Shown: piece after piece, positions 1 to 64,000 of the stretch
How the letters are laid out: every line of letters starts with the position of its first letter
Position numbering within the stretch: position 1 is the first letter of the stretch
DNA from: Globisporangium splendens
Taxonomy: Eukaryota > Oomycota > Peronosporomycetes > Pythiales > Pythiaceae
Direction of reading: 5' to 3'
DNA length: 64,000 nucleotides
Assembly (NCBI GenBank): GCA_006386115.1
Contig: VFIW01000018.1
Location: forward strand, 124,001 to 188,000
Made by a program: the position numbers and the translations under genes
The notes under the pieces: generated by a model
The model's database searches: none
What the model saw: the letters and a program-made list of their open reading frames with translations, nothing else
Told to the model about the DNA's origin: nothing

Positions 1-3000
1 CCATATTCACTACATAAAAAAGTCCGTCTCTGCTGCATCGCCGCTGGACTACAGGCCAATCGCACTCCTCAACTCTGATTACAAAATATTCACACGGATA
101 TTTGCAACCAGATTACGAACTGTGCTCCCTTGGCTTATCCATCACATGCAAGCTGGTTTCGTTCCAGGGCGAGCAATCCCGACTACGATCGATGTGTTAT
201 TGGCTGCACAACAGCGGGCCACGAGCGATCCATGTCCAGAGCGATCGCGTTGCTCCTTGATTTTGCTAAAGCCTATGATTCACTCGATCGCAGCTTTCTG
301 GCACAAGCGCTCCAGCATCTTGGATTCCCATTGAAGTTCGTACGCTTAGTGAAGGTGTTACACTCTCAAACCACTTACAAGTTCATTGTCAACGGTTTCC
401 TGTCGAGAAAGTACAACGTAACATCCGGAATTCGTCAAGGATGTCCGCTGGCCCCTCTTCTCTTCATCTTGGCGTTAGAGGTTCTTTATCGGAAAATCGA
501 AGCGAGTGACGAAATACACGGCGTTGAACTCCAGGCAGCAGGATGCGCAACTGAAGTCAGACTTGGAGGATACGCAGACGACACGACCATTTATCTTAGC
601 GATCCCAAGGATATCAATGCCGTGTTTGCAATCCTGGACAAATATGGAGCAGCTTCTGGGCTTCGAGTCAATCGGCACAAATCTGCAGTATTACCGCTGA
701 ACAAGGAATACAGCTCCACCGAAGAGTCAGTCAGTGACATTCATGTGCTACAACGTGAGGAACATTGCCGCTACCTCGGCATCCAAGTCGGACAAACGCC
801 TTCGAATGCAAGTAACTGGTCCAAGTGCATCCAACCTTACGTGTCAGACTTCGACTTGCGCGTCTCAAAACTCACTCTGTCGCCCAACGCGCAGCAATTG
901 CCAGTGCCGTCATCATACCCAAAGTGCTTTACGTGGCCAGGCACTCCTGGCCCTCTACGGCTATTGTCAATCAGCTACACGACCTAGTGAAACAATTTGT
1001 CTGGGGCTCAAGGAATGGTAAGCCTGCGAAACCGTGGATGAAGGAAGAACAAGCTGAACTCAAAAAAATGAATGGAGGCTTGTCGGTGCCCAACATCAGA
1101 ACGGAGCTGATGACGATGAGTGCCACAGCAGTCTCCAAATGGGCAATCACTACCTCTCACATCGATCAGGTCATCGGGGAAACCTTGCTGCACAACACAA
1201 GGGCTTCTTCGACGTACATCACGCCGCTCGATGCAATTCCAAGGCGGCCACCCCAGCTTCGTGATAACATGTGGACAACTGGCGCGGCATTATGCGCGTC
1301 GCTCCATTCTCGACCCTATGAGCCCAGAGAACGTGATAATGTACGTTGGTGTTACGAGCACTTCAAGTCGACAATTGTGCAGACTCAATGGGACGGCGAT
1401 GTGTTCCAGATCGACCTCAGCTCTAAAATGTCTGACAGGCTTCCAGGTATCATCGCTGAAGGACGAAAGCTACGTGGGACATTCTGTGCAGAATGGCTGC
1501 CATACATGACCTCGACTGCAGATGGGTGGCTTCTTGATCCCAACGGCTCCCCTTACAAGCTTGCTCACACATCATTACCAGTTGGAACAGCACAACTGGG
1601 CGACATACTTCGATGGGAGTGGATAAGACCAGGAGTGCTTAACTTCATCCCAACATGTGGAATCTTCGGATTCTCCCGGCCGTCTATTCGAGCGCTCGAG
1701 CGGTTATGTGCTACGTTGGTATCCAACTTCCCACAGCTTCTGTATCGACCACAGCAAACAAATGTGCTTCGGCTGTACAACGGGCAACGTCATTATAACC
1801 ACGAATGGCATCTGCACACCAGTGAAGCAACTCTGACCCACGTCGACACGACCCTAGTCAAAGCTACGCATACAGTTCACTCCGCAACGGACTGTGACGT
1901 CATGGCAACAAGAGACTTGAACGGGCAGAAGGTGTCGTTCCATGCACATCCACGTTTCACAAGAATCGTGCAACTATGGGGTGGCAACGGACGATACAAT
2001 ACGACCAGATCTTTCTATCGGCAACAAGTTGCAGCAACGAGGACACAAATTGGCAAAGATACTCGAGATGCAGCAGTCAACAAAGCTGTCCAAACAGCAG
2101 GATCTCTGTGGCCAGGACTGCAATTAATCCAATGGAGCGAATTACACAACATCCCAGGGATTACAGTTTATACAGCCCAGACTCTTCTCCGGCTGAAAGC
2201 CAACCGACTCTCCATGTGGAACTATGAGAAAGCTGATCTATCCTGCTCGAATCCCGAATGCTCCCAAGTTGTCCAATCTTCTGTTCAACATCTATTCTGG
2301 GAGTGTCCGAAAGCCAAACTCGTGTGGAACTACTTTTATGCGCTATGGACGAAGATCGGAATCACTCCTGGTCACGACCCCGCAATCTGGATCTTCAGTC
2401 TGGATCTACCAGATACTCCAAGGCATGCATGGACCACGATCAAGAGACACATTATCGGACACAAGTTCTCCAATGAACATCTCCAAGATCATCTCTATTC
2501 CGTCGCACACATGCTGTGGCGATATATGAGCGCGTCGCTCATACATGCCATTTGGTGTGCGCATCTGCGACGCATGGATTCGGATCCAATCGAATCGACT
2601 GCTGAGATGGCGATCATGATGACCAGATTAGAGGCAGGAATGCGAAACCTCACACGACTCGCTGAAGCTCAAGCTGGAGACTCTGACGGTCACACGGTTG
2701 CGGCAGTTCTCAAGGCATATGTCGACTGCTTTCTCAGCCAAACCGACGCCATCCCCTTGACTCCAAGTGATACTCGCGGCGTTTACCTGTTGTTTTTCGA
2801 TGGTGGATCACGCGGCAATCCAGGACCAGGAGGGACTGGATCCATTATCGTGCGTGTCCATAAGGACTCGCACACAGCCAGTTTAATTTGGGCCGCGAGC
2901 ATGGCGTATAGCAGGAAGGACACGACCAACAACTTTGCCGAGTACTGGGGTCTCATACACGGACTCCGAGAAGCCCAACGCAGTCACTTCGAACCGTTGT

Positions 3001-3510
3001 ACGTGATTGGAGACAGTGCGCTCATTATCTCCCAACAGCGAATGCATCGGTCCCCTCGACAGCACCGACTGGCACGTTTATACCAGACAAGTCGACGACT
3101 CGCGGATTGCATCGACATCCGAGGATGGTACCATCACTACCGTGCCTTCAACAAGATGGCGGACTCAGCCGCCAACCTAGCCATGGACACCAGAACCTCA
3201 ACGCAGGTCCACTTCCCAACTCAAAGAGCTGCTTTCAACAATCTCACCCAGGATCTTGACAACGACGTCATGCATTGGCTTATGCGAAGTTCGGAAGACC
3301 CAAGGTCATTGGACAACACAAGGCAGCCTCACATAGGACCAAGAGAACATGCCATCCTGGTCAAAGATTATTTAGCATTCAGAAGTGATCTATTGCAATC
3401 CGCGCTATAGACACATTTGCACTCCTAGATGAAATTCGCAATGAAGATTAGTTAGGAGAATGGATATTGTAGGTCACGACGATGAACCTAAATATACCTC
3501 ATCTTATAAA
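1..3510 (+). mobile_element. LINE-type non-LTR retrotransposon, copy 1 (5' end outside window)
   Basis: This is the longest of three related copies in the window. It carries reverse transcriptase, a zf-RVT-like zinc motif and a C-terminal RNase H, in the order expected of a LINE ORF2 with an RNase H domain. The 3' UTR after the stop (3411 to about 3500) is shared with the copies at 10478-12113 and 34037-35752. The element ends near an A-rich TTATAAACAC tail instead of a long poly(A). The 5' end lies beyond the window, so full length and any ORF1 are unknown. The RT part is broken by frameshifts, so this copy is dead as it stands. The clade was not assigned. Confidence 0.93.
2..3410 (+). pseudogene. 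LINE ORF2: reverse transcriptase - zinc motif - RNase H, frameshifted
   Basis: The protein can be followed through three frames. Frame 2 (from base 2) gives the RT fingers with DYRPIALLNSDYK and QAGFVPGR. Frame 1 (from about 230) gives AKAYDSLDR, GIRQGCPLAPLLF and the catalytic YADD. Frame 3 (from about 825-860 to the stop at 3408-3410) gives the rest. Shifts therefore lie at about 210-240 and 820-860. The last frame is an intact 861-codon ORF holding a zf-RVT-like C-x3-C...H-x4-C motif (CSNPEC...HLFWEC, about 2245-2310) and a type I RNase H (FFDGGSRGNPGPGG, then NNFAEY, GDSAL and MADSAAN: the D-E-D-D set is complete). The enzyme would copy element RNA at a nicked target site. Either real decay or assembly indels could explain the shifts. 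Confidence 0.88.
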
Positions 3511-3608
3511 CACAAACACCAAACGAAATATGAGTAAATGCCGAGATTGATGCGACTGACGCGGCTCATCATTTCCCTCGTGTGCGACACTACACCTGAC
3601 GACAAAGT

Positions 3609-5411
3609 ATGGCGGTATCCAGTAGTAGTAGTCCGCATACTGACGAAAATGGTGCCACCACCACTTCGTCTCTTGGGGTCCCAGAGCAAATCCTCGTGCT
3701 GCTTGAATTAAGTCGTGTGGCGATCGCGGATCAGCTGGTCCACGTGCTCAAGTCTTTTCGTGGCGCGCAGCAGCAACAGCTCCTACTTCTGCTTCAAGCG
3801 CTGGCTGCAGAGGGCCACCTCGACCACGTCATCGCGCATTTCGACCGCAAGCTCGACGTGAAGGACGAGATTCTCAAAAGAACCCGAGTTTCTCACACTG
3901 CGGAATGTGGTGAAGGAAGCGCTGATTCACGGAACAACGCTTGAAGAGCTCGTGCTCGTGCTCATGCTCTGTCATTTCCGAGATCCGGTCACGCTGCTCG
4001 AGTTCCTCAAGTTTGTGCACCACCTGAGCAAGTACACACGCTCGACGGTGCTGTTTCGCGTGCTCGCCAAGCACAAGCAGACGCGGTTCCTGTACGAAAT
4101 GTGTCGCGTCCTAGACCTCGACGACGCGCTCTTCGCACTAAAGCGGCTCGATCGACTCTGGCAACGGCGCTCGAACGAGTTGGAGCATGCGCTACAGGAA
4201 CTCGCAGACAACTGTCGCACTGGTGGTGTAGCAAGCGTCAAAGACGAATTCTGCAATGTCATCCTCGGCTTCCGCGAATTGAAGCCAAAAATCGACGGCG
4301 GGGAAACAGCAAAGAGCAGCGACATATTGTGCCTCGCACAGCGCCAACAGCGGATTTACCAGGAGAAGACGCCTCACGGGGAAACGACGATGAAGAAGAC
4401 AACCCACCGACTCTGTTTCTGCGTTCCTCACGTCCAGTGACGCACGCAGCGCTCTCACTGGAGCAATATCTTCGACGAGCTCGATCGCAAGAGATACTGG
4501 CTTCGAACTGGGACGTCAGAATGTCATCTTCGCCAGAGAAACTGAGCACTAGATTGCTTACGGTGCCAGCTTTTGACGACTTTGCTGCGAACGACGTTGA
4601 TGCGTTGGCGCCTCGAACACCGTCACACGATACTGGTCGCAAGAAGGAGGACATTGACGAGCTTCACGTCCCCTTACGCTGTGATCTAGATGTTGTGCTT
4701 GGCAATACAGCGGCAACAGCAAACTCAAACGCGTTTGCTCTGACCGAAACCGTAAGCCTGCCGTCCATTGCTTCGCTTCACAACTCGAGGCGGCGCTACA
4801 GCCATGAGGTGCCTGTGCCCAACATGCTGCAATGCGAACAAACACCCAGCTCCAATGCAACAGCAGAAGCCCGCCACGCCACAGATGATTCCTCACCTCG
4901 AGGGGTCCCTGAAAAGGCAAAACAGCAATCAAGCACCACAACAACCACGCAGCTCCCTCCGCTTGTTATCCATCCTCAAACGTCAACGAATCCAAATCAA
5001 AGCGCTGAAGATGGGGTTCGGCATTTGTCCTCGAGGAGGCTTCCGAGCCCCACAGATTTCAACAGCAGCAGCACCGCGACGACGTCTTCGCTGAACCGAT
5101 CCGAATCGGCGCCGACCACACTCACGAGCAGTTCGTACACTATCCCTGACTCTGACAAGCCCAAGCGATACCGTGGACTGGCACCAGCGCTCGAGACTTT
5201 CTCGAGCGACTTCCACGCTGTTCGCGACCGAGGCGCCAGCATCTTCAAAAAAGAGTGCGCGAAGATCGAGGCGAACGGACCGAGCCGCATCCGCATCGCC
5301 AAGTCCATCGGTGCGCAGTCGCACATCATGGCCGTCCGCGTGCAGCACGCACTCGGGAAGAAGCATCTCGCTGCGACCTCGCTGCTGTCCCCACTGCTGA
5401 GTCCAGATTGA
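3609..5411 (+). CDS. Unrecognised protein, helical N-terminal half, disordered middle; two apparent frameshifts
   Basis: I do not recognise this family. The reading starts at ATG 3609 and ends with TGA at 5409-5411, for about 600 residues in total, but it needs two frame changes. The first is in a run of four A at 3876-3879: removing one A joins DEIL to KEPEFLTLRNVVKEAL perfectly. The second lies at about 4310-4370. The N-terminal 270 residues are Leu-rich and look alpha-helical (PEQILVLLELSRVA, LEFLKFVHHLSKYTRS). The middle is Ser/Thr/Pro-rich and probably disordered. The C-terminus (PKRYRGLAPALETF to LLSPLLSPD) is again ordered and basic. The gene starts about 100 bp after the LINE and converges on the RNase III gene. 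Homopolymer error or a young pseudogene are both possible. Confidence 0.6.
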
Positions 5412-5658
5412 CGCACTTTTGAAAGAGCAAACGCTGTGATCGCCACGGCGACAGTCTCCCGAACGCAAAGCGTGGCGCCTGAGGGCTTTGTGATCGCAAA
5501 AGTCAGCAGAAAGAAGCCACCGCCACCGTTGGGGAACGACTCATGATGCCTCATGATGTGAGAACCTCGAAACCAATTTCAAACTGTTTAGCATGCAGTA
5601 CCTAGACATGGGGACATTCTCATATCTGGACGGCAAATACCGCGGCAGTCATGATTCT

Positions 5659-8037
5659 CTAGCCCGTGGCATCTTCCTCTGTTGTGATTCTTCGTGCGAC
5701 GTTCTTTGCCCACGAGTAATGCACTGGCAGCCGCAGTTGCGTGATACGCGTGCCGTCTCGGGTGTTCTTACTGGACGACACCACGGCATGGAATTGGCAG
5801 ATATCGTGCAATAGCAGACGATAGAAGCTGTCGCGCATCGCGAGCGTCAACGTGCTCGTCGAGACCTCCCATTTCCGAAAGAACTCACCCGAACACGGCT
5901 CGAGATCACCTTGAAACTTGGCGATGCTTGCGCGACAGGCTTCCGTTTGTCGCCGCGCAAACAGGATCACGATCTCCTCCAAGCAGAATAGAAAGCGGCG
6001 ATGCAGGAACCTCGAGAGATTCGCCGCGAGCGTGGGACCACTGCTCTCGTTTGTGGCTTTTACTTTTTGGTTCTTTTTCTTCTTCTTGTGCTTTTCCTCT
6101 CGCTCTTTGTCCTGCGCCATGCGCTTCTCGCGTTCCTGGTCTTTGGCGAGCGTCTCAAACAGATCCTCGACTTCCTCCGAGTCACACTGTCGCAGGAGAA
6201 ACGATGGGTTGCTGCTGCTGTTCGGCGTTACGGGACGTTCGCCACGGAAATGCAGCGCCGCGCACGTCGCGCTGCTCATAAACACTTTGGCTTCTCCAAC
6301 GGAGCGCATGAGCGACACCAGCGGCTCGCGTTCCGGGATACTGCGTTCTCTTCGCGTGACCAGCAGTCCGCCTGGCATGAAAGGATTCGCAACCTTCTTC
6401 TCTGGTGGCTCGTCTACTCGCTGATCAGAGCCCAGGGTTTTGGCTTGCAAGAAGAGACAGATCTCGTTCACGAGCGCGCTGCTGCGTGTCTTGGCAGCAG
6501 CGGACGTGGTCGCGAGCGCACTGTGAAACCCGACAAAGGCGCGCAGAGTATTCGCCCGCAGCCGCTCTTCGACAACGCGCTGCGCTGCTTCATCACTTTC
6601 GTTGTCGTGGCCACCAGTCGTATCGAAAAAGATCGGCTCCGAGGTCACGCCGAGCAAAATACTGCACTGCGCGAGGTTCATAACCGAGAGCACGCGCTGC
6701 CGCTGTCGCGTGAGCAACGCAGGTGTGATCTCGAGCTTGCTCCATTGCAGAGAGGACGCACGGTCCAGATGCGGCTGCGCGAGCGCGAGGCTCACGCGTT
6801 CCGCGAGCACCGTCATCCCGTAGATCTTGAACACCTCAAAGATCTCCTTCGAGAGCCGCAGCACGTGGTGCTCGCCAAGCTGCTGCATCGCACGATGTGT
6901 GTCTTGAAGCAAGGTGGAAGCAAGCCCACTAGAACCATCATTGCCGCCATTCTCTGATATAGAAGCCACGTCCACAAACGCATGGTGGCTTCCACCGCGT
7001 CCACCCTTCGCGCTCTCCTTGCATTCCTCAATGAGATCCGCAAACGATTTCTCCTGCAACTCTTGCTCGCGGCTCGGATCATGCACTGCAGCTTCAAACT
7101 CGTCCTCGAACGAGCCTTCATGGACGACCAACTCCCCGGTTTCCTCGTCGAGTTGCTCTTCCGGTAAACAGGAAAACGGGTTGAATGATACACTCAATGG
7201 ACCCGCCGTGGCTCCGACTTGACGCGCGCGCGCGCGATCGCCGAAGTGCACATAAAGCATTGTCGCGAGCAGCGCATCGAGATGGTTGCGGTACTGGGCA
7301 CACACGCGCGGGTCGTTGCTCTGGCGATCCAAGCGCACCACCAGCTCGCCCACCACGGCTTCCACGACATCCGCCTTCTCCTTCAGCTTCTTCCGAGGGT
7401 CTCGTGAAGCGGCCGCATGCGATTGTTGCTGCTGCGTCTGCCCAGCAAACACGCCGCGGCGAGGATGGCGCCGCTCGTACCCCAGTTTCTCGTACACCTG
7501 CGCTAGATTGCGGTTCGTGACGACCGCCAGCCGCAGATTGCGGAACACACGCGCCGACAGCGGTGCGTGGTGGAACTGCGAGAGCAAGCAGCGACCCACC
7601 AGCTCACCGAGCACCGCATCGCCGATCCACTCGTACACTTCCGCGAACGCGGCGTGCGAGGAGCTTCCGTGTATCGCAGTGGGCGATACGCTCGTCGACG
7701 CCAGAATCGCATGGAAGTCGTCAATGACGTCGAGAAAGCTCGCGCCGCTGAACGGATCGCTGCTCTCCGAGTACGCGCGTCGCCGTTTGCGTCTGCTGAC
7801 GCCGCCTTCTTCGTCAAACTCGTCGTCGTCGCCGTTTGCCTGTCGCCGCTTCTTGGCGCACGCCGCGGCCACTTTCTGCGCTGAGATCGTCGCCTGATGC
7901 GCCGCCGAGCGCTGCGGACGCACCTTTGGAAAATGGGATGTCGCAGATGGCGCCTTGGCGTATTTGAGCTGCTTGCTGCGCACCTTGCGGCTCCATTTCG
8001 AGCGCGTATCCGCCGTCGAAGCGCGTCCGTCGCCCAT
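5659..8037 (-). CDS. Large protein with a single RNase III-like domain
   Basis: This is an intronless ORF of 792 residues from ATG at 8037; the frame is open to 8160, but the extra 41 codons look non-coding. Residues 1-90 are basic, with a likely nuclear signal (SRRKRRR near 82-88). At about 131-145 lies FAEVYEWIGDAVLGEL, which matches the RNase III signature (E...GDAVL). Further on, EKADVVEAVVGELVVRL matches the second acidic motif (D..EA..G). The metal-binding acids thus appear to be present, so double-stranded RNA cleavage is plausible. No helicase, PAZ or obvious dsRNA-binding domain is seen. The C-terminal 400 residues include a Lys/Glu-rich stretch (KEREEKHKKKKK) and are otherwise unrecognised. 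It could be an rRNA-processing enzyme or a divergent organellar RNase III-fold protein. It is transcribed divergently from the sphingomyelinase gene. Confidence 0.75.
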   Translation of the reverse strand: MGDGRASTADTRSKWSRKVRSKQLKYAKAPSATSHFPKVRPQRSAAHQATISAQKVAAACAKKRRQANGDDDEFDEEGGVSRRKRRRAYSESSDPFSGASFLDVIDDFHAILASTSVSPTAIHGSSSHAAFAEVYEWIGDAVLGELVGRCLLSQFHHAPLSARVFRNLRLAVVTNRNLAQVYEKLGYERRHPRRGVFAGQTQQQQSHAAASRDPRKKLKEKADVVEAVVGELVVRLDRQSNDPRVCAQYRNHLDALLATMLYVHFGDRARARQVGATAGPLSVSFNPFSCLPEEQLDEETGELVVHEGSFEDEFEAAVHDPSREQELQEKSFADLIEECKESAKGGRGGSHHAFVDVASISENGGNDGSSGLASTLLQDTHRAMQQLGEHHVLRLSKEIFEVFKIYGMTVLAERVSLALAQPHLDRASSLQWSKLEITPALLTRQRQRVLSVMNLAQCSILLGVTSEPIFFDTTGGHDNESDEAAQRVVEERLRANTLRAFVGFHSALATTSAAAKTRSSALVNEICLFLQAKTLGSDQRVDEPPEKKVANPFMPGGLLVTRRERSIPEREPLVSLMRSVGEAKVFMSSATCAALHFRGERPVTPNSSSNPSFLLRQCDSEEVEDLFETLAKDQEREKRMAQDKEREEKHKKKKKNQKVKATNESSGPTLAANLSRFLHRRFLFCLEEIVILFARRQTEACRASIAKFQGDLEPCSGEFFRKWEVSTSTLTLAMRDSFYRLLLHDICQFHAVVSSSKNTRDGTRITQLRLPVHYSWAKNVARRITTEEDATG

Positions 8038-8356
8038 TTTCAATTTGAAACGTTGAGAAAAAAATGAACGCATCGTAACCCAGTCAGCTGAAGAGCATAA
8101 CCCTTGTCCTCTGAAAATAGGGGAACAGTGGAGCGGATCCGCTGCATTCCATCCAATCATCGATTTGTAACACTTTGATATCCACCAATGAAGAGCCAGT
8201 ATTTGTGGAGCTCACTTGGTGTACGATCGCAGTCCTTTCCCTTTTGTCTTTTTGTGCTGTTCTGCTTGCTCATTGCGTCATTGCGGGGAACGCCACCGCA
8301 CACACGCCAAGCAGAAGCAAACAAGACAACAAGCACAGACACCCCACACAAGCAGC
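8038..8356. promoter_or_regulatory. Short divergent intergenic region (shared promoter)
   Basis: These 319 bp separate the start codons of the RNase III gene (minus) and the sphingomyelinase gene (plus), so the promoters of both must lie here or overlap the genes. A weak initiator-like GCTCATTGCGTCATT occurs near 8267-8281 on the plus strand. It matches the oomycete initiator only in its first half. No other motif stands out. Confidence 0.4.
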
Positions 8357-10075
8357 ATGGGCGTCATGGAAGTGGTGGACCGCATCCGTCGGCGCGTGGC
8401 GCTCGAGATGCTCGACCTGGAGCCCATCGAGGAGCCGCCGGCGCCGCGCACGGACTGGCCGCAGTGGGCTACGGAAGAGGGATCGGACGACGCCAAGGAT
8501 GTCACAATCCGCGTGCTCAGCCTCAACGCATGGGGTACGTTCCTTATATACATGCGACCGCTGTGTGTGTATATCACAGCAATGATATAGTGCTTTGTGT
8601 GGTGTTGCTTGTGACGATGGAGATGTCTGTACTGACGTGTGCGTATTGTTGTTGTGGTCTGTCTCATTTTCTTATCAGGGCTGCCGGTGGCGCCGAAGGT
8701 GACGGAGCGCGCGATTGAGATCGCGAATGCGGTTGAGGGCGAGTACGAGATCGTCGTGCTGCAGGAGATCTGGCACCGCCGCGAACGCAACCTGATCATC
8801 TCGCGCGCCGAGCAGGCGGGCTTCCACTACTACCACTACTTCAACCCTGCGATTGGGTTCCCGGTGCCGCTGGGCCACGATTCGTTTGGAACGGGGCTGC
8901 TCGTGCTCTCCAAGTTCCCGATCGTCGGCGTGCTTTACCACTCGTTCGCACTCAGTGGACGTCCCTACGCGTTGCATGAGGTACGTATTTGCTCTGTTAT
9001 TGCTACTAGTGTTGCCCATTGTTTACGCTCTATATGAGGATGTATTCATTGACGAATGTTTGCTCTTCCATAATGCGCCACTACTACGTAGGCTGACTTT
9101 GTTGCAAACAAGGGCGCTGGACTGCTTCGCGTACAAACCCCCGCGGGTCAGATCGACTTGTACGTGACCCACCTGATTGCAAACTACAACGCGCTTGGTG
9201 CGCCTGGACCAGGCGACTACTATCTGCCGCACCGAACGGGTCAGTCGTACGAACTCGCGCGATTTATCTCGGCTACGAGTCGGAATGACCTGATGATCGT
9301 CTGTGGTGATTTCAATTCGCCGTCGGACAGCATTGAACTGCGCATCCCAAAGGAAATTGTCCAGTTGCGCGATGCGTTCACAGACACAAACAGCGAAGAC
9401 GGGCTCACGTTTGCGACCGAAGACAACAAATATTCGTTCGGAGATCACCCGATGCGCATGGACTACGTGCTCTACAAGATCCAGAAGCAGCAGAAAGGAC
9501 AGCCAGCATGGCAGTTGGTGAGCAGCGATGTGTTCAAGGGCTTTTTCAAGGACGCGCGCGGCGAGCAGACGCCATTGTCAGACCATTTCGGGGTCAAAGC
9601 CGAGTTCGTGTTTGGTCCCAAGCGGCCGCATTCGTGTGAGCAGCTCAATTCGGATGACGGTGAATCCTCTACGGACGTGCGTTCGTGCCTGACGACGACG
9701 TGCACGCACTGCGACGGAGTCGAAGGCACCAAGTACCTGGCGAACTCGTTCCCACATAGCGTGAAAGTGCTGCAAGAGGTGCAACAAGTGATCTTGGAAG
9801 GCCGCGCGCACGCGATCATGCGGCGCTCGGGCCACTTGCGTCGCGCAGGCTTCAGCTTCTTTGTGGTGTTTGCTCTGCTCGTGAGTCGATGGTTCCTCCT
9901 CGTTGAGGGCAACTGGAGCCTGCTCGTGATGGTGCTGCTCACGGTGCAGGGACTCGTCGAGTACATTTTGGCCTTCTTCTTCGTCACGCTCGAGTGCTCC
10001 ACCTTCACGGAGCTAGCCAACCAAGTGCGCTTGCACCTCAACGCGGAACAGTCCAATGCTGTGGTACTGTTGTAA
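8357..10075 (+). CDS. Neutral sphingomyelinase-like phosphodiesterase (EEP fold, two C-terminal TM segments)
   Basis: Three exons are read: 8357-8534, 8679-8980 and 9092-10075. The introns are GTACGT...TATCAG and GTACGT...CGTAG, and the phases agree throughout. The product of about 487 residues has the endonuclease/exonuclease/phosphatase order: LSLNAWGLP (Asn), VVLQEIW (metal-binding Glu), DLYVTHLIANY, CGDFNSPSDS, RMDYVLYK and LSDHFGVKAEF (catalytic Asp-His). The C-terminus has two hydrophobic segments (FSFFVVFALLVSRWFLL, then LLVMVLLTVQGLVEYILAFF), as in SMPD2-type neutral sphingomyelinases. The inferred role is Mg-dependent cleavage of sphingomyelin or an oomycete ceramide-phospholipid at a membrane. 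Two in-frame ATGs (8357, 8366) are possible starts; the first was chosen. Confidence 0.85.
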
Positions 10076-10477
10076 GGGTCTGCAGCACAACAACAGCGTT
10101 CGTGAGCTCAGCGAGGAGATCAAGTAGCTGGCATCCATTTGGCTACGACAAGAGCAACGCGAAGAGCTACGAACGCACATGCTGAGGACTAAGTTGCGGC
10201 AGCATCAATGCAATCCGAGGTTTCATTTTGCTTATTGTTATTTTGTCTATTCTTGCTGACTTTTCGTCATGCTGTCATCTGACTCGATCCTGATGATTGC
10301 GCTGTCATGTCTCGTCTTGACTTCAATAGTCGAATCAACGAACCAATTATTTCTGTTCAGCAAAGACAATTAAGTATACATCAATTGTGACACGTCGTTT
10401 AGGATATATGTCTGTCGGTACTGTAGCAGAAATAGATTGCAGCAGCCTTGATCTGTAACAGCAAGCAACCTCTTTCA
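10076..10477. other. Intergenic, no gene seen
   Basis: About 400 bp lie between the sphingomyelinase stop and the tail of LINE copy 2. The sequence is AT-richer toward the LINE. No ORF or RNA gene is supported. Confidence 0.5.
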
Positions 10478-12113
10478 TCTTTATCTTTATCTTTATAAGG
10501 TGAGGTGTATTTAGGTTCATCGTCGTGACCTACAATATCCATTCTCCTAACTAATCTTCATTACGAATTTCATCTAGGAGTGCAAATGTGTCTATAGCGC
10601 GGATTGCAATAGATCACTTCTGAATGCTAAATAATCTTTGACCAGGATGTCATGTTCTCTTGGTCCTATGTGAGGCTGCCTTGTGTTGTCCAATGACCTT
10701 GGGTCTTCCGAACTTCGCACAAGCCAATGCATGATGTCGTTGTCAAGATCCTGGGTGAGATTGTTGAAAGCAGCTCTTTGAGTTGGGATGTGAACCTGCG
10801 TTGAGGTTCTGGTATCCATGGCTAGGTTGGCGGCTGAGTCCGCCATCTTGTTGAAGGCACGGTAGTGATGGTACCATCCTCGGATGTCTATGCAATCCGC
10901 GAGTCGTCGACTTGTCTGGTATAAACGTGCCAATCGGTGCTGTCGAGGGGACCGATGCATTCGCTGTTGGTAGATAATGAGTGCACTGTCTCCAATCACG
11001 TACAACGGTTCGAAGTGACTGCGTTGGGCTTCTCGGAGTCCGTGTATGAGACCCCAGTACTCGGCAAAGTTGTTGGTCGTGTCCTTCCTGCTATACGCCA
11101 TGCTCGCGGCCCAAATTAAACTGGCTGTGTGCGAGTCCTTATGGACACGCACGATAATGGATCCAGTCCCTCCTGGTCCTGGATTGCCGCGTGATCCACC
11201 ATCGAAAAACAACAGGTAAACGCCGCGAGTATCACTTGGAGTCAAGGGGATGGTGTCGGTTTGGCTGAGAAAGCAGTCGACATATGCCTTGAGAACTGCC
11301 GCAACCGTGTGACCGTCCGAGTCTCCAGCTTGAGCTTCAGCGAGTCGTGTGAGGTTTCGCATTCCTGCCTCTAATCTGGTCATCATGGTCGCCATCTCAG
11401 CAGTCGATTTGATTGGATCCGAATCCATGCGTCGCAGATGCGCACACCAAATGGTCTGTATGAGCGACGCGCTCATATATCGCCACAGCATGTGTGCGAC
11501 GGAATAGAGATGATCTTGGAGATGTTCATTGGAGAACTTGTGTCCGATAATGTGTCTCTTGGTCGTGGTCCATGCATGCCTTGGAGTATCTGGTAGATCC
11601 AGACTGAAGATCCAGATTGCGGGGTCGTGACCAGGAGTGATTCCGATCTTCGTCCATAGCGCATACAAGTAGTTCCACACCAGTTTGGCTTTCGGACACT
11701 CCCAGAATAGATGTTGGACAGAAGATTGGACAACTTGGGAGCATTCGGGATTCGAGCAGGATAGATCAGCTTTCTCCTAGTTCCACATGGAGAGTCGGTT
11801 GGCTTTCAGCCGGAGAAGAGTCTGGACCGTATAAACAGTAATCCCTGGGATGTTGTGTAATTCGCTCCATTGGATTAATTGCAGTCCTGGCCACAGAGAT
11901 CCTGCTGTATGGACAGCTTTGTTGACTGCTGCATCACGAGTATCTTTGCCAATTTGTGTCCTCGTTGCTGCAACTTGTTGCCGATAGAAAGATCTGGTCG
12001 TATTGTATCGTCCGTTGCCACCCCATAGTTGCACGATTCTTGTGAAGCGTGGGTGTGCATGGAACGACACCTTCTGCCCGTTCAAGTCTCTTGTTGCCAT
12101 GATGTCACAGTCC
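10478..12113 (-). mobile_element. LINE copy 2, 5'-truncated, with (ATAAAG)n tail
   Basis: This copy reads on the minus strand from 12113 to 10478. Homology to copy 1 begins abruptly at the bases matching copy 1 position 1887 (GGACTGTGAC), so only the segment around the zinc motif, the RNase H and the 3' UTR is present; such 5' truncation is typical of target-primed reverse transcription. The coding frame (11777-12142, then 10592-11680) is interrupted by a TAG where copy 1 has a Tyr codon (LSMWN-stop-EKADLS, near 11777). The RNase H Asp in FFDGGS is kept. The 3' UTR matches copy 1 and ends in about three ATAAAG units (10478-10496 on the plus strand). No clear target-site duplication was found. 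Confidence 0.92.
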
Positions 12114-13600
12114 TGAAACATTTGAGATGCTACTTTGACCACGACCGCGACATGGAGCAGATCGAAGCCACTTCGATAGAGCTTGTCGTACAGGGTGAGC
12201 AGCAGTTTGAGACTGCGCCATGTATCGCGCTTCTGTGGTTGTGGGACGGTGAGCGCGAGCTTCTTGTCTGGTCCCGTGAGTCAGATGTCAGGCGAAAACA
12301 CCAATTCTCGGGACCACAGACTCGACAGCAGCGCATTCACGACGGCAATAGCGTGGCAAATCGCGATTACTGTGCTGCCCATGACGACTGGGGTGAAGAA
12401 TTGGCGAACCCGGGCTTTCACGAGCGGTAAAAGTGTGGTATCATCGCCAGGGTTGCTGCTGTCGAGACTGTGGAGATGACAATACACATTAGCATGGCCG
12501 TAGAAGAAGACTGCGACGAGCACGTGCGTGGCCACGACGATACACCAGTAGACCCGAGCGAGTGGCAGTGAGATCTCGGGGGTCTTGGAATCGGTGGTAC
12601 TGCTGCTGTTGCTGCCTGAAGCCGCGTCTGGCTGCTGAGCTGGCACGATCGTGAACGGTGTGAGACCGACTTGGGTCATCCTGATAAACGCGTTATCTCC
12701 CAGATAGGAAGGCAGAGACACAAAGCTCACACGACTGGACTGAAGGATGAAAAGAGATGAGAAGTAATCCACATGCAGACGTTGCGATCTAAAACAGGAA
12801 TGACGAGAGCTAAAACTGGGAACGCAGCCTCAACCGCGGCGACTGTCCTATCGAATAGCTCAGGGTTTTAAGGAGCAGTGCAAATTCATGGAGACAAGAG
12901 TGATATTGAAAAAAAACAATTCTGAATCGAGATGTCACGACAATGACATTCGTTTGCTGCCACTTAGAAAAACGCCAATTTGGAATGGAAACACACGTAT
13001 AGAGTGAGAACTTTGCTGTCGCGGCTCTGAACGAGAGGTGCGAGGAAACGGAAACACAAAAACCACCAAACTCACGCGGAAGCAAACAAGAAACTGGTGT
13101 CTCAGTCCACCAAAGTGATGGACAGAGTGGATCCTTTCGACACGTAGTTGCTTGAGAGATTCACCACACTCAGCGGTTCACCTTCCGCCATCCCCAATGC
13201 ATGTGAATACTAAAACGTCATCGCCGATGTGTCGGAGCCTGCGGAAGAAGAACACGACTGGCGAACGGTTTGCCATCGTGTTGAAGCTTGCCTGCGGAAT
13301 CGCATTCTCCACGGCCACAATATCTGACAGCTTGAGTTTGGTCGACTTCCTGCTTGCGTCAAACATGTACACATACAAAACATCCAGACATGAGTCGAAT
13401 CAACAGCTAGGCGAGAAGGAGAAAGTCAAAATGCTCACCATTGTCTCTTGGTATCCTGATCCTCGAGCCGAAATTGCACCCTACCATTTCTGAATGCCAC
13501 CTTAGCGGTAGGAAGTACCGTGCGACGGAAACTCCACGTCTCCTTCGCTCACTTCATCTTTCGTCGACATCGCTTCCTCCTTTAAATTGGAAGCAACGCG
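12114..13600 (-). pseudogene. Remnant of a multi-exon gene for an unrecognised membrane protein, cut by LINE copy 2
   Basis: The main exon (12281-12772) encodes two probable membrane segments (VYWCIVVATHVLVAVFFYG and VVMGSTVIAICHAIAVVNALL). After a TGA at 12281-12283 the same frame stays open with normal-looking coding (LTGPDKKLALTVPQPQ to VVVKVASQMFQ) until the LINE begins at 12113. The stop is therefore probably a mutated codon (for example CGA), and the 3' end is lost. Upstream, small pieces fit GT-AG introns of about 50 bp: ATG near 13577 (MSTKDE), a piece containing GRVQFRLEDQDTKRQ (about 13435-13495), one with STKLKLSDIVAVENA (about 13190-13355), and KFSLYTCVSIPNWRFSKW (about 12950-13020). 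Exon joins were not all resolved and no family was recognised. The gene may still be transcribed as a truncated protein. Confidence 0.45.
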
Positions 13601-13869
13601 GAGCGAATGCCTTGGAAGACTGGGGTTGTCCTGGTGTTCACTTCAACCAAATCGGACGAGTCTGATTCGAACACTGTCGGAGCTCTCGCGCTGTCGTCCT
13701 TGGTACTTTGACAGTGACAATAGACTTGACGACGTTTGGGTTTCGACTGGAACTGGAGCTGGGGAATGCTGTGACGAGTCTGCTCGAGGAATAAGTAAAA
13801 CGGGGAAGGAGCAATACTCGAGTTTCACAGAGCGAGTGTGAGAATAAGGAGGCGAAGTCGCTCACCACC

Positions 13870-14625
13870 AGGTGCTTCTCTCCGTAAAAAGCTGAAATAA
13901 ACGGGTCACATCAAACGAGACCCCATCAAATTGACCCCCCAAACATACAGTTGAGATCTTACCTCTTTTTGTCTCGAGTCTGGACGGTTCGGACGTGCTT
14001 TTGATGGTCATGAACTTGTCAGTTGTCTCCGTTTACTGTTGTCATGGACACGAAGTCCAAGCACGATGGGACCGAACCACATCGCGAAATACCTCCTCCA
14101 TGGGCTCCAACACACACTCACACGCACGGACTGGATTCTTCTGCACAGCTCAGACTGCCTGGTTGGCGACCATCAAGTCGCCAGCAACGGCACATTGGAG
14201 CACTCGCCTAGACGATGCCGCTCATGGTGACGGGACGACGCTGACAGCCTGCTGTAAGTAGATCGCAACCTGAACATGAACCTCGCATTGTGTCGACAAT
14301 GGATAATGGTTTAGCTGTGCATTTGACTCGTCAGAAGCTCAAGAGGCGACGCTTGACATTCGCAGATATTGGTGACGGCGGGTGAACAGCGCTGACCTGC
14401 TGAGTGTTTCGTGTTTGCTACGCCGTAAAACGATTTGCTTGAAACACAGCGCCAGTTTCTTTCTTTATCAGCTGCGTTTCCGATTCTGCCAAGAACCACA
14501 CCAGTATGTTTACGGTTTGTATATTTAGGCTGTTCTGTGTGCAGTAGCGAACCTAAGAACGATCATGCAATACATGCAGTGGTACGTACGATAACCGAGT
14601 GACTTGCGGGCAAACGCCTGCCGAT
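13870..14625. other. Intergenic, no gene seen
   Basis: About 750 bp lie downstream of the ABCC gene. Only short ORFs without coding character occur. A further exon of the broken upstream gene could reach to about 13870 (an open stretch at 13638-13868 on the minus strand), but this is not established. Confidence 0.4.
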
Positions 14626-17600
14626 TTAGTTTTCTTCGCGCCAGTGCGACACGAGCGACTTGAACAGTCCGTCCGATTTCTTCTGCAATGCTGCTGGGGT
14701 GTCGAATTCACCGACAGATCCCTTCTCCATCACAAGGATGCGGTCGGCATCCAGGATCGTGTTGATGCGATGCGCGATCGTCAGACACGTGCAGTCCTTG
14801 AACTCTTCACGGATGCTCAACTGGATCTTGCGGTCAGTCTCAGTATCGATCGACGCCGTCGCTTCATCCATCAAGATAATGCGCGAGTGCTTGAGTAACG
14901 CGCGCGCAATGCACAGCAACTGGCGTTCGCCGACACTGAAGTTGTTGCCCTTTTCGTCCACCTTGCCGTCCAACGCCGTGACAGCATTGCCCAAGTGAGC
15001 ACGCTTGATCGACGTCCAGATCTGGTCGTCACTATATTGGTCAAAAGGGTCCACGTTGCTTCGCACAGTGCCAGAGAACAGCACTGGGTCTTGTGGGATA
15101 ATCGAGATCTTGCCGCGCAACTCGTGCAGCCCGATCGTGCTGATGTCGACGCCATCGATGACGATCGAACCGGAGTCCAACTCGACCAACCGCATCAACC
15201 CGACGACCAAACTGCTCTTGCCAGCACCCGTGCGACCAACAATGCCGATCTTCTCTTGCGGCTTGATCGTGAGCGAAAGGTTGCGCAGCACACGTGGGAG
15301 ACCAGGGCGGTAGCGCAAGTTGACGTTGCGAAACACAATCTCACCGGCATCTGGCCACTCCTTGTTCGGTGGGAGCTTGCCGACGCTCGTGAGCGCAGGC
15401 TCAATCTCCATCTCCGAGTAGTTGTGAATGCGTTCAACCGACACCATCTGCGTTTGCAACTGACTGATCGCGCGCACCGACCAGTTCAACGACCATGTGA
15501 CGCTGAACGCGTACGAGAGCGACACGCCCGCAAGACCAGCGAACGCCATACCCTCACTCGTGCTTGGGTTGTGCGCCAAGACCGCACACAGCGCCGCAAA
15601 CGACGCGATCAACGTACCCGCGAATTCGAGACGCAACGCGAGCCAGCAGTTGACGGCAAAGTTCAAGAAGTATGCACGCTGGTTGCGATCCAACTGGTCT
15701 TCGTTCTTCTTGGCAAACTTGCTCTCGGCACCATACGCACGAATGGTTGGGAGTCCATCCAAGGTCTCAGAGAGCAACGCAAACACAGGCGATCGACTGA
15801 TCGAATCCAGACGCTGGAGCTCGCGCGAGGTCTTGATGAAGTAGCGTTGCGAGGTGTAGTACCCAATCAGCACGGGGATCAGAATCACCATGAAGATTGG
15901 TGTCACGTACGAAATCGTCGCCAGCGTCGCGAACACAGTCATCATCGTGTTCAAGAGCATGCTCCAGGTCGCGGGAATGCTTTCATCCACCGTGTACACG
16001 TCTTTCGACAATCGGTTGACAATACGGCCAGTTGGCGTCGTGTCGAAGAACGATGTTGGCGCGCGGATGATGCGTGCGAGAAGGTTCTGGAACATTTTCT
16101 TACTCGCGCGCAGCCCACCCGTGTAAGTCGTAATCGCACGGAAGTACAGCGCCACAGCGTACGCAAGGTTCAAAATCATAAACACGTACACGTAGTACAT
16201 TTGCGAATCCTTGTTGCTCTCCGAGTTCTCCGACCAGTACGAGAGCCACCACGTGGATGACAAGTTGATCGCTTGCGTGACGATGAACACGACAATGAGA
16301 AAGAAACCCGCAGCCATGCCTCCAAACGCGTTGATCCAGACCTTGTACACGCTCCACGCAACGTCTCCCGTAGAACGGTCTTCGTCGACAATCAATTGAC
16401 CTTCAGCAAGTTCGCCTTCGTGGGTGATATCACTTCGGATCGACGAGGTGCGTGAGCGGTTGTTCACGTAGTCTTCGAGCGCCACTTCTTCGTCGTCTGC
16501 TTCCAATGGGTTCGTGTATTCAATCACCTCTTCTTCAACTTCTTCGATCGTCTTGTGTTGCTGATCTTGGTCCTTGTACTTGGACACAAGATCGGTCAAG
16601 ATACCGTTCTTGTTCATCAAATTGTCGTACGTATCGTGCTCAACAATCGTGCCCTTCTCCAACACGATGATGCTGTCGCACTGGTTGAGGAACGTGAGTC
16701 CGTGGGTGACCAGAATCACCAACTTGTCCTTGAGCGCCTGCTTGATGCAGTTCGTGAAGATATCATGGCCGACGTGGCTGTCGACAGCCGACAGGATATC
16801 GTCCAAGACGTAAATGTCGGCGTGTTGATACACGGCGCGCGCGATCGCGACACGCGTGCGTTGGCCGCCACTCAGGTTAATCCCCTTTTCGCCAATTTCG
16901 GTCATGTCACCACCCGGCAAGATCTCGAGATCCTTCTTCAGCGAGCTCACACGCACCGCTTCATTGTAGCGTTCTTGTTCAAACGGCAAGCCAAAGCAGA
17001 TGTTCTCGCGCACGGTCGCGTTTTGAATAAACGGTTGTTGCGACACATACGCTACCGAGCCGCGGAGGAACACGTTGCCACGGCTGCAACGTGCATCGCC
17101 CAAGATACCACTGAGCAACGTCGACTTGCCCGAGCCCACATGGCCCACAACTGCAAGCAGCTCTCCTGACTTCACGCTGATGTTGATATTGCGCAACACT
17201 GGTGCGTTGAGATCGATGGACTTTGGGCTCGCAGCTAGCAGTGACTTTTGGTCATCGCTTGCAGGCTCATTGCTATTGCCTTCCTTGACCGCGGTTTCCC
17301 ACATGAAATCGGCGTCGACAACCGCGACTCCGACCGCCTTGAGGTCTCCAGGTCCGACCTTTTCACGCTCTTCTTCCAAGAAGTACGACTGCAATCGATC
17401 GACACTGACACTCGCCTCGACAATCGAGTTGAGCACTTGAGGGAGCATGAGCAATGGAAAGCGCAAGATGTTGAACAGCGCGAGACTTGTGAGCGCGGTA
17501 CCGACGTCGAGCGTGTTGCCCAAGAGCACATACGTCAAGAACGACGACACAATCACAAACGACGGAATCGCAGAGAACAACGTCACGGACGCACTGCGTG

Positions 17601-18612
17601 CATAGATGTACGTTTCGAGCTTCTTCAGCTCGTCGTGACGGAATTGCATCACGCGCTTCGTAAACGAGTTTTCCCACGCCTGGAGCTTGATCACCTTCAT
17701 ACCCGCGAGCACTTCGTGGCAAATCTTGATACGTTCATCCTTGACTTTCATCAATCGCAATTGCAAGCGGCGCATGAGCTTCGAGATCCCAGCAGTCACA
17801 GGCAAAAGCAGGATGATCACTGCAACACCAGCAAACGTTGCGATGCCGATTTGCTTGTACAACAAGTAGCAAGACACCGTGATCTGGAACACCGAGAACC
17901 ACACACTGTTGATGTACGTCGACAGCTCCTGCAGACGCTGCGCATCAATCGACATCAGGTTCGTGATCTCACCCGTCGTCTTCTTCTGGCGCGCCGCAGC
18001 ACTCAACACGAGAGACTTCTGGTACACCATCGTGACGATCGCACTACGCACACGCATGCCCAACTCAAAGCAGTGGAAAATGTAGTTACGCAGCATGAAA
18101 CCCTGGGTCACGCCAGACACAAACACGATGCCAGCGTACGTGAGTCCCTGGCTCATCGGCGCCGTCGGGTCTTGGAGGAACAAAATGATATCCTTGATCA
18201 TGAACGGCCCGACGAACTGCAACGAGTCGTGGATCAACCTGAGGAAGCCTGCCTTGGCGATCTGGCCGCCAAACGTGCGCGCGAGCGCCCACGTCAGTGA
18301 CGGATGCTCCTTGGCGACTTGCGCGGTCCACGCCTTCGCAAACGTCGTCGACACGTTGTGCGCGCGGTTCGACGGGTCCAACTGGTACAGATCCTCGTGC
18401 TCCAACGGTCGCTTGTTGCCGAGCTCCATGAGCGGAGTCACCCACGAGAAGAGCGCCGCGGAGACGCATGTCGCGTCCTGCGTGGGGTACCGGTCGCCCA
18501 GTCCGGACGCGTTCGCGTACGCCGCGCCGGTGGTCGAGCCGTAGTCGGCGCCATTGAGCAGCGGCTTCTTCTCGTCGCGCTTGGCCTTCGAGACCGTCAC
18601 GCCGCCCGCCAT
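14626..18612 (-). CDS. ABCC-type (MRP) ABC transporter, full length
   Basis: This is an intronless ORF. ATG at 18612 (MAGGVTVSKAKRDEKK) gives 1328 residues; an in-frame ATG at 18651 would add 13. The order is TMD1-NBD1-TMD2-NBD2, without the extra N-terminal TMD0 of long MRPs. NBD1 has Walker A GHVGSGKSTLL, signature LSGGQRTRVAIARAVY and Walker B DIYVLDDILSAVD. NBD2 has GRTGAGKSSLV, FSVGERQLLCIARALL and RIILMDEATASID. The NBD1 Walker B ends in Asp where NBD2 has the catalytic Glu, which is the usual ABCC asymmetry. The likely role is ATP-driven export of organic anions, conjugates or xenobiotics across the plasma or vacuolar membrane. All core motifs are intact. Confidence 0.95.
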   Translation of the reverse strand: MAGGVTVSKAKRDEKKPLLNGADYGSTTGAAYANASGLGDRYPTQDATCVSAALFSWVTPLMELGNKRPLEHEDLYQLDPSNRAHNVSTTFAKAWTAQVAKEHPSLTWALARTFGGQIAKAGFLRLIHDSLQFVGPFMIKDIILFLQDPTAPMSQGLTYAGIVFVSGVTQGFMLRNYIFHCFELGMRVRSAIVTMVYQKSLVLSAAARQKKTTGEITNLMSIDAQRLQELSTYINSVWFSVFQITVSCYLLYKQIGIATFAGVAVIILLLPVTAGISKLMRRLQLRLMKVKDERIKICHEVLAGMKVIKLQAWENSFTKRVMQFRHDELKKLETYIYARSASVTLFSAIPSFVIVSSFLTYVLLGNTLDVGTALTSLALFNILRFPLLMLPQVLNSIVEASVSVDRLQSYFLEEEREKVGPGDLKAVGVAVVDADFMWETAVKEGNSNEPASDDQKSLLAASPKSIDLNAPVLRNINISVKSGELLAVVGHVGSGKSTLLSGILGDARCSRGNVFLRGSVAYVSQQPFIQNATVRENICFGLPFEQERYNEAVRVSSLKKDLEILPGGDMTEIGEKGINLSGGQRTRVAIARAVYQHADIYVLDDILSAVDSHVGHDIFTNCIKQALKDKLVILVTHGLTFLNQCDSIIVLEKGTIVEHDTYDNLMNKNGILTDLVSKYKDQDQQHKTIEEVEEEVIEYTNPLEADDEEVALEDYVNNRSRTSSIRSDITHEGELAEGQLIVDEDRSTGDVAWSVYKVWINAFGGMAAGFFLIVVFIVTQAINLSSTWWLSYWSENSESNKDSQMYYVYVFMILNLAYAVALYFRAITTYTGGLRASKKMFQNLLARIIRAPTSFFDTTPTGRIVNRLSKDVYTVDESIPATWSMLLNTMMTVFATLATISYVTPIFMVILIPVLIGYYTSQRYFIKTSRELQRLDSISRSPVFALLSETLDGLPTIRAYGAESKFAKKNEDQLDRNQRAYFLNFAVNCWLALRLEFAGTLIASFAALCAVLAHNPSTSEGMAFAGLAGVSLSYAFSVTWSLNWSVRAISQLQTQMVSVERIHNYSEMEIEPALTSVGKLPPNKEWPDAGEIVFRNVNLRYRPGLPRVLRNLSLTIKPQEKIGIVGRTGAGKSSLVVGLMRLVELDSGSIVIDGVDISTIGLHELRGKISIIPQDPVLFSGTVRSNVDPFDQYSDDQIWTSIKRAHLGNAVTALDGKVDEKGNNFSVGERQLLCIARALLKHSRIILMDEATASIDTETDRKIQLSIREEFKDCTCLTIAHRINTILDADRILVMEKGSVGEFDTPAALQKKSDGLFKSLVSHWREEN

Positions 18613-19477
18613 CTTCTCTTCTCTGTGGGAAAGAGGGAGATCTGACGTCAACGCGGAAGAATGAAGAGTGAGCGAATGTGGGGGTGGACTTCAAAGCCAG
18701 CTGGTTCCTCCTGCCACCTCAGCACTCGTTAGTGGAGGTTAAAGCGAGACTGTGGCGCTCTTTTGAACTAACTTTGTCAGGACGAGGATTTAAGGGGGTA
18801 TGCGTTTCCAGAGGCTCTGAGTCTGAACATCAACCAATACGAGGAGGCGTGTAGGCGAAAAAAGCCAAAAAGAAAACACTCATCCGCCGCTTCCGAGCAC
18901 TCACTTTTGTGCAGAAAACGGAAGGAAGACGACGAAGGGCTTTTGGATACAAAGTGGAAAACGAATCAGATCATCATTTGACACCCAAAGCCTCTATGAA
19001 TCCATTTAGTGCCATTGGGTAATACAGGTTCTTCACCCTGTCAAAAGGGATATGCCCAACATAGTCTATTCCACACTAATACTTACATAAGGTTTACAAC
19101 CAATTATTCTCAACACTATAACATACACACGCACGCAGAGAAGATTACAGCACTTCTCGTTTTGCCACGTGCCATCACTGTTGTTCTTCTCCCATCTACA
19201 GTGCCGGCAATATATACAGGCACAGTCGATTTTTTGGATGTAATGTGTGAACGGCATCGAATGATTGGCTAAAATTTGGTAAGTTTATAGCAAATCAAAT
19301 GAGCAACCTTTCGCAAGTTTTTGCGCGCCAAAAGAAGTAGAATTCATCGAGATAGGGGCTCCAAAGACGATAACGTCATCCTGCAGAGCGGCAATAAAGA
19401 TAATGACAAACATGAAATCGAGTACATGAACGTACAAATATGCACTATAATTACGCATTTAGTAAACTATGGCATTG
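18613..19477. other. Upstream region of the ABCC gene; no other gene seen
   Basis: About 865 bp separate the ABCC start codon from the left gypsy LTR. The part next to the gene must contain its promoter, but no clear initiator motif was identified. The rest is AT-rich with only short ORFs. Confidence 0.45.
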
Positions 19478-20125
19478 TGTAAGAGGGTGCTGTTAACAAC
19501 AGTCCCTCAAACACGGCACACACGCTTGTGCCAGAGGAAGCGATCTCCCGACTTGGAGGGAGGAAGAAGACTTGAGTACTTGGAGGAAAATTTGCAACTG
19601 AATTGAAAAGGTTATGGTTCCTGTCGCTACTTGCTAATGAACCCCAAGGGATCCTACACGTTTTATAACTAAAACCTAAACATACACAATAAAACCTATG
19701 AATCTGATATATAAAACCTTGGGTACACTGAGGTTGAACCTACGGGATCTTCGAGAAGCTTGAACTTCAAGTCTTGTATAAATCCCTGCAAAGTGATTGG
19801 CTCGCGCCACTCACTCCAGGTGGCAGAGACACGTCGGTCTCGTCGCCAGTCCAGTTCCCCAAGCAGGAACCATCACTCAGTACTTGATTAGTACATGGAT
19901 GTCATCACTCTGTACTGATTAGTACATGAGAACAACATTCTGCACTGATCAGCACAGAGAACACTCGTGACGTCATCGAATGACGTCACACGTGCATGTG
20001 GGGACTGTATTACCATAATCCCTTTGTTATTTGTGTCTCCACAATGCACGCTGAAGGTGGTGTGTGACACACTAGATCTGGTAACAGATCCACCTTCATG
20101 TAATGGCTGGTTATAGCCCATTACA
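19478..20125 (-). repeat. Ty3/gypsy LTR, left (3' LTR of element 1)
   Basis: This 648-bp LTR reads TGTAATGGGC...CTCTTACA on the minus strand, with TGTAA/TTACA inverted ends. It contains the paired TGACGTCA palindrome (19967-19989), a series of short GTACTGATTAGTAC-type palindromes (about 19885-19955) and a TATATAA-like box near 19710. Confidence 0.95.
19967..19989. promoter_or_regulatory. Paired CRE-like sites (TGACGTCA) in the left LTR
   Basis: Two TGACGTCA octamers flank a 5-base centre, forming a near-perfect 23-bp palindrome. TGACGTCA is the classical bZIP (CREB/ATF) site. The same palindrome occurs in the other two LTRs at 26554-26576 and 33356-33378. Its role as an enhancer or promoter is inferred. 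Confidence 0.6.
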
Positions 20126-20201
20126 TCATCCCCTCCTTAAAGTCACAAGTACCTTGCGTACTTTTGCAGACCTTTCGGAGCAGTTCACTTTGCAATTGGC
20201 A

Positions 20202-21268
20202 ATGAAGCGACCAAGTGACCAAGTGAACCGTGAAGAACGTCCGTCGTCCAAGCGACAGCAGACAGCTCCAGAACTCTTCGACATCTCTCCCATTCTGAAG
20301 AAGAAGGGGGAGCTCGAGTTCTACAAGGAGCGGTTCTTCAGTTGGCGTCGGATCAATGATCGTGATGATCCGAACCAACACATCGCAGCCCAGAGAGACT
20401 CATGGCGAACATTTGTTCGTCTTGAGAACGAGAACAAGATGGAGCGTCTTCTTCGTCGTGGCAATGCTCGTGCCGAAAGAAGAACTCCCGCTGACGACAG
20501 AGCGAATCGTAGCTCTGGTCGTCGTAGTGTCGCCCCTGGCGACGCTACAAGCAGTTCTCATAGCTGCGGACCACGTCGGGGACATCAGACTCCAATTCTG
20601 ACGAGGCTCCCACGTGTCCGAGCTCGGTGGATACCCACGCCACCGAACTCTGTAGAAGCGTTGATGGTTCAACTGCTTCTTTCCTCGACGATGAGTCGGT
20701 CGATCTTCATGATCGACAATCGACTCAACCACCCAGCGATGCTCTCCCTGAGAGTCTAACAACGGGGGTGGGACTGAACGAGAAAACGATTGAGCGACTC
20801 TGGAAGTGGAAGAGTGCTCATCGTGGGCAAATCGAGGCGCTGCAGCAGCGTTGTTCGACGCTTGAGGAACGCTGCGAGAGTCTCGAGAACCATGTCGCCG
20901 ATCATGAGTCGAAGATCGACGATCTGACAGAAGGTTCTGCCCAGTGTTCGGCTTTGGAGTCCCGTTTCGAGGAACGGTTCCAACAGGTTCAGGACGAACT
21001 TGTTCGGCTCCGGAAGAACGAGAAGTCTCGTGAGTTGGCTCACGATCGCCTGCTGCGCTCTGTGGAAGAGGCAGGTTCGGCTCTCGAGGTACTTCGTGGC
21101 GAGTACCATTCTCGTCTTCAAGCGCTGGAGGCAGTGAAGGACCAATCCTTCGACGTCCTGCAACTCCTGTACGCCGAGAAGAATCTCCAGAGCGATGAGC
21201 TGTTTGCTCTTCGCAATCAAGTGGAGAAGCTTCACGATCAGCTCGATCGTTTGCGGAAGATCTCGTAG
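20202..21268 (+). pseudogene. Antisense coiled-coil gene of element 1, broken by one base deletion
   Basis: This is the copy of the antisense gene described at 32078-33145, here on the plus strand, opposite pol. The start MKRPSDQ lies 76 bp inside the LTR edge. The first frame runs from 20202 to about 20596. Comparison with element 2 shows one base missing at 20596/20597 (CCAATTCTG against CCAATGTCTG), after which the gene continues in the frame of 20627-21268 to the TAG. The second half is a clear coiled coil (LQQRCSTLEERCESLENH, EERFQQVQDELVRLRKN). The same deletion also shifts the pol frame on the other strand, so one mutation damaged both genes. Apart from this the two copies differ at only a few residues. 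Confidence 0.7.
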
Positions 21269-24200
21269 GATCCGCAGATCCACTTGGAAGGTAAGGCTTT
21301 AGTCTACCCACATAAAATGTCGGGTGTAGACGCATGCGTGTAGGTATGTCTAGCGTGTAGGCATCGCCATTGCATTTCACTACCTTGAACGGTCCGATGA
21401 ACCTTGGCAGAAGCTTGGAGCTTCCCAAGTTGGACACTGCATGTTCAGGCAGGTTCGCCGTGCTAAGTAATACAAGATCATTGATCCTATATACTTGCTT
21501 GTTCTTCCTTCCGCTCTTGTCTGCTTGTTCCTTTTGCAGATCCTGAGCCTTCGCGATTGCGTCTCGAACAAACCTCACAACGGCTTGTCTCCTCACAACA
21601 AAGTCATCGACTTGCTGCTCTTCACGACTTGTTAGGCCGTCGAGGGGTTTCATCGAGTCAAAATTGGCTTTCAACTCGGAAGCAGCATTCAGGTCGTAAG
21701 ACGACTTCAGCTTGTTTCCGTGAGCCGGAGTCCCTCCCCCACTTAAGGTAGAGACCTCACCCATTATGGAAGCAGGCACTCGGGGATGAATGCCATAGTT
21801 CACATAAAATGGAGAGTGACCTGTCGAGACATGCGTGGAGTTGTTCAACGCAAGCTCGGCAAGAGGGAGAAACTCACTCCACTCTTTGAAAGACGTTGCG
21901 TAGCTGCGCAACACGTCTTCGAGGACACGATTCACTCGTTCTGTTTGACCGTCCGTTTCAGGGTGTGCCGCTGTTGACATGGACAACTTGGTGTCCAGAA
22001 GTCCGAACAGTGCACGCCAGAACTTGGACGTGAAACGGGTGTCACGGTCAGACACGATCTCGACTGGTAGTCCGTGTAGACGGAATATGACGTCTACAAA
22101 GACCTTGGCAGTCTTCTCAGCAGAGATCTTGTCCGAAACAGGCGCAAGATGCACCATCTTACTGAATCGGTCCACAAACACCAGGATACCATTCCTGCCA
22201 TGTTTGTCCCTTGGAAGCCCGAATATGAAATCCATACTCACAGACTTCCAACTGTCCGACGGGACATGTAATGAACGAAGTGGAGCCTGAGTAGAGCCAG
22301 AGGGCTTCACTCGTTGGCACACTTCGCAAGTACGCACATACTTGCGAACCCACTTGTACATGTGAGGCCAGTAGTAATCTCGAGACAAGTTGAGAAACGT
22401 TTTCTCACGTCCGAGATGGCCACTCGAAGGACCGTCATGGTACTCGTACAAGAGTCGATGACGCAGACCTTCGTCGTTGGGGACAACGATCCTCGCTGGA
22501 TCCCCTTCGTCAACCGCATAATACAACAGCTCATTGTGCATGCTGTAACGGTGAACACGCGATCTTGCTCTTGATGGGAGGTTTTGGAGTGCCTTATCTG
22601 AGGGATTCTTGAAATACTTGATCGGTTCTTGACATGCTTCGTCTTGCTTGTAGCCCTCAGTGATTTCTTCTTGGATTGTGCTTGCCACTCCCGCAGCAAT
22701 CGCGTTGACGTCTTCACAGAGTCGGCACGCTCCGTTCGTGTCGTCACTCTTGTTCTTCGGATCATAGTCCGGACGTCTTGACAAAGCGTCAGCAAGTATG
22801 TTGGACTTGCCGGGCTTGTAGTGTACAACAAAGTTATACTCAGCAAAGAAGGAAAACCATCTTGCCATTCTTTGCGATAGGTGAGGCGTCTTTACAGCTG
22901 TCCGCAGTGATGCGTGATCAGTGTAAATAGCGAACTGCTCCTCACCAAGCAAATAGACTCGGAACTTTGCCAATGCATACTTCATGGCCAAAAGTTCTTT
23001 GCCATGAACCGGATAGTTCCTTTCTGCGGACCTGAGTTGTCGTGATTGATACGACACAACTCTTTCTTTGCCCTCATCATCGTGTTGCATCAGTGCACAC
23101 CCGATGGCACAATCGCTCGCATCGCAGACTACATGGAACGGCTTCTCATGATCTGCGAGAGCTAGGACAGGAGCTTCTCTTAAGCTCTTCTTCGCTTCAG
23201 CAAACGCTGCCTGATGTTCCTCAGACCACTCCCACTCATTGTCCTTTTTCACGAGACTCGTGAGAGGTTGCACTAATGCTGCGTGATTGCGTGTGTATTT
23301 GTGCAGGTAGTTCGCCAAACCCAACCACTGGCGTAGTTGTTTGACATTCTGAGGAATAGGCCAATCGTCAATAGCCTTGACTTTCTCAGGATCAGCTCGA
23401 ACGCCATTCTTGCCAACAAAGCAACCGAGTACAGGGATCTCAGGGGCGAAGAAGATGCATTTCTTCAAGTTAGCGTATAATTTGTTTTCACGCATAACCT
23501 GAAAAACTTGACGGAGATGTTCAAGATGAACATCAACATCCTTCTCCTTTCCCAAAGCCTTACTGTGGACGAAGATATCGTCCAAGTAGCTCGGTGCAAA
23601 CTCTCTCAATGGACGAAGTACATTCGTGACCATTCTGTTGAAAGTTGCTGGTGCGTTCTTCAGACCTTGTGGCATCACCATCCACTCCCACAGCATACCA
23701 CTAGGGGTGCTTACTGCTGTAAATGGTACATCGCTCTCACGCATACGAATCTGATAGAATCCATCCTTCAGATCGATCGCACTAAAGACAGTGCTGCCAA
23801 CCATTCCATCAAGGATCACATCCTTACGTGGAACTGGGGTCTGAGCAGGTATGGTCGCATCATTCAATTTGTTGAATGCATGAACAATACGCCAACCACC
23901 TGTGGCCTTCTTAACACAGAAGGCAAGACTACAGTGCGGAGACTTGCTCTCGCGCACATGGCCAGCCTTCTGTCGCTGCGCGAAGAACTCATCGATTGCA
24001 TCGACTTGTTCCTTCGGTAGCGGCCATTGCCTTGTGATACAGTACTTCGTTCCCGGAAGTACATCTATCTCGTGACGAATGCCTCTGTCTTGCGGCAATT
24101 CGTCAGGCACTTTGTCTGGGAATATGTCCGCATATTCCTTGACAAGTCCATACACGGGGTTTGTCTTTAGAGCGTCCCACGACTGCTCATCAAACCTCTC

Positions 24201-25391
24201 CTTCCGTGTCCTCTCATCTAACACTTCCGCAGTGTTGATGACATCGTCGGCAACTTCATTGACGATCGCACAAATTTGCGAAATTTCGCCTTTCGCCAGG
24301 CTACGCTTAAGCGTCTTCTTGCTCATCAACGGCAAGGAAATCAATTCTCGAGCCAGACTTGGAGGATTTTCAACTTGTACGTGACGCACTATCTGGCTGT
24401 CACCTTCTTCATTGTAGACTACGACGTTCACATATTCGCTTGAAGTGGCTTGTTTTTCTTTCTTCACTTCATCTTCTGCTTCTCTTGTGTCTTGATCAGG
24501 GACGCTTGCAGATCTTCGTTCTTCTTCGTCGGTCTTCTTGTCTTCTTTAACCCTGCCAGAGCGGAACTCTTCATCGCTCTTGGCTACAGGAGTAGTCTTT
24601 TTCTGGCGCCTGACTACTCCACCTCCAGTGGTCTTCACGGGCTTGTCATTTGAGTGTGAGGGGCCATCGCACGCCTGACTCTCATTAGACACATCTTCCA
24701 CAGAGGTATATGCCCAAATTACCTCTCTTGCTGCCAGGCAGCCGAGGTCTTCGTCGACTTGCTTGTCGACGCTGATCTTCTTCTTCTTCCAGTCAATGCT
24801 CGGTTGGTACCTTCTCAACCAGGGCATTCCCAGAATCAGATCAAACTTGTCATCGAGGTCGAGTGCTATAAACTCGTCTTCACCTCGGAAATCATCACAT
24901 TCGATTGCCATACGCAACACGCGCTTAGGCATCATCACTTTTGATCCATTCGCCAAGCGAACGATCATTTCCTTGTTTGAGTTAGGCAGGTCCAAACCTT
25001 GCCTTCTCACCACTTGTGTGCGGACAAAACTGTCCGACGCACCAGTGTCTACAAGAGCCCGTAGAGGTTCTGAATAACCATCTACCTTAACCTTGTGGAC
25101 TATCAAGGCTGGCTCTTGCTCGACATGCTCACATCTGTTCGCGGAAACTTCATGTGCATTGCGCACATCGGGGCAAGAGTTCTGCGCTTCCACGACATTC
25201 ACAGAACTCTTTGTTCGCCCAGTAGGGAGCCCCGCTCCTACTGGTCGTTCCCGTTTTTTGGCTGTTGGGAACGCTCGAATCGTCGGCCTCTGCCTGATCG
25301 ATTCGATCGCGAACCGTGTGTCGCTTGCTGGCTTGGCAAGGACACCTTGCAATTTCTCGCGATGTGACCGGGCTTGCCGCAACGGAAACAC
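20400..25391 (-). CDS. Element 1 Pol: protease-RT-RNase H-integrase-(chromodomain)
   Basis: The ORF has 1663 codons. Domains in order: aspartic protease (LRALVDTGASDSFV, about 25045); reverse transcriptase ending in SYLDDIFVHS (catalytic YLDD, about 23590); RNase H (VVCDASDCAIGCALM and IYTDHASLR); integrase with an HHCC zinc domain (HLGREKTF...CEVCQRVK), DFIFGLP, VSDRDTRF and DGQTERVN (D-D-E); a long Ser/Arg/Pro-rich linker; and a chromodomain (RFYRVRWRGYPPSSDTWEP). A base deletion at 20596/20597 changes the frame just after the chromodomain, so the original C-terminus is replaced by a read-through tail. The natural N-terminus is produced by -1 frameshifting from gag at 25252-25258. The core enzymatic motifs look intact. 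Confidence 0.92.
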   Translation of the reverse strand: MFPLRQARSHREKLQGVLAKPASDTRFAIESIRQRPTIRAFPTAKKRERPVGAGLPTGRTKSSVNVVEAQNSCPDVRNAHEVSANRCEHVEQEPALIVHKVKVDGYSEPLRALVDTGASDSFVRTQVVRRQGLDLPNSNKEMIVRLANGSKVMMPKRVLRMAIECDDFRGEDEFIALDLDDKFDLILGMPWLRRYQPSIDWKKKKISVDKQVDEDLGCLAAREVIWAYTSVEDVSNESQACDGPSHSNDKPVKTTGGGVVRRQKKTTPVAKSDEEFRSGRVKEDKKTDEEERRSASVPDQDTREAEDEVKKEKQATSSEYVNVVVYNEEGDSQIVRHVQVENPPSLARELISLPLMSKKTLKRSLAKGEISQICAIVNEVADDVINTAEVLDERTRKERFDEQSWDALKTNPVYGLVKEYADIFPDKVPDELPQDRGIRHEIDVLPGTKYCITRQWPLPKEQVDAIDEFFAQRQKAGHVRESKSPHCSLAFCVKKATGGWRIVHAFNKLNDATIPAQTPVPRKDVILDGMVGSTVFSAIDLKDGFYQIRMRESDVPFTAVSTPSGMLWEWMVMPQGLKNAPATFNRMVTNVLRPLREFAPSYLDDIFVHSKALGKEKDVDVHLEHLRQVFQVMRENKLYANLKKCIFFAPEIPVLGCFVGKNGVRADPEKVKAIDDWPIPQNVKQLRQWLGLANYLHKYTRNHAALVQPLTSLVKKDNEWEWSEEHQAAFAEAKKSLREAPVLALADHEKPFHVVCDASDCAIGCALMQHDDEGKERVVSYQSRQLRSAERNYPVHGKELLAMKYALAKFRVYLLGEEQFAIYTDHASLRTAVKTPHLSQRMARWFSFFAEYNFVVHYKPGKSNILADALSRRPDYDPKNKSDDTNGACRLCEDVNAIAAGVASTIQEEITEGYKQDEACQEPIKYFKNPSDKALQNLPSRARSRVHRYSMHNELLYYAVDEGDPARIVVPNDEGLRHRLLYEYHDGPSSGHLGREKTFLNLSRDYYWPHMYKWVRKYVRTCEVCQRVKPSGSTQAPLRSLHVPSDSWKSVSMDFIFGLPRDKHGRNGILVFVDRFSKMVHLAPVSDKISAEKTAKVFVDVIFRLHGLPVEIVSDRDTRFTSKFWRALFGLLDTKLSMSTAAHPETDGQTERVNRVLEDVLRSYATSFKEWSEFLPLAELALNNSTHVSTGHSPFYVNYGIHPRVPASIMGEVSTLSGGGTPAHGNKLKSSYDLNAASELKANFDSMKPLDGLTSREEQQVDDFVVRRQAVVRFVRDAIAKAQDLQKEQADKSGRKNKQVYRINDLVLLSTANLPEHAVSNLGSSKLLPRFIGPFKVVKCNGDAYTLDIPTRMRLHPTFYVGRLKPYLPSGSADPTRSSANDRADREASPLDCEEQTAHRSGDSSRRTGVAGRRRIGPSLPPALEDENGTRHEVPREPNLPLPQSAAGDREPTHETSRSSGAEQVRPEPVGTVPRNGTPKPNTGQNLLSDRRSSTHDRRHGSRDSRSVPQASNNAAAAPRFAHDEHSSTSRVAQSFSRSVPPPLLDSQGEHRWVVESIVDHEDRPTHRRGKKQLNHQRFYRVRWRGYPPSSDTWEPRQNWSLMSPTWSAAMRTACSVARGDTTTTRATIRSVVSGSSSFGTSIATTKKTLHLVLVLKTNKCSP

Positions 25392-26281
25392 TTCCCGTCA
25401 TTGCGTGGCTGTCTGTTAGCGGTCGCATCGGCATACGAGATGTCCATCGGCTCTGGACCGTCGTATGTGACTGCGTGTTGTCGAACAGGACGAGGGCCGA
25501 AACCGTTGAACTTGGCTTGCTTGATGCTGAATTCTTCTTGCATCGCTCGCTCGATGGCTTCATCCAGCGTCTTGGGGTACTCGCGGAACAGCTGGTTCCG
25601 AATCGGACCGTCATTGAGCCCTGCCATGAATGTCACAACTTGCGTTGAGACATCAATCGGCTCATTCACGATACTTGACACAAGGTATCGTGCTCGTTGA
25701 GCGTACGAGTGTAGGTCGTATCTACCCTGACGAAGCTTTAAGAACTCAGCACGAGCTCGAAATTCGCTCTGCGGAGGCTCAAAAGCTCTCTTCAGCTCTC
25801 GCTTGAAGTCGTCCAGGTCGTAGAAGCAATGTGGCTCCGCCAATCGCTTCCCATACGCCCAACTCTTGGCTCGACCCGCAAGGTTTGACATCGCAAACAA
25901 CACTTGCTGCATTGGGTCCCGTAGTTGCCTTGCAGTGATAGCTGCATCCAACTCAACGAACCATCTCGCTAGAGGTTCGTTTTCTCCGCCACGGTACGGA
26001 GATACATCGAGCTTCAGAGGCGCCACTCTCATCGTCGTGTCAGGAGTTGCAGGCTGTCGATGAGTGTTCATGATCTCGTGATGCATGAAGCTCGTAGCCG
26101 CATCCCTCTGTTCATCCGGTGACGCTGATCTCAGCAAGCTGATTACAGCTGCCTCACCGATGACTGCTCGCACACGCTCGAGGGCTGCTCACTCGTGGCT
26201 AAACAAATGAGGGAAATGCTCATTCGTCAGCTCCACGGTCTCTGCAGGTATCGTACCCATCGGCGTCTCCATCCCTTCCAT
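25238..26281 (-). pseudogene. Element 1 Gag, with a premature stop near the N-terminus
   Basis: Alignment with element 2 puts the true start at ATG 26281. After 30 codons (ending HLFSHE) comes TGA at 26191-26189, where element 2 has TGG (HEWMALERMR). The frame then stays open to the stop at 25238-25240. The retained part has a typical gypsy Gag capsid region (ENEPLARWFVELDA, FKRELKRAFEPPQSEFRAR, LRQGRYDLHSYAQRARYL) and a CCHC zinc knuckle (CFRCGKPGHIARNC, about 25365-25405). The C-terminal region overlaps pol and contains the slippery site. Translation could restart downstream, but as written the full Gag cannot be made. Confidence 0.85.
25252..25258 (-). promoter_or_regulatory. Gag-pol -1 ribosomal frameshift heptamer, A AAA AAC
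   Basis: In the gag frame the codons read CCA AAA AAC GGG. The heptamer A AAA AAC is thus in the canonical X XXY YYZ register, and slipping back one base gives exactly the pol frame (GCC AAA AAA CGG). The gag stop follows four codons later. AAAAAAC is a known efficient -1 site in retroviruses. A downstream pseudoknot was not searched for. Confidence 0.75.
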
Positions 26282-26368
26282 TGTTTCTTGCAATCGAACA
26301 GGGGGCCTTGGAATGTCCGCGCACGCTTTCTCAGCGGCCTATGCAGAGTCTTGGCTTGGTCGTTGGAA

Positions 26369-26387
26369 GGACTACGAAGTGCTACCA
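26369..26387 (-). other. Primer-binding site of element 1
   Basis: On the minus strand TGGTAGCACTTCGTAGTCC begins 2 bp after the TTACA end of the LTR remnant. It starts with TGG, complementary to a tRNA CCA end, and shares its first 13 bases with the equivalent site of element 2. The tRNA species was not identified. Confidence 0.65.
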
Positions 26388-26389
26388 GG

Positions 26390-26417
26390 TGTAAGAGGCT
26401 ATCCAAGACAGCCTCAA
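26390..26417 (-). repeat. 28-bp remnant of the element 1 5' LTR
   Basis: The plus strand starts TGTAAGAGG, the inverse of an LTR 3' end, then diverges (CTATCCAAGACAGCCTCAA against GGTGCTGTTAACAACAGTC in the left LTR). The central LTR follows directly. Most of the 5' LTR of element 1 has been lost or replaced. Confidence 0.6.
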
Positions 26418-27066
26418 TGTAATGGGCTATAACCAGCCATTACATGAAGGTGGATCTGTTACCAGATCTAGTGTGTCACACACCACCTTCAGCGTGCATT
26501 GTGGAGACACAAATAACAAAGGGATTACGGTAATACAGTCCCCACATGCACGTGTGACGTCATTCGATGACGTCACGAGTGTTCTCTGTGCTGATCAGTG
26601 CAGAATGTTGTTCTCATGTACTAATCAGTACAGAGCGATACATCCATGTACTAATCAAGTACTGAGTGATGGTTCCTGCTTGGGAAACTGGACTGGCGAC
26701 GAGACCGACGTGTCTCTGCCACCTGGAGTGAGTGGCGCGAGCCAATCACTTTGCAGGTGTTTTATACAAGACTTGAAGTTCAAGCTTCTAGAAGATCCCG
26801 TAGGTTCAACCTCAGTGTACCCAAGGTTTTATATATCAGATTCATAGGTTTTATTGTGTATGTTTAGGTTTTAGTTATAAAACGTGTAGGATCCCTTGGG
26901 GTTCATCAGTAAGTAGCGACAGGAACCATAACCATTTTTAATTCAGTTGCAAATTTTCCTCCAAGTACTCAAGTCTTCTTCCTCCCTCCAAGTCGGGAGA
27001 TCGCTTCCTCTGGCACAAGCGTGTGTGCCGTGTTTGAGGGACTGTTGTGAACAGCGCCCTCTTACA
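26418..27066 (+). repeat. Ty3/gypsy LTR, central (5' LTR of element 2)
   Basis: This 649-bp LTR reads TGTAATGGGC...CTCTTACA on the plus strand. It contains the CRE-like palindrome at 26554-26576, the GTACTAATCAGTAC-type palindromes (26615-26665) and a TTTTATATATC box near 26826. It differs from the right LTR at about ten sites by eye, so element 2 is not a very recent insertion or its LTRs have been partly converted. Confidence 0.95.
26554..26576. promoter_or_regulatory. Paired CRE-like sites (TGACGTCA) in the central LTR
   Basis: Two TGACGTCA octamers are arranged around TTCGA as a near-perfect palindrome. It lies about 260 bp upstream of the TATA-like box at 26826, a plausible enhancer position for the sense transcript of element 2. 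Confidence 0.6.
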
Positions 27067-27068
27067 CT

Positions 27069-27086
27069 TGGTAGCACTTCGAGCGG
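27069..27086 (+). other. Primer-binding site of element 2
   Basis: TGGTAGCACTTCGAGCGG begins 2 bp after the 5' LTR. TGG would pair with a tRNA CCA end. It shares its first 13 bases with the primer site of element 1, which supports this assignment. Confidence 0.65.
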
Positions 27087-27185
27087 TCCTTCCAACGACC
27101 CAGTGAAGTGAAGAGGTTTGACGACGCGGCTTTAAGCACGTCGCGCATTCCTGTCCAAGACCCTGCGAGCATCCTTGTTTGGAAC

Positions 27186-28140
27186 ATGGATGCTACAGGA
27201 ACCCCACTCGGTCCAGCAGTACCGGAAACTGTCGAGTTGACTATTGAGGGTTTCCCTCATTTGTCTTCTCATGAGTGGATGGCGCTTGAGCGCATGCGAG
27301 ATGTCATCGGAGAGGCTGCTGTGGTCAGTCTGCTTCGATCGGCATCTCCGGAGGACCAGAAGAGCGCGGTGGTCAGCTTTCATGCACCACGAGATCATGT
27401 CCTCCCGGAAGCAGGTCGCAACCCCTGTTTCCTCAATCAGGACGGTGCCACTGAAGCTTGACGTCTCTCCGTATCGCGGCGGAGAGAACGAACCTCTCTC
27501 ACGATGGTTCGTCGAGTTGGATGCAGCCATCGCTGCAAGACAACTGCGAGACCCTTCGCAGCAAGTGTTGTTCGCGATGTCCAACCTTGCGGGTCGTGCG
27601 AAGAGCTGGGCGTATGGCAAGCGTTTAGTCGATCTAAACTGCTTCCCCAGCTACGACGGTCCGATTCGGAACCAATTGTTCCGCGAGTACCCCAAGACGC
27701 TGGATGAAGCCATTGAGCGTGCGATGCAAGAAGAGTTCAGCATGAAGCAAGTGAAGTTCCATGGGTTTGCGTCGAGACCAATGCGGCAATCGAATGCCGT
27801 GCATGATGGTCCCGAGCCCATGGACATCTCGTACATTTCCACGCCTGGAAATGAGCGTCCTCGCAACGATGGGAAGTGTTTCCGTTGCGGGAAGCCGGGT
27901 CACATTGCTCGGAACTGCAAGGTGTCTTTGCCGGGTCGGCAAACGACACAGGGTGCTCGTTCGAACAACCACGATCGTTCTTACGGTCGTCGGTTCGAGC
28001 GGTCACTGGGCCAAAAAACGGGAATGGACAGTAGGGGCGGGGCCTCCTACTGGCCCGGAAAAGAGGACTGTGGACGTTGTGGAGACACAGGACTCGGGCC
28101 CCTATGTGCATCAAGCACATGCAGTTTCCACTATGAGTGA
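27186..28140 (+). pseudogene. Element 2 Gag, frameshifted and internally deleted
   Basis: ATG 27186 (MDATGTPLGPAVPETVEL) opens the frame. Near 27370-27380 it must shift to reach FMHHEIM and VSPYRGGENEPLSRWF. At about 27648 the text jumps from KRLVDLNCF to DGPIRNQLF, missing about 75-80 codons that element 1 keeps (its FKRELKRAFEPPQSEFRAR to VVTFMAGLN part). The zinc knuckle CFRCGKPGHIARNC is intact (about 27880-27920). A one-base loss before CCAAAAAACGG puts the heptamer out of register with gag. The protein could not assemble as a normal capsid. Confidence 0.85.
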
Positions 28141-31100
28141 GAAGAGTGTCAGTCAAACGTCAAGTTTGATCGTTCACAAAGTTTATGTAGACGGTATTGC
28201 AACGCCTCTACGAGCTTTGGTTGACACTGGTGCGTCGAACAACTTTGTTCGAAATGAAGTGATCGTCAGGCATGGTGTCTTCGTGCCTGATGCGAATGAA
28301 GAGAAGACAATGATTGTCCGGTTGGCAAATGGGTCAACTGTGAAGATGCCGAAGCGCGTGGTGCGCTTGGCAATCAAGTGTGAAGATTTCCGAGGTGAAG
28401 ACGAGTTTATTTTACTCGACCTCGATGACAAGTTTGACATCATCCTGGGAATGCCGTGGTTGAAGCGTTACCAACCTAGCATTGACTGGATGAATATGAA
28501 GATCTCCGTTGGCAAGTCACGAGATGTTGACTTGTGCTGCACAACAACGGATGAAGTGGTGTGGGTGTACACATCTGTGGAAGAGATCCCAGATGGCCCT
28601 TGTGATATTGCGGTGTGCGATGGCCCCCATGTTCACAAGTGGTACCCATTTTGAAGACGACAAACGGAGGTGGAGCAGTCAGGCGCCAGAAAAAGACTGT
28701 CTCCTTTGCCATCGACGACGAGAAGGTTCGCGATGGCGTTGACAAGAGTGAATGGAAGAGGAACAGACACCCTTCCCAACAAGACAAGAAGAAGACCAGC
28801 AAGAGAAGTTTTTCGCCAAGAGTTTTGAGTACCCCTGATCAAGGTACAAGTGGTGATGACGAAGGGAGTGTCCAAGCACAAGACACTCCAAGCGAGTTTG
28901 TGAATATCGCGGTCTACAATGAGGAAGGTGGCGTGGATGTAATCCGTCACGTGAAGATTGAAAATCCTCCAAGTTCAGTCGAAGAGTTGATTTCCTTGCC
29001 ATTGATGAGCAAGAAGACACTGGAGCGCAGCCTAGCGAGAGGCGATATTGCGCAGGTGTGTGTGATCGTCGAAATGGTCGACGAAGGCTTCGTCAACACA
29101 GCATCGAGTGCGGATGCAGATGTGTTGGACGAAAAGACACGGAAGGAAAGGTTCGAGGAGCAGTCGTGGGACGCCCTCAAGAAGAACCCCGTGTATGCGC
29201 TTGCCAGGGAATTTGAAGACATTTTCCCTGACAAGGTGCCGGACGAATTGCCGTTCGATAGAGGCATTCGTCATGAGATTGACGTGCTTCCTGGCACGAA
29301 GTACTGCATCACAAGACAGTGGCCGTTGCCAAAGGAACAAGTCGAGGCAATCGACGAGTTCTTTGCACAACGTGCTAAGGCTGGTCATGTGCGAGAGAGC
29401 AAGTCTCCGCATTGCAGCCCCACTTTCTGTGTGAAGAAGGCAACTGGAGGTTGGCGCATTGTTCACGCTTTCAACAAGCTGAACGACGCGACAATTCCGG
29501 CCCAGACTCCGGTTCCACGCAAGGACATGATCCTTGATGGAATGGTTGGCAGCACCGTCTTTAGTGCTATCGATCTGAAAGATGGGTTCTATCAGATTCG
29601 AATGCGCGAAGACGATGTCCCACTAACCGCAGTGAGCACCCCGAGTGGTATGCTGTGGGAATGGTTAGTGATGCCACAGGGACTGAAGAATGCTCCTGCG
29701 ACCTTCAATCGAATGGTCACGAACGTTCCTCGTCCTCTGCGAACATTTGCACCAAGTTACTTTGACGACATTTTCGTTCACAGTAAGACCACGAATGGGA
29801 AGTCTGATGTCGATGTTCATCTCGATCATCTTCGTCAAGTTTTCCAGGTCATGCGTGAGAACAAACTCTACGCAAACTTGAAGAAGTGCATGTTCTTCTC
29901 CCCCGAGATCCCTGTTCTCGGTTGTTTTGTGGGCAAGAGCGGTGTTCGAGTCGATCCGGAGAAGGTCAAAGCTATTGACGATTGGCCAGTGCCAAAGAAT
30001 GTCAAACAGCTGCGACAATGGTTGGGTCTAGCCAACTACTTGCACAAGTACACGCGCAATTATGCAGCGTTGGTGCAACCCCTCACACAGCTCTTGAAGA
30101 AAGACGTTGAGTGGGAGTGGTCTGAGGAACATCAGACGGCGTTCGAAGAAGTCAAGAGGAGTCTTCGAGAAGCTCCTGTGTTGGCTCTGCCAAACCACGA
30201 CAAGCCGTTCCACGTCGTCTGCGATGCGAGCGACTATGCCATCGGTTGCGCCTTAATGCAACACGATGATGAGGGTCACGAGCGAGTTGTGTCGTATCAG
30301 TCACGACAACTCCGACCCGCAGAACGGAACTACCCAGTTCACGACAAGGAACTTCTGGCGATGAAGTATTCTTTGGTCAAGTTCCGTGTGTATCTGCTTG
30401 GCGAGGAGCGCTTTGCCATCTACACTGATCGCGCATCTCTGCGTACGGCAGTAAAGACTCCTCATTTGTCGCAAAGAATGGCAAGATGGTTTTCCTTCTT
30501 TGCTGAGTATAATTTTGTTGTACACTACAAGCCCGGCAAGTCCAACATACTTGCTGACGCTTTGTCAAGACGTCCGGACTATGATCCGAAGAACAAGAGT
30601 GACGACACGAACGGAGCGTGCCGACTCTGTGAAGACGTCAACGCGATTGCTGCGGGAGTGGCAAGCACAATCCAAGAAGAAATCACTGAGGGCTACAAGC
30701 AAGACGAAGCATGTCAAGAACCGATCAAGTATTTCAAGAATCCCTCAGATAAGGCACTCCAAAACCTCCCATCAAGAGCAAGATCGCGTGTTCACCGTTA
30801 CAGCATGCACAATGAGCTGTTGTATTATGCGGTTGACGAAGGGGATCCAGCGAGGATCGTTGTCCCCAACGACGAAGGTCTGCGTCATCGACTCTTGTAC
30901 GAGTACCATGACGGTCCTTCGAGTGGCCATCTCGGACGTGAGAAAACGTTTCTCAACTTGTCTCGAGATTACTACTGGCCTCACATGTACAAGTGGGTTC
31001 GCAAGTATGTGCGTACTTGCGAAGTGTGCCAACGAGTGAAGCCCTCTGGCTCTACTCAGGCTCCACTTCGTTCATTACATGTCCCGTCGGACAGTTGGAA

Positions 31101-32802
31101 GTCTGTGAGTATGGATTTCATATTCGGGCTTCCAAGGGACAAACATGGCAGGAATGGTATCCTGGTGTTTGTGGACCGATTCAGTAAGATGGTGCATCTT
31201 GCGCCTGTTTCGGACAAGATCTCTGCTGAGAAGACTGCCAAGGTCTTTGTAGACGTCATATTCCGTCTACACGGACTACCAGTCGAGATCGTGTCTGACC
31301 GTGACACCCGTTTCACGTCCAAGTTCTGGCGTGCACTATTCGGACTTCTGGACACCAAGTTGTCCATGTCAACAGCGGCACACCCTGAAACGGACGGTCA
31401 AACAGAACGAGTGAATCGTGTCCTCGAAGACGTGTTGCGCAGCTACGCAACGTCTTTCAAAGAGTGGAGTGAGTTTCTCCCTCTTGCCGAGTTTGCGTTG
31501 AACAACTCCACGCATGTCTCGACAGGTCACTCTCCATTTTATGTGAACTATGGCATTCACCCTCGAGTGCCTGCTTCCGTAATGGGTGAGGTCTCTACCT
31601 TAAGTGGGGGAGGGACTCCGGCTCATGGTAACAAGCCGAAGTCGTCTTACGACCTGAATGCTGCTTCCGAGTTGAAAGCCAATTTTGACTCGATGAAACC
31701 CCTCGACGGCCTAACAAGTCGTGAAGAGCAGCAAGTCGATGACTTTGTTGTGAGGAGACAAGCCGTTGTGAGGTTTGTTCGAGACGCAATCGCGAAGGCT
31801 CAGGATCTGCAAAAGGAACAAGCAGACAAGAGCGGAAGGAAGAACAAGCAAGTGTATAAGATCAATGATCTTGTATTACTTAGCACGGCGAACCTGCCTG
31901 AACATGCAGTGTCCAACTTGGGAAGCTCCAAGCTTCTGCCAAGGTTCATCGGACCGTTCAAGGTAGTGAAATGCAATGGCGATGCCTACACGCTAGACAT
32001 ACCTACACGCATGCGTCTACACCCGACATTTTATGTGGGTAGACTAAAGCCTTACCTTCCAAGTGGATCTGCGGATCCTACGAGATCTCCCGCAAACGAT
32101 CGAGCTGATCGTGAAGCTTCTCCACTTGATTGCGAAGAGCAAACAGCTCATCGCTCTGGAGATTCTTCTCGGCGTACAGGAGTTGCAGGACGTCGAAGGA
32201 TTGGTCCTTCACTGCCTCCAACGCTTGAAGACGAGAATGGTACTCACCACGAAGTACCTCGAGAGCCGAACCTGCCTCTTCCACAGAGCGCAAAAGGCGA
32301 TCGTGAGCCAACTCACGAGACTTCTCGTTCTTCCGGAGTCGAACAAGTTCGTCCTGAACCTGTTGGAACCGTTCCTCGAAACGGGACTCCAAAGCCGAAC
32401 ACTGGGCAGAACCTTCTGTCAGATCGTCGATCTTCGACTCATGATCGGCGACAAGGTTCTCGAGACTCTCGCAGCGTTCCTCAAGCGTCGAACAACGCTG
32501 CTGCAAAGCCTCGATTTGCCCACGATGAGCACTCTTCCACTTCCAGAGTCGCTCAATCGTTTTCTCGTTCAGCCCCACCCCCGTTGTTAGACTCTCAGGG
32601 AGAGCATCGCTGGGTGGTTGAGTCGATTGTTGATCATGAAGATCGACCGACTCATCGTCGAGGAAAGAAGCAGTTGAACCATCAACGCTTCTACAGAGTT
32701 CGGTGGCGTGGATATCCACCGAGCTCGGACACGTGGGAACCTCGTCAGACATTGGAGTCTGATGTTCCCGACGTGGTCCGCAGCTATGAGAACTGCTTGT
32801 AG
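28030..32802 (+). pseudogene. Element 2 Pol, one frameshift between protease and RT, otherwise open
   Basis: The protease is read in the frame of 27761-28654 (LRALVDTGASNNFVR, about 28210-28255). The polyprotein continues from about 28640 in another frame to the TAG at 32800-32802, so a shift lies near 28620-28660. RT has SYFDDIFVHS, so the catalytic box is YFDD where element 1 has YLDD. RNase H has VVCDASDYAIGCALM. The integrase HHCC and D-D-E motifs match element 1, and the chromodomain RFYRVRWRGYPPSSDTWEP is followed by the proper C-terminus (LESDVPDVVRSYENCL). Between integrase and chromodomain lies a linker of about 170 residues, rich in Ser, Arg and Pro, which is the strand opposite the antisense gene. 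Confidence 0.9.
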
Positions 32803-33145
32803 CGTCGCCAGGGGCGACACTACGACGACCAGAGCTACGATTCGCTCTGTCGTCAGCGGGAGTTCTTCTTTCGGCACGAGCATTGCCACGACGAAGAAGA
32901 CGCTCCATCTTGTTCTCGTTCTCAAGACGAACAAATGTTCGCCATGAGTCTCTCTGGGCTGCGATGTGTTGGTTCGGATCATCGCGATCGTTGATCCGAC
33001 GCCAACTGAAGAACCGCTCCTTGTAGAACTCGAGATCCCCCTTCTTCTTCAGAATGGGAGAGATGTCGAAGAGTTCTGGAGCTGTCTGCTGTCGCTTGGA
33101 CGACGGACGTTCTTCTCGGTTCACTTGGTCACTTGGTCGCTTCAT
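32078..33145 (-). CDS. Antisense gene of the gypsy element: basic N-terminus plus long coiled coil
   Basis: ATG at 33145 gives 355 residues ending ...QLDRLREIS; an in-frame ATG inside the LTR (33244) would add 33. The start lies 76 bp from the 3' LTR, and 725 bp overlap pol in the opposite direction. The N-terminus has a bipartite basic stretch (KRPSDQ...RPSSKRQQ), a possible nuclear signal, followed by a basic helical part (KERFFSWRR, KMERLLRRGNARAERR). Residues from about 225 on are heptad-patterned (LQQRCSTLEERCESLENL, ESRFEERFQQVQDELVRL). No known family was recognised. Between the two copies most substitutions in the linker overlap are silent in this frame and not in pol. Transcription would have to come from antisense activity of the LTR (inferred). 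Antisense ORFs are known in some plant gypsy elements, and HTLV-1 has the antisense HBZ gene. Confidence 0.7.
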   Translation of the reverse strand: MKRPSDQVNREERPSSKRQQTAPELFDISPILKKKGDLEFYKERFFSWRRINDRDDPNQHIAAQRDSWRTFVRLENENKMERLLRRGNARAERRTPADDRANRSSGRRSVAPGDATSSSHSCGPRREHQTPMSDEVPTCPSSVDIHATELCRSVDGSTASFLDDESVDLHDQQSTQPPSDALPESLTTGVGLNEKTIERLWKWKSAHRGQIEALQQRCSTLEERCESLENLVADHESKIDDLTEGSAQCSALESRFEERFQQVQDELVRLRKNEKSRELAHDRLLRSVEEAGSALEVLRGEYHSRLQALEAVKDQSFDVLQLLYAEKNLQSDELFALRNQVEKLHDQLDRLREIS

Positions 33146-33208
33146 TGCCAATTGCAAAGTGAACTGCTCCGAAAGGTCTGCAAAAGTACGCAAGGTACTT
33201 GTGACTTT

Positions 33209-33217
33209 AAGGAGGGG
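33209..33217 (+). other. Polypurine tract of element 2
   Basis: AAGGAGGGG lies 4 bp before the 3' LTR, the normal place for plus-strand priming. Element 1 has the same tract on the minus strand at about 20130-20138. Confidence 0.7.
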
Positions 33218-33221
33218 ATGA

Positions 33222-33869
33222 TGTAATGGGCTATAACCAGCCATTACATGAAGGTGGATCTGTCCAGATCTAGTGTGTCACACACCACCTTCAGCGTGCA
33301 TTGTGGAGACACAAATAACAAAGGGATTACGGTAATACAGTCCCCACATGCACGTGTGACGTCATTCGATGACGTCACGAGTGTTCTCTGTGCTGATCAG
33401 TGCAGAATGTTGTTCTCATGTACTAATCAGTACAGAGCGATAACATCCATGTACTAATCAAGTACTGAGTGATGGTTCCTGCTTGGGAAACTGGACTGGT
33501 GATGAGACCGACGTGTCTCTGCCACCTGGAGTGAGTGGCGCGAGCCAATCACTTTGCAGGGATTTTATACAAGACTTGAAGTTCAAGCTTCTAGAAGATC
33601 CCGTAGGTTCAACCTCAGTGTACCCAAGGTTTTATATATCAGATTCATAGGTTTTATTGTGTATGTTTAGGTTTTAGTTATAAAACGTGTAGGATCCCTT
33701 GGGGTTCATTTGTAAGTAGCGACAGGAACCATAACCTTTTCAATTCAGTTGCAAATTTTCCTCCAAGTACTCAAGTCTTCGTTCCTCCCTCCAAGTCGGG
33801 AGATCGCTTCCTCTGGCACAAGCGTGTGTGCCGTGTTTGAGGGACTGTTGTTAACAGCGCCCTCTTACA
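33222..33869 (+). repeat. Ty3/gypsy LTR, right (3' LTR of element 2)
   Basis: This 648-bp LTR reads TGTAATGGGC...CTCTTACA. It carries the CRE-like palindrome at 33356-33378. In places (for example CCTTTTCAATTCAG and GTTGTTAACAGC) it agrees with the left LTR of element 1 against the central LTR of its own element, consistent with the shared 3' tract of the two elements. Confidence 0.95.
33356..33378. promoter_or_regulatory. Paired CRE-like sites (TGACGTCA) in the right LTR
   Basis: This is the same palindrome as in the other LTRs. It lies about 210 bp upstream of the antisense start codon at 33145, so it could serve an antisense promoter. That role is inferred. Confidence 0.55.
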
Positions 33870-34036
33870 GGAAAACTCCAAGTTGGAGCACAGGCTGACA
33901 CCGATGCATGCACACGCTCCACCTCATGTGTTATGGGGGGTGTATGAAATTCTAGAGGAGTCCTTCAAATAGGAGGTCAAATGCTCACCGCACGCTCTTG
34001 TCGCACCCTCGCCAGGCCATGTGTGGCAAAGACAAC

Positions 34037-35752
34037 ACTTTATCTTTATAAGGTGAGGTGTATTTAGGTTCATCGTCGTGACCTACAATATCCATTCTCC
34101 TACCTAATCTTCATTGCGAATTTCATCTAGGAGTGAAATGTGTCTATAGCGCGGATTGCAATAGATCACTTCTGAATGCTAAATAATCTTTGACCAGGAT
34201 GGCATGTTCTCTTGGTCCTATGTGAGGCTGCCTTGTGTTGTCCAATGACCTTGGGTCTTCCGAACTTCGCATAAGCCAATGCATGACGTCGTTGTCAAGA
34301 TCCTGGGTGAGATTGTTGAAAGCAGCTCTTTGAGTTGGGAAGTGAACCTGCGTTGAGGTTCTGGTGTCCATGGCTAGGTTGGCGGCTGAGTCCGCCATCT
34401 TGTTGAAGGCACGGTAGTGATGGTACCATCCTCGGATGTCGATGCAATCCGCGAGTCGTCGACTTGTCAGGTATAAACGTGCCAATCGGTGCTGTCGAGG
34501 GGACCGATGCATTCTCTGTTGGGATGTAATCAGTGCACTGTCTCCAATCACGTACAACGGTTCGAAGTGACTGCGTTGGGCTTCTCGGAGTCCATGTATG
34601 AGACCCAGTACTCGGCAAAGTTGTTGGTCGTGTCCTTCCTGCTATAAGCCATGCTCGCGGCCCAAATTAAACTGGCTGTGTGCGAGTCCTTATGGACACG
34701 CACGATAATGGATCCAGTCCCTCCTGGTCCTGGATTGCCGCGTGATCCACCATTGAAAAACAACAGGTAAACGCCGCGAGTATCACTTGGAGTCAAGGGG
34801 ATGGTGTCGGTTTGGCTGAGAAAGCAGTCGACATATGCCTTGAGAACTGCTGCAACCGTGTGACCGTCCGAGTCTCCAGCTTGCGCTTCAGCGAGTCGTG
34901 TGAGGTTTCGCATTCCTGCCTCTAATCTGGTCATCATGATCGCCATCTCAGCAGTCGATTTGATTGGATCCGAATCCATGCGTCGCAGATGCGCACACCA
35001 AATGGTCTGTATGAGCGATGCGCTCCTATATCGCCACAGCATGTGTGCGACGGGATAGAGATGATCTTGGAGATGTTCATTGGAGAACTTGTGTCCTATA
35101 ATGTGTCTCTTGATCGTGGTCCATGCATGCCTTGGAGTATCTGGTAGATCCAGACTGAAGATCCAGATTGCGGGGTCGTGACCAGGAGTGATTCCGATCT
35201 TCGCCCATAGCGCATAAAAGTAGTTCCACACCAGTTTGGCTTTCGGACACTCCCAGAATAGATGTTGAACAGAAGATTGGACAACTCGGGAGCATTCGGG
35301 ATTCGAGCAGGATAGATCAGCTTTCTCCTAGTTCCACATGGAGAGTCGGTTGGCTTTCAGTCGGAGAAGAGTCTGGGCTGTATAAACTGTAATCCCTGGG
35401 ATGTTGTGTAATTCGCTCCATTGGATTAATTGCAGTCCTGGCCACAGAGATCCTGCTGTTTGGACAGCTTTGTTGACTGCTGCATCTCGAGTATCTTTGC
35501 CAATTTGTGTCCTCGTTGCTGCAACTTGTTGCCGATAGAAAGATCTGGCCGTATTGTATCGTCCGTTGCCACCCCATAGTTGCACGATTCTTGTGAAGCG
35601 TGGGTGTGCATGGAACGACACCTTCTGCCCGTTCAAGTCTCTTGTTGCCATGATGTCACAGTCCATTGCGGAGTGAACTGTATGCGTAGCTTTGACTAGG
35701 GTCGTGTCGACGTGGGTCAGAGTTGCTTCGCTGGTGTGCAGATGCCATTCGT
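34037..35752 (-). mobile_element. LINE copy 3, 5'-truncated
   Basis: Reading on the minus strand from 35752, homology to copy 1 starts at copy 1 position 1801 (ACGAATGGCAT). It carries the zinc-motif and RNase H coding part, the 3' UTR and a short ATAAAG tail (about 34037-34047). The 5' flank ends TGTCTT and the 3' flank begins TGTTGTCTT, a possible but weak target-site duplication. About 170 bp of unrelated sequence separate it from the gypsy LTR. It is nearer to copy 2 than to copy 1. Confidence 0.92.
34144..35666 (-). pseudogene. LINE copy 3 ORF2 fragment with stop, frameshift and lost RNase H catalytic Asp
   Basis: Three lesions are visible. First, TAG replaces the Tyr codon after LSMWN (near 35328), as in copy 2. 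Second, one C is missing near 34603 (GAGACCCAG against GAGACCCCAG), splitting the RNase H ORF into 34548-35231 and 34144-34557. Third, the first catalytic Asp is changed: FFNGGSRGNPG instead of FFDGGSRGNPG (about 34750), which should abolish RNase H activity. The rest of the RNase H (NNFAEYW, GDSAL, MADSAAN) is recognisable. Confidence 0.88.
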
Positions 35753-36313
35753 AAGACAGGACGTTTTTCCATTTTCATTGAACTGAAGCGAGAGAAAGGT
35801 TCATCTGGCCAAATAATAGAAAGGGCAAAACCGTCGCATGAGTCCCCAAAACCGACATCTTGCGATGGACGCTTTGGTTCAACAGCACAGTCGTCACCAA
35901 AGGGGGACGGAGTGAACTTCTACGTTCAAAGATACGCTCACAGTGCTCGGGTTTATTAACAGACACGGAATTTGGAACCGCGACGTTCGTCGCAACAGCG
36001 CTCTCAACATGGAGCTCGTAATCGGGTGACCAGTCATCATTACGATGGAACTGCGACACGCCAGCGCCTCCATACACTGTACCGCTGCACCATGTTGCGC
36101 ACTGCCGAGACTAATCCACGTTGTGACTCGTATGCAATAGCGCCACGATGGTTTGGACAGAGCGTCCACCCAAACCACCTCCTACTGAGTTGCACGATGA
36201 GAGAGACTCGCGGGACACCCATCCGTCTACAACTGTGCAAGTATCCTCCGCATGCGGTGACTGAACGGCCAGAGGGAGGCGCTTGAGTAGGCTTTGGCGT
36301 CGCTCTCTCCTTC
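35753..36313. other. Intergenic region before the elicitin pair
   Basis: About 560 bp hold no convincing ORF. The part next to 36314 is taken as the upstream promoter region of the first elicitin gene. Confidence 0.45.
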
Positions 36314-36329
36314 TCTCATTCTACAACTC
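36314..36329 (+). promoter_or_regulatory. Oomycete initiator-like motif, elicitin 1
   Basis: TCTCATTCTACAACTC matches the oomycete core promoter consensus GCTCATTYYNCAWTTT at about 13 of 16 positions and lies 43-58 bp upstream of the start codon at 36372. Confidence 0.6.
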
Positions 36330-36371
36330 GCCTTCTCTGGTGCCAATCGTCCTCAACCACAGCAAACCACG

Positions 36372-36887
36372 ATGAAGTTCCAAGTCCTCTTCGCTGTCGC
36401 CACCGCAGCCATGGCCGGTTCTGCTGCCGTTGCTTCGACTACCGACTGTGACGACAAACAATCGATCGCTGCTTTTGGTAGCCTTTCCAGTCTCTTGAAC
36501 GGGACCGACCTCACCACTTGCTCGACTGTCTCGGGATACAACATGATGTACTCGAAGAGTCTGCCAAGCCCTGAAGAGAAGGCCAAGATGTGCGCGGCTT
36601 CGTCGTGCCACTCGCTCATCGCAACCATCATCTCCAAGAGCCCGCCAGACTGCGTGCTGGATATCCCAACCAGCCGCGCCAAGATCAACGTGTACGACCT
36701 CGCGAACTCGTTCGAGCCGGACTGCAAGGCGTTGACTGCTACGCCAACTCCAACCATAGCGGCTCCATCGGCCACCCCAGCTGATCCATCGACGGGTGCG
36801 AACGCGCCATCGGTCGCCACGTCTGTCCCATCGTCTTCGATTGGCTCGACGCCGGCCACCACGGCCACGTCGGGTGCCAAGTGCTAA
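36372..36887 (+). CDS. Elicitin / elicitin-like secreted protein 1
   Basis: This protein of 171 residues has a signal peptide (MKFQVLFAVATAAMAGSA, cleavage near residue 20-22), an elicitin domain of about 98 residues with six Cys (in TTDC, TTCST, KMCAAS, SSCHS, PPDC and EPDC), and a Ser/Thr/Pro/Ala-rich tail of about 50 residues ending in Cys. Elicitins are oomycete-specific secreted sterol- or lipid-binding proteins that carry sterols and can trigger plant defence. The tail suggests O-glycosylation and wall association. It lacks the hydrophobic end expected for a GPI signal. The frame is open 26 codons upstream (ATG 36294), but the signal peptide and the initiator position make 36372 the start. 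Confidence 0.93.
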   Translation: MKFQVLFAVATAAMAGSAAVASTTDCDDKQSIAAFGSLSSLLNGTDLTTCSTVSGYNMMYSKSLPSPEEKAKMCAASSCHSLIATIISKSPPDCVLDIPTSRAKINVYDLANSFEPDCKALTATPTPTIAAPSATPADPSTGANAPSVATSVPSSSIGSTPATTATSGAKC

Positions 36888-38849
36888 GTGCCCTCGTTTT
36901 AACCGACGCACCAACAATGCCTGCATGGTAAGAAGTGTTATTGGAGGCGTGCCTTGCGAGTTTCGCCGCTAACCTTGCACCACCGTCTTCTTCTACTCTA
37001 GGCTCGCGATTGCGTTGTTGCGCGTATATTTTTGTACTTGGATTCGATAAAACTCTCGTTTTAGTAGCAAATGATACTCCCTCGAAGCCAGCGTCTGAGT
37101 GCGTGTGTTCTCTGGCTTGTTTCTCCTTCCAATGGTGTTTGGATGCAGGTTACGATGAGCTCAATAGTCCCACTGACAAATACACAAAAAAGCATCGGCC
37201 GCGCGCTGCAAGGAAGAGAAAGAAAAAAGAGGCGTCACGAAGCTCTGCGCACTGCACCGCAAGTTTGAAAATGAGCTACCAATCGTAGTAAGGAAAATTG
37301 GAAGGTCGTGCGTCCCTCGCGCGAGGTCCGAGCAATGGACGGCCTCGCCTCGTGTCCTTCATTGACATGAAGGATTCAGCGATAGTGAGCGCACGGCGTC
37401 TGTCTCATCGCGGGCAGGAAAGCAATCCTTTCCTATCGCCATCATCTCGCCTTCCATGTTGTATACTTTTTCGGCGACGATCTTGACCGAGAGCGCCACA
37501 GTACTCGCATGAAGTATCTCCTGGTACCAATGAAGGCCAAGACGAGCATTACGTTCCAATCGGCGTTTGGGCAGCCAACTGTCATCTGTCTTCCCATGTA
37601 AACATGCCGATGAAGTTGTATACGGGAACGACGCCACGCCAAATCGCTGTTCCTGACCTATCCTAACGATTGCGCCAGTCCATCAACACAGAATCTCAAA
37701 CAATTGAGAGTCAATATTGTCCAATGTCACAAGAATCTTCCATTATTGTCCATGTTTTGACAATATTGCATTCGATTTGTTGTCATTTCGGTCATTTTCG
37801 TGGCCACAATGATTGCTCTGCAAATGCAATGTGCTTGCTTTGAGCTGAAACCAAAGCAGCGTCGGATTGTAAAGCTGTGCGTTTTCTTCCTTTGCAATTG
37901 ACTCGATGCAATGCCAGCATACGTCCTTCACCTCCTATGCCAGTATCCGATTTTCTGCAACGCCCCCGCGCTGGGACAAACTTCAGTTTGTTATTGACTG
38001 GCGTCGGACGTTCCAATGGTCAACGCTGAGCGCCATAAAGCACAGACATCATTTTTACGTGGTGGATACAACAGCATCGTTCTATCTGAGCAGCGCAATT
38101 AACAGCTCTCTCTCTCTCTTCCCTCCCATTTGTTGAAGGTTTATTTTGTGGTTGTACTACTCCGGTCCGCGAATGTTTGCTCACTTGGCTTTTTGAAGTA
38201 ACTTTCAAACTACTGTGAATCAGAACGAAGATAAAACATCACCAAAAAGCTACCGCTTTTAAACGTATTTTCGCTGTCTTGACAACAGCCGTTGTACGAT
38301 GCATACGCTTCATTTTTGTCACCATTTTTTAGAGGGGTTTGCTTTTTCGCACTGAGCTCAATTTTAGGCGGTATCAAATCCTGAAGCATAGGGTGTGATT
38401 ACCATCTAAAAACCTGTCGATTGAGGGGTCAAGACTTTGGCTGAAGCAGAGACACTCGACAATTACACGCTTATCGAGAAGCGCAATTTTGTCGAAGCTC
38501 GAGAACATCAGTGCTGCTGGCAAAGATCTCATCCTCTTGGTGGTGGACCCGTTCGCGGAACCTCGAGCCACTTCTCTGCGCAATTATCAACCATAGGAGA
38601 CTTTTGCACATCAAAGTGGGGGGCGGATTCAGTGATAGATGCGACAAGTTTGACCTGATGCACGCTCTTAACAGATCACTCCATACAAACTTGCAGTCAA
38701 GTATGATTGCCTTCTATCTTCCGGGATCCCAGGATCACTTCAACGCTCAGCGAGACGGCAGGGGCACAAGTCTCTCGCAGACGTGGAGGAAAGAACGGAC
38801 CATGGCCTTGCTGCCATTGTGACCGTTCCTCGCGCTCCTCCATCATCTC
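36888..38849. other. Intergenic region between the two elicitins, no gene seen
   Basis: Nearly 2 kb contain only short ORFs without coding character on either strand. A 10-bp inverted repeat CAATATTGTC/GACAATATTG occurs at 37712-37721 and 37759-37768. The region next to 38850 is the presumed promoter of the second elicitin. Confidence 0.5.
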
Positions 38850-38865
38850 GCTCATTCGACAATTT
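38850..38865 (+). promoter_or_regulatory. Oomycete initiator, elicitin 2
   Basis: GCTCATTCGACAATTT matches GCTCATTYYNCAWTTT at 15 of 16 positions and lies 45-60 bp before the start codon at 38910, the usual place for an oomycete transcription start. Confidence 0.8.
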
Positions 38866-38909
38866 ACTCTCGACCTCCAACTCCGGACAGCCAACTACTC
38901 AATCGCACA

Positions 38910-39452
38910 ATGAAGTTCCAAGCTCTTTTCGCTGTCGCCGCCGCTGCCTTCGCCGGCTCCGTCTCCGCTGCGTCGACTGAAACCTGCACCAGCGCGCAGC
39001 AAACCGCCGCCTACACGACCCTCGCTGGCCTCCTGAGCGGAACTGACCTCACGACGTGCTCGACCGCATCGGGTTACAACATGCTGTACGCTACGGCGTT
39101 GCCAACCGATGCCGAGAAGGTGAAGATGTGCGCGGCGTCGTCGTGTCACTCGCTCATCGCCACTGTGATCTCGTTGAACCCACCAGACTGTGTGCTGAGC
39201 ATCCCAACCAGTGGCGCTAACATGAACGTGTACGGTCTTGCCACCACGTTCGAGTCGGACTGCACGGCGTTGACCACCCCAGCCGCTACGACTGCCACCC
39301 CAGCCTCCACGACTGCCACCCCAGCCGCTACGACTGCCGCTCCAACTGCCACTGGATCGACCTCCTCGGGTTCGTCGTCCACTCCAGCGCCAACGACCGC
39401 TACTCCAACCGTCTCGTCGGGCTCGTCGGACTCCACCAAGGCTGCATGCTAA
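38910..39452 (+). CDS. Elicitin / elicitin-like secreted protein 2
   Basis: This protein of 180 residues has the signal peptide MKFQALFAVAAAAFAGSVSA, followed by the six-Cys elicitin domain (ETCTS, TTCSTA, KMCAAS, SSCHS, PPDC and ESDC) and a Thr/Ala/Pro/Ser-rich tail ending ...STKAAC. It is clearly a paralog of elicitin 1 (shared SGYNM, PPDCVL and KMCAASSCHSLIAT) in the same orientation, so a tandem duplication is likely. The tail has a different repeat pattern from its neighbour's (PATTAT-type units), while both proteins end in a single Cys. The role is as for elicitin 1: a secreted sterol/lipid carrier and defence elicitor. Confidence 0.95.
   Translation: MKFQALFAVAAAAFAGSVSAASTETCTSAQQTAAYTTLAGLLSGTDLTTCSTASGYNMLYATALPTDAEKVKMCAASSCHSLIATVISLNPPDCVLSIPTSGANMNVYGLATTFESDCTALTTPAATTATPASTTATPAATTAAPTATGSTSSGSSSTPAPTTATPTVSSGSSDSTKAAC
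39283..39345 (+). repeat. Short in-frame tandem repeat in the elicitin 2 tail
   Basis: Units close to CCAGCCGCTACGACTGCCAC occur about three times in tandem and encode P-A-A/S-T-T-A-T. Such repeats make the tail length prone to change. Confidence 0.6.
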
Positions 39453-40387
39453 GCAGGTACCCTGTGTCGACCGCATTTCGATGTAAGAAAAGATCGCAAA
39501 GTCATTTTCGACTCTCAACAGCTCTTTAGTCTGGTTCGTTCGCATTTCGGTCTGAAATGATCCAGGTCATTTTGAAGTCGCGATTGTGTCTCGAGAATGA
39601 TTCTCTTTAGTGCGTCGGATTGCGCGCCTTCCATCATCGTTTGTGTAATTCATTCAATAACAGCTGAAAATGCTTTGCTCGATTGCCGTGTTGAATACTT
39701 CCATACGCTTTGTGCTGCATTTTAACGAGGCACTATTATAGTCAGGGGACAGCACTCAAAGGAGCATTGTGGCCGCATTCGATCGAGGCACCCACACAGA
39801 CAGACTTGGTGTTTCGACGAGTCAGGCGTTAGACCTGGCCGCGTGTTGTTCACCACGCCTCTCAACGAACGGTCAGATAAATCCCACGACTTACTCTGTC
39901 GTCGTCTGTGTAGATTGAGAGGAAACAGCGCGAGTTCACGCGAAGAAGACTGCTGCGTGTTTGCTGTCGAGTGGCCAGCAGTCCCCACAGTCCTCTTTCT
40001 TATACATTGTTCCACATGTCTGTATAGTATCCAAAAGTACCCTTACTTGTTTTTCTTCTTGACTTGTTCACTTGCATACAGCAAGCCAGCTGTCAAAGAA
40101 TATGTGGGACGGCTCACTCACCGCTCTACAGCAAATAGCGTGGATCCGCTCCACATTGTGGTTCCTGTTACACCTTTTTCAGCCAATCAGCGAGGCGCAC
40201 ACCCTTTCGAAGCGCGCGACCAGTCTTCTGCGCGCCAACCAACCAAAAGCAGGCAGGAGCTCTCCGCCATTGGACGCAGCCTCAGTTACGAACAACTCTG
40301 CCTGCCGTGTTCTCTGCGTGTGCGTGCGTGAGGGTTGAGCCGCGCATCCGTTATCAATAACTGCAACAGCGTCCGCAGCGCAACGAC
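39453..40387. other. Intergenic region, UTP4 promoter side
   Basis: About 930 bp hold no supported gene. An open stretch at 39843-40331 has no recognisable features and no initiator, and was not accepted. Confidence 0.45.
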
Positions 40388-42580
40388 ATGGTGAACGTCG
40401 CTGCCTCCTCCAGCGCGTCGGCCGCGACGCTCGTCAACGGCAAGAAGCGCAAGAACCAGGATCAAGATGCGCAGCTCGCGTCCTCGTCGACGGTGGCGGC
40501 CGCGCTCAAAGTGCACCGCTGCCGTTTCCTGGACTGGATGCCGCATGCGATCCACAGCATGTGCTTCGACCCTCGCGGCACCCAATTGGCGGTAGCGCGC
40601 TCGAACGGCGACATCGAGATCTGGCAGGTCGACCGCAAGTGGCACCTGCGCTTCGTGATCAATGGCTCGGAGCACGCCAAGATCTCGGCGATGCAGTGGT
40701 CGCAGTCGAACCGTCTATTTGTCGCGTCGCTTGATGGCACGCTCTGGGAAGTGGACTTCCAGCTCCTGAAGAAGAAACACATCACGGACTCGAACGGCGG
40801 ACCAATCTGGTGCATGGAGATCAACAACACGAGCGAGATGCTCGCCGTGGGCTGTGAGGACGGCCGCATTCGCCTCTTCTCGTTCCAGAATGACGACTTG
40901 TACTTCCAGAAGGGGTTCGTCACGACAGGTCGGCGTGTGGTGTCGCTCGCGTGGCATACGGCGTCCAATAGAATGTTTTCCGGTAGCGAAGACGGTCTCA
41001 TCCACTGCTGGAACGCGGCGTCGGGCCGCAACGAATCGCGCATCACGCTCGAGAGTCTCGCGAAGCAGAAGTGCGTCGTGTGGTCGCTGCTCGTGCTCGA
41101 CAACCTGACGATCGTGAGCGGCGATTCGCATGGCAACCTCAGTTTCTGGAACGGTCACACGGGCACGCTGCTGCAAAAGTTTTCCCACTTGACGGCCGAC
41201 ATCTTGGCGCTCACCGTGGATCACGCCAACTCGTTCCTGTTCGCTTCCGGTGTGGACAACCAAGTCGTGGAATTCCGTCGCGTCGCTGGCCACGAAAATA
41301 ACTGGGCGTACTCGTACAGCCACCGCGCTCACAGCCACGATGTGCGCGCCTTGGCGCTCTCGTCGGGCTCCCATCCGGTGCTCGTCTCGGGCGGCATTGA
41401 CACGCAGCTTGTCTGGTACCATGCTGACAGCTTCAACGTGCACCGTCCATCCAAGATCGCGTCCATGCCACACCGCAAGACCGTGTCGCTCGCGAGTGAA
41501 AAGCGCATCTTGTTGGTCCAAAAGTCCACGTCGCTGGATTTGTGGCGCTTGTCTTCTGCGGCTGCTTCAGTCGCCAACAATGACGCTGTGAACAACCACA
41601 AGTTGCTCCTGGAGTTGCAGATCAGCGATTCGTTCAACATCTCATGCTCGGCGTTGGCGCCAAACGGCAACTTTGTGGCGTGTTCGACGGCGAAGGAGCT
41701 CAAGTTGTTCTCGTTGGATTCGGCGAACGGCTTCCGACCGCGTAAACTTCCGCTGCCTGCTGCGGCTCGTGAATCGGCGCGTGTGCTCGCATTTTCGCCA
41801 GACTCGACGCGACTTGTGATCGGCTCGGACTCGCATCAGGTCACCGTGCTCGACTTGGCCAAGTTGGAGATCCTGAAGACCTTCAATGTCGCGCCGCGAA
41901 CAGCGGGCAACGATGACGATGCTGCCGCAGTCTCGCCAGCGTCCATTCTGTCGCTCAGCATCTCGTTGGACGGCCAGTGGCTTGGCACGGGCGATGCGTC
42001 GAACAACATCTCGATCTACAACCTCGACTCGATGCAGTTTTACACGCACTTGCCGCGTCCGAGCGAGATGCACACCAACATGGGCTTCAACCCATCGGGC
42101 TCGACGCTCGTCGTGACCTTGGTCTCGAACAGCTTTGTGTGCTACGATGTCGAGAAGAAGGGCTTGTCCGAGTGGTACCGTCAGAACCACGAGCAGTTCC
42201 CCAAGGCGCTCGTCGACGGCCGCAACGTCAAGGGCATGGCATTCGACCCTGCGCACCCGGATTTCTTGTACTTATATTCCCAGTCGAGTCTGTATCAAAT
42301 CAACATGGGTAAGCAGGACGCAGCCAAGAGCCCGTCGCCGGTGAAGAAGACGCGCCGTCGCGCCATGAGCATGGGCACCGAGTCCGATGGCAACTCGAAG
42401 AACACGGAAGATGAGCTCGTGGAGCTCGAAAACGGTTTCTGTCGAGTCGTCAACCGCTACCGTCCGCTCTCGTTTGTGGATTTCCTGGATGAGAACGAGC
42501 TGCTGATCGTCGAGACCCCATGGCTGAAGGTGCTGAGTAGATTACCTGGCGCACTCCACCGTCACAAGTACGGGAAATAA
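40388..42580 (+). CDS. UTP4: UTP4/Cirhin, WD40 protein of the small-subunit processome
   Basis: This is an intronless ORF of 730 residues. After a short basic leader (KKRKNQDQ) come WD40-type repeats over most of the length (for example PHAIHSMCFDPRGTQLAVARSNGDIEIW, quoted here in parts: FDPRGTQLAVARSNGDIEIW; GPIWCMEINNTSEMLAVGCE; VWSLLVLDNLTIVSGDSHGN; LFASGVDNQVVEFRRV). The order and the SGDSHG and ASGVDN signatures match UTP4 (Cirhin), a U3 snoRNP t-UTP protein needed for pre-18S rRNA processing and rDNA transcription in the nucleolus. The length is close to the usual 650-730 residues. It converges on the kinesin gene, with stop codons about 316 bp apart. Confidence 0.85.
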   Translation: MVNVAASSSASAATLVNGKKRKNQDQDAQLASSSTVAAALKVHRCRFLDWMPHAIHSMCFDPRGTQLAVARSNGDIEIWQVDRKWHLRFVINGSEHAKISAMQWSQSNRLFVASLDGTLWEVDFQLLKKKHITDSNGGPIWCMEINNTSEMLAVGCEDGRIRLFSFQNDDLYFQKGFVTTGRRVVSLAWHTASNRMFSGSEDGLIHCWNAASGRNESRITLESLAKQKCVVWSLLVLDNLTIVSGDSHGNLSFWNGHTGTLLQKFSHLTADILALTVDHANSFLFASGVDNQVVEFRRVAGHENNWAYSYSHRAHSHDVRALALSSGSHPVLVSGGIDTQLVWYHADSFNVHRPSKIASMPHRKTVSLASEKRILLVQKSTSLDLWRLSSAAASVANNDAVNNHKLLLELQISDSFNISCSALAPNGNFVACSTAKELKLFSLDSANGFRPRKLPLPAAARESARVLAFSPDSTRLVIGSDSHQVTVLDLAKLEILKTFNVAPRTAGNDDDAAAVSPASILSLSISLDGQWLGTGDASNNISIYNLDSMQFYTHLPRPSEMHTNMGFNPSGSTLVVTLVSNSFVCYDVEKKGLSEWYRQNHEQFPKALVDGRNVKGMAFDPAHPDFLYLYSQSSLYQINMGKQDAAKSPSPVKKTRRRAMSMGTESDGNSKNTEDELVELENGFCRVVNRYRPLSFVDFLDENELLIVETPWLKVLSRLPGALHRHKYGK

Positions 42581-42896
42581 ATAGATTGGATTGTTTTATT
42601 GGTTGCGAACTTTCACACCCGCTGTCTTCTAAACGCCTTCGCTTTTCGCTTTGCTTCTTCGTATCGCGGTCGACATCCTTCTTGCACTACGCAGTGTTCA
42701 CGAATCCTGGACGAAATTGTCAGTCCGAGTCGTCGTTTGGGTTGCTTCTTCCAACGACTTGGACTTTGCGATCGCGGAGATCCTGCCACTGCTTGTCGCC
42801 GTACTCAAATTGGCAGCAATGAAGCTTGCGCTTCCCGTCAAAGCCAACGATCGTGCACGGGTACCAGCAATCATATCTACACGACACATAAAGCGA
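42581..42896. other. Convergent 3' region between UTP4 and the kinesin gene
   Basis: These 316 bp between two stop codons on opposite strands would hold both 3' ends. No gene is seen. Confidence 0.5.
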
Positions 42897-45455
42897 TTAA
42901 CTATGCGTTCCAGGAAGGCTCACCTCCGCCATATTTCCGCCAACGCACCTGAACTTGTACACAGACAACTTGAGGCCGATATCACGCACGGAATTCGAGA
43001 TGGCGTCCGGGTTGAGCTTTGTAGACTCGGGCGACTGGGCATTGTTGTTGCCCTTGTCCGAATTGTCGCCAGCACTGCCAGTTGACGATGACGGTACGGA
43101 TGTCTTTTTATCGTTGCTGACCGACTTTTTAACTCGGAGATTGTACGGCGACATGGCGTGGAACTTTTTGAGCGCCTTGACACTTTTGTGACCTTGCCGA
43201 AGAATTGGAATCGTTTGCGAGTCAACTTGGTTACTTTGAGGATCTTCGCGTTCAGCAGTGGCTGGAGCGCCATGTGGACCATTTGTTGGTTTTGAAGCTG
43301 CTGGGTTGACTGATTTGGTTACATTCTCAACGAGTACACGGCGTCCTAGTCCACTTAAGGAAGATCCGTCTTGTTGCAAGCTTCGCCGTTTCATAAACGA
43401 CTTTGGTCTTGACTGTGATGACGTCTCTGGCTTCAGCCCAAGATCTTGAAGGTATGGGCTCGGCCTTCCCCCGGCTGATGTTGATATTCGACGAGGTGTG
43501 ATGTCAGCACTAGTGCGTGGTGGGATAGTCGCCACCAGCGGACCTTCTTTCTTCTGCTCCAGCGGTTCCTGATGCACTGATCTGTCTGTAGGTTCATTGT
43601 CAACATTTCGACCACTTCTGTTGCCTTGCACCTCGACTGTCGCACGTGCCTGTTGTTGTTTCGCCATTTCGATCTCTCTTTCGATGCAAATGTCCAGCGC
43701 TTCGTCGCTGTGGTCGTCGATGTTACGTCCGCACATCGGGCATGTCTCTTCACCGACGCCATTGAGGGTAGCTGGCTCCAGCGACTGCCTTGGGGTACTT
43801 TGAGGAAGCTGTTCTAGCTTCTGTTCTAGCTGTCGGCGCTCCGTTTGAATTTCTCGCAGGATCCTCTCGTGCTCTTTCTCGACACCTTCCAGTCGCTGCT
43901 TTGTGTCTTCGTCGTCCTGAAATGCTGCAAGCACTGTGGGCTTTGGAACTGCGGCATCGCCATTTACGCCCACCAAGTCCAGTTGAAGCTGGTTGAGCCG
44001 CAGCGAGGACGCTGAGAGCGAGTCGTGCTTGGATACACGCTTGGATGGCGTTTTGTTTGTGACAGATCTTTCTGGAAGTAGTGGTGAATTGGATCTCCCA
44101 TTTGTATCCCGTTGATGAGTATCACCTGCTACGAAACCGCGAGAGTCGCCACACGGAGCCGTGGGCAACTTTTCACTTCCGCCAGCTTGCTGACTTTGGC
44201 TTAGAGCAGCAAGTTTCTTCCGGAGTTTCTTGTTTTCGTTCATGAGAGTCGCATTGGCTTTTGTCAACTTTGCGACTTGCTCTTCCAACTCGATTACTTG
44301 CTGTGACGAACTGCTTTGCTTGAGTAAAATCTTTAATCGAGTGATCTCTCGCTGAGCTCTGGGGAGGAGAATGGCATTATCGACCAGTCCATTCGCCTTA
44401 ACATTCACCATGACGCACTTGGCGCGATCTGGAAACATGAGCGTGGAAGTGGTCTCGTCAAGCGCTGTTTCGGACGGAGAAATTGTCGCGATCACCACGG
44501 TTCTTGTGTTGCCACTAAGACTATCTTGCAGCAGGCGCGTCAACTTCGAATCCCGGTAGGGAATGTGCGTTCGTTTCGGATTTGTGAGCGCGGAAACGAC
44601 ATTCCCCAAGGCAGACAGGTTTTGGTTAATACTCGCGAACTCTTTGCATCGATCATTGTCCACGACAACATCCGTATCCCACTTCTCGGAGCCAGCCAAG
44701 TCGACCAAGTTGAGCTTTGCTCGCCGAATGATCGTTGTAGCTCCTTCGACACCTCTCGACTCAACTTCAGCTGAAAGCTGCAACAGCGCATGACTACGGC
44801 TGCTCTTCTCGTTGTACTCGGTTGCTCGGATGGTGCGGTTCCGATTCCCCATTTTCAGTAACTTCAGCGTTTCGTCGAGATTTGTCACGCGGAACTCGGA
44901 GAGTCCGCTCACACAGATTTGCTTCCCATTGCCCTTGATCATCTCGCGCACGGCAAGCGGATCCTCCACCCGCTGCTTATTTTCCTGAAGCAGATCATAA
45001 ACCTCGTTTTTGTAGATTTGCATATAGGAGCAATAGACGATTGCAGCAGCTCCATGGCAACTGATGGACCTCAACTCTTCAAACAAGCACTCAATCGATC
45101 GGGGGATCATGCCCCAGTTGTACCGGCTCGTTGCGATTGACGGTGTTGTACCTGAAGACAGCGAATCAATGCACTTCTCAATGTCTTTGCCCCTGTATGA
45201 ATAATAAGCATTGTGATCAGCGTGTTGCTGCCGTAAAATCAAGATGCTCATGGTAGTAAATTGAAAAACTCACAGCATCGTGTGCGTTTTTCCCATCCCG
45301 GTCTGTCCATATGCAAAAACCGTGCAGTTGAATCCTTGTGCGACTTGCTGCACTGAGTCTTGCAGGTAGTCAAACATATGTTGCTGAGTCGCACTTGGCC
45401 ATGACAATGAGCACGGCGAGAGGTTGTACAAGTTCTCACCCGATCAAGCGAAGCG
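42897..45455 (-). CDS. Kinesin motor protein with C2HC zinc-finger-like tail; N-terminus unresolved
   Basis: The main exon (42897-45192) joins an upstream exon ending at 45274 through an 81-bp intron (GTGAGT...TACAG). The join gives the P-loop FAYGQTGMGKTHTML followed by GKDIEKC and IPRSIECLFEEL. Further motor motifs are NEKSSRSHALL (switch I), LVDLAGSEKWD (switch II) and YRDSKLTRLLQDSLSGN. A coiled-coil part follows (VIELEEQVAKLTKANATL), then a C2HC-like motif (CPMCGRNIDDHSDEALDIC) and a disordered basic tail ending GTHS. It is a plus-end-type motor by domain order, with its cargo unknown. Upstream of the P-loop the frame reads SATQQHMFDYLQDSVQQ and is open to about 45450, where a TGA stops it. 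Either another intron or a nonsense change lies there. Confidence 0.85.
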
Positions 45456-45929
45456 CAAAGTGTTTGAGGACCTTCGACGCCCAGTATCCAGTGGAGGAAT
45501 AGCCCGCCATGATTCCGCACGCTCACATACGTGGCACACGCATCGCCAGAGGAATGCTCACATTGTGACGATGGCCGAGCTCAAATGTTGTTTGTCTCCT
45601 CAAAGTAATCGCTTCGTTGCTTGTGGCGACACAATCTCCAAATCGTTCCTTCAGCAGCCCGAAGCCTGCAACCGTAGCAGGAAATATCGCTTGCATGTTG
45701 ACAATAACTAAGCTGAGGCTTGCCTTGTCATTTTTCGGCCGGAGCTTCTGTTAATGTCGCCAGCCTCTCGACATTAAAACTGTTTCCGTCGTCGCGTTTG
45801 ATTGCACCTTGCACATCGAAATCATCGCTATTTTGTGTCGCCTCACTTTCATTTCGCTGAAGAGCGCACTCTGTACGCCATTGGTGCTCAGAAGTACTAA
45901 TGCACAAAGAGTCAAGATGCCAGAGTAAT
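45456..45929. other. Region upstream of the kinesin; unresolved
   Basis: It should contain the N-terminal kinesin exon(s) and promoter. The stretch to about 45530 is open in several frames, but none could be assigned to the motor with confidence. Confidence 0.4.
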
Positions 45930-46918
45930 TCAGGTTTTGTCGGACAAAAGAATGAGGTTCCTTACCAAAAACACCGTTTGCAACAAGAGCCCAGCCAGTA
46001 GTTTTGCCAGTTGAGCACTAGACTGGACTCGGAATGGCGGTCGGAGCGTGCGCTTGATCGCAAACGCTAATATGGCCGCGGCAAATACCGTGCCTTGACG
46101 TCCTTGATTGCTTTTTCTTGGAAACGGTGATCTCAATATTGCGAAGACAAGCAAGAGCACCAATTTCAGAATGCACGTGTCGACGGGAAAACGTACTGAA
46201 TGCCGATGGAAGGAGGCGTAAAGCGGCATCGATACCTCCAGATACATCTCCGACGTTCCAAGGATATATTCCAGTTCCCTTGCTTTCAGGAAGTGCTCTT
46301 GCTCCTCATCGCTGGTGTGTAGGAGATACTTGTGAATTCGATTGTGCAAGACCCACGGTAGAGCAATCAGAAAGCTTCCACCAAGACAAATGATGATGAT
46401 CAATACGGCAGCAGAATGCCGAGCAGACCCATCGTGATGGGGTCCACCGACACAACGCCGTTTGAGTCACAATTCACCAGACGCAGCGCTGCAAGTCCAG
46501 CGGGGAGATACAAAATCTGGAGAAGTTGCAACAGTGCGTTTTCCCACTGCATTTGAACGACGATTAAATCACGGCGTCTGCTCTTCCGACTATGCAGATC
46601 AACGATTCGCGTCACCAACAATCCCCAGAACGGCAAACTCGCCCACGCTAACGCATACGCCCAGTAGTCCTCCATTCCGTCCCATAGCGAGAACGACTGC
46701 GACGTCGCGCCTATCGCTGCTCCTCGCGCGCGGAAACTGAACACGTCGAGGTTGAACGCGTTCACCCATCGGGTCCACCTGAGCCATCGCGCTGGCCACG
46801 GCCACGGCCACGGCTGCGCGAGCTGCCAGATGAGCGCGTAGATCTGCGTCGCATCGCACACAATCACCGCTTCCCCGACCCAGAAGTGACTCGCCTGGCG
46901 GCAGCGTGCGGGGACCAC
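45930..46918 (-). pseudogene. Unrecognised multi-pass membrane protein with one apparent frameshift
   Basis: Two ORFs, 46400-46918 and 45930-46403, meet at about 46404 and read as one protein if a single base is restored there (ITMGLLGILLP followed by LIIIICLGGSFLIALP, a continuous membrane segment). The product of about 330 residues would have several hydrophobic segments: YWAYALAWASLPFWGLLV, LLQILYLPAGLAALRLV, the joined segment, LKLVLLLVFAIL and LLAGLLLQTVFLV. A charged loop with KARELEYILGTSEMYLEV lies between. I do not recognise the family; oomycetes have many lineage-specific membrane proteins of this kind. An assembly error is as likely as true decay. Confidence 0.5.
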
Positions 46919-47487
46919 AAACGTCCTTGATGCAATGGTCTTGTCGCTGTCGTGCTTCGGATTGGGCGTGGGAGAATGCTGTTGCTGCTAATCGCCGTCG
47001 CTTGCGCCAATGAGCGGCGTGTTCATAGCCGCATCCTGCGCGAATGGAGCCACCTTGAGGTGTTGCGATTGGACGCGTTGGCGCGCCATTGTACTAGCAA
47101 TAGGTTGCATTTAGCTGCTTCAACGTAGACACCACGTCAGTTGGCAAAGACGTGAACCACCTCGCATCAACGAGTGATGGTCACTTCAACCTTGTCGTTG
47201 ATGTCTGGTACAGTACACAAAACCTCTGGTTTATCAACCGTTCACAACACATTTAGTGCGTACAAATAAACAGTTAAGTTGTAAAGAAATGGAATTGAGC
47301 CAGCGATATGAATTCCGAAATCTATCTAATTGTGAATATTGCATTTTGCAATGATTGAACTTTAGTGCAATCGAGAGGGCGCATTGCTTTCAATCATCGT
47401 ACACACAGTGTACCGTGTGTACAATCTTTCTGGTTGATTGCACTGTGTACTGTGTATGCTTCCCAATTTTGAGTGCTTGCAGGAAGA
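46919..47487. other. Divergent intergenic region between the membrane protein and DR1
   Basis: These 569 bp must contain the promoters of both flanking genes. A TTGCAG acceptor-like site at 47477-47482, just before the DR1 start codon, could mean an intron in the DR1 5' UTR. No ORF is supported. Confidence 0.4.
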
Positions 47488-48236
47488 ATGGCGGCAGGGC
47501 TCCCGAAAGGTGCGGAGCTGGCGCGTGTGCATGTGTCTTTGTATATGAGCAGCTACCCACTGCCGTATTGTATGCTGACAAGCGCTGGTTGTTGTCGTGC
47601 GTCAGTTGTGATTGAAAAGCTGCTGCGCGATGTGATCCCCGAAGACATTGTGGTTCAGAAGGAGACGCTCGAGTGGGTCAACGAGTGCGCCACTGGTAAA
47701 GTGGCATTTGTTGCAACTGGGTGAAGCGTCGTGCGTATGCAATCATGTTGATGGCTCTACGTGTGTGTATGCGTGTATGTGATTATAGAATTTCTGCTGG
47801 TGATTGGCATGAAAGCGAATGAAATCGCCGAAGCAGCGGCGAAAAAGGAAAACTACCGCATCTCCGCCGAGCATGTCGAGCAAGCGCTTGAGGTTTGATT
47901 TTATGGCGTAACGATGTTTCTGTATGTGTCTGCTAGTGCATTGACGCAGCTGCCATTTTGTGAGTTTAGACACTGGGCAGGCGCGAGTATGTGGACGAGA
48001 TTCGAGAGCAGCATGAGGCTCAGGCGTTGCAACCTCAGGTTCGTTCGTATATCGAGTCGTTGTCATCATGCAGCTCTGATGCAACGAATGCCTTTCTTTC
48101 TCCTATTGCAATCTAGAAAAAGCGGCAGCGAGGCGGGTCTCGAAAGCAGGACACGGCAACACATGACGAATTGCTCGCGGAGCAGAATGCGCTATTTAAG
48201 AAGGCGTCCATGAAGGCGACAAAAGAAGGCTGGTAA
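47488..48236 (+). CDS. DR1: DR1/NC2-beta, histone-fold transcription repressor, five exons
   Basis: Exons are 47488-47509, 47606-47695, 47789-47892, 47970-48038 and 48117-48236. All splice sites are GT-AG, the phases agree, and the sum is 405 nt (134 residues plus stop). The protein starts MAAGLPK, then VVIEKLLRDVIPEDIVVQKE, ECATEFLLVIGMKANEIAEA and YRISAEHVEQALETLGRREY, followed by a basic/Gln-rich C-terminus (QKKRQRGG, LFKKASMKA). The histone-fold spacing and the LP(K)...IK/EK..P.......E....C..EF......AN.I signature are those of DR1, the beta subunit of negative cofactor 2. With DRAP1/NC2-alpha it binds TBP on promoters and blocks TFIIA/TFIIB entry. The exons are too short to show as one ORF. 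An upstream non-coding exon is possible. Confidence 0.88.
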
Positions 48237-48318
48237 CCATTGTAACACTGGCAAATACGCATTGTTGGTGTCAATCACTAGTGTGTATTCTGAAGAATAA
48301 GGTCCTCAATTATGGTGT

Positions 48319-49938
48319 TTACGAGAACTCTACGACAACGCCGCGATGGTCCGACGCGTAGACTGGGCTGTGACGGTTCAGCATGCCGACATCAAGCGGG
48401 AACTCTTTCGTGTCGTCAGTAGGCGCTTGGCCGATCGTCTTGAAATCGTGCACCTTGCCCTTGCCACGATAGAGAATAAAGTCAATCCGCTTGACAGGGT
48501 TGTCGCTCGGGAAGGTGAATCGGTCATGACGGTCGACAGGATCCTCAGAACGTGGCTCAGGCTCGATGTGCTTCTCAAGGTACGCATCTTTGAGATCAGT
48601 GGTCTCACCGAGAAGCTCCACCTCGCCTCGCAGGAACTGCAGCCCTTGCGATTGCGGCTCGGCGTTCAAATCGCCAAGCAGCACCTGGGTCTTCCCCTCC
48701 CCAGCGCGCATGTACTTCCAGATCTCGACCATGGTCTTCTCCCGCGATCGCTCGCTGAGCGACAAGTGCGTGACGTAGACGTCGATGAGCCCCCAGCCAG
48801 GCACGTCGATGACAGCGTGAAGACATAGTCGTTGATGGGAGTCGTTCGGATCATTCGGATCGCGACTCAACAGCAGGTAATCCGTTTGAACGATCGGGTG
48901 CTTTGAAAACACCGCAGGACCTTCTTCAATGCGCTCGTACGGAGAGTGCGCGTTCAAGTAGCTCATCGCAGGCTGGTACACATACTGGTAGCCAGGCAAG
49001 CGGTCGGCGAGATGCTGGACCTGCGCGTGATTGCCTCCGCCGCCGAACACGCCGTCATAGCGCACTTCCTGGAATCCAATGATGTCGGCTTTGGCTTCGT
49101 GGACGAATCGAACGAGGTGGGCCATTCGTTTCGCATACTGCATCCAGCGCTTCTCGTATCCGTACACGTCGGCCGATGGGTTCGTATTCCAGACGTTGTA
49201 CGACAAGATTCGTGGCGATACAACGTCAGGTTCACAAGATTGGCTTGGCATGTTGGCAGATGTCGCGCATGAGCTCGTCGCCAGTGCCTTATCGAGTGGG
49301 AAATAAGTGTGCTGGAAGAGATTGTGGATGCCTTCGCGGTCGAGTCCGACCATCACGTTGTGCACGAGGTTGAATTTCTTGTCTTCGAGCGTCAGCAGGT
49401 AATTGAATCCAAAAGTGACGTGACTCTTAAATTCACGCAGCCGACGCGTCAGATCGCGGTATTCGTGCAGCACCACCATTTCCGACTCGCCATTGTCGCC
49501 TGTCGCCTTGAGAGAGAGCACCACAGCGCGGGTGACTTTGACATCGGGGGAAACGTGCACGTCACCGCGCTTCTTGATCGCGACCACGGCGCTAGCAAGC
49601 GCAGCTTGGACACCCAGATCCGTGTCCAACGATGCGGGGTAGATCGGCTCCAGCAGCACGCTGCCATAGAGCAGTACATTCTGCGGCGTTGGTGTGTCTT
49701 CGTCGCCGAGCGCAAACAGATTCATCGCATCGAAGCGCTGCTTGATCAAGTGGATCCCGCCGGGTCGCGACGCCAAGTAGCGCCCTGTGAAGTACGGACT
49801 GTCGGGCAGTGGTGGCCAAAAGTCCCACCGCTGCAGGGACTCGTCGTGTCGATACGCATCCGCGAACAGCGCACTCACGAGCGAGAGAAACGCACAGACA
49901 GCGGCAGCGCACCGCACAGTCGTCGCGAGCATCTTCAT
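48319..49938 (-). CDS. Secreted endonuclease/exonuclease/phosphatase-family protein
   Basis: This is an intronless ORF. The start chosen at 49938 gives a signal peptide (MKMLATTVRCAAAVCAFLSL VSALFADA); an ATG at 49986 would add 16 residues in front of it. The N-terminal 240 residues are unrecognised. The second half has the EEP fold motifs in order: RILSYNVWN, IIGFQEVRYD (metal-binding Glu), DVYVTHLSL, VLLGDLNAEPQS, KRIDFILYRG and YASDHRGVVVEF (catalytic Asp-His). Enzymes of this fold hydrolyse phosphodiesters in nucleic acids, sphingomyelin or phosphoinositides. The substrate here is unknown, but secretion argues for lipid or extracellular nucleic acid. The 3' end lies 82 bp from the end of DR1 (convergent). 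Confidence 0.82.
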   Translation of the reverse strand: MKMLATTVRCAAAVCAFLSLVSALFADAYRHDESLQRWDFWPPLPDSPYFTGRYLASRPGGIHLIKQRFDAMNLFALGDEDTPTPQNVLLYGSVLLEPIYPASLDTDLGVQAALASAVVAIKKRGDVHVSPDVKVTRAVVLSLKATGDNGESEMVVLHEYRDLTRRLREFKSHVTFGFNYLLTLEDKKFNLVHNVMVGLDREGIHNLFQHTYFPLDKALATSSCATSANMPSQSCEPDVVSPRILSYNVWNTNPSADVYGYEKRWMQYAKRMAHLVRFVHEAKADIIGFQEVRYDGVFGGGGNHAQVQHLADRLPGYQYVYQPAMSYLNAHSPYERIEEGPAVFSKHPIVQTDYLLLSRDPNDPNDSHQRLCLHAVIDVPGWGLIDVYVTHLSLSERSREKTMVEIWKYMRAGEGKTQVLLGDLNAEPQSQGLQFLRGEVELLGETTDLKDAYLEKHIEPEPRSEDPVDRHDRFTFPSDNPVKRIDFILYRGKGKVHDFKTIGQAPTDDTKEFPLDVGMLNRHSPVYASDHRGVVVEFS

Positions 49939-49986
49939 GAACCGAGTGTGTGCCTTGGTCAAAATGGGTCTGGCACTGTTTAACAA

Positions 49987-51583
49987 TCGACCCTAATTTT
50001 AGGTTCCGTTTGAATAGATCAGGTGGACCACATATAACGAGGTACACTCCGATTGTTCAGATTTGCTGACGAGAGAGAATGGGTACACTTTGCTGTCAGT
50101 GGACAATTTTGCTCGGATCTTTGGCAAAATCTTGGCAACTGCAATGGGACACTGGACAAAATCTGACAGCGTTCTGAATCCAGTTGAATCCAGTTGAATC
50201 ATGAGTTAGAACTTTTGAACTTGTGGATCGCGAATCTGCAGTGAAGCCGAGACAACCAACAGAAATCAGGCGCAATGTGTGTGTGTTTTTAATTTTCACT
50301 TTGTCCTCCTGACCCTGTTTATTGTGCACTCTGTGCGTGTTTATGATATGTACCCACAGCCACCAACCCACATGGAGCCACGCACACACAGGCTCAAACT
50401 CTTAGCTCATTCCTCTCGGTCTTATCGTCTCAAATGGACACAGACTGATGAACAGTAGCACTGATGCATCTAAGCTTCTCATTTTGGATAAAAGTTCACC
50501 TAGGAGCGAGTATCGTATCTTTGGAACTTTACGCTCTCGTGGGGGGTTGCTTGAGCGAGGACACTTCAATTAGGTGGCACAGTGCAGCGCCGCACAGCAC
50601 AGCGCGTTCAGGTAAAGTGTTAAAATTTGTTCACAAAAGGCATCTGCTAAATTGCTCCCAACCGCCGCCTCTCACTCCTTTGAGTCACACGCTTGGGAAT
50701 TTGTGTGGTCTTGTGAAACGTATGCTGGCCACGTTTTTGCTGATGGAAAGAAGCGGAGATCCAAATGTACTGATTCAGTGCAGACCCCATTGAAAAGATC
50801 GGATGAAAGATGGACGCGGGTGTCCGAGTTGCCATCATCATCACGAGCATGCTGACAATCATGTGACGCAAGAGCTGCACACACTGTCCACAGATGCTAG
50901 ATCAGTACTCTCAGTTGCTGCTTTGATGATGCGCATGCCAAGAGAACTGGATTAAGATACAGTCGACGCGCGTGAGTAATGGTTGCCAAATGGCAAATCG
51001 AGGAAAGCATGTTTGCTCGGTTTCTGCGCACAAACAGCGAAATTCCTACAACCACACAAAGACGCAACAGACAAACTTTCTCATGACTGAATACCCTCAA
51101 TCGTGTGTTTATTGTTGCTTGCGCGTCGGTTTTGATGCCATTTGAAACCAGGTCGATCGTGCATAATATTCGCGAGCGAGAAAATCCACACATCAGCGAC
51201 TCGCGTGCAAGCCGTCCATCCATCCAGTCACCAAAAGCTCGCGCTTCGTTTTGCTTTTTTTCATTTGATGGGAACCCTACCCCGTCCCGATAACTACTCG
51301 CTCTGATTGGCTGACTGCGCTGAAGACGAGGCGATCTGAGCGACGCGGGGTAGGGCCAAACGGGAGCGACTGTGATGTTCAGTTTATCCTCCACAGAGAC
51401 AGTCAGTTCCAAAAAATCGCGAGCGCCACTGTCTCTGTCCAAAAGCTCGCTTCTCTCAGTACGCTGGCCACTCTTTTCGGGAAAAGAACAACAGCAGTTC
51501 ACTTAGCCGAGCAGCCCCTTTGCGCTCGCTTCTGGAACACCCGCCGTATTATCAAACAGAGCCCCCAGCCAGCAAGCGACAAG
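49987..51583. other. Intergenic region, 1.6 kb, no gene seen
   Basis: It lies between two divergently transcribed genes for secreted or membrane proteins and should hold both promoters. There is a small direct repeat (TGAATCCAGT) near 50175-50200. No ORF has coding character. Confidence 0.45.
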
Positions 51584-53353
51584 GTGGTGATGGTGGTAAT
51601 GCGAGGGAAACTGTGCGCAGCGCTGGCGGTCGCGCTGCTCACTGGCGGCGACGCGCGCGTGATGGCCGACGGCTCGCTGACGGCGGTCGTGTCGCAGTAC
51701 ATCATCGCGACCCCCGACATCGGCTCGTGCCGCCTCCAGGGCATCTCGACCACGAGCGACAATTTCAAGAACTATGCGTCGGTCTCCGGCATGGACTCGA
51801 CGCTGAATGAAGGCTGTGCGCGCTGCATCAAGGCCACGCGCAGTGACGACACGACCAAGAGCGTGACGGCGTATGTGCTCGATGTGTGCCAGGGATGCGC
51901 GTCGGGCCAACTGAAACTCTCGGCGACCGCGCTCACGACGCTCGCGGTCGATACCAACTCGAACAATGTCAGTGTCTCGTACAAGTATGTGAGCTGTCCG
52001 TCGTCGTACATGTCGGGGAACGTGAAGGCGTGTCTGATGGAAGGCGCGTCGAATGCGTACATCCCGCTGCAGTTTTACAACGCGCAAAAGGTGATTGCGA
52101 GCGTCAAGATTGATGGCGTCAACGCCACGAGCAGTAAGGACTCGTATCTGTTTTCTGCGACGTCAGGTCAGAGCAAGCAAGGCACGAGTTCGTGGTTTAC
52201 GAACATCACGGTGGAAATGACGTCGACCGACGGCGAGACGCTCGATGGCTATTTCTCGTTTGGTGCGAGTTCAGGCTGCGCGACCTACACGAGTCAATTC
52301 AGCGCAGCGTCCACTGGAGGAGCAGATGGCTCGAGTACCACATCAAATAACGGCTCGGGCGGCGGCAACGGCACTGTTATTGGAGCTTCGGTCGGTGGCG
52401 TCGCCGCGTTGCTCCTTATCATTGGATCTGTATTCTTCCTTCGTCGACGTCGTGTGGCCCGTGCAGGTGCTCCGACACCCAACGAGATGGAGAACGCTGC
52501 CCTTACACCAAAGAGCAAGCCATCGCCTCCAGCGCCAACGTTCGCGTCGGATGTGAGCAAGAGTGGCAAGGAGGATCCAGAAGAGCCGCGCTCACCAACG
52601 ATTGACTACGAGCAGTCCTTTTCGCCTGCAGCGTCACTTGCGACATCGGGTGCGGGCATCCCACAATCGCTCGAGTCTCCAGGAAATGTACACAGCGTGT
52701 CTTCAGGTGGAGAGTCGCAGCGATCGTACGCGAATCCACCAACCTACTCGTTCAGCAGCAACCTGTCCAACAGTCCGAAAAAGCCAAAGGCGCCGACTGT
52801 CGCGACGTTCTCGGCTCCAGTCGTGCCAGTGTACTCGGCGCCGCGTCCAGCTGCCGCTCCAGCATACGAGCACCCAGGCAGCCAGCGTTACTCCGATGAG
52901 GAGGAAGGAAGCGGCGGCCGCTCGAGCTTCGACATCGACGACATGCGCGACACGGAGGAGATGAAGTCCGCGGAACCTGGAGACGTGCACTTCTCGTCGT
53001 CGTTCAATGGGAACAGAGCGTCGTCGCAGCCGTACTCGACCTCGTACTCGAGCGGCAACTACCCATCGTCGACGGTCACGTCGCCTCAGAGCTACGTGCG
53101 CGCAACGTCGCTGCGTCGCAACACTGCGACCCGCGCGCCGGCACCGATCCGCACCATGAGCTCGGCCAGCACGGACGTGACGGACGTCGGCAGTGCGTAC
53201 ACGCAGGACACGGGCGCGCGCCAGAGCTACGCGAACTACGCGCCGGGCTCGTTCCGAGAGAGCTCGGGCGGCTACAGCCGCGAGTCGCTCAACATCCTCG
53301 GCTACCCGTACTCGAAGCAGAAGAGCGCACGCAACGGCAGCATTACAGGTTAG
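51584..53353 (+). CDS. Membrane-anchored expansin-like (double-psi beta-barrel) protein with long cytoplasmic tail
   Basis: The ORF has 589 residues; ATG 51599 (MRGKLCAALAVALLTGGDA) is the better start for a signal peptide. Residues about 30-140 resemble the expansin / rare-lipoprotein-A barrel: GSCRLQ, NYASVSGMDSTLNEGCARC, AYVLDVCQGCASGQLKLS and VSVSYKYVSCP, with paired Cys. A second beta-rich part follows (IPLQFYNAQKVIASVKIDG), as in the expansin C-terminal domain. Then come a Ser/Gly linker, one membrane helix (VGGVAALLLIIGSVFFL), a stop-transfer RRRR, and about 300 residues of disordered Ser/Pro/Tyr-rich tail. This suggests a wall-loosening or wall-sensing protein fixed in the plasma membrane. 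The last codons (SITG, TAG) overlap a possible splice donor (CAG/GTTAGC), so a further exon is possible. Confidence 0.72.
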   Translation: MVMVVMRGKLCAALAVALLTGGDARVMADGSLTAVVSQYIIATPDIGSCRLQGISTTSDNFKNYASVSGMDSTLNEGCARCIKATRSDDTTKSVTAYVLDVCQGCASGQLKLSATALTTLAVDTNSNNVSVSYKYVSCPSSYMSGNVKACLMEGASNAYIPLQFYNAQKVIASVKIDGVNATSSKDSYLFSATSGQSKQGTSSWFTNITVEMTSTDGETLDGYFSFGASSGCATYTSQFSAASTGGADGSSTTSNNGSGGGNGTVIGASVGGVAALLLIIGSVFFLRRRRVARAGAPTPNEMENAALTPKSKPSPPAPTFASDVSKSGKEDPEEPRSPTIDYEQSFSPAASLATSGAGIPQSLESPGNVHSVSSGGESQRSYANPPTYSFSSNLSNSPKKPKAPTVATFSAPVVPVYSAPRPAAAPAYEHPGSQRYSDEEEGSGGRSSFDIDDMRDTEEMKSAEPGDVHFSSSFNGNRASSQPYSTSYSSGNYPSSTVTSPQSYVRATSLRRNTATRAPAPIRTMSSASTDVTDVGSAYTQDTGARQSYANYAPGSFRESSGGYSRESLNILGYPYSKQKSARNGSITG

Positions 53354-54276
53354 CAACCTTCTCATCTCGTTTCTATTTTTCTTATTATTTTGTATCCGCC
53401 ACTGTCTACCGCCAATGGATACGTTACTATTCGTGGGTCAATTGGCTCTGTGTGGTTCCTGCTCAACTGACACCCCTCTCTGTTATTTTTGTATCTATTT
53501 GCTGTTGTGACTGTTTAGAAATGCAATTTTAGGCGGCGCGTCGAGTTTTTCTTTATAACATGTGTTAAAATATTGTGCGTGCGCGAGATGATTCTCTGAT
53601 TTGTTGCTGTCACGCTTTCGACCAGAGAGAAAAAAGATCTGTCACACTATAGAACAACTTGCCTTTTCTTCTCTACCGCACCGCAAAAATCACTACGCCA
53701 CCGTATCGATATCATCACCAGCCGAGTCTAATGCTCAGCTCTACAATGAGAGGCTGGACCGATTGCATTTGAGCCACTCACCGGATCGACATCTGCGAAC
53801 GTGCATCTCCAGGTCCAGAATTCACTTCTTAGAAGCCCCCAGCTACTGCCAGTGAAAGGAATTGATCTTTACGACGCAGTACGTGGACAGTCGTGACAGG
53901 CACTTTGCTGCGGGTGGTCGCGCGACTCCAGTTCATTAGTCAGCGCTGCAGACCCACGAAGAGATCCACTGACGAGCCGCCGTCAAGCGATGCTTCGTTG
54001 TGCATGAAAGCACGATCTTGAACATGGAGCCATTCACGACCTTTCCGCATCCACTCGGGTGTATGGCCATTGGTAACTTTCTGAGTACACGCAAGCGACA
54101 AGTACGTGCTATTTGCCATACTTCTATGCATCGCGAACGACCAGCCGGCAAAAATGCACCATAAACTCGTTTTTTAGTTTAGTTTAGCCCGATCAGCCAA
54201 GCTCTTCCACAAACCGCGTCGTCGACTATCCAAATGGCAGCTCTCTCTCTCTCCATATTCCTCTTCATATCGTTAA
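53354..54276. other. Convergent intergenic region, no gene seen
   Basis: About 920 bp lie between the stop codons of the expansin-like and UBX genes. A CT-repeat stretch occurs near 54241-54255. No ORF is supported. Confidence 0.45.
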
Positions 54277-55328
54277 TTAGACGAGTTTCTGGGTTACAGA
54301 CGCGCCCTTGAGACCAGCGCTCTCGATGGTCTGGTCGAGATCGACCGAGATGGGGCGCGGCGGGAACCCCGCCAAGAGCGTGTACGGCGCACCACCCGCG
54401 TCATTCCTGCAAAGCATATAAGCGCAATTCAGTAACCAAATGAGCTCGTGTACCGCTACACAAACTACAATGCATTACGTACAATTGAATGATCGCATGA
54501 AGATCGCGAAGCGTGTGGTCCAAGTTCAGCGTTTCGCGGAGGCGCGTGCCGTTGTGCAAGCGAATCTGCAGCGTCGTCTTCGGCTTCTTGTCGTCGATCA
54601 CGGGACGTTCCGCGGGTACAGCGGCTCCCTGGATCACAGCGTCCGCGGCGACAGTCGACGAGCTACAAAAAGGAGCAATCAGCATGGAGTTCACATTACT
54701 CCCCATCCACAAATCACTATGCGCGAAGAGAGAACGCGCATGTAGGTGTGTGCCATACTTACCCCATGGTCTGTCCTTGGCCCGAGAACGCGACGTACGC
54801 TGGCGCTGGTGGCGCTTGGTACTCTTCCTGACGCTTGTCGACGAGGTTGATCTCCACTTGTTCGCTGCGGTTGTCTCCTTCAAGCTCACGTGGCACCACG
54901 CTATCACACATAAGCACATACTATTAGTATCCCTTCTTCTGCAGACAGAAATTGACGCATGTTGCGTACCCGCGCTCGATGGCTTCCAGGAAAGGACGGT
55001 TCTCAGGGTCCGTGCGCGCGCGGTACGGGCCGTCGTTGACCGTGAAGCCGTCGCGGTAGAACGTGATCACGTGGCGCGGCGGCTGACCGTTGGCTACGCC
55101 AGTACTACCGTCGTTGCCACGCAGCGCTTCTTGGCGCGCGCGCTCGATGATGTTGGCGATGTTGTCGTCGCCATCGTCCGGTCCGATCACAGAGAGGCCG
55201 CTGCCGCCGCCACGCTGCGAGGCACCGCCGGCGTAGTACGACTGCGGGTGACGACGCGCATCGTCGTCGTCGTTACCGTCGTCGCCATTGCGGCGGTTGA
55301 GGTTCGAGAAGCTCACGATGTTCGCCAT
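54277..55328 (-). CDS. SEP-UBX domain protein (p47/Shp1-like Cdc48 adaptor), four exons
   Basis: Exons on the minus strand are 55328-54970, 54900-54763, 54662-54483 and 54406-54277, all GT-AG with matching phases, giving 268 residues. Residues 1-84 are acidic and Gly-rich. The SEP domain starts at about 86 (VITFYRDGFTVNDGPYR, RPFLEAIERG, VVPRELEG). The UBX domain ends the protein (TTLQIRLHNGTRLRETLN, LAGFPPRPISVDLDQTIE, with the FPPRP loop typical of p97 binding). p47/Shp1 proteins recruit the AAA ATPase Cdc48/p97 for membrane fusion and protein turnover. No UBA domain is seen at the N-terminus, so this form is shorter than animal p47 or yeast Shp1. The upstream neighbour on the same strand is PEX1. 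Confidence 0.88.
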
Positions 55329-55525
55329 CACTAGTGTCCAGTATTATGATGGCGATGGCATCCGTGTTTGGTTTGATGCGGGATCCCCCGTTTTAGTGAC
55401 CTTTGGTACTTGGGGTTGGAGAAATAAAGAGTGACATGATGCAAGAGAACATGGGTGCATTTCGTGACAAAGCGTTGACGCGCACGAATTCATTTTTTCC
55501 TTTTACTGCATATGTGCATGCTGCT

Positions 55526-59881
<4,356 letters not shown>

Positions 59882-60690
59882 AATGTGCCCGAAGTCCGTG
59901 AATCGAGGGGAAGAGGGAGAGGAGGTTGCGTCTTCACTGATGTCCTCCCTGCGCGGTCGAATGCGGAATGTGCTGCTTTTGATGTTGAATGTTGGCGGTG
60001 CTTTTATGAATACGTCAAATGGGAGCACCGCAACCCGCTTTATTAGAGCGCTCTCTCCAAAGTGCAAATGCATATCATTTTAACGAGTCACTTGTAGAAT
60101 TTATAAAGTTAGATATGCTGAGCTTTGGTATGTTAAACATTATTTATGTTGAAGAGAGTTGAAGTTGAAGCAGAGTGATTGTTTGTGTCCATGCTAGCTT
60201 GATGCTGGCTTGATGCGGGCTTGACGGAGGTCGAGTGATGGTCACTTAACTCGATGCGGGCTTCATGTGCATGCCTTTTCCGCGCAGTCAGTTTGGAATT
60301 TACAGCACACAGCAGAGGCGAAGAAAGCGCGCTACCGTTCTTGGACGAGGTGACTGCGATAGGGAAAGAGAGAGCTCAAGCAAGCGAAAGAGGAGAAGTC
60401 ATCCACGAATGGGAAATCCAGCAAGGGCAGCCGAGCGGTTTCTTTTCGCTGCCCGAAAATACTCACCGCCCTGTCCGATTTCGTACCTGATCCACATAAG
60501 AATAGATATGCTGTCTGGTTCTCGCGTGTTGCGAATGTGCTTTGCGTTCTCACTGACTGTATCCGTGTTTTTCTGCGATACAAAATCACGAAGTACCCTA
60601 CGACAAGCGATCTGATAATGTCTCGGTCTGGGTATTTGCGCTTTTGCCCTCTCCTGTGCTACGACTGGATCAACGCATTATTACATCGGT
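59882..60690. other. Intergenic region upstream of PEX1, no gene seen
   Basis: About 800 bp lie between the PEX1 start and the CLC-like fragment. There are short direct repeats (GATGCGGGCTT) near 60205-60270. ORFs here are short and without coding character. Confidence 0.4.
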
Positions 60691-60927
60691 GTGTATGGTC
60701 CTGAAAGCCTTGCAGTATTGCCAGTGCACATGAATGGACCGGTGTCGCGAAAGAATCAGCAGTTCGAGGATGCAGTGTTGAAGAAGAAGCCGAAGACCAA
60801 GTACCAGCGCAAGTGGGAAGGAACGTTTGGGAAGCACACGGCGGGATGCCGTCCGCAGAGTTTTATCAAACAGATCAGGTGTGTCGTCCGCAGCCACCAC
60901 ACTATCTAGTGAATTGACTGACCATCT

Positions 60928-61755
60928 TTGTGCTGTTTTCTTTCAGTGATCGCAATGGAGTTCACCGGACAATTCGTGTACCTCAATCCGTTGCTTCTGT
61001 CTGTCCTCGTGGCGTCGTCAGTTGGCAGCGCGCTCAGTGTATCTATATACGACAGCGTGATCATTAGCAAAGGGCTCATGTACCTCCCGATCCTGCGGGT
61101 GAACTTGCTCCAAGATGTCAAAGCACGAGACGTCATGGAGGTTGATTTCCCATTACTGGCAAAGATGACAGCCATCGCGAAACTGGAGCAATCGCTGCTG
61201 CTTGAGTCAACGCACAGTATCCCCGTCGTTAGTGATATGAAGGCGATGGTATTCTACGGATGTGTCGCTCGAAAATCGGTCGAAGAGCTCTATCACGAGA
61301 GGAGGATGGCTGCTAAAGAGCACCGCCCCGAAAAAGCAGCACCTGAAACAAATAAGAAAGAGAACGAGTGTCGGCGATGCAGCTCACCTACCTTTCGAGC
61401 ACAGCAGCACGTGGATCTGACGGAGACTGTCCCGCATCATCGCACTTCGTTGGAGACGCTGACCAAGCACCCGCGTCCTTTTGCACTAGACGAGGATAAC
61501 CAGCGTGATCACGACGACGATGGCGACGGCGAGCCGATTTACCTGCGAAATGACGAGAATTTCGTCATCGACTCGTCAGCGCTTCAAGTGGACGCCGAGA
61601 CAGCCATCGCGAAAGTGCATCTGTTCTTTGAGATGATCAAGTGCTCGCGCATCTGGGTGACGCGCCGCGGGAAGCTAATTGGCCGCATCGACCGCGCGCA
61701 TTTGCACGCAAAGATTCTGGCGCTCAAAAAAGAGTGGCGCATCCATCTTGTCTAA
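60928..61755 (+). pseudogene. CLC chloride channel/transporter, C-terminal part only
   Basis: The frame begins at a splice acceptor (TTTCTTTCAG at 60937-60946) with VIAMEFTGQFVYLNPLLLSV, the end of the CLC membrane domain, then SIYDSVIISKGLMYLPIL. Two CBS domains follow (DVMEVDFPLLAKMTAIAKLE to GCVARKSVEELY; and DSSALQVDAETAIAKVHLFF to RRGKLIGRIDRAHLHAKI), separated by an acidic, His-rich insert. The pore helices and the GSGIP, GKEGP and GxFxP ion-pathway motifs are absent from the window upstream. The only nearby coding-like exon (60691-60900, KKKPKTKYQRKWEG) is not CLC-like in its best frame and joins out of phase. It is therefore probably a truncated gene. Full CLC proteins have about 700-900 residues. 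Confidence 0.65.
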
Positions 61756-61999
61756 ATACGCAGGAGGCAGCCTGGAGTAGAGGAAATGCATGTGTGCCGA
61801 CGACGTGGAAAGCGTTCACACTATGATCTGCGGCACATAGCTTTCGCAGCGCTCATACGAAGCAATATAAATGACGACGCAAATGCAGGTCAAAATTGGT
61901 ATTGCATGTTGGTAGTTCGTATAGCCCGTACTCTTTTTGTTGTTGTCGAGCTGCTGCATGAACTTGTAGGGCACGTTAGCCGTATCTCCATCCAAATCA

Positions 62000-64000
62000 T
62001 CATACTACTACGTCAGGCGACTCATGGTGCGACGACTTGCTGCTGGAAGGTGACGATGACAATGAGGATGCCTTAGACTCCTTCTTCTTTTTGCTGTTGT
62101 TGCGTGCAGACGGCAATGGAGCAGGTCGTGCGTCTTCGTCAGCCACCACCAGCTCCTGTCGCTGTGGCACCTGGAGCGACAAGAACAGATACGACAGGAT
62201 CTGCAGCCCAATGGCGATGACCGCGAGCGACACGAGATCGTAGTACCGGTTCGCATAGTCCATGCCGAGCGTCTTCAAAAACACGTCGCCGTACACGGGC
62301 ACACTCGGGTACCCAGGTGCGTCGAATTTGAGCAGTAAGCCCTTGAGTTCGTTCGTCATGAGGATCTCAAACGCATAGCTAAAGATCGAGAAATGCTTGA
62401 TCCAGCCAACGTACGCCGGCATCGTCTGCGAATTGAGCAAGAAACCGCCAAAAAGCAGCATGATCAGGAAGACGACCGTCGCACTCAGGTTTGCAGTGCC
62501 AACATTGCGCGAGAGCACGCCCACGAGAATGCTGATCGCACCCGCTGCGACGTTGAAGAGCACGAGCGTGACAAGGAAGAGGAAGAAATGCTCCAGCGAC
62601 GCCTGCAGTCCCATGATCCAGTAGAAAATGCTGTTGTGCGCCATCAACGGCATCAAGATCATGTTAGTTGGTGGTGATCTCACAGAGTAGACAGTATGCA
62701 CGAGCATACCTGGCAAAGAGAGTCGCGGGGAACACGCGGAGCAGCAGCGTATCGAGTGTTGCTTTTGCGAGGAAATAGCTGAAGGCTCCATAGTACAGCG
62801 CACCTACCATGGCACAAAGAGAAAAGTCAGTCAGAGTCTTGCTAATGCTAGGAACCCACAAGCCTAAGCGAGCTCACTGACCTGTTTCGCGCAGGAAAAT
62901 GGATCGTTCGGCAATGAACAAATCCATGGAACTCATGCTGGAAAAGCCAAAGAATGTCAAGATGAAGTAAAACGCGCCACTTCGATTCTGGAAACCCGCT
63001 AGATCGTTCGTCACATGGTTGAAGATCAATCCACCAAAGAGCGCGAGCACGAGGCTTAGAAGCACGTGAAGCAGCAGCAGTGAGCGGTGGCGGAAGATGT
63101 TCTGCGCCGTGCGTCGAAACAAGACGCGGATCTCAATAAGCAGCGAACGAGATGGCGCCCCCTTTAACGACGATGACGATGCGTCACGCGCCGAACGGTT
63201 TGACTGCAGCTCCGGCGGACTTCGAGGCGACTTTCTGGATGCTGGCGGCGTTGGAAGCGACGTGAGCGCGATGTTGTCGCGATCATTGGTCGGGGAACCG
63301 ACAAAGCTTTGGATGCGTGGCGTATCAAGACTCGTGTCTTCGGTCATAAATGGAGATGACTCGGAGTGCGGACTCCCGATCGTAAACTTTGGCGTGAATG
63401 CTGGCCGTGCAGTCGCGGCGCGCGGCGGCGTACCGCTGCTCTTCATGTGGGCACGAATATTCGGAATGTTTTTGGCATCTGACGCGATATCCAGAATGAA
63501 ATCGGCAATGTTCTCGTTCTACAATGCCACACACACACAACGTTTAGTGATCACACTCATTCATGGAAGTCCCAGCGAATACCTACATGACGTACCTCTG
63601 GACAAATGAAGCCAAGGTCTTGAAAGTACGTCTTGGAATCTCCCGGTGGACCATGATACAGCATTTTGCCCTTGGCCAAAAGCATTACTTGATCCAGTTG
63701 CAGGAACGATTTTGCGCTCGGTTGGTGAATGCTCATGATCACAATGCGGCCATGACTTGCGAGCTCCTTGACCAACTGCACGACACTGTTCGCCGACGAA
63801 CTGTCCAAGCCGGAAGTCGGTTCGTCCAAAAACAGGATCTGCGGCGACGTCACGAGTTCCATGCCGATGCTCACGCGACGTCGCTCGCCGCCCGAGATCC
63901 CACGGTTTTGTCCCTGAGATCCGATCCGCGAATGCACAACGTGACCGAGGTTCAATTCACTGATCACGCGCTCCACCATGGCGTCCTTCACCGTGTCTGA
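62000..64000 (-). CDS. ABCG-type half transporter, 3' part (5' end outside window)
   Basis: The gene enters from the right edge. The visible part of the NBD (64000 to about 63593) has ISGGERRRVSIGMELV (signature), ILFLDEPTSGLDSSSA (Walker B/D-loop) and VIMSIHQPS (H-loop). Splicing (GTACGT at the end of CPE; acceptor before NENIADFILDIASDA at about 63518) leads to a Ser/Pro-rich linker and the membrane domain: LFRRTAQNIFRHR, LLLLHVLLSLVLALFGGLIF, FYFILTFFGFSSM, ERSIFLRETG, then exons with YYGAFSYFLAKATLDTLLLR and the last one (about 62655-62000) with NLSATVVFLIMLLFGGFLLN. The NBD-TMD order with a single half is ABCG/White type, exporting lipids or sterols. It has a Lys/Ser-rich C-terminal tail. 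The Walker A lies outside the window. Confidence 0.88.

What the first reader, a model, noticed from the sequence alone, without database searches (positions are those of the whole stretch)
32078..33145. A long antisense coiled-coil gene built into a Ty3/gypsy element
Opposite to pol, from 76 bp inside the 3' LTR, both gypsy copies carry an ORF for a protein with a basic N-terminus and about 130 residues of regular heptads (355 codons in element 2; 20202-21268 in element 1). It overlaps 725 bp of pol, including the chromodomain. This makes the element ambisense. Antisense ORFs are known from some plant gypsy elements and antisense HBZ from HTLV-1, but I know of no described case with this coiled-coil product overlapping the chromodomain in oomycetes. 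Its function could be nuclear (basic stretch KRPSDQ...SKRQQ), for example regulating LTR transcription or integration.
Basis: partly seen in the sequence, partly recalled or inferred. Interest (0 to 1): 0.88.

Follow-up and report, generated by a model that had tools for sequence, protein, structure and literature searches.

The report
Hidden antisense gene inside gypsy retrotransposons
In a water-mould plant pathogen, a family of jumping genes carries a second protein gene on the DNA strand opposite its main gene, kept by selection across many copies, and its product is predicted to be a long coiled rod that likely works in the nucleus on the element's own DNA or RNA production.

Summary
The antisense ORF at 32078-33145 (-) in this Globisporangium splendens Ty3/gypsy element is a real gene, not a mirror of pol. 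Across 60 fetched copies plus the window's own, substitutions peak at the antisense third codon position where pol is absent and opposite pol's integrase-chromodomain linker (dN/dS 0.32 and 0.29 in ten inter-clade pairs). Opposite the chromodomain the pattern flips: pol is constrained (0.31), the antisense frame is not (1.53). The two genes take turns, each folded part facing the other's linker. A match to the oomycete INR+FPR core promoter starts 17 nt before the ATG in 57 of 61 copies. Metagenomic pol and antisense proteins from separate contigs fit as complementary strands (best pair 235 of 235 positions). A sister gypsy family in this genome has a likely homologous antisense gene with the same alternation; a third has an open antisense ORF in the same place. 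The predicted protein has a three-helix head, a disordered middle and a 171-residue heptad helix. Antisense accessory ORFs are known in plants and Botrytis; overlap with the chromodomain, alternating constraint and the oomycete host are new here. No transcript, localisation or function was shown.

The parts
32078..33145 (-). antisense gene, 355 codons (P0001)
   Evidence: open frame; purifying selection in its own frame outside pol and opposite the pol linker
32867..33034 (-). predicted three-helix head of the antisense protein (residues 38-93)
   Evidence: AlphaFold2, ten-residue mean pLDDT 82-91 over residues 31-90 in the full-length model and 77-90 alone; residues D56, P57, S67, W68 invariant in 26 sequences
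32597..32866 (-). predicted disordered middle of the antisense protein (residues 94-183), opposite the end of pol and the chromodomain
   Evidence: pLDDT under 50; here the sense wobble position varies most
32084..32596 (-). predicted single long helix / coiled coil (residues 184-354), opposite the pol linker
   Evidence: ten-residue mean pLDDT 94-98 over residues 201-350; period-3.5 hydrophobicity peak; indels of exactly 7 residues only here
33150..33162 (-). oomycete INR+FPR core-promoter match (TCACTTTGCAATT), putative antisense transcription start
   Evidence: motif definitions from PMC3599244 passages
33209..33217 (+). polypurine tract AAGGAGGGG of the sense element
   Evidence: read
33222..33869 (+). 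3' LTR of element 2
   Evidence: 98.0% identical to the 5' LTR
26418..27066 (+). 5' LTR of element 2
28615..32802 (+). pol ORF (RT, RNase H, integrase, SH3_Tf2-1, chromodomain)
   Evidence: Pfam
31867..32055 (+). SH3_Tf2-1 domain of integrase; the antisense gene ends just after it
32056..32610 (+). pol linker between SH3_Tf2-1 and chromodomain, poorly constrained in the pol frame
   Evidence: sense codon-position divergence 0.178/0.354/0.145; sense dN/dS 1.65
32611..32790 (+). pol chromodomain, constrained in the pol frame
   Evidence: Pfam E 2.7e-11; sense dN/dS 0.31 opposite antisense residues 117-194
20202..21268 (+). counterpart of the antisense gene in element 1, frameshifted in both genes

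Best explanation
This Ty3/gypsy family carries on the strand opposite pol a protein gene kept by purifying selection, whose product is predicted to be an oligomer with a helical head and a long coiled coil and likely acts in the nucleus as an accessory factor on the element's own DNA or transcription. Shown by calls: the antisense frame is under purifying selection where pol is absent and opposite pol's linker, while pol is under selection in the chromodomain, so the two frames alternate in constraint. Inferred: transcription starts at the conserved internal INR+FPR match (about 33160) just upstream of the ATG and runs leftwards, giving a short-leader mRNA for a 355-residue protein. Inferred: the basic N-terminus gives nuclear entry, the head binds DNA, chromatin or a transcription factor, and the coiled coil joins two or more heads. 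Inferred: the protein tunes LTR transcription or helps the integration complex, and loss lowers a copy's spread, which is why the frame is kept. Confidence by step: real protein-coding antisense gene about 0.95; own promoter at that site about 0.75; oligomeric coiled coil about 0.85; nuclear accessory role about 0.5; regulator rather than integration helper about 0.3.
For: Codon-position divergence at antisense positions 1/2/3, most diverged pairs of 61 sequences: no pol opposite 0.316/0.298/0.490, opposite chromodomain 0.162/0.241/0.107, opposite linker 0.233/0.187/0.377; the same position peaks in all five divergence bins, and the switch shows in sliding windows. Pooled dN/dS over ten chosen inter-clade pairs, 60 bootstraps: antisense 0.32 (0.26-0.41) outside pol, 1.53 (0.82-3.33) opposite the chromodomain, 0.29 (0.22-0.37) opposite the linker; sense 0.31 (0.17-0.46) in the chromodomain part, 1.65 (1.32-2.18) in the linker. 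Control, 28 pairs of nine representatives: the pol frame is wobble-peaked in integrase (0.068/0.032/0.235) and SH3 (0.011/0.028/0.198) and second-position-peaked only in the linker. INR+FPR-like motif at -17 in 57 of 61 copies, kept between clades whose flanks differ. Complement threading: P0077 on P0098 235/235, P0052 on P0095 235/237; coil alone scores 65-163 on 13 family pols and at most 14 on the 107 other listed pols. AlphaFold2: three helices 38-93 and helix 184-354. Sister family: head 0.093/0.072/0.174 with p 3e-7, opposite chromodomain 0.060/0.177/0.059, opposite linker 0.060/0.090/0.137.
Confidence: 0.55

Rival explanations
1. The antisense ORF is a by-product: pol codon choice leaves the opposite frame open and no protein is made.
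For: Recoding only the chromodomain part while keeping the pol protein leaves the antisense frame open by chance in 19-45% of trials, and long antisense open runs (137 and 196 codons) occur elsewhere opposite pol.
Against: The first third of the ORF has no pol opposite it and still has dN/dS 0.32. Opposite the linker the antisense frame, not pol, is conserved. Homologues are found down to 43% protein identity among metagenomic proteins (43-82%).
Confidence: 0.03
2. What matters is the antisense RNA (dsRNA or small-RNA control of the element), and the protein is secondary.
For: Antisense transcripts from retrotransposons can silence by dsRNA; the review PMC7264820 says both roles may hold together (passage). 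A promoter-like motif is conserved.
Against: An RNA role does not predict third-position-peaked change, a flip of phase opposite the chromodomain, or 7-residue indels confined to the coil.
Confidence: 0.07
3. The protein is a structural partner of the particle or integration complex (for example it bridges integrase-chromodomain and nuclear import) and not a transcription regulator.
For: Constraint is shared with the chromodomain region of pol and an antisense ORF sits there in three families. By inference, a helper of its own integration would be kept by selection on each copy, whereas a pure self-repressor would tend to be lost.
Against: It would be translated from a separate antisense mRNA that is not the packaged RNA. 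No interaction data exist.
Confidence: 0.3
4. A host gene captured by the element, or a host domesticated copy.
For: About 286 member sequences in 65 G. splendens clusters are annotated as ordinary proteins (counted by hand); I did not check the genomic context of these protein hits.
Against: All 60 fetched main-family copies have pol opposite in the same phase. No head match reached a curated cut-off: the only Pfam row in the head region is a sub-threshold PF09124 match in P0071 (E 0.021), and the PDB rows and the NCBIfam rows shown for P0001 lie in the middle or coil.
Confidence: 0.05

Closest known systems
Antisense additional ORFs (aORF-3R) of plant Ty3/gypsy elements: Grande gene23, RIRE2, Retand (PMC7264820, PMC11963269; passages read)
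   Same: Antisense gene between pol and the 3' LTR, kept in most copies; in Grande transcribed from a promoter upstream of the gene and the protein is nuclear; 11 Retand antisense ORFs are annotated Smc, as the coil here also weakly matches SMC models.
   Different: Those lie in long pol-LTR regions (2,933-6,566 bp in Retand). Here only 419 bp separate pol from the LTR, and two thirds of the gene overlaps pol and its chromodomain. No PF04195 (TRP28) match at E<=10 in four proteins. Host is an oomycete.
Boty brtn of Botrytis cinerea (Zhao 2011, seen only as cited in PMC7264820 and PMC8365987 passages)
   Same: Antisense extra gene in a gypsy element of a filamentous plant pathogen.
   Different: Described as lying between pol and the 3' LTR; no overlap with pol is mentioned in the passages read. 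Sequence was not compared here.
HBZ of HTLV-1 (mostly recalled; mentioned in PMC11963269 and PMC7264820 passages)
   Same: Antisense gene near the 3' LTR with a basic part and a heptad-repeat part; nuclear.
   Different: No bZIP domain match in P0001, head and coil are about 90 residues apart, and the predicted promoter is internal, not in the LTR.
Functionally segregated overlapping genes such as HIV-1 tat/rev (recalled, not looked up)
   Same: Two overlapping proteins divide the shared DNA so that only one is constrained at a time.
   Different: Here the genes are antisense, the partner is pol's linker and chromodomain, and the host element is a retrotransposon.
Oomycete Chronos gypsy elements with chromodomain and archaeal-type RNase H (PMC5348765; passages read)
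   Same: Oomycete Ty3/gypsy with a captured chromodomain.
   Different: No archaeal-type RNase H match in this pol. The word antisense does not occur in that paper (0 occurrences).

Membership tests
aORF-3R (antisense accessory ORF of LTR retrotransposons) | antisense to gag-pol, at the 3' end of the internal region | tested here: met
   32078-33145 (-), 76 bp from the 3' LTR; partly overlaps pol, unlike the described ones
aORF-3R (antisense accessory ORF of LTR retrotransposons) | present in most copies with conservation like other element proteins | tested here: met
   89 of 114 scored copies without internal stop, scored from 482 candidates; dN/dS 0.29-0.32 in the parts it does not share with a constrained pol
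aORF-3R (antisense accessory ORF of LTR retrotransposons) | transcribed in antisense from its own promoter | tested here: inconclusive
   INR+FPR-like motif at -17 in 57 of 61 copies; no RNA data
aORF-3R (antisense accessory ORF of LTR retrotransposons) | nuclear protein (shown for Grande) | not testable with these tools
   basic N-terminus only
Retand / TRP28 antisense proteins | PF04195 domain | tested here: not met
   no PF04195 in the rows shown by hmmscan to E<=10 for P0001, P0052, P0071, P0079 (25 best rows shown, filters drop most weak matches)
Retand / TRP28 antisense proteins | long pol-3'LTR region (2.9-6.6 kb) | tested here: not met
   419 bp between the pol stop and the LTR
HBZ-like antisense bZIP | bZIP domain (basic region joined to a leucine zipper) | tested here: not met
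   no bZIP row for P0001; only E 0.13 in the coil of P0079; head and coil separated by about 90 disordered residues
HBZ-like antisense bZIP | antisense promoter in the 3' LTR | tested here: inconclusive
   conserved motif lies internal to the LTR; no transcript mapped
Chronos oomycete elements | archaeal-type additional RNase H in pol | tested here: not met
   only RT_RNaseH and RT_RNaseH_2 found in pol
Chromodomain-bearing Ty3/gypsy | chromodomain C-terminal to integrase | tested here: met
   PF00385 at residues 1333-1392
Chromodomain-bearing Ty3/gypsy | RT phylogeny within chromoviruses | not tested
   no tree was built
Segregated overlapping gene pair | constraint alternates between frames along the overlap | tested here: met
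   in the main family; same direction in the sister family, where only the head part is significant

The most novel reading that the evidence does not exclude
Oomycete chromodomain gypsy elements have an ancient third gene woven into pol on the opposite strand: the two proteins split the shared DNA domain by domain, each folded part facing the other's linker, and the antisense product is a nuclear oligomer by which the element controls its own transcription or integration. The gene predates the split of at least three element families in this genome, so the long integrase-chromodomain linker of these pols exists because it is the back side of another gene.
Probability: 0.4. Interest if true: 0.88.

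Novelty: new variant of a known kind. Interest (0 to 1): 0.78.

Why it matters
It shows by selection analysis, not by an open frame alone, that an LTR retrotransposon can carry a protein gene antisense to pol itself with alternating constraint. It gives the old question of what antisense retrotransposon ORFs do a tractable protein: a small head plus a regular coiled coil, with a defined promoter candidate. It also offers an explanation for a long, poorly conserved linker in these integrases. In practice, the public G. splendens annotation lists these antisense genes as ordinary hypothetical proteins (about 286 member sequences in 65 clusters, counted by hand), which inflates the gene catalogue.

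Full report
Setting. The window lies on a 644,465-bp contig of a 53.3-Mb genome. The antisense protein matches proteins of Globisporangium splendens, one of them on a contig of that length, and the published assembly has the same size (PMC7163027, whole text read). Element 2 has LTRs at 26418-27066 and 33222-33869, 98.0% identical, and a pol ORF 28615-32802 with RT, RNase H, integrase, SH3_Tf2-1 (31867-32055) and a chromodomain (32611-32790). Element 1 lies head to head on the minus strand.

Observation. 32078-33145 (-) is open for 355 codons. It begins 76 bp internal to the 3' LTR, covers 343 bp with no pol opposite, then runs under the chromodomain and the whole linker, and stops 22 bp after the SH3 domain ends. 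In element 1 the frame is split and pol is shifted too. In the own genome 114 of 482 candidates were scored; 89 of those 114 have no internal stop (counted by hand). Searching with the first 114 residues scored 150 of 385, and searching with a diverged relative gave 117 matches, so the family is large and these are lower bounds. Open length alone proves little: opposite the rest of pol the same antisense phase has runs up to 137 codons and another phase 196, with 34 stops against 58.6 after recoding.

Sampling. I fetched 60 copies, picked by hand to span 60-99% protein identity and all listed without an internal stop, so the sample is biased to open antisense frames. In all 60 the antisense frame and the C-terminal pol frame have the same relative phase: antisense position 1 faces sense position 1, antisense 2 faces sense 3, and antisense 3 faces sense 2. 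This phase makes a clean test, because each frame's free position is a costly one for the other. One search used these 60 and the window's element 2 (61 sequences); the column test used 60 (L068, start missing, left out).

Selection. Divergence at antisense positions 1/2/3 for pairs more than 25% apart is 0.316/0.298/0.490 where pol is absent, 0.162/0.241/0.107 opposite the chromodomain and 0.233/0.187/0.377 opposite the linker. The same position peaks in all five divergence bins, down to pairs under 3% apart (0.021/0.015/0.037, 0.010/0.029/0.015, 0.012/0.017/0.031). Sliding windows switch near 32800 and again near 32560; one window in between (residues 145-164) peaks at the third position and the first transition window (97-116) at the first. 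Columns with a second allele in at least two copies depart from uniform in each part (p 0.009, 0.009, 6e-7). Pooled dN/dS over ten chosen inter-clade pairs is, for the antisense frame, 0.32 (0.26-0.41), 1.53 (0.82-3.33) and 0.29 (0.22-0.37), and for the sense frame 0.31 (0.17-0.46) in the chromodomain part and 1.65 (1.32-2.18) in the linker. As a control, the pol frame is wobble-peaked in integrase and SH3 and flips to the second position only in the linker, where pol amino-acid identity falls to 0.55 against 0.81-0.96 in the neighbouring parts (28 pairs of nine representatives, eleven copies left out). These are pairwise counts on related and recombining copies, so the intervals are indicative.

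Distribution. A search of 5.8 billion proteins gave 82 hits, 65 of them G. splendens clusters and 17 metagenomic at 43-82% identity; a profile search gave 86. Gene callers tend not to report two long genes that overlap on opposite strands (general knowledge), so I tested whether antisense proteins fit on the back of pol proteins found separately (120 of 134 hits were listed). For a given pair of neighbouring pol residues about 3 antisense residues are possible. P0077 fits P0098 at 235 of 235 positions and P0052 fits P0095 at 235 of 237. Scores with whole antisense proteins split cleanly: twelve listed pols and the window's own at 65-239, the rest at 29 or less, shuffles up to 16; P0090 joined the first group when its whole length was used. 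With the coil alone these 13 listed pols score 65-163 and the other 107 at most 14. The 13 were defined by the earlier threading and P0090's linker, so this is a consistency check rather than a blind test. In the nine family pols where both ends could be placed the linker is 172 residues; in the others it ranges from 35 to 206.

A sister family. Pols P0152 and P0175 from the same genome have linkers of 82-84 residues and no main-family coil. Their loci (the best 20 of 62 matches, L069-L088) nevertheless carry a long antisense ORF in the same phase that also stops next to SH3. All 20 loci align to it, 5 of them in two frames; 11 of 20 have no stop in the aligned pieces and 7 of 20 are open over the full length in one frame. 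Its head shows 0.093/0.072/0.174 (p 3e-7), the part opposite the chromodomain 0.060/0.177/0.059 (p 0.065) and the part opposite the linker 0.060/0.090/0.137 (p 0.19): the same alternation, with significance only for the head. Its N-terminal extension shows no coding signal. A third family, one locus (L089), has a 357-codon antisense ORF in the same place, opposite a pol that is itself interrupted by a stop; its head is 33% identical to the sister's over 146 columns. The main family's head resembles both only weakly (HH probability 34-52%), sharing an FY...F block and a W..F block. I take homology as likely, not shown.

Start and promoter. The sampled clades share TCACTTT, two bases, then (A/G)AT(T/C) just before ATGAAGCG, with a few exceptions, while the sequence between it and the polypurine tract differs between clades. 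The P. infestans core-promoter study defines INR as YCAYTYY and FPR as MWTTTNC, nearly always 2 nt apart, most often within 50-100 nt of the start codon, and detected INR+FPR in Pythium ultimum (PMC3599244, passages). Here the INR is exact, the spacing is 2 nt and the FPR has one mismatch (two in some clades); the site is closer to the ATG than usual. The pattern starts at -17 in 57 of 61 copies (59 fetched, two in the window) and an INR is present in 59 of 61. In the window the pattern I wrote after seeing the site occurs 6 times against 0.87 expected, a number reached in none of 100 shuffles; one of the six is 47 nt upstream of the first ATG of an ABC-transporter ORF. Six of 114 matches begin at residue 2; in L019 the ATG is out of frame.

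Protein. AlphaFold2 on 26 sequences gives helices 38-51, 61-76 and 80-93 (ten-residue mean pLDDT 82-91 over residues 31-90), a disordered stretch 94-183 and one helix 184-354 (94-98 over residues 201-350); the head alone gives the same helices. Hydrophobicity peaks at period 3.5 in the coil, 0.257 here and 0.177-0.318 in five relatives. Of 12 distinct indels listed in the coil 5 are exactly 7 residues, and of 35 elsewhere none is, although three of those are larger multiples of 7 and some come from gene models (counted by hand).

How it likely works. The anatomy suggests a separate antisense mRNA, a basic N-terminus, a small head and a long oligomerising rod, as in nuclear accessory proteins of other retroelements. 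Grande gene23 is nuclear and transcribed in antisense from a promoter upstream of the gene (PMC7264820, passages). I prefer a nuclear accessory role on the element's own DNA or transcription, with an integration-helper role as the main rival. Nothing here tests either.

Known or new. Antisense accessory ORFs between pol and LTR are known in plants and in Boty of Botrytis (passages). My searches listed no report of such a gene in oomycetes or of one overlapping pol: antisense ORF with gypsy and LTR retrotransposon (8 of 8 listed), oomycete with retrotransposon, antisense, gypsy, chromodomain (12 of 80 listed), overlapping genes with antisense, retrotransposon, coiled-coil and integrase (1 of 1), extra open reading frames (7 of 7), overlapping gene under purifying selection (7 of 7), Phytophthora with antisense ORF (1 of 1). 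For these I saw listings only, apart from the papers named here, and most subscription journals are not held. I therefore call it a new variant of a known kind.

Noticed in passing
L069-L088 (sister gypsy family), e.g. L088: A second chromodomain gypsy family in this genome carries its own long antisense ORF with the same direction of alternating constraint and a short leucine-zipper-like tail.
   Followed up: partly
L089:692-1762 (-): A third, single-locus gypsy family with a 357-codon antisense ORF in the same position, head 33% identical to the sister family's.
   Followed up: partly
L064 versus window 32078-33145: L064 has a nearly identical coil (dS 0.05) but a very different head (dS 1.2), which suggests that head and coil have been exchanged between element lineages by recombination.
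   Followed up: no
G. splendens public annotation: About 286 member sequences in 65 clusters of antisense element genes are annotated mostly as hypothetical proteins.
   Followed up: no
window 26390-26418: Elements 1 and 2 lie head to head; next to the junction only a few bases of an element-1 LTR end are seen, so its 5' LTR looks missing, and element 2 shows no matching target-site duplication at its two ends.
   Followed up: partly
window 18659-18671 (-): An INR+FPR match 47 nt upstream of the first ATG of an ABC-transporter ORF, an independent example of this promoter in the window.
   Followed up: partly
window 21807-21819 (-) and 31527-31539 (+): The same promoter-like pattern lies in the integrase coding part of both elements, in sense orientation in each; it may be chance or an internal start.
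   Followed up: no
window 5662-8160 (-): An 833-codon ORF with a Ribonuclease_3 domain (E 3.5e-9), a possible RNA-silencing gene of the host.
   Followed up: no
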